Assembly: GCA_011033025.1 (NCBI GenBank)
Contig: WFMF01000001.1
Span: forward strand, 611,755 to 675,754
Length of the DNA stretch: 64,000 nucleotides
Origin: Beroe forskalii
Lineage: Eukaryota; Ctenophora; Nuda; Beroida; Beroidae
Direction: 5' to 3'
Part shown: one piece after another, positions 1 to 64,000 of the stretch
Position numbering within the stretch: position 1 is the first letter of the stretch
Layout of the letters: every line of letters begins with the position of its first letter
Translations under genes and position numbers: made by a program
The notes under the pieces: model-generated
Seen by the model: only the letters and a program-made list of their open reading frames with translations
Databases searched by the model: none
What the model was told of the DNA's origin: nothing

Positions 1-90
1 AAATTTTGAAATTACCTGCATCCATGTTAAATAAAATTCTAAAATTGAGGACAGGTTTTATTAAAACTCAGTGAGTATATCTAAACTTAA

Positions 91-236
91 CAGGGACAGT
101 TCGCACGGCATTTTGCGCGTCTTTTATGCGCGCGGCTTAGGTTTGCGCGGCGTACAAACATACATAAATAACATGTCTCTATGCCGCGCAAACTTCAAAC
201 CAAAGCCGCGCAAACTGTAGTTCGAACTGCCACCTG
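91..236. repeat. GC-rich hairpin element, family B copy 1
   Basis: Long imperfect inverted repeat. The left arm has GCGCGCGGCTTAGGTTTGCG and the right arm carries its complement, ending in GTTCGAACTGCCACCTG. About 20 bp separates it from the splice donor of the minus-strand exon at 255-652. Related copies lie at 28658-28780 and 49520-49630. Confidence 0.75.
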
Positions 237-254
237 AAGCTGCGCTATACTCAC

Positions 255-652
255 GATTTGCTGGATTCCCCATGATGTCCCCCGTGATGCCCGCCATGAT
301 GGTGCGAGTGATCCCTCTCCTCGTGCTCAATAATATCATGCTTAGTAAACTCATGGGGGTCTCCGAACTCATCCAACTCCTCAAATCCCTCATCCACATG
401 ATCCCCCACATCGCTCATCCTCCCTCCCTCCGATCTGCTGCTCCGACTGCTATCCCGGCTCCGAGATCTACTGCTCCCGCTGCGCGAGCTCGCGCGCGAG
501 GAACTACGCGACCTGCTGCTCCGAGAGCGGGATCGGGACCGACTACGGGATCGGGTGCTCCATCCACCGCGGGAAGAGACGAGAGAGAGACGACTCCCGG
601 ACTCAGATCCAGGGTTCCCGGAGTACTCGTTCTCACCCTCGTTATTAAACAT
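255..652 (-). CDS. Arg/Ser-rich (RS-like) protein, N-terminal or internal exon
   Basis: An open frame of about 132 codons starts at the ATG complementary to 650-652; an in-frame TAA lies 9 bp upstream of it. After an acidic and Gly/Ser start come about 30 residues of alternating Arg-Ser dipeptides, then an acidic segment (GDHVDEGFEELDEFGDP) and a His/Gly-rich end with HHHGGHHGGHHG. The frame runs into a good donor, AAATC|GTGAGT, at 255/254, so the few codons after it are probably intronic. RS domains of this type occur in splicing-associated nuclear proteins, which is the likely setting, but no RRM or other named domain is visible. The next exon would lie beyond the left edge. Base composition (many CpG) differs from the AT-rich surroundings and supports coding. 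Confidence 0.55.
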
Positions 653-699
653 AGTCTTTTACTTGGGAGGGGTCGGGTTTTCTCACGGAGGGTTCTTGG

Positions 700-2290
700 G
701 ATAATGCTCCTGTGCACTTCGTTCCAGACTCTTTTTTTACAAATAGCTGTGTCTTGGAAGGATTCTGAATTCTCTTACGGGCCAGAGGAGGGGGAAATAG
801 TCTGATTTTCTTTGAATTGAGGGGTAGAGTTTCAGTGGATAGAAGCGATGCTCGACAGTGTACAGATAGGATGGTCAGCTGACAATTCCAAAACCTTTTC
901 CAGATGTTATGCCCAGAAAACCAGTAGCAATATCCATGCACTCAACACGTGTTTTAGGTCATATCTCCATCATAAATTCTTCAAAAACTTTAAAAATAGG
1001 AGGATATCAATACAAAGTGCAGTTCTATGAATGAGAAATTGACATGAAAAAATCAATCAATATGGCGTGAGTGAGCTCGCACACAAAGATGTATATAAAT
1101 AAAAATATCCATAAAGATCTGGAAGATTTGGTATTGTAAAAGGAGTAATGGTTACATCCATTAAGATTTTATCTCATTACCAGATGCCATTGTCAATTAT
1201 GTTTGACTTTACGAGGATCTGGAGAATAATGGCAATTATTTCTTAAAACTGCGCGCGAACACCGGCATATACGGGAAAATGGGATAATGTTTGAGCATCT
1301 GCTTTGCTAAATATATTACCGGGTGTACCAAAAAAGGTTGCAAAAAGAAAAATCCTTTCTAATTTGTGATAGAAATTGCACAATTTTCAGGGCACCATGG
1401 AACTGAATTTGAATTTCATTTTTGAAAAATCCGGTTTTTTCGTTGACAACGTTGAAATTTTGAGAGCTTAGTCCGAACATTCAGCAATCATTTTGATTTA
1501 TTGCGCATGATAGTGCCAACTGCCAGATATACATCCATATTACAATTGTTCGATGTCATAACGATTTCGAAATTCAAATTCGACATTCTATGGGAAATCA
1601 AATATGCCGCCGATATTATGCAACAATAGATAGATAGGTATGTAACTATACCAAAATCTATACAGAATTTCTGGTTGTCATTTTCTGTAAGGTGTAAACA
1701 AATCGTTGAGTACGTTCAACTCATTAAAATATTTGACTATTTGAAGAATCCTTAATTTTTGCCTTAGCCGGGACTTACTCCACTACATTTCTCAGGAATC
1801 AAGCCTTCCAAGTTCCTATACCCTTTGTTGGGAGAATTATACTTCTGGCAAAGTGTACGGAGTATAGAGCAGAGATGCATCATCTTCATGCTCGAACTCC
1901 TTCACCAATCTTCTATTGGAGAGGAGAAAAATCATAGAAATTTGCGTCACACGGCCCAATTACCTATTAGCGGACGATATTTAGTACTTAAATCAGGTGA
2001 AGTAGGTAGCTGCTTATTTTCCGCCTGATAAGATATCAGATATAATGAGAATGCTGGACGCTGCAGCGTGGTTTGTAGATCAAAGTGAACAATATAATAT
2101 ATAATGGTCTGAAGAGGGGTAGAACGCTCAATAGTGCCCGCAGTAACTATAGACAACCACAAAGCACTGCCTCCTCTGTGTTCATGGACTGCCATTATGG
2201 ACTAATATGTTTGTTTAGGATCATGATTGGTCTGTACCAGCATCTCCCTGTGTTTGCGTTTCCTGAACAGGAAGTATGAGCGAGGAAAGA
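700..2290. other. Gene-free AT-rich stretch
   Basis: No convincing exon. Near 1318-1340 the sequence CGGGTGTACCAAAAAAGG resembles the terminus of a DNA transposon, but I found no matching opposite end. Confidence 0.4.
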
Positions 2291-2333
2291 TGACGAAATA
2301 ACTATGGTTTGAGGTGGAGCACTGATGACGTCA
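2291..2333 (+). repeat. 43-bp dual-TGACGTCA module
   Basis: Left box TGACGAAA, right box TGACGTCA, 27-bp spacer in forward orientation. Confidence 0.7.
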
Positions 2334-2457
2334 CCATGGTTTTACTCCGCAAGAGAAGGGATCATGCTTCCCATAACAACGCTTGGTAAATGAAACCTAA
2401 CTAAAATAAACCCTGGATCACTCCTCACTGAGAGAGGCTTCTCTCAGAGCTTTCCAA

Positions 2458-3478
2458 ATGGTACAAGACTTAAAGCCGCGCGCAAGCGCGCAGTACTGCG
2501 CAATGCCGCGTGCGCAGTGCTGTGCAATTAAAAGGAGGCTCCCTCAGAACAAAATAAGATCTGGCAGTTCACGAATTTTTATAAGTCTGAATAACTGGAA
2601 TGTTTTACAAAGTTTGATGGCCGAATGAATTGATCAAATCTTTCCAAATGGTACTGGTGAAAACTATGCTAGAGTAGGCTATGCAATAAAACATTATCAA
2701 TCGAATTCAAATTAAAGAAGCGTTCTTCAATCCTCGGAGGTAATAACAAAGGTGATGCTAAAGCAGCTGGAGTTAAAGCATACGATTATCAAAATGAAGA
2801 ATTCTTGGAAATCCAAAAGACAGGCTTGTTGGAACCCTCCACTTTCTCAAGTGATTCAGTGAAATGGCAGATAAATCAGAATCCTGATTATTGGAATGCC
2901 TGAGAGAATGATTAGCTTTAAGTTTCAGAAGCAACTGAGTGATCAACCCATTAGCAATAACCCACAAAATGGTACAAGACTTAAAGCCGCGCGCAAGCGC
3001 GCAGTACTGCGCAATGCCGCGTGCGCAGTGCTGTGCAATTAAAAGGAGGCTCCCTCAGAACAAAATAAGATCTGGCAGTTCACGAATTTTTATAAGTCTG
3101 AATAACTGGAATGTTTTACAAAGTTTGATGGCCGAATGAATTGATCAAATCTTTCCAAATGGTACTGGTGAAAACTATGCTAGAGTAGGCTATGCAATAA
3201 AACATTATCAATCGAATTCAAATTAAAGAAGCGTTCTTCAATCCTCGGAGGTAATAACAAAGGTGATGCTAAAGCAGCTGGAGTTAAAGCATACGATTAT
3301 CAAAATGAAGAATTCTTGGAAATCCAAAGACAGGCTTGTTCGGAACCCTCCACTTTCTCAAGTGATTCAGTGAAATGGCAGATAAATCAGAATCCTGATT
3401 ATTGGAATGCCTGAGAGAATGATTAGCTTTAAGTTTCAGAAGCAACTGAGTGATCAACCCATTAGCAATAACCCACAA
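2458..3478. repeat. Near-identical tandem duplication, unit about 511 bp
   Basis: Two head-to-tail copies, about 2458-2968 and 2969-3478. By eye they differ only by a few bases and small indels, for example around 2821 and 3331. Each copy starts with a GC-rich stem-prone segment (GCGCGCAAGCGCGCAGTACT). The near identity suggests a recent duplication. Confidence 0.9.
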
Positions 3479-3786
3479 AACGTAAAATCCACCAGTCCTA
3501 ATCTTGTATCAATGCGACTGAAACCACATTAGAATGACATGAGTTAAATAGTAGGTGATAAGCGACAAAAAGTTCAAAACCCTGAAAAGAGCATTGATGA
3601 CGTCTAACGCATATCTAAGTCAGTGTCATACATAAAGCCGAGTACACAGGCTCATATATGAAAAAGCTAATCTTCAAGAAGTACAGATAATCCTCAAGGA
3701 AGTACAGGATATATATTGGACCAGATCCTGTCGAGAGGTGTATAGGAGTACAGGGCAAAGTACTCGGAGAATTCTAAAGGCTAAAG

Positions 3787-3829
3787 TGACGTCATTATCA
3801 GGGGTTAGTGTAGTCAGTTGATGACACGC
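3787..3829 (+). repeat. 43-bp dual-TGACGTCA module
   Basis: Left box TGACGTCA, right box TGACACGC, spacer begins TTATCAGGGGTTAG. Confidence 0.75.
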
Positions 3830-3954
3830 TCATATTTCTCCACTATATGGCCCGTAGTATGGTGACTTGGGTAATGATCGTATATAATCACACAACACTG
3901 AGCTCAAAATACAATGCTTCCGGCTGAGTGCTGTGTACGGTGATTAGGTTCAGG

Positions 3955-4048
3955 AATTAGGGTCTTTCTTCATACTGAATTAGGGTCTTTTATCAGGTTG
4001 AATTAGGGTCCTTCATGATGTTGAAATAGGGTCTTTCATCAGGGTTGA
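3955..4048. repeat. Short tandem repeat with AATTAGGGTC core
   Basis: Four to five copies of an approximately 26-bp unit, TGAATTAGGGTCTTTCATCA and variants. Confidence 0.7.
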
Positions 4049-5989
4049 ATGGCAGAGCTTCTCCAGGCGACTATTGGGATAAAAGCCAGTCCTGCAGTAA
4101 TCAGAATAAGTCCTTAATTGTAGGACTGGATTTTAAGATGTATGAAGTATTTTCTTAAGAATCGGTTACTTAGAGGACTGGTATTTGTCTATCCGTCCTA
4201 GCTCAAATACTCAAATAGAGAAATAGTACAAGAGTACAGCTGTAGTCCATATAAACCGAGGCAAAGACCGAAGTTAAATTGGAAAAGTTTGTAGTTTTTA
4301 CAAGTCATAAACTGAATTATGCAACGCATCAAAATAAGGGTGTTGTCAAACATAAGGATAACTCAGCAATTATAACACCTACACCAGGCAAATTCAAGCG
4401 TAATAAATGATTGCTCACTGTTCCAAGAAAGCTAATAGATTCTTCATGTTCAATTATCAGGCTCCTGTTTCATGATGAATCATTGTTAAAACTTCAAAGT
4501 GTACATGGTTTAAAAATACACTGCCTAAATACTACTCATCGAGACAGCATACAAATAGGAGATCTTGGCATGAAAAATACGGAGTTTCACCGATTATTAA
4601 GTGCGCGCGCACTCTCTACAATCTACTCACTTAGGATACAATCAGTAAACTATGAGATAAGATACTAGGACTCTACAAGTATTCTAAAAGGATACACCAA
4701 CTAGAGAGATTCATGATCTAGCCAGGCTAATGTACCGAACATTGAACATGTGAAATAGAGGAAAAATCGACAATATCGCCGTTTTCATATACTCGGATGA
4801 AGCAAGGCTAATAATTTTGTAATTGATAGTCCTGAAAAGATCTGATGTTAAACGATATGAAACCAATGGCAATGCTGATATGTATGCAATCATCAAGGAA
4901 TTTCGTCTTCTTAAAATGTTAATGATCTCTTCATCTTGATCAACGGATACCATCCAAGAAAAATAAGTGATACTAAAAGTCCATAAATAGAATTGAAAAT
5001 CTGGGCTTATTCAGACCATAATAAACCTCCCACCCTATAACCTTTACAAATCCATATTATGCTAAAGACGAGGCAGTGTTTCTTGACGAATCTAGAAGCA
5101 GGAGAGAATTAACAAAGCTGACAATCATCAGTAGGAGAGACGTCAATATGTCTGTACACACAAAAACTATCCTCTCACGTCAACAATTGCCAATTCTAAC
5201 TCAAGATAGTGGCTCCGGCAACAGCTTCTTTCTTTCTAACCTGACAAAACAAACTCGACCGAGACAAACCTAGCACTACACTACGCATCTATAATATAAT
5301 TTCTTTCAAGTAAAAAGTATTGAATGATGCGTCGTAACCTGCCTACATAAACCAGGCCTAGGTATCATCGCTAGATCTCCGATCTGCTGTATAATATGGT
5401 GTGTATTATTATAGTTGAAGCCACCAAACCTTCAGACAAAATACATTTGAATATAAAATTCCAAGGAGTATCAATGTATCAATGTGAGACACGTACCCAC
5501 AATAGCTCCGTCCATTTTTTTCGCATATTGATATTTATTGAATATTTTCTTAAGAACGTAAAAACGGAATTTAAGTATTTTAAGTAACAGGAAAGAATGA
5601 GCAAGTTCAGAAGAATTGGCAGATTGTTTGAGCGAGGTTTGAAAACATTCTAACGCCTAAATCAGCGTGAAATGGCTCTGAGGACCAAAACAATCGGAAA
5701 ACGAGGCTGTGAGGCACCAGTTACTAAAAACTTTATTGCATAAATCATATCGGTTCAAAAAACCACAATGATTTCGTTCAAGAAAAACGTTATGAATGTG
5801 GTCATATGGACTGCAGGGTGGTTTGCAAGTAAGTGTAATTGCGTCAGAGGCTAAAACCTACGGAAAAAAGGGCGTGTGCGGCTCCAACTGAAACTTTCAC
5901 GTAAAAAGGAATAGAAACATATGCAGCTAGTAGACCAGCTCCGGATGAGTGGAGGTGTAATTGCATCTGAGATAGGAAAACCTCTTAAA

Positions 5990-6170
5990 AAGTTTTGCAA
6001 AAAGTAAAAACCTTCATTATAAGAAAGTTATGCGAAACAGTAAAATCCATTCATTATAAAAAGTTATGCGAAACAGTAAAACCCCTTCATCATAAAAAGT
6101 TATGCAGAAGAGTAAAACCCCTTCATTACAAAAAGTTATGCAGAAGAGTAAAACCCCTTCGTTACATAAC
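5990..6170. repeat. Minisatellite, about 36-bp unit
   Basis: About five copies of a unit containing AAAAGTTATGCGAAACAGTA and CCCCTTCATTA. It runs directly into the next, unrelated minisatellite. Confidence 0.8.
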
Positions 6171-6174
6171 CGCG

Positions 6175-6690
6175 CAGAATATCCCCTCCTTCTCCGCACA
6201 AACACCGTATATCCCCGCGCACAAACACCATACATCCCCGCGCACAAACACCACCCATACATCCCCGCGCACAAACACCATACATCCCCGCGCACAAACA
6301 CCATACACCTCCGCACACAAACACCATACATCCCCGCGCACAAACACCATACATCCCCGCACACAAACACCGTACATCCCCGCGCACAAACACCGTACAT
6401 CCCCGCGCACAAACACCCTACATCCCCGCGCACAAACACCGTACATCCCCGCGCACAAACACCATACATCCCCGCGCACAAACACCGTACATCCCCGCGC
6501 ACAAACAACACAAAAATTGAAAATACATCCCCGCGCACAAACACCATACATCCCCGCACACAAACACCACCAAAATACATCCCCGCGCACAAACACCGTA
6601 CATCACCGCGCACACACACCGTACATCCCCGCGCACAAACACCACACATCCCCGCGCACAAACACCACCAAAATACATCCCTGCTTAACA
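6175..6690. repeat. CpG-rich 23-bp minisatellite
   Basis: About 20 copies of CATCCCCGCGCACAAACACC plus a 3-bp RTA-type linker. The array leaves long open frames on both strands (for example 6017-6715 minus and 5995-6777 plus) with simple peptide repeats. I treat these as by-products of the repeat. Confidence 0.9.
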
Positions 6691-6860
6691 ATCTGCACAA
6701 ACACCGCCCGTACATCCCTACAAGCTTTCATTCACTACTTAACCAATTTGATATATTCCCCTTCCATCATGTCTTGACATCATGAATTTAAGTATAATAT
6801 ATATTAGTCCAATATAAATGATGGCTTATAGCCCGGACATGGAAAGCAGGCAACTGAAAA

Positions 6861-6903
6861 TGACGTCATCGTCACAGATTGAAGTGCGCAGTTGATGAGC
6901 TGA
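6861..6903 (+). repeat. 43-bp dual-TGACGTCA module
   Basis: Left box TGACGTCA, right box TGAGCTGA. The spacer is diverged but keeps its length. Confidence 0.55.
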
Positions 6904-7006
6904 TAACTCCTCGTTTTTAGTTTGTAATTAGTCCTGTTTACTTGACGGCAGACAACAGCGCATCATGTACGGTGTATGGGTGTTCGCAGGACATTCAGAG
7001 GCGTTC

Positions 7007-7049
7007 TGACGGCAGTAACGCGCCATTCTGAGCTCTGATAATGACGTCA
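7007..7049 (-). repeat. 43-bp dual-TGACGTCA module
   Basis: Boxes TGACGGCA and TGACGTCA with the spacer in reverse orientation (GCCATTCTGAGCTCTGATAA). Confidence 0.75.
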
Positions 7050-7059
7050 TCAGAGCTAC

Positions 7060-10000
7060 CTACTCCGCACGCGGCTGCTTGACTGCGGAATACTGTGTGG
7101 CATGCTAAATGCAGACGACCAGGGATCTGAAGGAACTTGGAGGTCCAAACCAATTTATAGTTTGTACAAGGTCAGCGGGAGCATAATCTGCTCCTTATCT
7201 GCTGTGTGCAATCAGAAGAGCAGGACTAGATGACATCATAATCATGCGTTAGAATGGTTAAGTGGTACAGTCAATCAGCCTAATATGTTCTGTTTGTCAA
7301 GCGCTCGGCGAATCTAGATCGGCTCATTCGTCCCCAAAAACAAACGAATGATTCATATCCCAGAGGTCGGATGATTAGATAACTGCTGAGTATCTTATAT
7401 TGTGTTAGGGTCACGGATCAAAACATTTAAATTTGGGTATTTAAACCTGAACTGAAGTCCAACAACGTACAATAAACAAAGAGTTTGATTGAAGTAAGAT
7501 GGATTTTGGTTATAATATTAAAATGGCCATCAAGTTCAACCGGTCTCTGGGCTATTTTTTGTAAAAAAAAGAAAAAATAGATAGTGATTTTCTTCAAATT
7601 ATCCCCCGATTTTGATGCAAATCACAGTCATAATTTGTAGAAAGTTTTCGACTATTCTGCAAAATCTTAAGGCGAAAGCTGTCCGTGATGCATTCCACGC
7701 GGCTGAATTACTAATTATGATTCATGCCAGACACCCGGAATAAGAGAAACATTAATTAGCATATGTCAAGATTATGTTAACACCCTTTACTTCTTTGATT
7801 GTATCATGAATCATTAATTATTATGCTTCAAATCATGATCAACTCCCTAAATTACAACTTCCCAAGAAACAAAATCGAATTCCATCATCGCTTATTGTTT
7901 CGGATGAAAACATAGCAGTACCCACATATTTCCGATATCTTTTGACATGATCGATGTCATGACAATGGTTCATCTCTTCTTTAAATTTAGCCGACAGCTC
8001 TGGCAGTTAGCACTTATGGGCGTGTCAAGGTGGTAATCAATCCTCATCGTTTGGGCTGCGCGCGCGAAAAAAAAGCATTTCGATCCTGCTTTAATATTAC
8101 ATCCACGGATAATAAAGTAATAGGTCTAAGGTCATAGAATAGGTCATCTTCTGTGCTTGGGAGTTGGCAAGAGTGGAAACAGGTATTTCATCTACCAATT
8201 AACACTGCACACTGTCAAACAATCAAATAACATGGGGTAAGTATTCTATTTCTATTGTCTCCTCAGGAAAAAATGGGGCTGGCAAGTACGTGAGCCCCTC
8301 AATATTGGTTTCAATGGATTCAAAACAGATTTATGGGCTTCCCTTACTTGCCAGCCCTAACATTGAAATGTGGATAAGCTATTACTATTGTCACCTCAGG
8401 AAGATTGTCGTGGCGACAAAATAGGAAATCAGAACCATGACACGACACGAAACGTAGGGGAGTCAATCCAATCACTGCAGTCCGTTCCACCCAGCATCTG
8501 CATATATGAATAATCCGGCAACTAACTGTACTGTGTAAACGCGAGGCAAAATTAAAACACGTATGTATATCTGAGATCTTAATAAACTGTATATCCCAAT
8601 TAAGTGAACAATGCCTGTAGCGCTTCCCCTGTTTGGCTGTTTAACACAACCCATGAACTTCGCCAAGGAACGCGTATCGTTTAAACGCGACTCAGAGTAC
8701 GCAGATTGAAGATATCTGTGCCACGAAGGGGGATGCTAGGAGCGTTTTACCGGCCAAGTAGGGAGTAAAGATGGTCGGAAATATATATTCACCTCTTTCA
8801 AATTGACGGGAGGGGTTAATTTACTGCGGGCAAGGATTATTACGATTAATTTGTGCTTTCGTGCAGTTATTTCTTGTCATTAAAATATTTAGATACTATT
8901 TCGGATTGCTATATTCTCGGATTTCAAGCAAAGTTCAGCCAGATATAAATTGTTATAATTCATAATTGCGAGGAACAATTTTGGGAAATTAATAGATTTG
9001 AATAGATACTTTGTGACATAGCATATTTAGTAAATATTATTTACCCATTAGTTTGGGATATTATAAATGCGACCTTCCAGAAATCTAGGAGCCTCTGAGA
9101 ATACTCCATTCGGTTAAATAATTAGGCCCATAAAGCCTATTGCCTATATTATTTTTTCCAATGTCTTTACTCAATTAGGGAAAACTCAAAAACCTACAGC
9201 AACTCAACAGAAACCCATCTTATTGGCTTTTGTGTAATTTCTCTTGAAATTTCCCCTCAAGTTAGTACTAAAATGTTTCAATTCCAACGCATTAACGAGT
9301 TTCAATTTGATGCTTGAAAATGGTCGAATTGAAGCTCGACAGGAACATGGAGCCTATTGAGCCCTTTTTGATTTGTTGACGGTTATGTCACAATGTGTAG
9401 AAATAGCTGAAAGCTATTTAATTCTGAGTGATACCATTCAAACACTAGGTATGTATTTGAAAAATGAAAATTAATCATTCTAAATTTTACATCCTAATCA
9501 AAGAATGTTTTGAGTTTTATCTAAGAATTTGTTTTTCATCTTTCAGAAAAATTTTGAAAAAGAATGGAAAGCACTTGGCGACAGAAAAATAATTGAATCA
9601 AATTATTTCTATGATTTCCAATAATGTTATAATTTGTCCACCACTTTTCTAAAGAATAGAATTATCAAGCCTCAAGCTACGGTGCAAATTAAAAATTCCA
9701 AAAATTTTTCTTGTCTTCGATGCTCTAGCCATTTTTAATCACTTCCAAGTTGAAATGAAAATCATATTTCTGTTGACTGATGATCAGATATTTTTAGCAA
9801 TATTGATGCTCGCAAAAATTGGCCCAAACTTAATAAAAATCGTTATGAAATTCCTGAGCTGCCAAAAATAAATTGAACCTCACTGTCGGCTAAAGCAGGA
9901 AAACATTACTGCCGTATTGTGCACTTACACAATAACAAATATCCGACTTTTACCCTGATGACAGAATGATATAATGAATTAGGTCGATGATTCACATATG

Positions 10001-12040
10001 ACCATATGTTTTCCAGACCAATATACAAGTGAGTTTTTGACATCAGGTGGTATTACATAACAGTACAAAAGCTTCATCACGTCTTAATGATATGATTTCT
10101 TTGCGACAGTGAATGGGGGAAGTAGTAGTGAATTTGTCTCTTTTTGAAGGTGATGACGTCATTAAAACACCAAATTTAGACATCTTTCTACTACCTTTAC
10201 CCAGTTTAGTAACATCATCACGCCATGTCCAAAGAGCTGTTCTAAACTCCTAAATCCTGCTGCTTGTTGAGTACAATATACTACGGTAAACAGGATTATG
10301 TCAACAAACACACGACGAATGATGAAAGGAGTGGTGGTGTTTGATGAAATATGCTCGGTTTATGTTTTGGTATAATGATCCCAAAAAACTTGTGTTATTG
10401 AGCATATACCTGGAAGTATAGCTGCAAAGTTATTTGCATGAGATCATTAATTTCCTGCAAGATTAATCCTGTGTTCATTGTTGAAAAGCCGAAGTAAATT
10501 TACAATTTTATGCAAAACGTTTCTCATCAGTAATAATTGTTGCATCATTCTAACCTATGAATGTTGCCTTGAAAATTTGATGCGCGCAATTATCACTGTA
10601 TAAAAAATCAATATGATTCGCACAAAACGCTGAAAATAAATATGATGGATAAAACATAAAAATGAATAAATATTTGATTGGTAATAGCAAGCTGTATTGG
10701 TGATATTGATAATGATGCTACCACACGTTGTACTGATATCCTCCTCTACCAAGTAAAATTGAATTCAGAATGTCGATTTCAGTCCAGCAAAATATCAATT
10801 AGACCCAATTAGCAATAGAGGGTGGTTCCTAACTACCCTCGTTTAAAGGTACTCTTTGTTGGTTCAAAGCAACACTTGATAATTAATCAAGTCATTGTGG
10901 AAGGACAAAACACTCGAATATAAAAACTTAAAAACCGGAACTATCCTCGCATTTTCATCCCAATTTCACCCCATCACCAATTACAAAACATATCCAGTCT
11001 TGCTCCACAACCCAAACAACAGTCACGGCCAAGGACCACAAGTCCACTAAAGACAGACCACAAAAGGCCCTGGTAGTGGTACTGAAGAACCGGCAGTGGT
11101 ACCGGACGGTCAAGACCCGGCAGTGACACGTTAAGATCCGGCAGTGACACGCTAAGAACCGGCAGTGGTTAGTGCAGCTGAGCATTTCCATTGTTCAGGG
11201 AAAACGTCACTGCCACTATAATCACCAAGCTGCGTGGCCTGATATGTATCGTTTTGGGCAGGACTTTTCCCAATTACGTACCACACTGTGTATCTAGCGC
11301 TGGTTACAAAATAAATTACAGTCCATAATTTGTGAGCCAGGAAGCTTGAAAACCGTACCACGTGACCGTGATTATATAGAAAGTTCATAATTCCTTGAAA
11401 ATTAGAGCCGGTTAAAACTAAAAAGTATCGTAAAGGCTGGGTTGATACAGAGTATTTGCTCATTAGCCAGAGGGAAAAAGATACTATCCGTATTTCGAAC
11501 CAGGAAAAGGAGTATTTAGGTAATCAAATGGAAGGAAATAAACCATATTTATATCCTTGATCCTCCGAAATCACTGCAGAGTGGAGAATGGTTGTTGCAG
11601 GCTCAGAATCTACCTAGGACCTAGACAGAATAGCTGCTCCGTAGCTGCAACAGGCAGTGTCCAGCCATTGCTAGCAATATCCCATCTCACAACCAGTCAG
11701 TTCAAGCAAATTAAAGTTGAAACAAGTACTAGCCAAATAACTAATTAAAGTTTCGCTTGACTTAAACTTATCGGGCTTCAATTTATCCGGCCTTTTTCAA
11801 TCATTTGGATAGAACTCTCAAAGGACTGCGTAACTCAGGTCCAATGAGATAATATCTGAAGGAAACAAAAGCTTTTTGGTCCTTGAGGACCACAATACTT
11901 CCTTGTTCTTCAGAAGCCCTCATAATACTCCCCTTGAGTTAGATCATCGCTGATTGAGTCCATTGAGGCCCTGTTCCGCTGAGCTGAGTGGCTACTTAAA
12001 TCCTTTTCATTAGACGCACAAAAAGAAGGCAGGATGGCCA
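7060..12040. other. Gene-free stretch
   Basis: Mostly AT-rich unique-looking sequence. A lone TGACGTCA lies at 10154-10161 within a weak inverted repeat, and a short array is at 11080-11170. No supported exon. Confidence 0.4.
11080..11170. repeat. Short minisatellite with CCGGCAGTG core
   Basis: Four copies of an approximately 26-bp unit (GATCCGGCAGTGACACGYTA type). Confidence 0.7.
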
Positions 12041-12042
12041 TC

Positions 12043-12085
12043 TGACATCATCAACTCATCACTTCAACCAGTGATAATGACGTTA
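12043..12085 (-). repeat. 43-bp dual-TGACGTCA module
   Basis: Boxes TGACATCA and TGACGTTA, spacer in reverse orientation. Confidence 0.65.
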
Positions 12086-12302
12086 TCATTCTCAACAACC
12101 ATCCCCGCGGTACATCAATGAACTGCGCACATACTCAGGGTGGACTCAAGACCTCTTCACTTCAGAGAGAATGATTTAAATGCTCAGGATCTATAGCTCT
12201 CAAATCAGAAGCAAATAGCAAAACGAAGCTTGGAAATATTGCACATGTACGTGCCCACATACACATTTTCACTCTCGGTTCTAAGAAAACAAACATGAGC
12301 TA

Positions 12303-12438
12303 AATTGATTCGCTCAGCTGAAGTGATTGGTTGATCTCAATTGATTGGCTAAGCTCAAGTGATTGGTTGATATCAAGTGATTGGCTAAGCTCAAGTGATT
12401 GGCTGATATCAAGTGATTGGCTCCGCTCAATTGGTTGA
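12303..12438. repeat. 18-bp tandem repeat
   Basis: Repeats of TCAAGTGATTGGYTRAKM. Because 18 is a multiple of three it leaves an open minus-strand frame with hexapeptide repeats, not considered a gene. Confidence 0.8.
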
Positions 12439-12578
12439 TCCGGGATCCCACACATTAAGTTAAGACCACGGTGGGTCTGCTGTCGGGGATACACGAAACA
12501 AACGCAGCAAATGGAAACGCAACTCCAAACTGGGGGAGATAAGTCTGGGCTGCGAGCACAGACAATATGCTATAAACG

Positions 12579-12621
12579 TGACGTCATTATCAGGGTTTAA
12601 AATGGTGAGTTAATGACGTCA
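12579..12621 (+). repeat. 43-bp dual-TGACGTCA module, near-consensus copy
   Basis: Perfect TGACGTCA at both ends. Spacer TTATCAGGGTTTAAAATGG then TGAGTTAA. One of the two best copies. Confidence 0.9.
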
Positions 12622-12951
12622 CAAGGTCAATTATTCCTGCTCAGCGCTTGACGGCGCCAGGAAGATTCCTGGCAAGATGTAGAGTGACCGTTTTACTTGC
12701 TGTCAAGACATATCAAGTATATATGTGGTTTGTTATACGCAATGGTTCATTATAAACATGTCCGTATCGTTTCACGAGGATATAAATTGGCATTTTGGGG
12801 AAAAATCGTTGGTTTGCATCATATATCATGGTCATCGAATGAAAGACAAAGTTAGATCACTGTAAATAGCATAATATTACACGTTGCCTGATAGATCTGA
12901 GTTACACGTGGTGAAAAAAACTGCCTGTCACGAGCTAAAAACATGGTTTAA

Positions 12952-12994
12952 TGAGAACATCATGACGGTTTGAAATGGTGAATTAATGATTTAG
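12952..12994 (+). repeat. Diverged 43-bp module
   Basis: The spacer still reads GACGGTTTGAAATGGTGAAT, but both boxes are decayed (TGAGAACA and TGATTTAG). Confidence 0.5.
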
Positions 12995-12999
12995 ATACG

Positions 13000-15600
13000 A
13001 ATACTAAATTCCAACGTGATGTACAGTGAAGAGCTAGAGGGCGTTTACTAAATGAAGATCAGATTTTATACTGAAAGTTATGATAGGCAACGTATGTCAT
13101 CCAAATTTGCAAAATGCAGAGAAGATCTAGCATTTAGCAGAAAAGATCTAGCATTTAGCATGTGATATGTTGACGCATTGTATCCGAAGAACGAATGTCG
13201 TTCATGGGTTCATGATCAGATGATGATTGGACATAGCAACGCCAATTTCTTAACAAAACCTGGGAACTATTCCTAAATTTCTCAAAAGCAACCGTACACT
13301 GGAGTGATATAGTGTCAACAAGATGATGATGGCCATGGGCACAGATTCCTCTGAATCTGGCATTCTGGGAAAACCTTAAATCTTAATTCCCTCAATTAAC
13401 TTGATTAATTTAATCAATTATTTAATTAGTAGTTACTTTGCTAACATATACCTGTATATCAACATCATATAACATGATCTGTATAACCTGTGTTCAACAC
13501 TTCGATCTCATCTTATGTTGACAAAATAATACAAATAACACTTATTAAACACGATCACTTACCTCTATACACGAAATAGCACGGACAAAACGGATCACTT
13601 GAGAAGATCTCAATCACTTAACGACCTGATTAAAGTGCAGCAAAAACAACTAGTCGCAATAACTGGAAATATAAAACGAAAGTCACGTTCACTGACGTTC
13701 GCACCCCTTACAAGTAGTAACAGATATATAGTCCGAACTGTAGATGGATTGAACAGGAAAGTAAAATTTTCAACGCATTCTCACTCCTACTCCCCAAGCA
13801 GCCAGGTATATTATAGTTTTATGCTGCGCTCAGGAAAATAGGCGGTTAACAGTGATGGGATTCTCAGAGCTTAAAGTGTGTAGGATTGAAGATGCCAGAT
13901 CGCCAAGTGTTTTTCGCGCGTTCCCAATCGCATATATAAATATATATATTAGTACAAGATATGATTTATATATATATATATATTTTTGATGTCAACAAAC
14001 CAATAATAGTATGCGACTCTGTACACATATACTGTGTATGATAATCGCTGAGGACTCCTGGATTCTCATGTCTCACATGCACTGCCTGGGATTCTACACG
14101 GGTATAGACTCTCCGGTCGTAGTCAACGAGACTAAATAATACGTCTTATTTAAGACACGTTTAGATGAAATGTCTGCAACTCATGCCGTCAAATTTCGAG
14201 ACATAATATGGCGTATTTACGGAGAACAAGCGCCGGGTACATATATCATATAAATCGACCATTTTCAAACACAAGGATTTCTTTTGAAAAGGTGACTTTC
14301 TGCCCGCTTTCTTGCGCGCGAGGCCTACGATTTCGCTGCTAAACGTACGATTAGATAAATTCCAGAGAATTTACTGGCGGCGTCGTGAAGTCACCCGCGC
14401 CAAGCGGATTCTGATTTTAGACGCGGATTTCTGGCAAGAAAAGCAGGTGATGATTTGTGCTGTAAAATATAGCACCTGTACGAGATGGGTTATGAGTCGT
14501 GACAGCAGTAGCGGCAGGATTGAGGTGGTATGTAGTTAGGATAAATCATGCAATCCTAAACATGATGAAATCGCTCGAATTCAATGATTCTCACATCATC
14601 ATTTGCTAAATTTCAGAAAGTGCAACTAGGCAGTTCAGAACTAACTTGGAACTTTTAAAATTTCAAAATCAACAAGGTTTAATCAAAGGTTTAGGATTAA
14701 ATACATACCTATTAGTCATGGCTCATGAATCCATGTTGGTTGTAAAATTTAAATCATAAGCAGAAATAAACTGATGTAAAACCTTAAGTGTCATAATAAC
14801 TAAATTTAATCTCCAAATAATTTACCAACCTGATATATCCAACTTCCAGCCAACTGCAATCTAACGCGAAATATGCAAATAGACAAATTCTATGGTAAGT
14901 TGTAAGGTAAAGTATAGTATGCTCTCAATTGATTTAGTACAACCGTAAACTTAGTAAACTTGTCAAAAGATACCCGAAGAATAAGCCGTAACTTTTTGAG
15001 CTTCAGCTCAGTTATATACGAGATAATCCAAAGCAAGACAGTTGTGAAATTTTCGCTCAGTTAATTGACAGGCACACAGACACACATTCGCATCCTACAC
15101 TGAGAGACTTTTGCACCTGAAACACCTCCTTCCCACCCCACAATTCAGCACTCTAAACCATGATGATGACGTCACTACTTCACGCCTACTCTTTAAACTG
15201 ACCAGTGCCAGGAGAGAAAGCTTGTACTCTGTTCATCACTTTTTAGCTGACCGCTAACAGATAGTTTGGTTTAAATCACTGCTGGCCAGTAGACAGTACT
15301 CGGATCACCTGTCAGACACACTGGCCACAGCACGGTCAGCGAAACAGTTTGATTTGAGAGAGGCACGAAACCCACGTACGTCTTGTCACGATTTTTCTGT
15401 GTGCTCTTTTAAATTTAAGTTGAGTTTTTCACTTCACATGAATATCAGAATTTTAAAATGGTGTTTGTATCAACCGCATGTTTTCTGTAATAACTTGGTT
15501 GGTTAGTATTTTGTAATATACCAAACACCAAAATATAGTCATTTATTCAGATTCAAATAATATATGATATATAGCTCATATCGAGTGCTAATTGGAGGTT
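13000..15600. other. Mostly gene-free; one weak exon candidate
   Basis: A CpG-richer plus-strand frame at about 14293-14446 ends at CAAGAAAAGCAG|GTGATG and could be an exon. Nothing else supports it. A half copy of the 43-bp module (TGACGTCA at 15167-15174) is present. Confidence 0.25.
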
Positions 15601-15622
15601 AGGTATATCAGAGATCAGAGCC

Positions 15623-15958
15623 ATGATGGCTAACATTTACAGGGGAAGATTGATGATAATGGGCTTGTTGACAATATCGACAGTGGTAAAAGCCAAGCCC
15701 TCTGTACTTTGGAGGAACTGGCTCAATTTTTGTACAAGTAAGGCTTTCAGTGCAAGTGGTAGGTGGCTTGTTTTAATTAAATTGGAGCTTTTCTCGTTTT
15801 TTTGGCTTTCTTCGAGTCATTTAGCTTTTGCATGTGCTCTATTTATGTCGAATGGTCATTTAAACTCATATGCATCCTTCCAGAAAGGTAACTTTAATTA
15901 TTTTGGTGATTGCCACTGTCTTAATTCCAAAAACTCTGATGAATGTGACATGGTATGA
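15623..15958 (+). CDS. Possible small secreted Cys-containing peptide
   Basis: An ATG at 15623 opens a 111-codon frame. The first residues include a hydrophobic stretch (MIMGLLTISTVVKA) that could be a signal peptide, and the end is FGDCHCLNSKNSDECDMV. A canonical donor (ACAA|GTAAGG after 15737) and an acceptor (CAGAAAG| before 15888) would remove exactly 150 bp and keep the frame. That gives a peptide of about 61 residues with four cysteines, the last three in a CxC...C pattern. The unspliced frame is also open, so the intron is not proven. Small secreted peptides of this shape can be neuropeptides or defence-type peptides, but I recognise no family. Low codon information and AT-rich context keep confidence low. 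Confidence 0.3.
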   Translation: MMANIYRGRLMIMGLLTISTVVKAKPSVLWRNWLNFCTSKAFSASGRWLVLIKLELFSFFWLSSSHLAFACALFMSNGHLNSYASFQKGNFNYFGDCHCLNSKNSDECDMV

Positions 15959-15959
15959 G

Positions 15960-18240
15960 AGCAGCCTAACGCAGGTAAAGGGCTCAATAATCAGTGATCA
16001 CTCCACAATCTAAGTGAAAAAAAAGTTTGGTTCAGACTCTTAGGCGCCACTCAAAAATGATACCTTCATTCAGTTTGGTTCTTTCAGTCTTTGCACGACA
16101 AAAAATAACAGAGTCTTGAGTCTTGACATCAAGGCATCATAAAACAATAACATCTGCAACATGCGGCGCAATAATGCCCTTTTAGGCCTTCTAAAGCAAC
16201 AAAGGGCGCTAAAAATAAAGCATAAAAGTGACCAACCATGATTTGTTCATTTTGAAAAAAAACTTTAAAATTGAGTTCACATAATGTATCAGTTATTTAC
16301 AAAATTAAGAGCATTGAGAATCCTTTTAAGATTTATATAACAATCAATGCATCTTTTAATACTTTACGTTTCATAGTTCATCCATTCTACACTACGATCA
16401 TTGACTTGGATTAGGATTCAGGAATCAGCTCAACCATGACGAGGATAGACTAATGATGAGGAAAGATGAATGAGAGTAAAGCAATCATGATAAGGACGAA
16501 TGAAGTTCCTCTGACTTGACTTCAAGTTTTGCGTCACACTCCAACATATTTACTGATGTTCAATCTGTGTAAACATACAGCTGCATATTGTGTATGTACA
16601 GTGTAAGTCAATATAAATATAGTTAACTCAGTACACAAGAAAATATAATATAGTTAACTCACATGTATTCATTTAAGGATTTTCTTCGCCTACGTATACC
16701 AGAGGATGATGAGAAATCGGCGCAAACAAGCTACTTTAAAAGGACGATATATCCATATGATATCACGATATATAGGTATATAAGGCTAATATCAATACAA
16801 CAAAAAACAACAAAAATATGGCTTATTTTTATATTTTGATCTAGTCAAGCTTACATATATATATATATAAAGTTTAACTTGTTTCAGAAAGATCTTTTTA
16901 GTTACAAACGACCTGTCCGCACACAGCCTCAAGGATCGTCTACTTGGTCTGCCTGTAGAGTACTGGGGAAATGACCAAAATGGGAGATGAAAATGTTATG
17001 ATTGCAGCTCATAACCCGGTCATCTTAGGGTAGTATAAGAAAAGTAGGCGGTTAAGGGAGTCATGTCAGGATTAGGGGTTAGAATGGGGAGGCAGTGACC
17101 TTGAAAAGCCTATTTGCTCGGGGTGAGCCGAGGTAGTATATATAATGAATACTTTATTATAAACGGTATAAACGTGCGTCATGGAAGGAACTTACCATTG
17201 GTCATTTGGGAGAAAGTCTGCCCTAATATATATAGAGAATGTCTTAGCTGGTATATATATCATAAGTACAGTGTGTATCTTGTTTGAAAACATGATCAGT
17301 CATGCAGTGGATTAGATGTCGGCATTAGTTGGACACGTCAGCAAGTCTACATGGTAAAGCTAGATAATGACGTCACACAGTTTACACCCAATCATAACCT
17401 CCAAGGCTCAGATAAGAGATCGGTAAACGGTTAGCCTTATTAAAATACTGCTAAGAGATGTAAATTGTTTATCAGCCGCCGGTTCACAGATATGCGCAAA
17501 AACCTGGCGTATAAAAAACCTATAAAACCTGGCGTATCGTGTAGAGACAAAACCTAAAAACCTATAAAACGCTCTATGTATCCTCAGGACCAGTAACAGT
17601 CCGAGGAGGTTTACTGATGATGTCTGATGATCTCTGCTGACGAATAAGATGATTTCAAGGACAGCTGTATAGGCCGGAAAAATATGCGAGATCGCATGTC
17701 CGAGCTATCGAGTGGAATATTAGTATCCAGATGAAAACAAGACTATAAAGCCGATGAAAAAGAATATATATTTCCAATACAAACAATATATATATTTATA
17801 TATACAAGTTTATGATCAACGCTACAAAAAACATAAGTTGAGTAAATCCGTGGTATTGTATCACAGAAGGAATTTTAACAATTCACAGGTCCACAGTGCG
17901 AACAATGCATAATTGGCGGTACTCGTGAAGGTTTCGCGCAAAAATAATAATTTTTCCGGAATGGGAATGGAAGTATATAAATCTGGTTGCATTTAAATAT
18001 ACATTATCGCGGCATTGTGTACTGATTATAGTTGTGCTGTGAACGCTGAATAGATATATTTATACGATTTGACATAAATCTAGATTGTAACTTGTAGAGA
18101 CTCAGCACTTAAAACGTTCATTTGGTGGCAAGCGCGCGTGAAGTATTGATAATTGAGTGGCTAAATGCGTGGCGAGCCAATATACACAAAATCAGTGATT
18201 ATCTCGATAACAGAGATGATATGAGAAACTGAGATAGTTT
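15960..18240. other. Intergenic, AT-rich
   Basis: Contains (TA)n tracts near 16855, a shortened 43-bp-module relative at 17064-17104 preceded by GTAGGCGGTT, and a full module at 17333. No exon seen. Confidence 0.4.
17333..17375 (-). repeat. 43-bp dual-TGACGTCA module
   Basis: Boxes ACACGTCA and TGACGTCA, reverse orientation. Confidence 0.7.
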
Positions 18241-18990
18241 TTAACTTGACACCAGAGTTCATTGACACCACCATGTTTGTTTTGACACCAGAGTGCATTG
18301 ACACCAGGTCAGAGTTAATCTTGACGTCAGAGTCTATTGACACCAGTTCAAAGTTAATCTTGACACGACAGTGTACTGACACCATACCAGTGTTTATCAT
18401 GACACCACAGTGCACTGACACGAGTTCAGTGTTTATCTTGACACCGCAGTGCATTGAAACAAGTTCAGCGCTATTCTTGACACCAGAGTGCATTGACACC
18501 AGTTCAGTGTTTGTCTTGACACCAGAGGGCATTGACACCAGTTCAGTGTTTATCTTGACACCAGAGTGTATTGACACCAGTTCAGTATATATCTTGACAC
18601 CATAGTACACTGACACCATTTCAGTGTTTATCTTGACACCACAGTGCACTGACACCAGTTCAGTGTTTATCTTGGCACCAGAGTGCACTGACACCAGTTC
18701 AGTGTTAATCTTGACACCACAGTGCACTGACACCAGTTCAGAGTTTAGAATTGACTTCTATGTGGGTTTGGCATCGAAATAAAGTGAAATTTGGAGTTTG
18801 AAAGATGACACCACAGTGATGGACGATAAATGGAAGTATTGAAATCTTTTGACATGTCACAGTGCACTGACACCAGTTCAGTGTTGATCTCAATCAAGTG
18901 CACTGATAACCAGTTCAGTGAACAACACTGCGTACATTGACACGAGTTCAGTGTTTAAAAATTGCCATCTGTGTGCATTGACGCCATTGT
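18240..18990. repeat. 39-bp minisatellite, open on both strands
   Basis: About 15-18 copies of a unit with TTGACACCAGAGTGCATTGA and CACCAGTTCAGTGTTTATC. The unit is 13 codons long, so a 13-residue peptide repeat is open on the minus strand (18161-18733) and another on the plus strand (18246-18605). Copies decay to the right of about 18760. Most likely non-coding satellite. Confidence 0.9.
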
Positions 18991-19189
18991 TCTAAAAGCT
19001 TTACAACAATGGTCTTTGTGGGTTTGGCATCGGAATAAAGTGGAATGTGGTGGCATATATAAATGAAAGATGAATAGGATTTGTGATGATCGATAAATTG
19101 GAACCTTCATATGAAAATTTTGGACAGTTGGACTTATGAAGAATCAAATAGCTAAACAGCGTGAAAAGTCCCATGGATTAGCCATAACT

Positions 19190-19560
19190 AGAAAACACAA
19201 GTTACGAAGGATTTTAGAAACTTACAAGTACCATGGACTATAAAAACTTACACATCCCATGGACTTGAAACTTACAAGTCCCAATGTCCCATGGACTATA
19301 GAAACTTACAAGTCCCATGGACTAGAAACTTACAAGTCCCATGGATTATAGAAACTTACAAGTCCCACGGACTATAGAAACTTACAAGTCCCACGGACTA
19401 TAGAAACTTACAAGTCCCATGGACTAGAAACTTACAAGTCCCACGGACTATAGAAACTTACAAGTCCCCTGGACTATAGAAACTTACAAGTCCCACGGAC
19501 TATAGAAACTTACAAGTCCCATGGACTAGAAACTTACAAGTCCCATGGACTGGACGAAGG
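19190..19560. repeat. 24/26-bp minisatellite
   Basis: About 14 copies of GAAACTTACAAGTCCCATGG followed by ACTA or ACTATA. The array meets the minus-strand exon at 19572-19812 and supplies an in-frame stop just past its donor. Confidence 0.9.
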
Positions 19561-19571
19561 AGCCTTTTTAC

Positions 19572-19812
19572 CACTCTTTCCCTCCGCAGACCTTCTCCTA
19601 CGATTTCCACCACTGCTCTCCGAGCCCTCTGTCACCAAGGCAACGCTCTGCAGTAACTGTACCCCTGCTCCCCCGACAACCGGACTCTTGGGGACGGGCG
19701 GCGTCCGCGGACGCTCGAAGTACGCGCTGGGCTCGACTACCTGCTCGGGCAGGCAGGAGGTCTTGTGCTGGTAGTAGTCAGTGCAGATCCGCCGGACGTT
19801 GAGTTGCTTCAT
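19572..19812 (-). CDS. CpG-rich coding exon, unknown protein
   Basis: On the minus strand a pyrimidine-rich tract leads to CCGTAG| and an open, GC- and CpG-rich frame beginning MKQLNVRRICTDYYQHKTSC. It contains ERPRTPPVPKSPVVGG (Pro-rich, a possible SH3/kinase-type linker) and GGNRRRRSAEGKSG. A plausible donor, GAGTG|GTAAAA, is at 19572/19571. If not spliced, the frame stops 11 codons later inside the minisatellite. Composition contrasts strongly with the AT-rich surroundings, which is the main support. No domain is recognised. It may be an internal exon of the same minus-strand gene as the exon at 33724-34240 or 255-652, but the phases do not prove this. Confidence 0.5.
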
Positions 19813-19819
19813 CTACGGA

Positions 19820-21680
19820 AGCTGGAGGAGGGGGTGGAGAGGGGGGAGGGGAGAGGGGTGGGGATGAGAGATCATGGCGCTGAGTGGAGGAGGGTTATCT
19901 TCTTTAAATGCATCGTGGTGATGTTATCTTCTTTGTTAACATTGCAAGTCCCACCAGGTGGTTTTATCAACAAACAAGGAATCAATCAAATATTTGGCAG
20001 GAAATAAGCAGAGATAATTTTCGAAATAAGATAGCAGATTAAATCAAAGAAGGTATTATTATTGAGATAACAAAAAGGGATAAGAAATGAAGGTTAGATA
20101 AGATTGAGAATATGATAGATCACGAGAATACGAGATTTGAAAATGTATTGAAAATAATTGAAGATAAGTAAAGTATGAATCCATCATGCAACACAAAGCA
20201 AAAATCCCCACGATATTCTCAAAGCAAATCTGAAGCAGCTTGGACCAAAGGAAACAGCAGAATTGTGACGCTCAAGAATTTTATTTTGAAACGAAAAAAG
20301 TCTGGGTCTGGTTCAACTATTTATAGAGTACTGTTTTTTTTTAAGCATTTGACTTATAAAATTTAAAATGAAACCGGGCAGCGCCAACATTTTTAAGCAA
20401 AATCCTCATCCTCTGATTACACAGTTTATGAGTAGAGGCTTAGTTTGAGTTCAGTAATTAAACTTGGCTAACCACAATGACGGGTATAATCAAAATTTCC
20501 TGTCATTTAAATCTCCAAATATAATATTTATTCGTCCATGAACGATCATGAACATTTATAAATCGTTAAATCAGTAAATCACTGCTAAGTTAAGACAAGT
20601 ATTAGACCTTCTATCAGCTTTGAGAGGATCTGATAAGGGAGTGGACATGAGGAAGTCAATGTTGTGCAATAATGGGGGAGTGACAGTGTCCGTTTTGTCT
20701 GTGTTTGTTTTCAATAATACAGTTTTTAGAGCTAGTTTTTAGAGGATTGCTTCAGAGATGAACTAATGGAAATTACCCCCGTGAAACGTCGAAACGACTA
20801 GAGAATCACATCTAGAAAAGCAGAGATTATTGAGTCTTAGGTAAGGTGAGGAAGGAAAACAGAATAGCGAGGAGAGAAAACTTCAGAAATGTTTAGAGAG
20901 GGAGTTTTGCAAAGTACAGAAAGAGGGACGTGCAGCCAATCTCATTTTATAATACCCCCTTGGAAACCCCTTGCAAGAAGGCAAAGAATATGATCTAGAG
21001 AAGCAGGCAGAAAGCATTGAGTATAAGGTGGTAAGATGAGAATTGAAAAATTGAAAAAAGAATAACGAGGAGAGTTTAGAGTTCGAGGGACAACATTGAT
21101 TTTCATGCAGGAATTAAATCAAATTTAATTGTTACACCTACTAAAATGGTAATTGAATTGGATTGTTAGATCTACTAAAATCAGCAAAGATTAAAGGGAG
21201 GATTGGTGGTTTGATAAAGCCATTGAGGAATCCATGTAGTATACTCGGGTCAATAATCAGGTCTAATCAGCCACAGCACCGTCTAGCGTTCATGCTCCGA
21301 CTTCAGAATAGTTGGAGAATTTAATAGTTGATTTTCATGCAAGAATTAAATTCAATTGTTAGATCTAAACCGTTACTACTGAATGATGCAACCTTAAGAA
21401 TCGCCTATTTTCATGAACAACCCGTTAACATCGACGGCGGATTTGTTTGATTCGTTAAGAGAAGAACCGAGTTAACCAGAGATACACCGGCTAAACGACA
21501 GTGCACTAGTGGGCAAACTAACACGACGTCAATAATGCAATAACTACACGACATATCCATTTAGGGCACAAGCTAAATTGAACGGTTAACCCTTGAATCA
21601 TGATCAGTTATCTACTGAACGTTGGTGCACCCTTACGAAGTCCCTGATATTTTCATGAACAACCTGTTAACATCGGCGGG
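19820..21680. other. Gene-free stretch
   Basis: Apart from a purine-rich run at 19826-19870, I see no exon or array here. Confidence 0.4.
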
Positions 21681-22110
21681 TCCTGATATAGTTTAAGATA
21701 CTTACGTTGGTATCCTTGTAAGTCCTGGATATAGCGCAAGTTTACTATCACTGTAGTTAAGATACTTACGTTGGTATCCCTTGTAAGTCCTGGATATAGT
21801 TAAAGTACTTACGTTGGTATCCCTTGTAAGTCCTGGATATAGTTAAGATACTTACGTTGGTAGCCCTTGTAAGTCCTGGATATAGCTAATCTACTTACGT
21901 TGGTATCCCTTGTTAGTCCTGGATATGGTTAAGATACTTACGTTTGTATCCCTTTCGAGTCCTGGATAAAGTTCAAGTACTTACGTTGGCATCCCTTGTA
22001 AGCCCTGGATAAAGTTAAGATACTTACGTTGGTATCCCTTGTAAGTCCTGGATATAGTTAAGATACTTACGTTGGTATCCCTTGTAAGTCCTGGATATAG
22101 TTAAGGGCGG
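21680..22110. repeat. 43-bp minisatellite
   Basis: About nine copies of a unit with GATACTTACGTTGGTATCCC and TTGTAAGTCCTGGATATAG. The unit length equals that of the dual-TGACGTCA module only by coincidence; the sequences are unrelated. Confidence 0.9.
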
Positions 22111-22119
22111 CTCGGACAT

Positions 22120-23792
22120 GTCGAAACAGCATCAAATTAAACAGTCAGTAGTAATGCGACGCAGAGTCACGCGAGGTTAAGGTAACCAAAGTATAAGTAT
22201 TATGGAGACGCGGCATATATATTATAAAGCAATATATGAATGATTAACCCTTTAAGATTATTTATGATTTTATGTAATTTATTAAATTACAATCCTAGAT
22301 AGCGTCACCAATTTATGCTGTTTCCTTTATCTCAGATCCTAGAAAAGGGAGCTAGCGCATACATACATGGCTAAGATCCCTGACTTGACAATAAGATAAC
22401 CCAACAACTATATATAAGAGAAACGATCCCTATTCTAAACATAAATATAAATCCCTCTATTTATATACTGCAATTGTTTGCAAAGAGGTAGGAAGCAGGA
22501 CTCTTCAAGCAGATTGAAGGGGGAGGAGAGGAGGAGATTCCATGGCTAACGACCCTCGCTAAGAGCGGAGATTCTTAGCGTGTCTCTTAAGACTTAATGT
22601 CAGTAATTCCCGTAATCAGCCAGGTAAATCCAGCGCTGTGTGATGGTAGGGGTAAAGTACAGTACGAAGTGACTAAAGAGTCCCGCTATATATAGTGTAT
22701 TTATATTCTCCGGACGATTTCGAGTATAAAGTGGTGCAGACAGCCGGCACAGACAGTCCCAGGGAGGCCAGGGAGGACTAGAAGTAGATAGGAGAAGAAT
22801 GGAATATTATTTTTATTAATCTATCAAAGAATATATTGATTGTTGAATGGGGGATTATAATATTTGGTGTTAGCTTAAGAACACGTGGCTACTTGAAATG
22901 AATCATGAGCATATTTTGTGATTTCGATGATGTTTAAACAACTGCCGATCACGCCACTGATCATGAAGATCATTTGGCATGTTCATGGTTTGCAGTGTTC
23001 AATTCCTGACATTGAACCGAGTACTTCACATGAGGAATTAGCTAATGAGCTAATCAGGTAATAAGCTGATTAGCTAATTGGCTTATTAGAAGGCAGATTT
23101 TGTAGTATTTCCATAGATGAAAGAAGGTCTCGTGAAGATAATATACAAGGATGACTCATGACTCCTCAGTAATGAATACTCACTACCTCACTAATACATA
23201 TTCTGGTTTTTAGCTCACGCACGGGTTTTTAGAGGCATTCTTTAGAGGCAATTTGACCGCGTTTTTATATAAAATGCATCTATAAAGAAGATGACTGAGT
23301 GAACTCATGAAGCGCGCGCGAAGTTGAGTGTATTGTCAGAGAAGTGACCGGACAGCTTCTACCTTGCAAAGCATATTACATTATAGTGCGCACATTGTTG
23401 GCCTTTATTTGACCGCCCTTAAACTTGAAGAGAAAAACATTGGCAGTTAAAGATGGCTCCAAGACTCTATGTGACATTTTGGCATTTTGATTAACTGATT
23501 TTTTATTGTGATCAGGTGATTTTCAACCAATTAGGTTTGAATTTGTCACTGCCAGCGAAGATATCACGAGCAATATCCTTATTCCCGTTTCCAGGCCAGA
23601 GTTCAATTGTCAAACACAGATATGAACAAATCCTACATGAACCATGTATGGGTATGATGACATCATTGAGATGATTAATTGATGGATCTATAACGTTCCA
23701 CCGGGCAATTTTCACGTGTGCAGAGGGCCTCTTCCCTGCACAATACCTCACTAAGTTAGTGCTTCTCCGCCAGGAGATGGGAACTTGTAATT
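22120..23792. other. Left flank of the Kolobok-like transposon, gene-free
   Basis: An AT-rich inverted repeat (TAATCAGGTAATAAGCTGATTA) lies near 23054-23075. No supported exon. Confidence 0.4.
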
Positions 23793-23796
23793 TTAA

Positions 23797-23955
23797 AGGA
23801 CGAGTGTACTTAAAATTAACCTATCCTCATATTCAAGTCATATGTCAATTACGTGTTACTAAGCATTTCTGTGAAATCCCGGTAATCAAATTCCCTTCCT
23901 ATCGCGTGTGAGAGCTAAATAAATAAATTACGCTGTGACGTCAGTTCTTCCTTGT
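23797..23955 (+). repeat. Left terminal inverted repeat of the transposon
   Basis: Terminal block 23797-23816 and subterminal block 23936-23955, with diverged sequence between. The subterminal block holds a perfect TGACGTCA. Confidence 0.9.
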
Positions 23956-24355
23956 GCGCTCTCGTATATACTGCGTGAGAGCTTATTTACACCAGTTTTA
24001 TATCATAATGAAAGCGTTTCTGCTGATTATAATCATTAATTTTTAATGAGAAATTTAAAGAGAAATTTAAGATCACACCTGTGAGTGATAGCAATAGTAA
24101 TACAATGTAAAATCATGTGCATAAATGAGAAAAGGATTCAATAAACCAATCAAGAGTCAGGATATATTCGGATATCATTATGAATAGACGTGATATCATA
24201 TCTGTAAGTTTCACATTTCAATAATACCATACAGCACTACAATAACAATGAGTACAATACACCAGTTTTGTTATCATTTTGTGTCGATGTTTCTTGTTTT
24301 CCAGTCGTACAGTTGTCAGTGTTTAATACAATAGTCTAATCAAAATTCAAATTAC

Positions 24356-26674
24356 TTATTTATCTGGCATCCTACTAAGAGCCTTGGAGAGGAGATCATC
24401 TTTAGAGGGCTTTTCAGTCATGTGAAAAGTTTTGGGAACTGCTTTCCTAATGTAAAGAGACAGATCAAATGTACAACATCTGTTCTCTCCAATACAAGTA
24501 ACAACCTCAGACAAAATGTTCTTCTTCAGTAGCATAGTATCTCTCTGGTTGCTGTTCTTCAGGACGTATATTTTCTGTGCTCGAGAGTAGGCTGCAACTT
24601 TATGAGACGTAGTTGGAGCAGTAAGACCATGATTATGTTCTAGGGCTGTTAGCATTGTCATAAGGATGTGAGTGTCCATTTTATAGGCATTACATTTAGG
24701 TAGATACTTGAGTTTTGAACTATGAAACGATTCAAGTGGTCCAGTGTGGAGGAACTTCTCACACTTGCGCATATCGTTGCACAGCCTAGTATCGGTGAGA
24801 ATTTTAAAGAGGACAATGAAATCAGCATCTCCGACAGAAAACCACTTCCCTGTACGGTGAACACGCTTAGTGAGAGGCAGATGTAAACATTTTTGGTTTT
24901 TACTGGCTAATGTGGGGGCTTTTGGGTAGGGTTTCTTTCCACGAAGTTCCGCAAAAGTAGTTTTGAGTTTTTTACTTCTCGGCCAAGAATGAACATTGAG
25001 AACGTGAAACAAGCTGGAATGGAACAGCTCCAGTAGTAGGTCTGGATTTTCATTACAAGATTGTGCACTCCACCAAAAGTGATTGACGAGATCGTTAGTC
25101 CAGGCTAAGATTTTTGGGTACTTCTTTCCAGCCTTATCTAGTTTTTTCCGAAGTCTCTTAGCAGTGTGCCAGATATCATATCCGTGGTACACACTTGGGA
25201 ACTGCTCTCGTATCATTTTGGCAATTGGGCCATGACAGTCAGAGACAAACGAATTCACAGCCAGACCATCTTCATTGATCAATACATTCAGGAGTTCCTC
25301 ACAAGCTTGTTTCTCCAGTTCTCCTTCATACTGGCCTTTCTGGACCACAAAAAAGTCTACAACCTTGTTTGTTACTGATTGCATCATAGTATAGGTACAA
25401 AATTTTGCACTGTACCCTGGACTATCAAATTGTCCATCGCCACTCAATACGATTTCATCTGCAGCTTTCAAGTCGGCGATGGTACCCTCCTTCATTGATC
25501 GGTATTTCGTGTAAATAACAGGGAAAAGCCATTTTCGACCAAGCTGGTAAAAGCTCTTCTTCGTCACTAGTGGTATTTCTAGTAGAGAGAAAAATGATTT
25601 CAACTTAGCAAAACCAACACCACTCATCATTGCAGAAGCAGCAAATTTGACATTGACGTGATATTTCTTGTGAAGTAATTCTCCCGAACGCCAGGTATGG
25701 GTATGCCCCATGGCACATACATACTCAACTGCGACAGCAACTCCAGAGTACCGCACAACAGTTGATAGTATTCTACTGCCACACAGGAAACAGTAAATGA
25801 AGAGAAGTTTCAGCTGCTCCATGCCAACAATTACTGCAGAAACTGGTGTCTCCACTACTCGTTTCTTCTTTTTTGAGTAGTACTGCCTTCTATTCCAGGT
25901 ATTTTGCGAAGAGGCACTCTCAGCATTCGGCTGTAAATCAAATGAAGGGTCAGTTTCTTCTGAGTCACTAATTCCTGAGACACTTACTTCGTCCTCGCCC
26001 ATGAAATTATGTTGATTAACTTCATTCAACGATGGAAAGCATTTGCAATTGAAATCAGTCTGGGTAGTCATTGATTTTGTCCTGTTCACTGAAACTGCTG
26101 GCTCTGGCACATTTAGAAATGATGCTGATTGTGTGTCTTCATCACCACTTATCAAACTTGATTCCATGAACTCTTCGGCTGCAGTCGTTCCAGGGTCGTT
26201 GATACTCTGCTCACCATCACTGTGTTGACCTACTATTGCCTCATTCTCTTCAATTATATCATCAATCCTGCTCAATGCAATGTTTCTTTTCTTCCTTTGT
26301 CTTGAAGGTTGTGTGGCATCCTCTGAGCAAGATGTATGTATCCTCTTTAGTCCTGACGATCTATCAGTGTTAGGAATTGCATCATCTTTCAGGGTTATCT
26401 TCAACCCCTTAGTGCTTTCATTTCTATTGTGCAACTGAAGAGATTGTTGGTACTGTCTGTAATTAAAATCATTTTCCTCAAAGTGGTCAGAACAAACAAC
26501 CATTTTCTTTGCATTGATATCACATGGCCGTCGATCGATTCTTTCCATCCACATCTTTGCCCTTGTTGAGTCTTTAGGGAATGGATAAAATCGCATGAAA
26601 TGACGTAGTGCACTGGTACTTTTTCCATGCCTATTTGAGCAGTTACCAGCACAGCAATAGCTCATGAATATCAC
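24356..26674 (-). CDS. THAP-domain transposase (Kolobok-like)
   Basis: A single uninterrupted frame of 772 codons. Residues 7-64 form a THAP C2CH zinc finger: C7, C12, C61, H64 (VVCSDHF), with the usual FYPFPKD and MWMERI motifs; this domain binds DNA, probably the terminal repeats. Residues 100-280 are acidic/Ser-rich linker ending in a basic KKKKR. A second Cys/His cluster (C295, C298, C320, H324) precedes the catalytic part. Likely DDE residues are D413 in SGDGQFDSPG, D479 in SFVSDCHG and E648 in TGPLESFHSS. Cut-and-paste transposition in the nucleus is the expected role. The start could be M1 or M4. All expected motifs are present and there is no frameshift, so the protein may be functional. 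Its divergent neighbour starts 126 bp away, so they may share a promoter. Confidence 0.9.
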   Translation of the reverse strand: MIFMSYCCAGNCSNRHGKSTSALRHFMRFYPFPKDSTRAKMWMERIDRRPCDINAKKMVVCSDHFEENDFNYRQYQQSLQLHNRNESTKGLKITLKDDAIPNTDRSSGLKRIHTSCSEDATQPSRQRKKRNIALSRIDDIIEENEAIVGQHSDGEQSINDPGTTAAEEFMESSLISGDEDTQSASFLNVPEPAVSVNRTKSMTTQTDFNCKCFPSLNEVNQHNFMGEDEVSVSGISDSEETDPSFDLQPNAESASSQNTWNRRQYYSKKKKRVVETPVSAVIVGMEQLKLLFIYCFLCGSRILSTVVRYSGVAVAVEYVCAMGHTHTWRSGELLHKKYHVNVKFAASAMMSGVGFAKLKSFFSLLEIPLVTKKSFYQLGRKWLFPVIYTKYRSMKEGTIADLKAADEIVLSGDGQFDSPGYSAKFCTYTMMQSVTNKVVDFFVVQKGQYEGELEKQACEELLNVLINEDGLAVNSFVSDCHGPIAKMIREQFPSVYHGYDIWHTAKRLRKKLDKAGKKYPKILAWTNDLVNHFWWSAQSCNENPDLLLELFHSSLFHVLNVHSWPRSKKLKTTFAELRGKKPYPKAPTLASKNQKCLHLPLTKRVHRTGKWFSVGDADFIVLFKILTDTRLCNDMRKCEKFLHTGPLESFHSSKLKYLPKCNAYKMDTHILMTMLTALEHNHGLTAPTTSHKVAAYSRAQKIYVLKNSNQRDTMLLKKNILSEVVTCIGENRCCTFDLSLYIRKAVPKTFHMTEKPSKDDLLSKALSRMPDK

Positions 26675-26800
26675 CTACTGAAAAATAATAAGATGAATTT
26701 GTTGATTTTGCAATTTGAACCATATACCTATAACCTATTACTCATACTGAATTGTGTACTAAATCAAATTTTTGTTTCAAGGCTCATCTGTTAACCAAAT
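26675..26800. promoter_or_regulatory. Divergent intergenic region between the two transposon ORFs
   Basis: 126 bp of AT-rich sequence separates the two start codons, so a bidirectional promoter is likely. No clear TATA box. The plus ORF start context is ACCAAATATGG. Confidence 0.45.
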
Positions 26801-27451
26801 ATGGCCGAAAAAGCAGATTCAGATGGCAGCAACGACGGCTTTGAAACAGATTCAAGTTTAGGATCATCCTATGAAAGTCAAGATGAATATGAAAGCGATA
26901 ATGACACTGAAAATACGACCACTCTCATGTTTACTATGGCACTGGTGCCTACCCGAGATGATCTAAGTGATCACAGTAGTGATGATGAAGTGTACGAATG
27001 CGATTCCTCCAGTGAGACTGATTCGGATTCTGAGGTAGTAACACAGTGCAAGTGTGATAAGTGCCCACAAGCAGCCGATGATGGATGCTACTGTTGTACC
27101 GAAATCTCTGTGGCAGAGGATATCAAAGAAGGCCATCGGTGTATTACAGAGGTGGAGCAGTTCGTAGAATGCATTGGTAATGTGACTGTACTAGAAATGG
27201 CTGCATTTTCCGTAAACAAAGGGAGAGTGTTTCCAACAAGAGATGAAGTGGAAAAGTTTAATAGACTGATGCGACACACAGCATACAGGACATTCCTGCA
27301 TATTCTTAATTTTAGAGGTTTGGGCATAGGTAAAAGGTACAGGCTTCCATCCTGCGTTGAGCACGTAATCAGAGGATTATACCCTAGCCCTAGTGGACAA
27401 TATACAGGTTTTCATGGGTTAGACCAATTTAATTCACTGAAAGAATTCTAA
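26801..27451 (+). CDS. P2X7-receptor-tail-like zinc-binding protein encoded by the transposon
   Basis: 216 residues. Residues 1-80 are acidic and Ser-rich (low complexity, probably disordered). Residues 83-204 match, in order, the landmarks of the C-terminal cytoplasmic domain of P2X7 receptors: a CxCxxC start (C83, C85, C88), GCYCC (C96, C98, C99), C114 in CIT, LMRHTAYR (156-163), RLPSC (181-185) and GQYTGF (199-204). No transmembrane segment or ion-channel part is present, so it is the isolated tail domain. In P2X7 this cysteine-rich domain binds zinc and guanine nucleotide; the transposon protein may keep zinc binding, but its role in transposition is unknown. It is inside the terminal repeats and divergent to the transposase. 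The domain identification is from remembered motif order and needs a profile search. Confidence 0.8.
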   Translation: MAEKADSDGSNDGFETDSSLGSSYESQDEYESDNDTENTTTLMFTMALVPTRDDLSDHSSDDEVYECDSSSETDSDSEVVTQCKCDKCPQAADDGCYCCTEISVAEDIKEGHRCITEVEQFVECIGNVTVLEMAAFSVNKGRVFPTRDEVEKFNRLMRHTAYRTFLHILNFRGLGIGKRYRLPSCVEHVIRGLYPSPSGQYTGFHGLDQFNSLKEF

Positions 27452-27820
27452 TTATCACGAAGAACTTGTGGAAATTACAACAATGCCACAACGAGTTAAC
27501 GAGTTAGTTGAAAACTATACACTGTTGTCTAACGCATATCAGGGATATCATACATAGATACGTCTTGTTCTTGTTGTACTATGTCTAAAGGAAAATATGT
27601 TCACATAATAATAATATCTAGATTTTGTCATTATTGATTAATATTTAATATATAGTGCGTTATTAAACAGCAGAAGATTTATTGTTATCAACCAGATTAA
27701 TGAACAACAGAAGTTTTGTGATCTGCATCGAAACAAAACAATAATAGATCAATCAGGTATAGCAACAGAATTAGTGTTTACATAGCGATTTTACATACAT
27801 GGCGGCTGTGGGCAGTGATT

Positions 27821-27999
27821 ACAAGGAAGAACTGACGTCACACGATAAGGTATCATGTTTCTAATTTACGCCCATATCTTGCGTTACACACGGAGTAGAG
27901 AGGTGGGACTTTCGTTATTCGATTACTATAATAATAACTATGATATACTGAATTTTGTGTTATATTTAGAAGAAGTCAATTTTTAAGTACACCCGTCCT
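27821..27999 (-). repeat. Right terminal inverted repeat of the transposon
   Basis: Subterminal block 27821-27840 (perfect TGACGTCA) and terminal block 27980-27999, inverted relative to the left end. The spacing is 20 bp longer than on the left. Confidence 0.9.
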
Positions 28000-28019
28000 T
28001 TAAGTCACGAACTAGGGTT

Positions 28020-28062
28020 CTATGTCATCAAGTTCTCATTTTAAGGCTTGATAATGACGTCA
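28020..28062 (-). repeat. 43-bp dual-TGACGTCA module beside the transposon
   Basis: Boxes CTATGTCA and TGACGTCA. It starts 16 bp after the right TTAA, so the Kolobok element sits at the edge of this older repeat. Confidence 0.7.
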
Positions 28063-28657
28063 CATCATGGCTATTGTTTACTCGTCTGGAGTTACAGACG
28101 CTCATCTGTATCGGGGAAATTGGAGGAATTTAGCATCATGCAGACAAAAATATATAAAATCTATATACCCTGCGTCAGTGAAATGTTTGGAAGATATTTG
28201 TTATTTGTTACAGTTGGTAAGTGCAGAGTAATCGGTAAAAAAGGCGGTGGTCAGTGATAGTTCAGTTCTATATTTATTTACAAGGATCAGGGGAATAAAG
28301 GGTTTGGAATGAAGGAAATGTTTCAAATGATTTTTGAATATTTAAATATTGATGCTGCAATAATTGCGGAGCACTGTTATTAACTAGTAACCGACCTTAG
28401 GGAGGTTAGTATTTATTTTAATGGAGGGAGTGAATGTGTTAAAAATGGATAAGTATGACTGTGCAGTGTTTTAAAGTATAAAGCACACGGCCGTGTCATT
28501 TTCAGCGAGTTCTATACAACAACAGCCGAGCACTCTTTCCCGTTACAGCCCCAAAAATACTTAACTAGATGAAAATAATCATTTAATGAGTTTAACCGAT
28601 GGAGAGATATTTTGGTTAATTACCTGATTTAAGAACATCGCAAGCGACGAATCATCA

Positions 28658-28780
28658 CAGTTTCGAACTGCAGTTTGCGCATTTTCTGTGTGTGCGGAAT
28701 AAGTTTGCGCGGCGTATACACTATAGACATGTGAATTACGCCGCGCAAACTTAAGCCGCGCGCACTGCAGTTCGAGCTGT
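28658..28780. repeat. GC-rich hairpin element, family B copy 2
   Basis: Arms with TTCGAACTGCAGTTTGCGC and AAGTTTGCGCGGCGTA, against ACGCCGCGCAAACTTAAGC and GCACTGCAGTTCGAGCTG. Confidence 0.8.
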
Positions 28781-29170
28781 CGCCGTTATGGTCGTCAGGA
28801 CGGTTAATTGCTAGATTAATGGCACGTTACTTCACTCTGCGCGGTACTTCACTAAATTCTATGATTAGATTATTCTTCTTTATCAGGCGGTTTTTACTTC
28901 AGACTTCACGTAGCAAAGGGTTGTATTATTCTTTAAGAATCAGGCTGTTTTCACCACGTCATTCCTCATTCTTCAGGGCAAAGAAGTGCGTGCTTGTAAA
29001 ACCCTTATTTTGTTATCTCATATATCGTTAGTATGAACCAAAAACCCGACGTCGTAGACGGTTAGGATGAACTATATTAAAAAAGTCGTGGCGGTGGCAA
29101 GATATAAAGGGTTGTCAATTACTATCATAAGCCCACTAAAAGTGCCGCATGTGGTCACAATTTGGCAGAT

Positions 29171-29213
29171 TTTCGTCAGTAACACACTACTTCAAACCAT
29201 GATTATGAAGTCA
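29171..29213 (-). repeat. 43-bp dual-TGACGTCA module, diverged
   Basis: Boxes TTTCGTCA and TGAAGTCA with exact 43-bp geometry; the spacer includes TTCAAACCATGATTA. Confidence 0.6.
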
Positions 29214-29290
29214 TTCTCTAACTTCAGTGGTTTCGCGGCACACACAGTTTCCAACCCCCGCCTACTTCAGAATATAACCACGGTAATTAG

Positions 29291-29355
29291 GATCACGTGA
29301 CTTCCTTCCAGATCACGTGACATCCTTTTAAGTTCACGTGATAGATCACGTGATG
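29291..29355. promoter_or_regulatory. Cluster of four CACGTG E-boxes
   Basis: CACGTG at 29294, 29314, 29335 and 29348, each within (A/T)TCACGTGAY. This is the preferred site of bHLH-zip factors (USF, MITF/TFEB type). No adjacent gene start was found, so function is open. Confidence 0.5.
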
Positions 29356-29589
29356 TACTAAGTATGAAGTAAAGGGAAATGTGAAGGAAATGTATGACGC
29401 ACAATAACGTAATTCAGGTGAAGTGGGTTTCCATACCATATATGGATTTCTAGAATTTTGAACTGAGCGAATCAGACTTCATGTAGTGATCTATGAAGTC
29501 ATGCTTTCGCAAACAGAGCGAAGATTTATCATGTTTGATCGCTGACGAAACATGGAAATAAGGAAAACAGAAGGCCACTGCGTTCCGAC

Positions 29590-30190
29590 ATAAAATGAAG
29601 AAATTTCATAGGGACCTCCCATTAGATGAGCTAGTGAATGGCCGTCAGTCGGTAGCTTATTGTTTCGAGAGATCGAGACAACCGAATTCCAAATCAAATA
29701 TCAAACTGTCTAGACTTTTCCCATTCGGGATTCGAAATATCAAAACTCCGAAGTTTTTGGGATTCCGAAAATATGCTTCGGACTCCCTAATGATCAATTT
29801 TGAGAAAGTCATTCAGGATTCCAGGCGAATGCCGCCAATTGTAAATCAGGATTGTTATAGAATGAGAAAAGTAAGATAAAAAGATTTTGTCTTACCTCTG
29901 CGTCAGACATAAAATAAACTCATTTCATTGGCCTCTCATGAGCTAGACAATGGCCGATTGCTTCGAGAGATCGAGACAACCGAATCAAGTACCGGACTGT
30001 TCAGACTTTTCCCATTCGGGATTCCGAAGTTTTTGGGATTCGATATGCTTCAGAATCCCACTTCCCAAATGATCAATTTTCAGAACCTAATCATTCGGGA
30101 TTCCGGGCGTATGTCGCCGATTGTTAATCAGGAAAGCTATAGAATGAGAAAAGTAAAGATAAAAAGACTAAAATTACGAAAACTTACCTA
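29590..30190. repeat. Diverged tandem duplication, unit about 310 bp
   Basis: Segments at about 29590-29880 and 29908-30170 share TTCGAGAGATCGAGACAACC, CTTTTCCCATTCGGGATTC, the ATGATCAATTTT block and the TAGAATGAGAAAAGTA end. Neither has a credible protein. Confidence 0.75.
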
Positions 30191-30359
30191 CTCATATCCA
30201 CAGAGCCCCTCTTTTCATGTCCCGAGAACAAAATATAAAACTGATAAACGTGTATTATTTGACTAACGTCAAATACAGAGCCAAATCCACGAGTCTGAAC
30301 GGTCAGAAATGCCTAAGTACAAGCAAGTTAACGTTATGTCTAAATGTACAAATTTCAGA

Positions 30360-30680
30360 AATACTGCGTCAAGAAGTATGGAAATTTCAAGAAACTGCAC
30401 TTCAACTTAAAGACATGCGTTAATTTCAAAAACTCCGTGTAAAAAATACGTAAATAACAAGAAACTCCACTTGAAAAATGCGTAAAATTTCAAGAAACTC
30501 CGAGTAAAGAACTGTGTAAATTTAAAGAAACTCCGTAAATTTCAAGAAACTTCGAGTAATTATCAAGAAACTCAGCTTTACGAAACACCTAAATCCGTAA
30601 ATTTCAAGAAACTCAAGTATAAGAAATTTCAAGAAACTAGTAAACTCAAGTATAAGAAATTTCAAGAAACTCGAGCCAAC
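30360..30680. repeat. Degenerate repeat with AAATTTCAAGAAACTC core
   Basis: About eleven irregularly spaced copies of AATTTCAAGAAACTCCG or variants. Confidence 0.75.
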
Positions 30681-30779
30681 TCTCTCGCGATACTGACACC
30701 ACATAACTACAGGATGCCAACGGCCAACACACACAGGCAAATACAGATATATTTATCTCGGGAGCGTATGTACTTATAA

Positions 30780-32480
30780 TTGTACACAGATTTGATACTG
30801 CTGTATTTTTTATATAGATCGCAAGCGAGCTCAAACTTCTTCTCAGATAATCACGAGCGATGGCTGAAATCAGAAAATATATATTCTTATGTGTACGGGC
30901 ATATGTGTGCGTTTATACCCTGGACAAATGGGAAATATTATTATTATTACGTCGAGAGCGAGATGAGGTTCAAATGTCGGAAGATGATCCGGGAGCAAAC
31001 ATTCGAAAAAGATGACAAGATGTATCAGATCGCGACGTTATCATCTGATATTGAAACGTTAATTATAACCCCACGCACGGTTGCCGGTTATTTTCAACGA
31101 TTTGGCAGCGCGCACAAAGTACAAGAAAGATGACAAAGATAGCGACGTTATTAAGTCGTTATCTGAGATTGATACGTCTAAGTGGTGTAGATTGGTAGAT
31201 AATCAAGATGGTATGTAATGTAATGCTGTTATTGGACCATCCTCAAGCACTGTAATGTTTGTATATTGGCTCAAGCAGATATTTTCAGTAAAATCCAGGC
31301 GAGCAATAGTCCGTTTGTTGTCATAAATTGACAACTTTAAATCGTGAAAATGAAGTCAGTCTCGAACGTGCATTTGTCGTGAACTCCGGGCATAGTAATT
31401 GGTATATTAAGTTCTGTGACTATCGTCAACCGGGAACCGATTTGGAGTTTCAAATGGCCAGATAGGCACTGTGAAAATGTATGTTTTCGATGTTTCTAGG
31501 GCAATGAAATATGAATGAAGTCAATGAGGAAAAGTGAGGTATTTCCTGGAATTTTCCTGACTCCTGAGGACAAATCTGGAGGAACACCGACTTTCCTTAG
31601 GCGGACTCGCTTTATCGGATCGATTGAGATCCGATCTTCCCCTTAAATCAGGGGTTTAAGTGTTAGGGCCATGGTTAGGGGAACAGATAGAGTTAGGTCC
31701 ACCGAAGGAAAGTCGGCGTTCTTTCGGACTCCAGAGTCCAGACTGCCAAAAAATCACGCAAACAATATCTTTTTGGTTTTCAAAATTCAATGCTTATTGG
31801 GCAATGAAGATTTAGAAGAAATGACTAAAAATTTAGTTTTTCCTGAGTACCAACCATAGGTAGAGTTGCTGATAATATAAAATTGTTGATAATATGGAAA
31901 GCGTAAAATGACCGACTGTAAATTTATTTGAACCGATATATTGGCAATAATGGATCATTTAATTGCTTCACAACACATGTTATGTCGTGTGCGTGAATAC
32001 GATTCAAAATTTACAACTTGGTTGATGGGAAAACTCCAAATTTGGGAATTATTTATTAACTCAATTCGATAATGTGCTTTCGACAACTTTTAGAGGCTAT
32101 CTTAAGATGTCTTCGAGTTATAATCCGGACTGGTGAGTTGTAATTCAAATCCTGTTAATTGGGCAACTCAAATTTGCACTGTATTTCTCACTTTTCTACT
32201 TTTCACGTCAAAATGTGAAAATGAATATTATTTGCACACGGTGACACGACAGAACTGAGAATCATGAATTTCCGATATCTAGCTCCGCAAAGGTTCTGTT
32301 GAATCAGTAATATTTACGGTTAGACACCTTTCCGATTCTTTCTATGCCAAACCGTGGCTCGAAAAGTCTGAAACGGCTACCTTTATAAACCATTAGTCAT
32401 CAAAATCATCTAAAATCGTGGTTTTTAAGTAACGCTCAATAACCTTACTTGGACCAATTAGTGACCATAACCCTAAAAAC
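30780..32480. other. Intergenic, no supported gene
   Basis: A plus-strand open frame at 30780-31133 has a small internal duplication (AAAGATGACAA... blocks near 31007 and 31127) but no homology that I recognise. Confidence 0.3.
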
Positions 32481-32485
32481 CCTAA

Positions 32486-32609
32486 TGAGCTTACCCGTGG
32501 GATACTGGGATCCCAAAATAAGCACGACTTCGACCGATGAGCGCGCGAATTATAACAGTAAACTCGCGCACTGATTGGCAAATGTCCAATGGAGCTGTGG
32601 GTAGACTAA
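32486..32609. repeat. Inverted-repeat element, family C copy
   Basis: Left end TGAGCTTACCCGTGGG; right end CTGATTGGCAAATGTCCAAT then GAGCTGTGGGTAGACTAA. It matches the element at 50561-50674. A 44-bp dual-TGACGTCA module follows at 32615. Confidence 0.7.
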
Positions 32610-32614
32610 CATGA

Positions 32615-32658
32615 TGGCGTCATTATAACTCATGACGTACAATAACCTGATGACGTCA
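32615..32658. repeat. 44-bp dual-TGACGTCA module variant
   Basis: Boxes TGGCGTCA and TGACGTCA, with an extra TGACGTAC at 32633. One base longer than the rule. Confidence 0.55.
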
Positions 32659-32861
32659 TGACTCACCTCAAAACAACCTGCTGCGTTGGAACGGCTCCCT
32701 GGTTTAACATCACCTCCTGATGACGATGTGTCGATAGGAAGCCACAGACTCGCAAACCATCGGACAATAATAGCGCGGGAAAGATGTGTCCCGCAAAGAG
32801 AGGGGGAAACACTATATCATACTCCCTCCATCATACTACAGAGATAAGACTCGGGGTGAAG

Positions 32862-32965
32862 TCACGTGACACAAACAGGTTGTCATGGGGCAGGGTCACG
32901 TGTTGTCATGGGACCGGGTCACGCGTTGTCATGGGGCTGGGTCACGCGTTGCACACGTGTCATGT
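32862..32965. repeat. Minisatellite with embedded CACGTG/CACGCG
   Basis: Three to four copies of an approximately 27-bp unit with GTTGTCATGGG and GGGTCACGYGTT. Confidence 0.75.
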
Positions 32966-33153
32966 GGTGAAAGGGACTTCCTCAGACCGCGTGATTGGAA
33001 GTGAAGTCAGGAGTACGACACGTGATTATTGGGGCTGATTATCACGCGGTTTGGGGCTGATAATCACAAGGCGATCCAATGAGGTTATATGAATGATACT
33101 ACAGAATGTAATTCATTATAACCTTCTTCAAATGTAGTAGTGCAGCACCTGAG

Positions 33154-33243
33154 CAGTAGCCCATGGTAAGATATCAGTTCGTCATGGTAACCCCTGGTGA
33201 TGACTTCAGCCCCAACCATCTGCTGTTGCAGAGCACTGCTCAG
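33154..33243 (-). CDS. Possible short minus-strand exon
   Basis: A frame reading SALQQQMVGAEVITRGYHDE and ending ISYHGLLLR is bounded by a weak acceptor (ATCTGAG|) and a donor CTCAG|GTGCTG. Only splice-like signals and amino-acid composition support it. It could belong to the gene with the exon at 33724-34240, upstream on the same strand. Confidence 0.25.
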
Positions 33244-33723
33244 ATCTTGGGGCGATGTCAATAGTTGGAGATCACGAGAAATTACACAGACAAGCAGTGG
33301 CATTGCGTCAAATGTACGTTCCAATTAGCTAATGATGTGTCAGAGATCTGTCTAGTTTGTAATTAATTGACCTGGATTAAAGCTAGCTCCATACGATGTT
33401 GTCATGAATATACTGTGGTTTTGTTATCAGGGGTGTACGGCACTTTATTTATTTTTCCTGGCTCTAACCAAAACGCAATTACACAAACGGTTTTTACTAA
33501 TTTTAACCCTTACTGGATTTCGGGATACCCTCGTAAATTTTAAATATTACGAGATGAAGTAACTCAATGAACTAGTTTATTGTGACATCAATTTTGGCTC
33601 AAACATTAGATCACCACTTTATCCCGACCCCCATTCAAAACTTAAACTTGTTTGCTGAAACAAACTTTCTACCTAGAACAACACCAAATTAAAATTTCAA
33701 CATCAACAACAAATTCCACTCAC

Positions 33724-34240
33724 GCGAAGAGATCGATCTGCCCATCCTCCTCTGAATCCTCCTCCTCCGAGTAGCTTATCTCCTCGTTAATGATGGAATG
33801 CTCCTCCACCATCCCCCATGCCTCCCCATGATGATCCCTGGGGCGACTCCCTGCTAGCTCCCCAGCCAGCTCCGTAACAGCTAGCAACCTCTTAGTATGC
33901 ACCCCTAGTTTAAACCTCTTCTCCCCTCTCACAAAACACGAGTTTATCATCTGAGCGCGGCGCTGGAAAGACCAGTAGGAGTGCCCATCCTCGTGACAGG
34001 ACCCGTCCTCGTACCGCCTGTAGAAGCTGGACATGATCACGAGGCGCTCCTCGTTCCGAGTGCTAGCGGAGCTGAGTGCCATGCGCCGTACTGCGCTCCC
34101 GCTCATCTGCCGTCTGGCGCGGGTTCTTTGGTTGCTTTGACGATGGGACACGTGCAGGTCGCCATGGGGACGGTCAGAGCGACGCGATCCGTGGCGGGAG
34201 GATCGGGATTTCCGGGATGTGCGAGGCATGGAGAAAGAAT
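33724..34240 (-). CDS. Basic/acidic RS-like protein exon
   Basis: The minus-strand frame starts after TTCAAACTCAG| at 34241 or at the ATG complementary to 34229 (MPRTSRKSRSSRHGSRRSDR). The basic Arg/Ser/His N-terminal part is followed by a mixed segment with SSFYRRYEDGSCHEDGHSYW and FVRGEKRFKLGVHTKRLLAV. It ends in an acidic stretch (SYSEEEDSEEDGQIDLF) that runs into a strong donor, CTTCGC|GTGAGT, at 33724/33723. The CpG-rich composition and the donor make this a real coding exon; the protein family is not recognised. The region upstream of the acceptor (34241-34315) is itself an imperfect tandem duplication. Possible relation to the RS-rich exon at 255-652 is unproven. Confidence 0.55.
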
Positions 34241-34320
34241 CTGAGTTTGAAAACCAGGGGGCAGGATGTAGCAAGAGTCAGAGTCAGAAACCCAGGTGGT
34301 AGGATGGCAATTTGAGAAAC
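34241..34320. repeat. Short duplication next to a splice acceptor
   Basis: Two approximately 36-bp related blocks (read on the minus strand: ATCCTACCACCTGGGTTTC and ATCCTGCCCCCTGGTTTTC). The second one contains the acceptor of the exon at 33724-34240. Confidence 0.55.
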
Positions 34321-34329
34321 AATGAGGTG

Positions 34330-37170
34330 TGATCTCAAAGTTTGAGAGTTCCAATCAGAGAATTGGATCCATTGTATCATATATTCATATGAGCAAACAG
34401 ATCATGACAAAAGTCAAAGAATGAGAAAAACAGATGATATCGCTGCAGAATGCAGCTACAAATTAATCTACTTGCAGCTCATGGTAGATGATTGTGTCCC
34501 ATCGTAAATGTCTGCTGATAAACTTGATAATCCTGATTAATTGACGGCTACATTCCAAAACATACCGTAATTATAGCCTGCCAATATAGCATATATTAGT
34601 GATACGAGCAGGAGATTTAATTGCCAATCTAGATTTATATGTTTGTAATTTCAGTATTTTCGCACTGTAATACGCCTAGAGTTTGTCCGGACAGTCTAGA
34701 CTCAATGAAAATTAAATCACTTCGCACGGGACTTTGAGAGTTTGAAAGCAGCTAGACAGCTGACAGATACATATGTTTTAGGATTTTACATGTTCCAGGA
34801 CACTGATTTAAGTTGGATATTTCATCACTCCATGCCTTTTCATAAGAAAAATAAAAAATAATTTTTGGTAAGCTTAAGATCATCTGAAATCGGTATCCAT
34901 TCTACAATATTCGTCATTGTCGTCCTTTCTTGGTAAATGCACAAAGCACTCAATAATATATAAGACTTGCCGACTTGGTCATACCACAATGATGTTTTGT
35001 TTATATTAACCCTTCAACCACTAGAGCGCTCCATACCTACCTACTTACATACAGTTAATCTGCTGACAATATGATGTTCATGTACACATAAACCCAACTT
35101 CATATATTACCTAAACCCGGATCTTATAATTACATCTAATAATGGACACACCCAAAACAGCACGGATCTAGGCAGACTAAGTACGGGTCTATCGTACGGT
35201 GTACAACATTTATACAAAGTTAAGATTGCATGTGCGCAGCCATGGTCATTGACTGGAGTAATTGTATACACTATGGCAATTCAATATAGTCCGATGATAG
35301 TCTAAATTTCCGATATCTAAGTTGGGATTTTAATTGCAGGGAAGCCTATAGCAATTTCTATATCATGATGGAATTTCTATGATCTGATGATCATAGCACA
35401 GAAATTTTAAAAGTAACAGATTTTATGATTTTCCCTCCCCTTTTTGGCCTATAAAGTATAAAGAGTTAGGAATGGAAAAGTTCTGGAAAATTTGTACAAA
35501 CTCTACCAAGATCACAGCCAATAGGAGTGCAGAATTTCTGTGCACGAGCGTCATGACTCATAATGTCTGCCGTCGGTAATAGTGAAAATTTTCTAAATAA
35601 AGCTGCGCGCCGCGCGGAACTTTCCTAAAGACGCGCGCGAAAATGGGGTTTTAATCCCATACTGAGACTTGAGAGTGCTTACTTCAATCCTTATCAAAAA
35701 GCACACTGAATCTCATAAAGCTATGCCTGACAGCTCATTTTGACTTTTATATTGATTTGCAGTGTGCAGAAGTCTCTGTAGTGACGGAATGGCACGATTT
35801 CACAATGAGCTACATAATATTGCATAATATAGCCTGATCTTTCAAGATATTTCCTTGTGCTTCGAATTATGAAATGGAATGAGTTAGAGTGACCTGGTAA
35901 AAACCAATTTTTCCTTGTGAATGGCCTGGAACTTATAATGATATTTTAGGAACTTGGATCACCTAGACTATAGCATGATGTAAGCTGTCTTTGCTAGGAG
36001 TCAAAGAATATATTAGAAAGCAGACTGCTGCGATAATTGGGCATTACTTCATCGGATATTTTAATGAGTTAGCGCACTTAAAAACTCGGAACAGCTTCTC
36101 TGAAATTTCATTCGTTTTGGGGGTGAAACACGACCTCTGAAACATCCTGGAAGACGTATGATTTACTTTATTGGCAGCAGACTCCAGCTACATGCTATTA
36201 CTATGTCTACTTGTGTCGGTTTGTAGTTGTGAATTCTCTTAGAGAGGCTCATTAAGACACTTCCACGATATTTCATTGGTTAGAATGACGTATTTTCTTT
36301 CATATTTCCAATACTTCTCCGGCTGTGTTAGGGGCAATTAACAGTTTTCGGAATTTCTAAAGAATCTTAAAGGATTCTACAAGGAGACAAATTTGATCAT
36401 GTTTTCCTAGGTTCTAAAAACGGTCAAACAAATTCCTGACCTCCTTATATTATGAAGCTAACATGAACAGTTAACCCTCAATCATGTGATAAAATTCTAT
36501 TCATAACTTTGTAGATTAGTTAATAATTTGCCCGAGTGAATGATCCCCACAACTCCGCCGAGTTGTATATCTCCCCCCTTTCTCTGCTCACTGCACGTTC
36601 CCTTAGTATAAAGGAAACAAAAGGAATCATAATGACACTAAATGACTAAATGACCCGCGGTAGGTATATATATAATATTGTAACTCATCCAATGTTTGTA
36701 TCATTGGCCAAAGAGAAGGAAGTCCTGAGTAGTTAAATGCAGGATAGTATATACAAACAATCTGTTTATGTTGTCTAGGAGTGCTCCAGACATCCAATTT
36801 AAGTGCGAGATAGATCACTGGATCAGTGGAGCAGAGGCTGGATGCGCAGAGAAGCAAGGAAGAGGCAAGAGAAGCAAGGGAGAGGCAAGCCTTTGCAGGG
36901 CATCGAGGAATATGGATATTGAACGATATTGGGGTTGAGTGAAAAACCGGTTGATGAGTGAATGATGAATAAAGGAGGAGTGAACAGGACTTGTTTTCAT
37001 CCGATTGATTTTGGCTTATTCGCCATTGAGAAGAATCAATGAATTAATATCTAGGAGCTGTGATCAGCAAAGATTTGTAAGCAATGAATCAAACACAGAA
37101 CAGTTGACGGCAAGGATAGAAATAGATAATACAGTTTAATCACAGGATCACTGAAATGTCAGACCAAAAT
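34330..37170. other. Gene-free stretch
   Basis: AT-rich, with one GC-rich palindromic spot at 35603-35640 (GCTGCGCGCCGCGCGG). No exon supported. Confidence 0.4.
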
Positions 37171-37175
37171 ACTTC

Positions 37176-37290
37176 TTCAAGTGTACGAGAATCCTGGTTG
37201 CTTACCAAGCAACCTTGTTGCTTACCTGGTTGCTAACGAAGGAACCTTGTTGCTTACCTGGTTGCTAACCAAGGAACCTTGTCATGAACA
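37176..37290. repeat. 33-bp tandem repeat
   Basis: Three copies with TTGTTGCTTACCTGGTTGCT and AACSAAGGAACC. Confidence 0.8.
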
Positions 37291-38974
37291 TCGGGCTATA
37301 TCGGGTTCTTCATTTGCACTAGCATATGAACAACAACAAAAACCCAAACAAAATCTTAGGATCAAAAGATATGGGCATTTTAGATCATTATTTAGTACAT
37401 GATCAGTGATTAATGATATAAAATAGTGAAATCAATGATAAGAAATTAGTGATTAGAAATTATGATCAGCATTTACAAGTACAAGGGAACTAGAGAAGTA
37501 ATCACTTCATGGAAATCAAAATTATATCGTTCCGAGAATTATATCATTCCGAGAATCCAATAAGATCCGATTGGCACACTCTTCACTTACCCTTATTCTT
37601 ATCTTCAGATAAGAGAAGAAGGACTGGTACTGCGCGAGCAAGCACCTCTCTGAACCCCCACAACGCCTTGCACTAACCTCTAACAATAAAGTCGAACAAA
37701 ACTAAAGTTATAAAACGCGAAACATGTGTACTGGTGTCGCATCAATATTTTAATAAAATGCATTTGTGAGATAGACCGGAGCTTCTACCCGTGATTTGAC
37801 CATATTAAGCGAGGTGCAACGCCGAATACTTTCCTATTATCCCAGCTCCCTGATTGGCTGGCCACATCAACCCGTGCTCTGATTGGCTGTCACGTGTCAC
37901 GTGATACGACGTGATTTATAGATTCCATCATTGTCACAGAGGTGATAATAAATTTATATTTTACCCACTGTACCGCGTATACTGTCTAGATCTAGATGAA
38001 GTGTCAGTAAAGTTTGTAAGTCATCAAGAACGCCTGCTTTGATAAATTTAAAAACTACGAACATGAAAGCGTTCATCAAAAGTTTATCATTTGATGAGAG
38101 TCAATTTGGATTTTATGAGCTGTCGTAGCATAGCACTATATATCTGTGTGCCAGCTTCTTAATTCTTTATTTCATGCATGAAGTGCATAAAAGCATGAAG
38201 TTCTTAGCATTTTATGCCATAAGATTTTCAATCACTGAACGCAATCGGAAATACAATTTTCGGTGCACATTCTTTATTTTCTATTTGATAGATGTCATTT
38301 GATGGATGTTATATCATTCGATAGATGTCAAGAATGACAATCGATAAAAGATCATAAAAAGTAAAAAAAGAATAGACAGCAAAATAAATTGGGATCAATT
38401 GCAGGAGGAAAAACACATTAAACCTCAGAAGAGTCTGAAAAACAAAGAAATTCAAAATAGATACATCATTAAAATGAATAAAATTGATAGCGGATAAAAT
38501 CAGTAAAAGTACACATTCTAGATCCAGAGTGATTTTTCCATGCCATAGCGTCAAGGTAGTTAAGCTCTTTTTTTCTTCCGAAGCAAAATACGTCATACGT
38601 ATTTTTTGACGATTTTTGCACGTTTATTTTACCAACTGTGCAGGATTAAGTGCAGCGAAACATGTAGCTTGACACAAACAGAGAAATACTCACTTCTAGC
38701 TAAGTTTCCTCCACTGCTACCAACGATGTCTTAGGATAACGTATCATTGCATACTACAGAAGGGATGGATGTAAAAAGTGGAAAGGGGCGATAAAACTGC
38801 AAATTGGTTTTGTTTTCACTGGATAATATCCCACCGATTATGCAGGGAAAGATAACAGCCATAGGTCAAGCTATGCACATCTTCGATATACAACTACAAG
38901 TGAAGTTTTTAGTCACTAACAACAACAAACATATATATATATATTCATTATTCAGCCATTTTAGGATCGGACAG

Positions 38975-39062
38975 CGAAGGTAGGCGGTTGGTATATCATC
39001 AACTCACTATGTTAAATCATGATAATTACGTCATGTTGAACCTGCCTATCCTTCGCGCGTAG
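38975..39062. repeat. Full palindromic element around a 43-bp module
   Basis: Left arm GCGAAGGTAGGCGGTT, module 38991-39033 (boxes GTATATCA and TTACGTCA, reverse orientation), right arm AACCTGCCTATCCTTCGCGCG. The arms are complementary, giving a MITE-like structure. Confidence 0.8.
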
Positions 39063-39302
39063 CTCTCAGTTAACCTTGATCCTGAACACTCGTTTCGATT
39101 GGAACTGTATCTTAGCTCTAAAGTCATGTTTGAAGCGATTTGCTTGATATCTTGGACATTGCAACTCTTTTCATTCGCCCGGACACAGAATAAGTTATTC
39201 GTTAAGCTATGAGAAGAATATAACCAATGGCTCCTTGCATTGGTGGAAGAGATAAGACTAACTTGCAGAAAACTTCCAAAACTTTGCAGAAAATTGTCCG
39301 GT

Positions 39303-39345
39303 GGATGTCATCAATATGACACAGACAATCCTCATGATGACGTCA
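39303..39345 (-). repeat. 43-bp dual-TGACGTCA module
   Basis: Boxes GGATGTCA and TGACGTCA. Confidence 0.65.
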
Positions 39346-40041
39346 CAATAAGCGCTTTTATTCTTAGTGGGCAGCTTCTACTGTATGATATGCAAACTCT
39401 TCTCTTCTAAACCAGGATCCAGGTTAAATATTTCCATTCTAATAGTAGCGAAAACATAAAATCTTGAAACTATATATACCCACCTACATACATCACAAAC
39501 ACACGTGGATCTGATAAGCATTTGAGAACATCTAAGTGTTGCGTAGATCTGGAATACCGTGACACATTATCTGTAGATTGCTGACTTTATATCAGCAATA
39601 TAATCTACCGGTAAAACGCCCATGAAATGAATCAATGATGAAATGACGATGCACCTACGACTTCTCTTAGAGTTGCGCGCAGGAAGTAGGCATTTACCGT
39701 TGATTTCATTGCAATACGTTTTGCAGTGTTGGGTTTATGACAGGAAACTGCCTACTGTGCGTGGCATGGAGACCTCTGTTAAAGAACGCGCATATTATAT
39801 TAAAACCGTCAGGGCATCTTATCAACGGGCAGAGCAAACGGGCACAAATCTCTATTAAAGAACTAAATAGTAGTGCTTTAGTAAAAGTAATATATATATA
39901 CAGACATATATCATGTAGTAAAGACCACTTACTAAATACGATATATCCCTTCACTTCTTACATTACGAGTAGTAGTACCTCGGGAGATACCGCGCGCCGC
40001 GCGCTCCATTTATACGGCGCGCGCGGAGACTAGGCGCTGGG

Positions 40042-40084
40042 TGACGTTACTAACTCCCCATTCTAAACCATGATGATGACGTCA
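40042..40084 (-). repeat. 43-bp dual-TGACGTCA module
   Basis: Boxes TGACGTTA and TGACGTCA, spacer CCCCATTCTAAACCATGATG. Confidence 0.85.
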
Positions 40085-40613
40085 TGATAAAGAGGGTATA
40101 GAATGGTGAGCGGTATGATATCGGACAGGTCAGGTTGGGTGACGTATATATTATCTGACTTAATGTTACGGTTAGTCAGGTCATATTCCACGGTTTATGT
40201 AGGTATTTTAGGCTCGGTATACGGTCAGACTTCCACAATTTGCGGTAATGTAAACAATATATGAGAGAGATCTGGAGTAGGGCACAGACAGATATATACG
40301 GCAAATGATATTACGTCATATCTACAGCAGGGTCCTATTGTTCTAGTTTTCTGTAATGTTCAGATAACGAGCCGAAGCCGAGGCCTTTAAACCGGTAGTA
40401 AAATAACCCTCCTCCAGCAGCTACTACAGTGCAGCGGAATGATGTAACCTAGCGGACAAACACATGCAGCAGGTTATTGTTAATAAACAGCGGGATCTAA
40501 ACTGCCCATCCTTTGCAGTATAAGTATCCCGGTCTATCGGTCTTCAAACAGCAGGAGATGAGGTTGATGTCTTGGCGTTTACTGCACGACCATCAAAACA
40601 AGGCGGCTGCTTG

Positions 40614-40656
40614 TGACGTCATAATCAGGGTTTTATGAGGTGAGTTAGTGACGTCA
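40614..40656 (+). repeat. 43-bp dual-TGACGTCA module, near-consensus copy
   Basis: Perfect TGACGTCA at both ends. The spacer starts TAATCAGGGTTTTATGAGG. Flanks carry AAGGCGGCTGC and AGAGCCGCGCAC, remnants of the outer inverted repeat. Confidence 0.9.
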
Positions 40657-42189
40657 TGAGGTCTAAGAGCCGCGCACAGCACATATTTATATATTTAATA
40701 CTTCTAATAATTAACTCATCAAATGTAATATATATTTGAGCGCTCACTGTTCATGTTAGCTACAACATAAATTTCACATATGCAAAGTGTCACGTGATCC
40801 ACGTCTCGTGAGGGGTATTAGGAGTAAAAATGCTAGGCAACGAGTTGAAAAAACCCTGCAAATCAAGCCTTATACTTATAAATGGCTACAATGTCGCATA
40901 TTTGGAATTATCTTGACAACTCCTTAGTATTTAGCTTGTGTGAAAGGAGATAACAGGTCTTCAGGGATTGTTACGGGCGCGCAGTGTTAGGTGATTGGAG
41001 ACTTGGAATGTTTATCAAGAACTCGCTAATAGGGCACACAAAAACCTGCTCAAATTGGGTGGATATGTAGCCAATACGTTTTATGCGGTTTATACGAGGG
41101 TTTTGTCTTTAGCAATCAGCAAACATTGCGTCATGTCAATCAGACTGTTTTACTCGGGTCAATATGTCCGCTTCAGTATGTGAAGTATACTCCAAAATAA
41201 CATATTTATTCAGAAAAAATATGGAAACGGGACTTTGTTTTACTCCTCAAAAAATGGACGGTGAGGCTGCTTTGTTTAATTTATTTACATAAACTTTTCA
41301 TTAAAAAGTCTTCGCCGATCAAGAAAATAGATTAAATATAATTTCGAGAAAATCATAAAGTTGTATGCTTAAACCGTACGTATAACAAATACTTTTAGTT
41401 AAGTTATGCCACTGAAACTAAAACTGTACGGGGGCAGGAAACAAAATTAAATGGAGGATGAACGATTCCCTGGCTGCGATAAAACCGGAGAAACAGTGGT
41501 GTCAGCCCAGGTCATGTGATAAGACACGTCAGATTGAAATAATGGTGTTAGTCTTGCAATAAATTAGATTTTAATAGTCTCCCCACTCTTGAGAGCATGT
41601 TGCAAGATTTTAAAGAAATTTCAAGCATTTTAAGAGATTTGGTTCCAGGATAAAAAAGCATAATTTCTTTTTATCGAGATTTCAAATCGAGATCTCAAAA
41701 ATTTGCTTTCGACAATCCTTAACTAATTCAAAATTCTAGTCCTACAAAAAAGTTAATAGAATCCAAGGAAGACAAAACAAACAAAAGAAATCTTCATTCT
41801 TTAATTTCCTTGAACAAAGCCTGGGGTTTCCAGCATTATATTAAACCCTCCCCCTCTTATATATTAATAAGGTCACGTCAAAGAAATACAACTAAAATAG
41901 CAAAGCGGTTATATATATGATTAGTACAACCGATGGTAAATTGCAATGTATGAAGTCCGGGAATCCACCGCACGACAAACGGACATTTCTATGACAACAA
42001 CACCCCATTCTAGATTATAGTAATTACGTCATTGTCAATTAATGGTGCGCGCAGTACAGTACGATAGGTAGTCCACTAAATGCTGAACATATTATTATGC
42101 ACGGCAGCTTATTTTAATAAATAAAGAGTCCGGTGTACTCCCAGATTTAGTTTAGTGTATGTGTGCACTTTATTATCATCATCCAGTAA

Positions 42190-42825
42190 ACATCATGGTA
42201 GTGGTACAGGATTCAGGGATCAAGAGAATGGGAGTGGTACAGGAATCAAGAGGATGGGAATGGTAAAGAATTCAGGAATCAAGAGAATGGGAGTAATACA
42301 GGATTCAGGAATCAAGAGAATGGGAGAGGTACAGGAGGCAAGAGAATGGGAATGGTAAAGAATTCAGGAATCAAGAGAATGGGAGTAATACAGGATTCAG
42401 GAATCAAGAGAATGGGAGTGGTACAGGATTCAGGAATCAAGAGAATGGGAGTGGTACAAGAACCTATTCAGGAATCAAGAGAATGGGAGTGGTACAGGAT
42501 TCAGGAATCAAGAGAATGGGAGTGGTACAAGAACCTATTCAGGAATCAAGAGAATGGGAGTGGTACAGGATTCAGGAGTCAAGAGAATGGGAGTGGTACA
42601 GGAACCTATTCAGGAATCAAGAGAATGGGAGTGGTACAGGATTCAGGAGTCAAGAGAATGGGAGTGGTACAGGATTCAGGAATCAAGAGAATGGGAGTGG
42701 TACAGGATTCAGGAATCAAGAGAATGGGAGTGGTACAGGATTCAGAAATCAAGAGAATGGGAGTGGTACAGGAACCTATTCAGGAATCAAGAGAATGGGA
42801 GTGGTACAGGATTCAGGAGTCAAAC
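42190..42825. repeat. 33-bp minisatellite with 44-bp variant units
   Basis: About 18 copies of a unit with CAGGATTCAGGAATCAAGAG and AATGGGAGTGGTA. Some units carry an extra AACCTATT block in a semi-regular higher-order pattern. The 33-bp length keeps several frames open (11-residue repeats); not treated as genes. Confidence 0.9.
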
Positions 42826-42829
42826 CCAG

Positions 42830-45110
42830 CTTTTTCGGGTCCTATATCAGTGTTTCAACCGCTCGATTTTCCGTAAAAAATTCTAATCCAGATCGAAAAC
42901 ATTCCGCACTTCCGCAGCCACCCAGCATGCTGAAATGTGGAACAACCCAGAATATTCATGATGATCAGGATATAGTATTGGGGTATGTTTGTGTTTTAAT
43001 ATAGATTGGGTGGCTTCGCTCCAAAGGGGCTGTTTCAGAGCGGGTTTGGTTGGTTCCACCTTCCAAATTATCAATGCCCGGAATTGAAAATGCGTGGGTT
43101 AACCATGGTGAGAACAAACAAACAGTCAAGTACAATTATTGCCAAGCTTCACAAAGACTAACTCATATAACATCAAGATGAAATAGAACTGTGTTGGTAT
43201 CAATTGTCAAACGTAAGGAAATATCTTAACCAAAATCCTGAATCTGTAAATACAAATTATGTCGTAGTAATAGGTTATGTTCCAAGCCTGGTGAACTCAG
43301 TGGAAGTCCTTGCTGTACGGCATGTGAAACAAGGATTTGAAACTGAGGGGTTCTGTACTATTGTGACTTATGTGAAATAAGTCAATTTTATGTTTGAATG
43401 TAACACATGAGCTGATTTTCAATTGCAAGGTTCTTTCGAACCATCATCATCCATAAGTGCAGCAGTCATAATTGAGGATCCCACTATATAGCGGAATGGT
43501 TTATATAATTAGTATGGCAAGTCCGAGATTAGAAAAAGAAAAAAGAAAAAAACCTATTACATTTTATGGCAATTAATAAATTGAATTCAATTTAGAGAGA
43601 AAGAAATATTGAATATTAATTTAGTAGCCCATGAAATTAAATATATAAAATTGATCAATAGCATGGCATCCAGAGCATAAAACGGAATCTTCTCCATAGA
43701 ACTTCCTCTTGAACAAGAAAAACAAATTAAAGGAGAAGATAAGAGAAAATACAGCTGGCCGGGCTCTCAATTTGAATATATAATAACATATGACGTATGA
43801 CAACGGAATTAGCCAAGAACATCCCCAAAGACCATCAATCATATGCAACTCTGCGTAAAGATACGCGAATATGATATGACGACATTGCCATATGTTTTGC
43901 AATGTAAAGGGGTGACGTTTGAGCGCCGATTGAATGAACTGAGACAGCAGAGTTCCATGGAGAGGTAGGTCATAAAGCGGGTCTGGTGCCAGTTAGATGC
44001 TCTTAATGCTAGGTCTTTCCGCCTCAGTGCCTACAAGCACTGGAACATGAGCATTCTGTTGAATTACAGGGGCGTCTAATTCACATTAAAAGAGAAGAAA
44101 TCCTACTGCTAAAACACAAGGAAATATATTTTCCAACCAGTTCATTACCACACGAAAATATATGTTGCAAAATATATCTGAAGTGCAGCAATGAACATAT
44201 AAAATATAGGATATATCGTTTAGCTGAAAGCTGACGTAATATACCTGCGACAGTGTCTCACAGGATACTCCGCAGACAATAGGCCTAGAGACTGCTTGGA
44301 CTGGAATTACTGTGTGCTATTGTGCAGCAGTTGAACCAGCCTGACATACCTCCCGGCCATGCTATCACCGAGCAATGCCCGGGCTTGTGGAACGTTATGT
44401 GCGTTAAATAGGCGAGATTACGTTGGAAATTAACCATTTAAACGCGTGATAATGACGTCATAGAGCATTACAGATCGTATTTTTAGGAGAGCTTCATATA
44501 TATCTTGAGTTATGTCGCACAGAGACAGAATGTAGCCTAGACAAAATTATTACATACAATTAACAAAACACAGACTCCTAACTATCGCATGTTTATTTTG
44601 TTTATGTTATATTATGAGCGGGTCTAGCGTTAAATATGTCATCGTAAATCATATGAGTACGTTATAATTTGGGATTTATTTGAGTACGTTAATTTGAGAT
44701 ATTTATTAACTTTATTCAGTCGAGCACCCGGCCCGGGTACAATAAACTAATGACGGGATAAATTCGACCATCTTGAACCGGAAAGTCATCCCGAAACGGA
44801 GCAATATGGCTGAAGGAAATAGAATAAAGATATATGCGCGCAACAAAGTAGAATAGGTGAATGATAAGGAATATAAACAGATCGCATGGTAATAAATAAG
44901 CAACATAATTAATTGAGTAACAGACTTAGTTAACAAACAAGTTTGTTGATTATTAGTTGGTTGAGTGATTAACAGACCAAGAAGCAAGTAAATAATTAGT
45001 AAGATAAATAATCAATTAGCTCATTAATCAACTAATTAATCAAATGATTAATTGATTAACTAACTAACTAATTAATTAACCGATTAATTATCTTATTAAC
45101 GAACAGACAA
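42830..45110. other. Intergenic, AT-rich
   Basis: Contains a 43-bp module at 44418 and a TAATTAA-rich tract at 44995-45090. A short frame at about 43910-43964 ending GGAGAG|GTAGGT could be an exon, but nothing else supports it. Confidence 0.35.
44418..44460 (-). repeat. 43-bp dual-TGACGTCA module
   Basis: Boxes TTACGTTG and TGACGTCA, preceded by AAATAGGCGAGA. Confidence 0.75.
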
Positions 45111-45117
45111 TACTCAC

Positions 45118-45182
45118 TCGTCGTTAAGATCGTCAATGAACTGCTCAAGCATGTTGAGTTGAAACTGCTGTCCACCAGGCAT
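45118..45182 (-). CDS. Possible first coding exon (minus strand)
   Basis: An ATG complementary to 45180-45182 opens MPGGQQFQLNMLEQFIDDLN and reaches a canonical donor, GACGA|GTGAGTA, at 45118/45117, leaving phase 2. The amphipathic peptide looks coding, but I could not find the following exon on the minus strand. Confidence 0.35.
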
Positions 45183-45852
45183 CTTGCAAATTTAATCCTA
45201 GAACTGAAACGATTGCTTATTCAGTCCTAAAACTGAAACGATCGGTAATTCAGCCCTCATTAAACTGAAACGAAGTCAGATTTCTTGTTGTTATGGAATA
45301 GAATTCCCTGTTGGAGTGCCGATGTGCCGAGTTAACGTTCAAAAAGACCAAAAATCAAAGTCGCTGAAAATTCTCTAAAAAAATAAACTTTTATTTCATT
45401 TATCAAATTGATGGATGATAAACGGCTCTTGAGCTCTTCATTTCATTAACGAACGAAAGGTAAAATCCTGTGAAACAGATGAATTCTGTGATACATTCAA
45501 ATACTAATAAGCAATTTCACAGTTGATTGCCATATCAAGTACATTATTACCGATTTATACAAGTTGATGCAACTGCGCACTAAAACACAATCGAAAGTAG
45601 AGAATGGTGTGCTTGTTTGAAGTTTTGCTTGTTAGTGTATGATATAACGGCGTTGAGTATACTGTAGCTATGTCTCTATCATTCGGAATCACAACAGAAT
45701 AGCCATTGAAAAATCATTTGTGTCTTAGAATAAATCTAATTTTCTTCGATGTGAGTCGTATAATTTTTTTGATAAGCCTTCACTTTTATATTCATATTTC
45801 AAATACCTTCCCTAAATTCTGGAAATAATTCTCCAAACTTACCCCTAATGAT

Positions 45853-46083
45853 TTGTTACAGACATGTGTTTTCCTCCTTGTCTCCATCATTCTTACTCTC
45901 AATCTGGTATATCAAGTTCAACAGTTTCAGCTCCCGACACCATTCGACGAGAACCATAAACCACTGGAACAAGATGAGACAGACAACGATTCTTCTTCCT
46001 GGAAATTTAGATGGGTTAGATCAAATATAAATACTATAATTATTGATCAATTTTGTGTTCTGAAACCATATGTCTTGAACTGA
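45853..46083 (+). CDS. Possible exon encoding a membrane-anchor segment
   Basis: After a good acceptor (TTGTTACAG|, ending at about 45861) the frame reads TCVFLLVSIILTLNLVYQVQ, a transmembrane or signal-anchor segment. A polar acidic stretch (LEQDETDNDSSSWKF) follows, and the stop is at 46081-46083. No upstream exon was found. A type II anchor of a Golgi enzyme would fit, but that is only a guess. Confidence 0.3.
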   Translation: MLQTCVFLLVSIILTLNLVYQVQQFQLPTPFDENHKPLEQDETDNDSSSWKFRWVRSNINTIIIDQFCVLKPYVLN

Positions 46084-46489
46084 ATCTATTAGCTCAGGGC
46101 GATTTGAAATAGTCTCATTTTAATTTAGATTTTCACTGCTTGATGAAATGTTTCTAACTTTAATTGTATATTTCCGTAGCAATTAACGTATCGATGCAAG
46201 CTGTGCCTTTTGACCGATGATTCAGCACAAAATCATGCTTATAAATAATTATTTCCCTACTCAACTTATTGCTTCCCAATCCCAATCTACGTAAGCACTC
46301 AATCAAAAAACACATGATAATTAAATAAAACCAACCGCAAGCTGTGCCTCTTTACTTTTTAATAACCCCAACCATTTTAATATATGCTTAACCTCTCAAC
46401 CTGTTATAAAGCAAATTATTGGGTCTAAACTGTAATTAAAATTGATTTAAAAATAAAGCTCATCTCACAGCTTTGCAGGTTGCACGCCC

Positions 46490-46690
46490 CTACTGATGAT
46501 GATCACGAGTAAAGGAAGGAAGGGAGAAGGATGGACACGAATTTAGGAAGGAAGGGAGAGGGATTATCACGTGTAAGAGGCGGGGTGAAGGAGTGAGAAG
46601 AGAAGGGAAAAAGAGAAGGGGACGGAGGGGTGGTGGAGGAGGGGAGAGGGAGTAGTCACGAGTGGAGGAGGGGAAGGAAGGGTTGGTGAG
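46490..46690. repeat. Purine-rich degenerate repeat
   Basis: Irregular copies of GGAAGGAAGGGAGAGGG with ATCACGWGTA between them, upstream of the gene at 47105. Confidence 0.5.
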
Positions 46691-46739
46691 CCCCCTTTAA
46701 AGGGAAGGTTTTCACTCTCTCATCGGCTTACCCGCGGTA

Positions 46740-46832
46740 ACTTTACAATCTAAAGGCTGCAAGTTTGCTCCACTCCGAATTAACGAGTGTTTTGAAGAAG
46801 AAGAAGGGGCGAATAGATGTGCCAGTAATAAG
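46740..46832 (+). other. Possible 5' non-coding exon of the secreted-protein gene
   Basis: The segment ends GCCAGTAATAAG|GTAAGG. It would splice to ACTCCCTAG|GTACAAG at 47082, 23 bp before the ATG. The transcript start is unknown. Confidence 0.35.
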
Positions 46833-47104
46833 GTAAGGGAAATTTCTTATCCTTATGAAGCTATATATTTTAGTAATTTCCTTGAGTAAATCATATTCAT
46901 AATATGTTGTAAAGCCCCCTTCTATTCACTAACTAATAACGAATCTCAGGAACAATTTCAGAACATCCCCTCACTACAGAAACCCCCTCTCATCATATCA
47001 CAAAACCCTTGGCTTTTCGAAAGCTCCTGATTTACGTTAAACGGTTTCAACTCCCTCATGCTTCCTAACATAACTCCCTAGGTACAAGAGGTCTCCACTT
47101 TAAC

Positions 47105-49798
47105 ATGTGGGCCGTCATCTACATGGTTGCAGTTGTGGGGTTGTGTCAGCAGGCTACTCATGGGAGTCCTGTGGTAGGGGTGAGCAACTCCCCCGCACAG
47201 CCAACACTCAATCTGGTGAGTTGAAACCTCACATTTCACCTCATCAAATTTCCCCTCACCATCCTTTACCTCGCGGCACTTCACCTCACGGAACTTTCAT
47301 CGCTCAGTCCTGTTGGTTCATATTGCAGGACTCCATTTAACAATTAACATTGGCCAATGGCCGATTGGCAGCATTTATAAATTGAAATTTTTGTCACCAG
47401 CTACAGCTGAAGACGATAATCTCATTATCTTCAAAAGCTCCAGATTTCAAATGCTTTCGAATCACTCAACGTTTTCCACCTTTTCCCAAAGCTTCATGGC
47501 GACATACCCCCACAGAATGCCTCAAACACCCAAGTGACATGCCGGCAGACTGCCAAGCCGCTGACTAAGTCGGTGTTAAAGGGGTGGCAGACCTGTAACG
47601 ATGTCAGGCAGGAGGTAAGTGGGATTGCGATGGTCTGATATAAGACTGACATTTGTCAGATAGACTACTACCAGTTGTTTTTCAATTTGTAAAACTATCG
47701 CATATACAACTATCGCATAGATTGGATGGTCTCATGAGCACGATCGGTACGTTTCCAGGTTTGATATATTTGGAATTTTAAGTTTTTACATAATATCAAG
47801 TAATATCACATTGAGATATTGAAATGCGCCGAGCCGCGCAGTCGTACCGAACCTAGAAACACCCCAAATCTACCTGAAGTTCAGTGCTGTGAGACTGAGA
47901 CAGCTGAGATCATCAAACAGCTAATTGATGCGATGACTTGATAGTTAATACCGCTCAATACACGTGTTATTTTAAAGAATTTCCTAAAGGTTTAAATCCC
48001 TCAGCTGATGGTAAAGATGAAGACAACAGATTGCCCTCCAATCTGTTCTAACATCGAACCTGATCTGGTACGTTGACAAATGTGACACCAATTCCCATGA
48101 CAGTGACACCATATTACTCTGGCACCATTTTACTCTGACACCACATTACTCTGACACCACTTTACTCCGACACCACATTATTCTGACACCACACACCTCT
48201 GACACCACATTGCTCTAACACCACACTACTCTGCCACCATTTACTCTGACACCATTTCACTCTGACACCACATTACTCTGACACCACATTATACTCTGAC
48301 ACCACATTACTCTGACACCAAATTACTCTGACACCACATTACTTTGACACCACACTACTCTGCCACCATTTACTCTGACACCACATTACTCTGACACCAC
48401 ATTACTCTGACACCACATTACTCTGACACCACACTACTCTGACACCACCCTTCAGCCACTTCCTGAGATTGGTGTCAAGTTGGGTAACATTGTCAACAAG
48501 CTCCGGTGTCTCTACAACCTTCAGCTGCAAGCCCAGGGGAACATGCAGACCAGTGACATGTACATGAGCCCATCTGATATGAACGACATCACTCTTCATA
48601 TGACTGAAATTGTGAGTGATTTGAAAATTGCAGTAGGTACGGAAGTCAAAAGACAGAGAAAATAATGAAAATTTAAAAAGGACAATTTTTTACCCGATAA
48701 AAAGTGTATACCTGAAAGCTTTCTTTCTCATTTTTTTCACATACATTTCCCATACATCTCCAAAATTTTCCGATTTCAACTTCTGTTCGGCATTTTCATT
48801 ATATTTTTACATGATTCCCATTTCGAAACATTTTTGGGCTTCTCCCTATAGTGTTCATATATCCGTACTTTATAAATGTGTCAAAGTTAACGGGTTTAAC
48901 TTTACATGTTATCGTTTTCGCTATATACATAAACGGAATATAATAAACTCGGAATATAATAAACTCGGAATATAATAAACTCGGAATATAATAAACTCGG
49001 AATATAATAAACTCGGAATGTAATAAACTCGGAATATAATAAACTCGGAATATAATAAACTCGGAATATAATAAACTCGGAATATAATAAACTCGGAATA
49101 TAATTTCAGATGACTAAGTCGTACATCTGCGCGCCTGTTGTTTGGGTTCCTGCACAGCAGTGTGGCAACCTCCTCAAGGGAACCGTGGTAAGCACGTGAC
49201 ATTCACATTTCACAATATAGCAATATTAAGGAGTATTTGATTAGGGATCGGTCAAGCACGTGACATTCACAATGTTTAGGAGTATTTGATTAGGGATCGG
49301 TCAAGCACGTGACATTCACAATGTTTAGGGGTATTTGATTAGGGATCGGTCAAGCACGTGACAATCACAATATTTAGGGGTATTTGATTAGGGATCGGTC
49401 AAGCAGGTGACATTCACAATATTTGAAGGAGTATTTGATTCGGTCAAATATTAAGTAATCAATTTTTGGCCATTTCTAACCCCCCTCCCGTTCGTAATCA
49501 AGATTACGAAACAAATGTAAGTTTGCGGCTTGTGCCTCTTTTATGCGCGCAGCTTAAGTTCGCGCGGCGTGCCGACATCTCTCAACGCCGCGCGAACATA
49601 AGCCGCGCACAGTTCGAACTGGTGAACTGCAATATAACCGGATATCCCTGAAGCTAACCATGAACACCCCCGCAGGATTCCGTGACGATTAAAAACAGAG
49701 ATAAAGTCTACACCATCGGGTACCAAGTAACTTCGGAGCTGCAAACATACCTGGAGAAGATGTACATGCAGGACAGTAAGACGAAACAGGACGCTTAA
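47105..49798 (+). CDS. Secreted cysteine-containing protein, six coding exons
   Basis: Coding exons: 47105-47215, 47516-47614, 48005-48067, 48456-48611, 49110-49187 and 49676-49798. Every exon is a whole number of codons, all five introns are phase 0 and all have GT-AG ends, giving 209 residues. Residues 1-20 are a signal peptide (MWAVIYMVAVVGLCQQATHG). The mature part has seven cysteines (in VTCRQ, WQTCND, TDCPPICSN, KLRCLY, YICAP and QQCGN) and a possible N-glycan site NAS at the start of exon 2. The exon-4 segment is likely helical. The protein is probably exported; no family is recognised. Introns 3, 4 and 5 are largely minisatellite, and the stop codon lies inside a 13-bp repeat. A short frame at about 47895-47950 ending in TGA could be an alternative exon. 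Confidence 0.75.
48083..48450. repeat. 16-bp minisatellite filling intron 3
   Basis: About 22 copies of ACTCTGACACCACATT. The array stops at the CCTTCAG acceptor of the next exon. The TGACACCA core also occurs in the 39-bp array at 18.2 kb. Confidence 0.95.
48935..49104. repeat. 16-bp minisatellite in intron 4
   Basis: About ten copies of GGAATATAATAAACTC. The last unit grades into the splice acceptor TATAATTTCAG. Confidence 0.95.
49188..49450. repeat. 50-bp minisatellite at the start of intron 5
   Basis: About five copies of a unit with AAGCACGTGACATTCACAAT and GTATTTGATTAGGGATCGGT. The first unit overlaps the splice donor (GTG|GTAAGCACGTGAC). Most units keep the CACGTG E-box. Confidence 0.95.
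49520..49630. repeat. GC-rich hairpin element, family B copy 3
   Basis: Arms GCGCAGCTTAAGTTCGCGCG and the complementary CGCGCGAACATAAGCCGCGC, with GTTCGAAC at the right end. It lies in intron 5 of the secreted-protein gene. Confidence 0.85.
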
Positions 49799-50050
49799 AC
49801 AGGACGCTTAAACAGGACGCTTAAACAGGACGCTTAAACAGGACGCAGGGGGCTAAAGAGGACGCTTAGACAGGGGGCTAAAGAGGACACTTTAACAGGA
49901 TACAAACACTAACAGGACTAAACACTAACAGCACGCTTAAAGAGGATACTAAACCGGACGCTTAACCTAGAAATATACAGGATTAAACAGGATGACATGC
50001 ATAACTGCATTAAACAGGAAGTAAACAGTGAATTGAACAGGGATTAACAG
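49783..50050. repeat. 13-bp repeat starting at a stop codon
   Basis: Five clean copies of AAACAGGACGCTT, then decayed copies. The first copy encodes the last codons and the TAA of the secreted protein. Confidence 0.9.
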
Positions 50051-50340
50051 AAGTAGGGTAAACAGGGATTTACAACTCCAAACACACTTATAAGGGGTAT
50101 ATGTTAGAGGAACTAAGGGACTTGGCAGTTCACTAGTCAGTAGTCACTAACCTTCTTAGGGGCGCTAAGGGACTTGGCAGTTCACTAGTCACTAACCTTC
50201 TAAGTTTTTTTAAAAAAACCCTAAGAGTTGTGAACCCTGTATTACTTACTTTTGTTGGTCCACTGGATCATTTGACGGGCTGTGTATCTGGTGACACATC
50301 ATAGAACCCTCTGACGTTTTAATCGTTTCTACAATATATA

Positions 50341-50473
50341 GACACTTGCCTGATCGGGTCCATATTGGTTTAGACCCTCGCCCTAGGCCTTCGGGCTGCG
50401 GGTCTGAACCGGATACATCCCTCGGGCTACGCCCTCGGGAAGTATCCCAAAATTGACCGGATAGGCATGTGTC
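50341..50473. mobile_element. MITE-like inverted-repeat element, family D
   Basis: Ends GACACTTGCCTGATCGGGTC and, inverted, GACACATGCCTATCCGGTCA. TA flanks both sides (50339-50340 and 50474-50475). The interior holds CCCTCGGGCTACGCCCTCGG, itself a small hairpin. Confidence 0.75.
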
Positions 50474-50560
50474 TATGTACTTTTTAGAAATGTGAGACGT
50501 GTGAGGGGACACTTTTAAGCGTTTGTCAGCCTTCTTCTGAAGAGTTATGTCCTCGGCGTA

Positions 50561-50674
50561 TTAGTTTACCCACAGGTCCGTTTGACATTGGCCAATCAGC
50601 GCGCAGGTTGACTGCAATCTCGTTCGCTGATTGGTGAATGTCCTGACGATGTCGCGATTCTATGGGTATGCTAA
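50561..50674. mobile_element. MITE-like inverted-repeat element, family C, complete copy
   Basis: Ends TTAGTTTACCCACAG and, inverted, TTAGCATACCCATAG, with TA on both sides (50559-50560 and 50675-50676), as for Tc1/mariner-type target duplications. The inner arms have CATTGGCCAATCAGCG against CGCTGATTGGTGAATG. Confidence 0.8.
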
Positions 50675-50924
50675 TATGCTGCCGAGTTTTATCTTCTAAT
50701 TCTGTACCCGTGGTGTGGATGTAATCTGTCTGATTTCCAAGCATTTATGAAAATCTTGTTTTATTGACTTCATTTGCTGTTGAGGGAACTATAACTGTGG
50801 GTGGGGATCAGGGGTTTCGGTTTTTATGAATTGTATCCCAGCAAATTTATATTTTATGCAGGTTCATACCAGTACATCCAGTCTCCACACTGAGTACATT
50901 GGAACGTTATCAGAACCTTAAGTT

Positions 50925-51045
50925 CTTATCGGTACCTAAAAAGCCGAAATCGGTACCTAAAAAGCTGAAATCGGTACCTTAAAAGCTCAAATAGGTACCT
51001 AAAAAGCTAAAGTCGGTACCCTTAAAGCTTAAATCGGTTCCTTTA
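50925..51045. repeat. 21-bp tandem repeat
   Basis: Five copies of CGGTACCTAAAAAGCTGAAA plus one base. Confidence 0.85.
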
Positions 51046-51059
51046 AAAAAGATATTTCT

Positions 51060-52280
51060 CATGCTCTCCACTCTCTCTCTATCTATCCCTGTATAACAAA
51101 ACATGATAAATTATATAGTACAATCACGCATACAGAATATACACTGCGTACACCCATATATTCTCCATTTAAACCGTGGCTAAACAATGCAAGTTGGGCA
51201 GAGAGCAGGGAGGCAGGGGGAAGACATTTCAATTGTTATGCTTAATTCATCCCCTGCGCGAGAGAGAGGTGATTCTATATATTATACGCCAACTCTATGT
51301 GGGGGAGAGAGTGGATTACAAAGACTGAGAGAGTGATGATGACGTCATTATCAGGGTTTAGAATGGTAAGTTGGTGACGAAGTGCTGGTTATATTCTGCA
51401 GCTCATACGTTGGTGATCTGATGCCTCGAGCCTCCGATCGATGCTAAATTAGCTCCCTTCTTTGGAGGAGGAGTATAGTTCGTGTGATGCTCTTATCCTT
51501 GATGCGCTTCTCAATGGAGCGTACGACATTTGACCTCACGGCTTACATATCCTTGTCCTGAACCTTGAGTCACAGTATCACGTTCGTACAAAATATAGCA
51601 GTTGCGTGGAAATTTCATAAGGCGTTCTCAGAACTTGCAGAATGTTTTGCCATAGTTCAATCATATAGGATGAATAAAGTGGATCTCATTCCTTAAATCT
51701 GCATTTGATATTACCTATAATAATCAACCGATAACGTTTTGCAGTGGTACGATGAAATTCAATGAAACAAGATAATTTTAAATTCTTATATTTCTATTTT
51801 TCTTAAATTAAATTGAACCCAATCTGACACCAATCTGACACCAAGAAGTCAGAGATCGAATCAGGCATGATGATTGTGCGATTGCTTTTATTGCATTCAT
51901 AGGATATCCCGTGTCCTCAGTACACTAAGCAGCACCAATTAACTAATTAACTGATAATTTCACCAAATGCCATGGACTTATTGAACTGTGGTCGACAGTT
52001 ATCTTAACTAAATCCAACGCGGGTTTTATATTCCTTAATTCTACTTCGTCCACCACTACCTCACAATGATTCAAGGAAAGCATGATGCCACTTTCAGGGC
52101 TTAAAATAGTGAACTATTTAAGTCGCCCTGTGTACATTTTTCGTCCAATAACTTCCCCAGTTGGCCGGGTCTTTCAGGCAAGCATGACTATAATTATATG
52201 ATGTAGTAAAAGTTCATGTAATAACTTAATTGTTTATCATCTTGTACTTGGGTACGTGGGCTTGTTCAAGTGGCCTATTG
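51060..52280. other. Intergenic stretch
   Basis: Contains a 43-bp module at 51340 and a decayed relative near 52086-52128. No exon seen. Confidence 0.4.
51340..51382 (+). repeat. 43-bp dual-TGACGTCA module
   Basis: Boxes TGACGTCA and TGACGAAG, spacer TTATCAGGGTTTAGAATGG. Confidence 0.9.
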
Positions 52281-52289
52281 TAGGTTGTA

Positions 52290-52760
52290 GTTACAACAAA
52301 TTGTACATTATTTCTTATCATTTGTACATGATATTATTATCCGTTGTTTCAGATTCAGTTTGTAGTTACAACGAATTGTACATCATTTCTTATCAGTTGG
52401 ACAAGATCTTATCCGTTGTTTCAGATTCAGTTTGTATTTACAACGAATTGTACATCATTTCTTATCAATAGTACACGATATTATCCGTTGATGTTTCAGA
52501 TTAAGTTTGGAATTAGTTACAACGAATTGTACATCATTTCTTATCAGTTGTACATGATATTATCCCTTGTTTCAGATTCAGTTTGAAATTAGTTACAACG
52601 AATTGTACAATATTTGTTATCAGTTGTACAAGATCTTATCTGTTGTTGTTTCAGATTCAGTTTGGAATTAGTAACAACGAATTGTACTTATCAGTTTTAC
52701 ATGATATTATTATCATGATATTATTATCATTTTACATGATATTATTATCCGCTGTTGATT
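52290..52760. repeat. Minisatellite, unit about 70 bp
   Basis: About six copies with TTGTACATCATTTCTTATCA, GATATTATCCGTTGTTTCAG and TTAGTTACAACGAA. The last copies are truncated. Confidence 0.85.
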
Positions 52761-52779
52761 CAGATTCAAGGGTACTTGC

Positions 52780-54060
52780 TGCATAATTTGCTAAAATGTA
52801 AGTACATACTTACATACACTCATGATCATGTGTATACATGTACATTGTATACATGAAGAACCTCACGTGGTCTTGAACTATGGACTTACATTACTTTAAC
52901 TATCTACACAGTTTACAGTGTACACGCACAAAAACACCTCGCATCATCCCTATTGACGATCCTACTCATGACAGCTAGACAGAATGGGGCCTAGACATTC
53001 TGGGTCCTCCTATCATAAGGCTAAGTCATCCCCGCTCCACATTGAACCCTGACAAAGACATCACTTGCATCAGTAGCCGCGACCTAATACATTCCACAGC
53101 ATAGAGAGGCGGTGCTATGATGACGTCAATACCATAGCTTAACGTAGTGCGTTGATGACGTATATTGAAGAGCCTATATGTGTCTACAATGGTACACGCT
53201 GAGCTCATATTGCTAGCACTGACAAATGGTTTTACACAGTATCACACGCGTTTTATTGCGAAGTTATTAATCACAAGTATAATACTCAGTGTAGGTGTAT
53301 GAGATCGTGATATTATGATCGGTGCTTTGTACGATGCTTTGTTCGATGCTTTGTTCGATATTTTTATTATCTTTTGTTCCAAGCATCTACATTTGCTTGC
53401 AGCTATGCTATATTTTCGTTTAAATTTAGGCAAGTTTTCGTTGAGTCAACGTTCGTTTTGACTTTATGTAGAACCTGCTGTGATATTACTGACAGGGTTA
53501 TCTGCCAGCTGTTATTGAGCTTTTGTTGCTGGTAGATCGTTTTCTCTACCAGATATGTCACAGCTGACGACGATAATCACCAGATTTTCGAAAGCTTCTG
53601 ATTAAAATCCTCTCGTATCAGTTATTTCGTTTAAACTTCAATCCCTTGAGATATCACAGACCTTTTCTGTCACATAATGATCAAGTCTATCTTATATTCA
53701 GTGTCAAATATGGATTGATGATGAGAAAGGAGTGGCAGTCTATGAAATGATATTCGCCGGTATATACTGACTACAGAGTACAATAAGATATGACAGTGCG
53801 ATGCTTTTCTTTGGCCGAGATAGACCTTTCTTTGTTTTCTTATTGATGTGAAATCTAGGTTTATATCTTGAAGAGTGAAGACAGCAAATCAAGATATAAA
53901 TACCACAAAAAAGAAAGGATAAAATCGTCAAAGAGGGGATCATATCGTGCAATACATTTGACGATTTATCTAGATATTATTTGCCGGACTAATGAGTACG
54001 CTGAGTTCCCAATCTGCATAATTTCAGTCATTAAAGGAACGTGAGCTCAGGATACCTTGT
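52780..54060. other. Upstream region of the GPCR gene
   Basis: Holds a 43-bp module at 53121. Just before the ATG, CATCATATAAACTGG at 54062-54076 is a possible TATA-like signal. No other gene seen. Confidence 0.35.
53121..53163 (+). repeat. 43-bp dual-TGACGTCA module
   Basis: Boxes TGACGTCA and TGACGTAT, preceded by AGAGGCGGTGC. Confidence 0.85.
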
Positions 54061-54081
54061 CCATCATATAAACTGGCATTC

Positions 54082-57000
54082 ATGATGGATAACACTTGGT
54101 ATAACATCGCAATTATTTGTCTTTTCCTCGTTTTCGGGTCCATCCTCAACTTGTTGGTCCTCATTATAATTCTTAGTTCGAGGAGCTTGCAGACTATTCA
54201 CAACAAGTTTATATGTCATGTTGCAGCTGTGTCCTTCATTGGTGAGTATACCTTACGAGATATGTTTATGAGGAAAATCTTGGAGATTTTACGAAAAAAT
54301 CGCTTTATTTCCGCACCCCCTATAATTTCAATATGATATTTTCTTTCACTGAACTATTCATTTTACTGATATCGTTGATATAATCTTTTTCTGCCTAACA
54401 TCATTTGCTAAAATTCGGCATATTTCTATTCACATATTTCTAGTTTTTGTTCTAGTTCTTATTCTAGTTTTGTTCTGAACAGGAACGTCTACATTGCACA
54501 GCATTTCCTTGGTGGATCTGACAGACTCTGTCTTCATCTCTGAGGATTACCTTTGTCAAACCAACCAGTTTCTAGGACAGCTCTGTCTTTCAACTACCAC
54601 CCTACTCCTGCTCCTATTTGGCTTTTACAGGTGACTATTTCACTGCTATTTGCCTTTTAAAGGTGACTATTTGACTGCTATTAGGCTTTTATAGCCTACA
54701 GGTAATTTACAGGTTGAACATTTCATATTGAGATATTCTGGTGTTGCTATTTCAGAACACAAGGAAATATAGTTTACCCTCTCTAACCATGTCTCTCAGG
54801 TTGATGTCCACCATTCGGCCCCTCACAATACTGGTTCACGTGCGAGTTAAGACGATTAACTTGATCCTGGTGGTGCCCTGGATGTGTGCTGTGCTGCTTA
54901 CAGTTCTAGTCAATTTCATGGGGGACCAGGGAGACTGTGTGCTGAATGATTGGTCTGATGGTGCAAGTTAGTGCGATATAATCAGTACAATACGATGTAT
55001 TGAATCAGAGATATCAGTGATACTAAGTTTTGTTTCTATGTCTTGATTCAAGATTGAATCAATAATTGATTCATTTAAATTGGCGAGACATTTGTTGGAT
55101 CAAAACTGTATTGGATCAAATCAATTTCAATGACTGTTCAACAGACACTCTAATATTCAATTTGTCAAATTTTCAGGCTTGAATTTCATCATATACTTCT
55201 GTCTGATGGCTGTTGTGCCAGTTGCATGTCACATGGGTTTCTTCATTACTATTCTCGTCAAGAAAATGAAGAATAAAAAGAAAACCCTCGAGGTAAATGT
55301 CCATTGTTTGGATTTAATAAATGTAAAATTTTAATACATCAGTTTGGGAAACAATCACAAACAGATATTGACAGTAAAATTAAAAACAGTGACTTGGCCA
55401 TAACTGAGACTTTTTACAGATCCAGCAGTACCACAAATCTCACTGGAGGAGCAACGGCAGTATGCAGACCCCAGGGAGCAACATGGTCATTAACAACCCT
55501 AACACTGACCCTGAAAACCAAACCAGGTAGATCAACTAGAAATATGTGAAATGTTTTGATCAGGGGCTTTCGAAAATCATTATCTTCGTCACTGTTGTTT
55601 ATGTCATGTTCATTAAACCAATGATTCATTTAACCCGTGATTCAAGAAGCCATTGATTCATTAAACCAGTGATTCATTCAACCAGTGAATCATTTAGCCA
55701 GTGATTCATTTAACCAGTGATTCATTTAACCCGTGGTTTTCTACTTCCAGTGCTGCTAGGAGGTGGAGGGCCCAATCCAACCTAACCTTACCGGACTGCG
55801 ATGAACGTGAACCTCAAGCAGACATGACCTGCGCCTCGTATGAGAACTACGATGGATTAAATTCAGGTGAATCATAGAAAATTGTGATAAGGGATCGTTC
55901 ACATATTACGTAATCACCTAGGGGGAGGGAGGCGGTTTCTGAATGATTAAGTTACATTTTGTTGTAACAAATACAACTATTGTAAACATGATTACGAGGG
56001 GGAGGGGGGTTAAAATCGGCCAAAAATTGATTACGTAATATGTGAACGATCCCTAAGGAGGACCGATTTGGGGAAGAGTAAGTTGAAGGAACGTATATTT
56101 TAGCGTTCTTTCTCTAATGATAATAATAATAATAATAATAATAAAATTTTTCCATCCGGAAACTCTAATATCAAAAATCGTTATCCCTAGACCCATTTAC
56201 TTTCAACACTGTACAATGAAGTAATTATTTCATTAACATTCATTATTGACGATGAGCACTAATCAGGAATTAATGTTGAGGATCAATAGTGGCAAGTGAT
56301 TGAGTAGTAGCTTATTGAGCATTAATGATATTGATTTTACGGCGCTTTGCAACATCTGGATTAGCCACTAAGAAATCAATAAAATCCCACGATTTTCATC
56401 ATTAAGTCTTTTGAATATCTCTTCAGATAATTCCCAATAGTTGCCCGGTTGGTCGTGATTTTTCTCCCTATACGCTGCCAGCCTAGCCTTGAATGTATTC
56501 ACTGTGTCAGCACTTTTCACTTCACCTGGAATCTTATTCCAATACGCAAGGACTCTGTTCGGCAAAAAATCACCATCTAAATGTCCATTCCTGTTGGTAT
56601 ATTTCAGTTTCATACCGCTCCGTGATACATTGTAGAGTTGTTTACCATAAGACACAATGTCGCGAGGTGATGTTATTTTGAATGTTTCAATTAGATCACC
56701 TCTCATTCTCCTTTCAAGTAGAGTGGTCAACTTCAATTCATCTAATCGGTCACGATATGGTAATATACCGACATTGTCTATCATTCTTGTGAACTGCCGT
56801 TGAACTGATTCCAGCTTTAATATCGTATTCCAGTTCCCATGTCTTGCTTTTGGTGACCAAACCTGAACGCAATACTCGAGATGTGGTCTTATTAGTGTTT
56901 TATAAACATTCATCATCACCGGTATGGAGCGAGATATGACATTCCTTGAAACCCAACCCACCGTTTGCTTTGCTTTTTTGATATTTGCATCTATGCAACC

Positions 57001-60000
57001 TTTCCAATCAAGCGTACTGTCAACTAAGATTCCAAGGTCCTTCTCAGAGGTTACTTGAGGGAGGACAGCATCACCAAGTTTGTACTGATTCATCGGGTTC
57101 TTTTTACCCATGTGAAGTACTTTACATTTGTCATCTGCAACATTGAACGTGAGCTGCCATTTCTTCTGCCACTCAAACAGAGAATTTAGGTCTTGCTGTG
57201 ATTCATCAAAGCGGTCGGCTGCAAACAGAGACACGTAGCTTTTACTAATGCTTTCTGGAAGATCATTAATATAAATGATAAAAAGCAGCGGTCCAAGAAC
57301 TGATCCTTGAGGTACACCTGACGAGACACTGAACAAATTTGATAGACAGTCGCCTACTCGAACATTGAAACTTCTGTTTGAGAGAAAGTCTTTAATAACA
57401 TTCGCTGTCTTCCCAACTATGCCATATTTGTGAAGTTTCTTCACCAGCTTACCATGTGGTACAGAGTCAAAGGCTTTCATAAAATCGAGATACATAATGT
57501 CTACATTGGAACCACTATCTTTAATTTCATGTACTTTATCCATTGCATCTAATAAATTAGATAAACATGACTTGCCTGGTATGAATCCATGCTGGCTCTT
57601 GCTTATCAGAGGGTGAATATAATCCAGAACATGATTCCTAATAACTTTTTCAAACACTTTGGAGAGTACACATGTTAAGCTGATTGGACGATAATTCTTA
57701 ACATCACTCTTGCATCCTTTCTTATGTAATGCCGTCACACATGCAGTTTTCCATACCTTGGGCAATTCACCAGCGTCGTAGCATTTTTGAAACAGGGCTG
57801 TAACCGATTGAACAAAATTAACATCTTTGCTCAGGTTTTTAAGCAGCTTGGGATGAATCCCGTCTGGTCCCATCGATTTAGATTGATTAAGTGCCGACAA
57901 GATCTCCGCTACTTCCGTGCAAGATATTTCTAAATCTTGAATCGTATTAGTGTTAGTGCTGGGTATTGCATGATCTTCAACTCTACTATTCGAGTCGCTT
58001 TCCTTGGTGAAAGTGCTCTCAAAGAATTGGCCAAGTATGTTCGCTGTTTCTTGAGCACTTTGGCACTTTGACACGACTTTTAAAATCTTGAAACACTGCT
58101 TTGTGGACCAAATGGTTCTAATGGCGGTTTCCTTGGGCACGAAGTGCTGAAAACGATTCTGGGCTAAACTATTAGTGTTCCGTCTACGTTAATTATTAAA
58201 AGGCTGCGTTTCTTTTTAATTTCAATCCATCGCAAATGACCAAATATGTATATTCGAATGAGGATTTTAACCCTAAAACCTTCAGGAGAGTTCGAGGAAT
58301 TCGACAGGGCATCCTCAGAACGCAGTGAAGAAGGAGATGGGGTGGATTTCGTGAACACAAACGACATTATGACGCTGGACAACTCCTCCTCCTCCTCTCA
58401 GGTAGCTAAAACGACCGGTTATCTATCATTTCTCAATAAATCCGGTTACGGTTTTGGTTGGCTGAAAACGCCCGGTTAACCGGTATCTCGGTTTCGGTTC
58501 GGTTAACCGGTCGTTTCTCCTCTCAGGGAGGAATTAAGAGTCTTCCGATGATAATATGTCCGATGGACTGAGTTCGGAAAAGGATGGAGATATTGATTTC
58601 ATCATCCCACAGGAAGAGGACTTCTTCCAGGTAAGAAAGAATTTTGATTTAAAAAGTGCATAATTCATTGATTGACAAGTGCCAATTTCCGAATAAATCT
58701 GTATTTTCAAATGAATTTATCCCTAGGACATGATGAACGTTCTCCACAAATCGTTTCGTGGGTCAAAAGACAAGCAGCAAGACTCTGCGTCGTGCAAATC
58801 AGACTCAGGAGAACCGAACATGTCTGGTGAAGGGAGAAGCAATCCTAAGGAAAATGGAGTTGGTCCAGGTGAGGGCTTCCGTTTGGGATAAAAACTGTGA
58901 GATGAGAGCAAGCACCTGATGTAGTGAGAAAACAACTTTGGAACTAAATATGAAAGTTTTCTCAATTTGCAACTTAACAACACGCCATACCTTTTACTGC
59001 CTACACATATTATACTATTACTATTATAGCCACCCACTTGTATTTCAGATGACAACGAGGATAAATCCTTCGACTATGACCCACCCTCCACTGGGTATTG
59101 CAATGGATCCGTCTTTGAGAGACCAGGGACGGAGCAGGGACAATGGGAGGAGGAGGACAGTGTCTCCTCTCTTCCTTCAACCCCCAAACTTCTGCCCTGA
59201 TACCCCACCAATGCCACGGTAACCCTAATCCCTCCCCCTGAAGTACTCTAAGTACTGGAGTATTGATGGTCCAACACAAAGAAATATATTTTCCTTTATT
59301 TCTGATTTCTGGACTTTTGATTATTGTATTATAACCCACACTATCAACCTTGCATTCGAAATGGAACTTGAAATCAGGGATCAAAAATTTTGCATTTAAG
59401 ACTGTGGACTAATTAGGTATTAGTTAAAACACTTAACCACTTTAAACTTAAGGAAGTTGAACAATTCCTAGACATAGCCAATTCATACCGGAACTGACAA
59501 CCTAGCCAAGAGTTCAAAAATGCCCTAACTTCCTAACTAATTATACGACGCGTAAGAGAAATAGGCGGTTCAACGTCATCAACGCACTACATTGAGCTAT
59601 GATAATGACGTCATCCTATCCGCCTATTTCTCGTGCGCGGCGTATAAAAGCTGCATCCTGCTGCAGTTAAATTACATTTCCAATGCTATATTAGGCTACT
59701 TTATAACCTGAATCTACCCGTTCTAGAAGCTCTAGAGGAAGTGATTGTGCCTCGAGAGGATCTGATTACGAGGAAATCGATAATGTCGGAGTAGCAATCT
59801 CACCTGGTACTCCTCAAGGTTTTCAAATGAACAATAATTGAAGAATTGTTTTTGCAGAGAGTCAAAAAGTTAACCAAAAAGTTCCAAAAAGTTAACAACA
59901 ATTTCTATGAATCAGTAAAAAGAGTGGCGTGCCACACTTTTTCCTACATCAAACCCTCCCTTCTCAGAACCAGCTGCATCTCACTCCTCAAGCGGAAGCA

Positions 60001-61152
60001 CCTTCAGAAAACAATGAGTACGCAGACTTCGAGTGTGACCACCCGCCACCTAGACCACCACCCGGACACCTTAAGGTTATCTCAGAGTCCTGTCGCCATG
60101 AAAATGACCAATCAGCGGGCGAGTATACGGTCAACTAGTGCGCTGATTGGTCAATGTCAAATGGACCCGTAGGGTCTTGGTCATGAGATGGTTTTGTTAA
60201 TTTTGTGGAAATTTTGATTTTAGTTCGAATTCCGTTAAGATAGGAAAGGCGTAATAAAATGGGAATTACTAAGATTGTTTATCTTTGCAGGCAGCACTAC
60301 CCCATATAAACCACTCGTACGACAACACCTCTGGAGATAACCCAATCACAGACAAGTGGTTGCTGGAGAAGATCCTGAGTATTGAAATGAGCAGAAGGGG
60401 GAGGAGGAGGAGACAACCTACGATCCACCAGAAACAACCGAGACATCCATCCCACCCTCCCCACTCCCTCACCTGACATCCCCTCCCCTCCCCAACCTAA
60501 CATCTACTCCCCTTCCCCTGCACTCCCCCTGCACTCCCCTCCCGGCCCCCTCCCTCCACTCGACTCTCTCTTCCCTCCCCATCTCACCCCGCCCCTCCTC
60601 CCCTCTCCACGCTGGCGTACCTCCAGAGAAACAGACATCAGAGGGTTATTCCACTACAGTTCTCCTGCTTATCTACACTATCGGCCACTGTCTGTTACAG
60701 GTGATAAGGCAGTAAAATCATAATCTACTGTAACATTCCTCTACAATCATACGTCCATAACTCCATACTTATTATTGACCGATTACCATGCTTCTACTTT
60801 ACTTTCTATCTTATCATTGACCTATGACCATGCTTCTATTTTACTTTCTCATTTCGAACCTTCAACTTTTGAACTATATTCGTTCACTGTTACAAGTGAA
60901 ATAATTGTAAAACAAGCGATAATTTTCCAGGTACAATACCTGATCGTTCTCCTTTACAGCGCCCTGACAGCCCCTACCCCTACCCCTACCCCTAAAACCT
61001 CTCCAGAGCCAACCTTCCTAACTGAAGTCAGCTACACAGTCCACCTGGTTTACTACGTGATATCACCCTGGATAACCCTGGCCATTTGCAAGCCCGTGAG
61101 AGATGAGACTGTAAGGTCTTTGGGGGAGTTTAGGAAACGGATAAGTAGATAG
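54082..61152 (+). CDS. Orphan rhodopsin-like GPCR with a very long third intracellular loop (14 exons)
   Basis: Exons by eye: 54082-54241, 54483-54630, 54800-54966, 55177-55292, 55420-55526, 55751-55866, 58286-58401, 58541-58630, 58727-58868, 59049-59218, 59727-59806 (or to 59818), 59993-60075 (or from 59968), 60291-60700 and 60931-61152. Phases join correctly except for the shifts noted below. TM1 has GSILNLLVL; TM3 ends FGFYRLMSTIRPL in the DRY position; TM4 has VVPWMC; TM5 has MAVVPVACH then KKMKNKKK; TM6 is TTVLLLIYTIGHCLLQ onward; TM7 has YYVISPWITLAICKP. ECL2 has a Cys (GDCVLND). About 400 acidic, Ser- and Pro-rich residues lie between TM5 and TM6, including PPPRPPPG. Ligand unknown. 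Two single-base frame breaks occur, at C5 59181-59185 and G5 60397-60401, so it is either an assembly artefact or a decaying gene. Confidence 0.75.
54600..54715. repeat. Tandem triplication of the exon 2 splice donor
   Basis: The block TTTGGCTTTTACAGGTGACT is repeated, diverged, as TTTGCCTTTTAAAGGTGACT and partly as TTAGGCTTTTATAG, with a spacing of about 33 bp. Confidence 0.8.
55609..55736. repeat. 18-bp minisatellite next to the exon 6 acceptor
   Basis: About seven copies of AACCAGTGATTCATTT or variants, ending 14 bp before the acceptor TTCTACTTCCAG at 55750. Confidence 0.85.
55890..56054. mobile_element. MITE with AGGGATCGTTCACATATTAC ends
   Basis: Perfect-looking 27-bp terminal inverted repeats, starting AGGGATCGTTCACATATTAC and continuing GTAATCA. 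The element is 165 bp long, lies in GPCR intron 6 and starts 24 bp after exon 6. No coding capacity. The superfamily is not assigned. Confidence 0.85.
56119..58190 (-). mobile_element. CR1/L2-like non-LTR retrotransposon, 5'-truncated
   Basis: On the minus strand: an RT ORF, about 220 bp of 3' UTR, then an (ATT)n tail at 56119-56145. There is no endonuclease domain; the frame meets a stop near 58179, so the 5' half is missing. It is inserted antisense in intron 6 of the GPCR gene. Confidence 0.85.
56368..58140 (-). pseudogene. Reverse transcriptase fragment of a CR1/L2-like retrotransposon
   Basis: 590 codons, open upstream of 58140 for about 13 more codons, so no genuine start is present. 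RT landmarks: YRPISL (150-155), LDFMKAFD (218-225), SGVPQGSVLGPLLF (274-287) and the C-terminal region with RPHLEYCVQVWSPK. The catalytic FADD motif reads LFAADRF (305-311), and the segment that normally follows it is shortened, so polymerase activity is very unlikely. The apurinic endonuclease domain is absent. It copied RNA into DNA at the target site when intact. The long frame without stops suggests fairly recent insertion. Confidence 0.85.
59545..59642. repeat. Full palindromic element around a 43-bp module, GPCR intron 10
   Basis: Left arm GCGTAAGAGAAATAGGCGG, module 59571-59613 (boxes CAACGTCA and TGACGTCA, reverse orientation), right arm CCGCCTATTTCTCGTGCGCG. The arms are complementary. 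The clearest complete copy of the element. Confidence 0.9.
60090..60180. repeat. Inverted-repeat element, family C relic
   Basis: Contains GACCAATCAGCG and CGCTGATTGGTCAATGTCAA, with ATGGACCCGTAGGGT to the right. It starts about 15 bp after GPCR exon 12. Confidence 0.7.
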
Positions 61153-61716
61153 TACCTATATGTTGCGTGTGCTCTGCTCCAGATCTAGATTAACTTGGAA
61201 TAAATAATCGCAAAAATGCATTTGTCTTCATTAAGACACAATTTATATTCATGATAAGGACTCGCGGCAACCACTCATTCGTTCTAGAAATTAACGCTTG
61301 CGAACTTTGTTTTTTAAAATTGTTATCAGTTTTATCACCTTTGGATCTGTTGATCAATACATGTATAAGATTGCTTGACAAATTCTCTTGCTATGTAAAT
61401 AAAGGTAATTTGCTATTTTAGTTACAAAGACTTGTTTTCCTGGTGTAACAGGCATCCCATGTGGTTATATTGTGGTAGGTTGAATAATGAATACCACCTT
61501 TAAGCTGTAATTGGGGTCTGCTATGTTGCTATTATACGCTCAAATCATAACAGTTACACTTCATTCCTCCACATGTGGCTTCAGCCATAAGAGTATGTAG
61601 TAAACAGTTTTGTCCGGGTTTTTGCCAGGGCACCAAATTTATTCATTAACTAAACTTATACAAAACAAACAAATGTTAGAATGAACAATAAATTAATAAA
61701 ATAAGCAAATAAATAC
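61153..61716. other. 3' flank of the GPCR gene
   Basis: A candidate poly(A) signal AATAAA is at 61199-61204, just past the stop. No further coding sequence until the converging minus-strand gene. Confidence 0.4.
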
Positions 61717-61759
61717 CTGTGAGGGGTATGGTTGTTGTCGTTGTGAATGATATCTTGAG
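61717..61759 (-). CDS. Possible following exon of the 62.4-kb gene
   Basis: A 43-bp minus-strand segment joins in phase after the exon at 62322-62433 to give AQDIIHNDNNHTPHR. It is bounded by CAATAAAG| and CTCACAG|GTATTT. The acceptor is weak. Confidence 0.3.
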
Positions 61760-62321
61760 CTTTATTGAGGGTTCACGAATGGTTGATATCACATTGTGGA
61801 ATGCGGGTGATGAGTGTCTTGGGAATCACAATCAGCGCAGCAACACACACATATTTCAGCAGCATCAATCAGAACACATGCTATTGGCTAATCGTTCATT
61901 GATCCGACAGTTTATCACTGAACTGTTCATCAATGAGCAGTTAATCATTGGGCAGTTTATCAATGAGCAGTTTATCGATGTTTATGCGAGATCAGTTTGA
62001 AATCCTGTGTCATTAGGGATGATGAGTCAGGGCTCGTGCATCTAGTTACATGCCTCATCTGAAAGAATGATGAATCATAATTTCATTTTGTTGAATATCT
62101 GAATTGGTAATTTCTCATTTCTTGAGAAAGATCAAAATGTATATACGCAAGAAGAAACAATTTAAAAGGGGACATAATATCAGCATACATTATGCCATAA
62201 CATGATATAATCATTTCAGTGAAAGGCGTGGTTTGAATAATGAATTCCATGATGTGGGGGTTGGCACCCACTAAAAACTCAGATTTTTCTGTATCTATAA
62301 AGAAGAGAACAAGAGACCCAC

Positions 62322-62433
62322 CTATGAGAGCATTACACTTGACCAGGGAGTGTTGGGCTGCAATCCCAGACACGGAGATCCCAGCAGCTCCTGGCAGAGG
62401 CATAAGCTGAGACTTGTACAGGTCTTTACACAC
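62322..62433 (-). CDS. Internal exon of an unknown minus-strand gene
   Basis: Between TTATTGCAG| and CTCATAG|GTGGGT the frame encodes VCKDLYKSQLMPLPGAAGIS, then VSGIAAQHSLVKCNALI, leaving phase 1. Clean splice signals, balanced composition and CpG content support a real exon. The peptide looks like a conserved cytosolic protein, but I cannot name the family. The gene converges on the GPCR gene, and its upstream exons would lie beyond the satellite at 62757-64000. Confidence 0.6.
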
Positions 62434-62756
62434 CTGCAATAAGCTAATTAGTGGTGGATAATGAGACGTTTGGCAAGTCGCCAACTTGGCGATGATCAGT
62501 GCTGATCGGGGCCCTCAGCGCTGATTCAGGGCCAACTGTTCATCTGCCCAAGTGCATTTAAATCGATACGGATTAGGTATTTGATTGAGCTTTGAAAAGT
62601 CGGAACTTGTTAATGTTTTCGCAAAAGTAAAAAAAGAGGAACAAATTGTTACAAAATGAACTAAATGTTTTGAGCCAGGAATAGCTATTGGCTTTCATTT
62701 TCTAAAAAAATTCAAGAGATGTTATGAATGGTTGGTTTATGTGGGGTTTGACTGCT

Positions 62757-64000
62757 TCCACTCGTCAAGGAAGGCGTGGTAGAAGGGGCTGTTCATCACT
62801 CGTCAAGGAAGGCGTGATAGGAGGAGGAGGGGTTTTCACAGTTTTTCATCATCCCATAGTTTTTTCTTATTTACTGTGCCTTTTTTCTTGATTGGTCATC
62901 GCCCGTCAAGGTCGGCGTGGTAGGAGTAGGAGGGGCTGGTCATCAATCGTCAAGGAAGGCGTGGTAGGAGTAGGAGGGGCTGTTCATCACTCGTCAAGGA
63001 AGGCGTGGTAGGAGTAGGAGGGCTGGTCATCACTCGTCAAGGAATGCGTGGTAGGAGTAGGACGGGCTGCTCAGCACTCGTCAAGGAAGGCGTGGTAGGA
63101 GTACGAGGGGATGTTCATCACTCGTCAAGGAAGGCGTGGTAGGAGTAGGAGGGGCTGGTCATCACTCGTCAAGGAAGGCGTGGTAGGAGTAGGAGGGCTG
63201 GTCATCACTCGTCAAGGAAGGCGTGGTAGGAGTAGGACGGGCTGCTCATCACTCGTCAAGGAAGGCGTGGTAGGAATAGGAGGGGCTGTTCATCACTCGT
63301 CAAGGAAGGCGTGGTAGGAGTAGGAGGGCTGGTCATCACTCGTCAAGGAAGGTGTGGCAGGAGTAGGAGGGCTGGTCATCACTCGTGAAGAAAGGCGTAC
63401 TGATAGGAGTAGGAGGCGCTAGTCATCACTCGTCAAGGAAGGCGTGGTAGGAGTAAGAGGGGCTGGTCATCACTCGTCAAGGAAGGCGTGGTAGGAGTAG
63501 GAAAGGCTAGTCGTCGCTCGTTAAGGAAGGTGTGGTAGGAGTACTGAGAAGGAGGCACTGGTCACCACTGATCGTCAAGGAAGGCGTGGTAGGAGTAGAA
63601 GGGACTGGTCATCACTCGTCAAGGAAGGCGTAGTAGATGTAGGAGGGGCTGGTCATCACTCGTCAAGGAAGGTGTGGTAGGAGTAGGAGGGCTGGTCATC
63701 ACTCGTGAAGAAAGGCGTACTGGTAGGAGTAGGAGGCGCTAGTCATCACTCGTCAAGGAAGGCGTGGTAGGAGTAAGAGGAGCTGGTCATCACTCGTCAA
63801 GGAAGGCGTGGTAGGAGTAGGAAAGGCAAGTCGTCGCTCGTTAAGGAAGGTGTGGTAGGAGTACTGAGTAGGAGGCACTGGTCACCACTGATCGTCAAGG
63901 AAGGCGTGGTAGCAGTAGAAGGGACTGGTCATCACTCGTCAAGGAAGGCGTAGTAGGAGTAGGAGGGGCTGGTCATCACTCGTCAAGGAAGGCGTGGTAG
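62757..64000. repeat. 44-45-bp satellite, continues past the right edge
   Basis: About 27 copies with GTCATCACTCGTCAAGGAAG and GCGTGGTAGGAGTAGGAGG. A higher-order repeat of 320 bp is visible: variant units with GTGAAGAAAGGCGTACTG occur at about 63384 and 63704, each followed by the same series of variants. Confidence 0.95.

Follow-up and report, generated by a model that had tools for sequence, protein, structure and literature searches.

The closest described relatives of the locus analysed here are Kolobok transposons of the Kol0 lineage. In the available text of Kojima and Bao (2022, PMC9587614), Kolobok elements are defined by 5'-RR and YY-3' termini, and KolX, the second protein of Kol0, is identified as the "ballast" domain of the P2X7 receptor, which is itself proposed to have arisen by fusion with KolX. 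Among the main texts of the open-access library searched, this was the only account we found that ties Kolobok to the P2X7 tail.

A 64,000-nucleotide stretch of Beroe forskalii DNA, hereafter the window (contig WFMF01000001.1, positions 611,755 to 675,754), contains an element that resembles Kol0 in its TTAA target-site duplication, its 5'-RR/YY-3' ends (AG at 23797, CT at 27999), its DDD/E transposase with the C/DxxH motif, here DxxH, between the second D and the E, and a second protein similar to the P2X7 C-terminal region with seven conserved cysteines; this likeness is drawn from the published description in the available text of PMC9587614. The element also resembles KolobokP, KolobokE, KolobokD and KolobokH in being a Kolobok with a second function; according to the same partial source (PMC9587614) those add nucleases or a helicase, whereas Pfam finds none in the window element. 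A further parallel is Harbinger with its Myb-like second protein, a two-gene DNA transposon in which, in the text available of PMC9179366, the trees of the two proteins are congruent. The Harbinger proteins are unrelated to those here, and we use Harbinger as a model only and claim no membership.

The initial annotation of the window had read the locus as a P2X7-tail domain travelling as cargo in a Kolobok-like transposon, open to capture by P2X receptors or other host genes. The central interpretation holds, yet it had appeared in print in 2022, as had the proposal of capture by P2X receptors (both in the available text of PMC9587614). The placement of the domain in a transposon stands, as does its pairing with the transposase, which recurs in many loci of the genome; the "cargo" reading needs correction. 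What is added here is a new genome, counts of the pairing, two gene layouts, matching histories of the two proteins, an element with KolX alone and a candidate host gene. We saw no mention of the divergent and tandem layouts or of a KolX-only element in the available part of the Kol0 account (PMC9587614).

Boundaries and genes of the window element

The features of the element are as follows.
23793..23796, no strand: left TTAA target-site duplication; TTAA also adjoins the ends seen in copies L002-L008
23797..27999, no strand: whole Kolobok-type element, 4,203 bp (inverted ends and TTAA; copies elsewhere at 97-99%)
23797..23815, plus: left terminal inverted repeat, starting 5'-AG (inverted-repeat pair I2)
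23923..23955, plus: left subterminal inverted repeat, containing TGACGTCA (pair I1, 85% complementary)
24356..26665, minus: THAP/DDE transposase, 769 codons, open (ORF, Pfam matches, catalytic-motif alignment)
26666..26800, no strand: 135-bp stretch separating the two divergent genes (ORF positions)
26801..27451, plus: KolX-type gene, 216 codons (ORF, Pfam, phmmer, copies)
26801..27046, plus: acidic, Ser/Thr-rich N-terminal part, residues 1-82 (25 D/E, 2 K/R, 25 S/T)
27047..27448, plus: ballast-like part, residues 83-216; seven of its cysteines align with the zinc cysteines of P2X7 (Pfam, phmmer, motif positions)
27821..27853, minus: right subterminal inverted repeat, containing TGACGTCA (pair I1)
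27981..27999, minus: right terminal inverted repeat, finishing CT-3' (pair I2)
28000..28003, no strand: right TTAA target-site duplication

The inverted arms (23793-23815 and 27981-28003) agree at 96% over 23 bp, TTAA counted in. Looking over 3 kb to each side of the genes for TTAA joined to 19-bp inverted ends, with at most 2 mismatches allowed, we obtained one such pair, against none in 200 shuffles of the same flanks. The sole genomic matches to the joined flanks, searched for as an empty site, were the window element's own two flanks, and we therefore infer the insertion from the ends, the duplications and the other copies. The repeat search reported no long terminal direct repeats in the element. 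The subterminal inverted repeats that contain TGACGTCA are a possible protein-binding site, and the 135-bp intergenic stretch is presumably a two-way promoter.

The transposase matches the Pfam families THAP (E 1.8e-14) and Mutator-like transposase (PF20700, E 4.6e-14). It contains D410, D476, DIWH (DxxH, residues 497-500) and E645, which we take to be the catalytic residues by analogy with the Kolobok transposases of PMC9587614. Across 11 transposase loci, where the letters align, the three acidic residues are kept in 10/10, 9/9 and 9/9 cases, and DxxH in eight of nine, with C581 as the exception. Three further near-full-length copies of the element (97-99%) carry both genes; the second ORF is whole in C558 and lies in two frame-broken pieces in each of C112 and C154. 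Frame breaks in other copies are often single-base indels and contig C107 looks poor in quality, so some of these breaks are probably assembly errors.

The initial annotation is thus borne out on the matching ends and TTAA duplications, with exact coordinates, on the intact transposase, and on the divergent second ORF within the same terminal repeats. In the window element we apparently have a whole Kolobok transposon of the KolX-bearing type (Kol0) that moved not long ago. It provides an open two-gene system, probably the ancestral setting of the P2X7 ballast, where the role of that domain could be put to experiment.

The KolX-type protein and the P2X7 ballast

A profile search, which had been proposed as a check, places the 216-residue protein in P2RX7_C (PF20478) at E 8.2e-13 and 49.1 bits, against a cut-off of 23.5, with residues 34-204 aligned to positions 31-191 of the 192-position profile. 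Neither a second Pfam family nor the P2X channel domain PF00864 appears at E up to 1, and the protein thus has no channel part. The ordered P2X7-tail motifs that had been noted were all located: CxCxxC (83-88), CYCC (96-99), RHTAYR (from 158), LPSC (from 182) and GQYTGF (from 199). In a phmmer search against the P2X7 chains of the PDB the best E is 5e-4, and the seven cysteines aligned to the zinc cysteines are C83, C85, C88, C98, C99, C114 and C185. Among 17 KolX-type proteins of the genome, six of these are kept in all and the seventh in 16. R158, H159 and R191 align with the GDP-binding R546, H547 and R578 of rat P2X7, R158 and R191 being kept in 17/17 proteins; rat R574 and K583, also GDP-binding, are without a match in the same alignment. 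The P2X7 ballast folds with two zinc ions; an AlphaFold prediction of the protein from one sequence reached a pLDDT of 43 and was set aside.

Like the P2X7 ballast and the NANOR-like proteins described by Rump and others (2020, PMC7016195, available text), the protein has the P2RX7_C domain, the seven zinc cysteines and two arginines at the positions of R546 and R578; it lacks the channel and is encoded in a transposon. Ballast-type genes number fewer than 10 per species in the available part of PMC7016195, as against 75 PF20478 loci in the genome studied here.

Recurrence and history of the pairing

A Kolobok transposase lies within 6 kb of 28 of the 75 PF20478 loci, and of 22 of the 30 ballast ORFs whose frame is open over 180 codons or more; for a random point the expected fraction is about 0.0025. 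The loci show two layouts, divergent and tandem, and both genes are enclosed by one TTAA inverted-end pair also at L039 and L041. We consider it highly improbable that the locus joins a ballast-domain host gene and a lone transposon, whether by accidental adjacency or by capture. C697 shows that host-like ballast ORFs can stand without a transposase, but both genes share a single pair of inverted ends in this element and in two further families, near-full-length copies elsewhere carry both, and most open ballast loci are paired; on these grounds chance neighbourhood was rejected.

Transposase and KolX distances agree over nine paired loci (Mantel r 0.81, p 2e-4), which rules out capture by a single element and argues that KolX is an old co-inherited partner, not recent cargo. 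In both trees one branch parts divergent from tandem layouts, with support of 100/99 for the transposase and 61/59 for KolX; the KolX tree thus supports the split weakly, and it has flagged long branches. Between the window and C758, 106 of 116 synonymous and 136 of 454 nonsynonymous KolX sites differ, which shows that the KolX protein was conserved while these two elements diverged.

At the C438 pair (L018/L040 and L019), KolX has a dN/dS of 0.28 (14 synonymous, 18 nonsynonymous; Fisher p 8e-4), and the common 2.07-kb unit starts with TTAA-AG in both and differs at its right edge; this pair may be mobile or host. TTAA inverted ends were not found within the stretches examined at C268 (L056) and C379 (L058). 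As for viral contigs, three stretches fit a pattern and none was confirmed.

Role of KolX and elements that carry it alone

With a probability of roughly 0.8, we read the window element as an apparently complete, recently moved KolX-bearing Kolobok whose second protein is a trans-acting transposition accessory. The C-terminal part of KolX would adopt a zinc-centred fold like that of the P2X7 ballast. Through its ballast surface and acidic tail the protein would attach to the transposase, to the transposon ends or to a host factor, and the zinc domain may act together with the transposase. On the model of the Myb-like second protein of Harbinger (PMC9179366, available text), KolX would assist nuclear entry, assembly or regulation of the transposition complex. 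Its action would be in trans, because shortened family copies that lack a whole KolX gene have spread, as have KolX-only elements that lack a transposase gene.

Several observations count against an accessory role. Eleven of 40 transposase loci, several of them fragments, have no KolX match within 6 kb, and three of these are open at 696-781 codons (C271, C370 and C914:258k); KolX is absent from the 2 kb downstream of the open C370 transposase. KolX of C427 and C329 shows no constraint (dN/dS 0.93; 4 synonymous, 15 nonsynonymous changes). KolX might instead be a passenger with its own purpose, linked to the transposase only by the common element, that adjusts copy number, weakens silencing by the host or alters host gene expression. 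The spread of KolX-only elements and the open transposase without a downstream KolX fit this alternative, as does the proposal, reported in the available text of PMC7016195, that the related Nanor acts in transcription. We nevertheless find it doubtful, given the common history over nine diverged loci, which is expected of a working partner and also of mere linkage without recombination.

The KolX-only element, of which we found no description in the open-access literature (the same scope as above), is about 1.7 kb long, flanked by TTAA and present in seven copies. Probably these are ordinary internal-deletion derivatives in which KolX survives by chance and recency and is uninformative on function: at 95-99% identity the copies are too recent for selection to be visible, three of the seven are frame-broken in the ballast part itself (C159, C295b and C272), and the same ends also occur as 18 pairs of element-like size (1.48-1.57 kb), of which the one sequence read throughout is non-coding. 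Against this, one KolX-bearing unit recurs in seven copies, and the ballast part is readable in one frame in four. The "cargo" description suits these elements better; it suits the two-gene elements poorly, KolX there having a common history with the transposase and a conserved protein. A more speculative and, we think, unlikely extension is that KolX is a trans-acting partner also mobile alone, in a split system with transposase-bearing elements, such that small TTAA elements spread by providing KolX or by making use of it, and free KolX units are a ready source of the ballast domain for host genes (P2X7, Nanor, perhaps the C697 gene).

Host genes may take up the ballast domain, P2X7 being the published case. 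The KolX-only element suggests a transposase-free route for such uptake, a point of relevance to the fusion model already proposed for P2X7. A candidate host capture in this genome is the single-copy 724-codon ORF at C697, which ends in a ballast domain and has no transposase alongside.

The window element and its P2X7-tail-like protein

The Kolobok-type element, 4,203 bp long and flanked by TTAA at each end, occupies exactly the interval proposed in the initial annotation, 23797-27999. Its inverted ends match at 96% over 23 bp, the TTAA counted in, and a scan around the window genes for TTAA plus 19-bp inverted ends returned a single pair, with none in 200 shuffles. The element contains the following features:

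23923-23955 and 27821-27853, subterminal inverted pair (85%), with the palindrome TGACGTCA in each
24356-26665, minus strand, transposase of 769 codons, open, with THAP and Mutator-like DDE domains
26801-27451, plus strand, ORF2, a KolX-type gene of 216 codons, divergent from the transposase and 135 bp from it

It is possible that the palindrome serves as a binding site. The 216-codon protein, which had been likened to the P2X7 tail from its motifs, does match Pfam P2RX7_C (PF20478), with most of the profile covered (E = 8.2e-13), and a search of the PDB returns P2X7 chains (best E = 5e-4). A single-sequence structure prediction did not confirm the ballast fold (pLDDT 43). We put the probability that the element carries a P2X7-tail-like (KolX) protein at about 0.95.

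The KolX protein of the Kol0 lineage is described as resembling the C-terminal region of P2X7, a ballast fold with seven cysteines (Kojima and Bao 2022, PMC9587614), so that the result given here was already in print and is now seen in one more genome. The same paper reports a related protein in a few piggyBac families, states that P2X7 originated when a P2X4-like gene fused with KolX, and regards Nanor as a likely domesticated KolX. The ballast domain was described across animals by Rump and others (2020, PMC7016195), in whose text a word search found no transposon terms. Relative to the parts of PMC9587614 compared here, our analysis adds two layouts with shared descent, a KolX-only element, and a candidate on contig C697.

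Pairing and shared descent of the two genes

A PF20478 profile search of the genome (216 Mb, 1,134 contigs) gave 76 matches that merge into 75 loci; the control genomes gave none (0 of 14). The corresponding transposase search gave 78 matches in 40 merged loci and scored 58 of 123 candidates, so the pairing counts are lower bounds. A transposase lies within 6 kb of 28 of the 75 loci (28 of 120 when all KolX-like loci, shortened copies included, are counted), and the chance of this for a random point is approximately 0.0025. All 28 pairs fall into two layouts, 18 divergent and 10 tandem, the latter with KolX downstream of the transposase and in the same orientation. Pairing is seen at 22 of the 30 loci with a stop-free frame of at least 180 codons (12 divergent, 10 tandem). 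When 12 loci were scanned for TTAA plus 12-bp inverted ends with up to 2 mismatches, five had an end pair: the window copy, a tandem locus with both genes inside (L039), a divergent locus with both genes inside and a broken transposase (L041), and two KolX-only copies (L054 and L057). No such pair was found at L018, L021, L040, L042, L043, L056 and L058, several of these stretches being incomplete. KolX and the transposase reside together in one mobile unit, and the zinc cysteines are kept: in a set of 17 KolX-type proteins from this genome, which includes some near-copies, all have the same six of the seven and 16 also have the remaining one, C83. R158 and R191, invariant in the same proteins, align with R546 and R578 of rat P2X7 (PDB-chain alignment), the two GDP-site residues of P2X7 kept across animals (Rump and others 2020, PMC7016195).

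The two genes also have shared descent. Across nine loci, transposase and KolX identities correlate in a Mantel test (r = 0.81, permutation p = 2e-4). In both trees one branch divides the divergent from the tandem group; its support is 100/99 in the transposase tree and drops to 61/59 in the KolX tree, where long branches were flagged. As the best single ORF per locus was taken, only part of the transposase is represented for C403, C329, C196 and C1042; the sequences of C403 and C329 overlap in 129 columns only, and C427 was excluded because its transposase is in pieces. Constraint on the KolX protein is seen in one comparison, that of the window with C758, where 106 of 116 synonymous and 136 of 454 nonsynonymous sites differ; C427 and C329 give a dN/dS of 0.93, with no constraint. 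Separately, contig C438 holds two oppositely oriented KolX ORFs (L040 3151-5155; L019) in a shared 2-kb unit (92%) with TTAA-AG at its left edge and differing right edges.

Copies with one gene and the possible role of KolX

Besides the window, three long copies of the element are present (C112, C154 and C558; 97-99% identity), of which the C154 copy lacks the first 403 bp and the C558 copy is interrupted by ~4.7 kb of other sequence. Ends that never contain ORF2, the outcome named in the initial annotation as counting against it, are not observed among the four long copies: ORF2 is intact in C558 and in two frame-broken pieces each in C112 and C154, where, as in C558, the transposase matches are disrupted by stops or shifts. 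A fifth copy (C447) holds the first 1,365 bp only. The remaining matches are mostly two blocks, 1 to ~517 and ~3468 to 4203, and these shortened copies (mostly 80-92% identity) retain no more of ORF2 than its final ~60 codons and have therefore spread without the whole KolX gene in cis.

Eight open loci are without a transposase, and three of these (C181, C196:279k and C295:24k) are copies of one KolX-only element of 1.68-1.77 kb, both TTAAs counted, which has AGGTGCAGTCCGGGATAT and its complement as ends and contains one KolX gene and no transposase.

TTAA-flanked copies of the KolX-only element
L054, 2583-4259
L055, 2271-4042
L057, 2212-3978

The genome has seven such copies, the query counted, 95-100% alike over the part searched and too young for selection to show. 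Both ends are within 2 mismatches in six, C1112 having the right end only, and the ballast part is in one frame in four (C295a, the only copy open throughout, C181, C196 and C1112) and broken in three. These ends bound 29 pairs in the genome, 18 of them 1.48-1.57 kb apart; the one read from this class (L067) has no 100-codon frame and no KolX or transposase match, and at 4.1 kb the longest pair, on C132, belongs to the same type and contains a satellite. No transposase match of the genome search lies inside any of the 29, including C836, C193 and C185 (2.0-3.8 kb). The KolX-only elements are most simply explained as arising from a two-gene element by internal deletion and being moved in trans. 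In L068, a short-unit satellite has grown at ~1350-2240 inside one of the 1.5-kb elements that have these ends.

The converse case is also found: the open transposase of C370, a member of the tandem clade, has no trace of KolX in the 2 kb downstream, and 11 of the 40 transposase loci, several of them fragments, have no KolX match within 6 kb. Either KolX is not required, then, or it is provided in trans, or dead copies have lost it. By analogy with the Myb-like protein of Harbinger (PMC9179366), KolX would be an accessory protein working in trans, and we somewhat favor such an accessory role.

A candidate host gene and other features

On C697 (L042 2221-4395), the C-terminal part (residues 575-720) of a 724-codon, Ser/Pro-rich frame is a ballast domain, matched at E = 1.3e-17 and with 7/7 cysteines. 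The 570 codons ahead of this domain match only themselves in the genome, and no transposase was found in the 8.4-kb stretch searched. Judged from its sequence, the frame may represent a host gene to which the ballast domain was added.

Elsewhere in the window, a 606-codon open stretch at 56371-58188 (minus strand) resembles, by eye, a non-LTR retrotransposon reverse transcriptase, and tandem repeats with several open frames and repetitive translations lie at ~6000-6780, 18160-18760 and 42200-43000.
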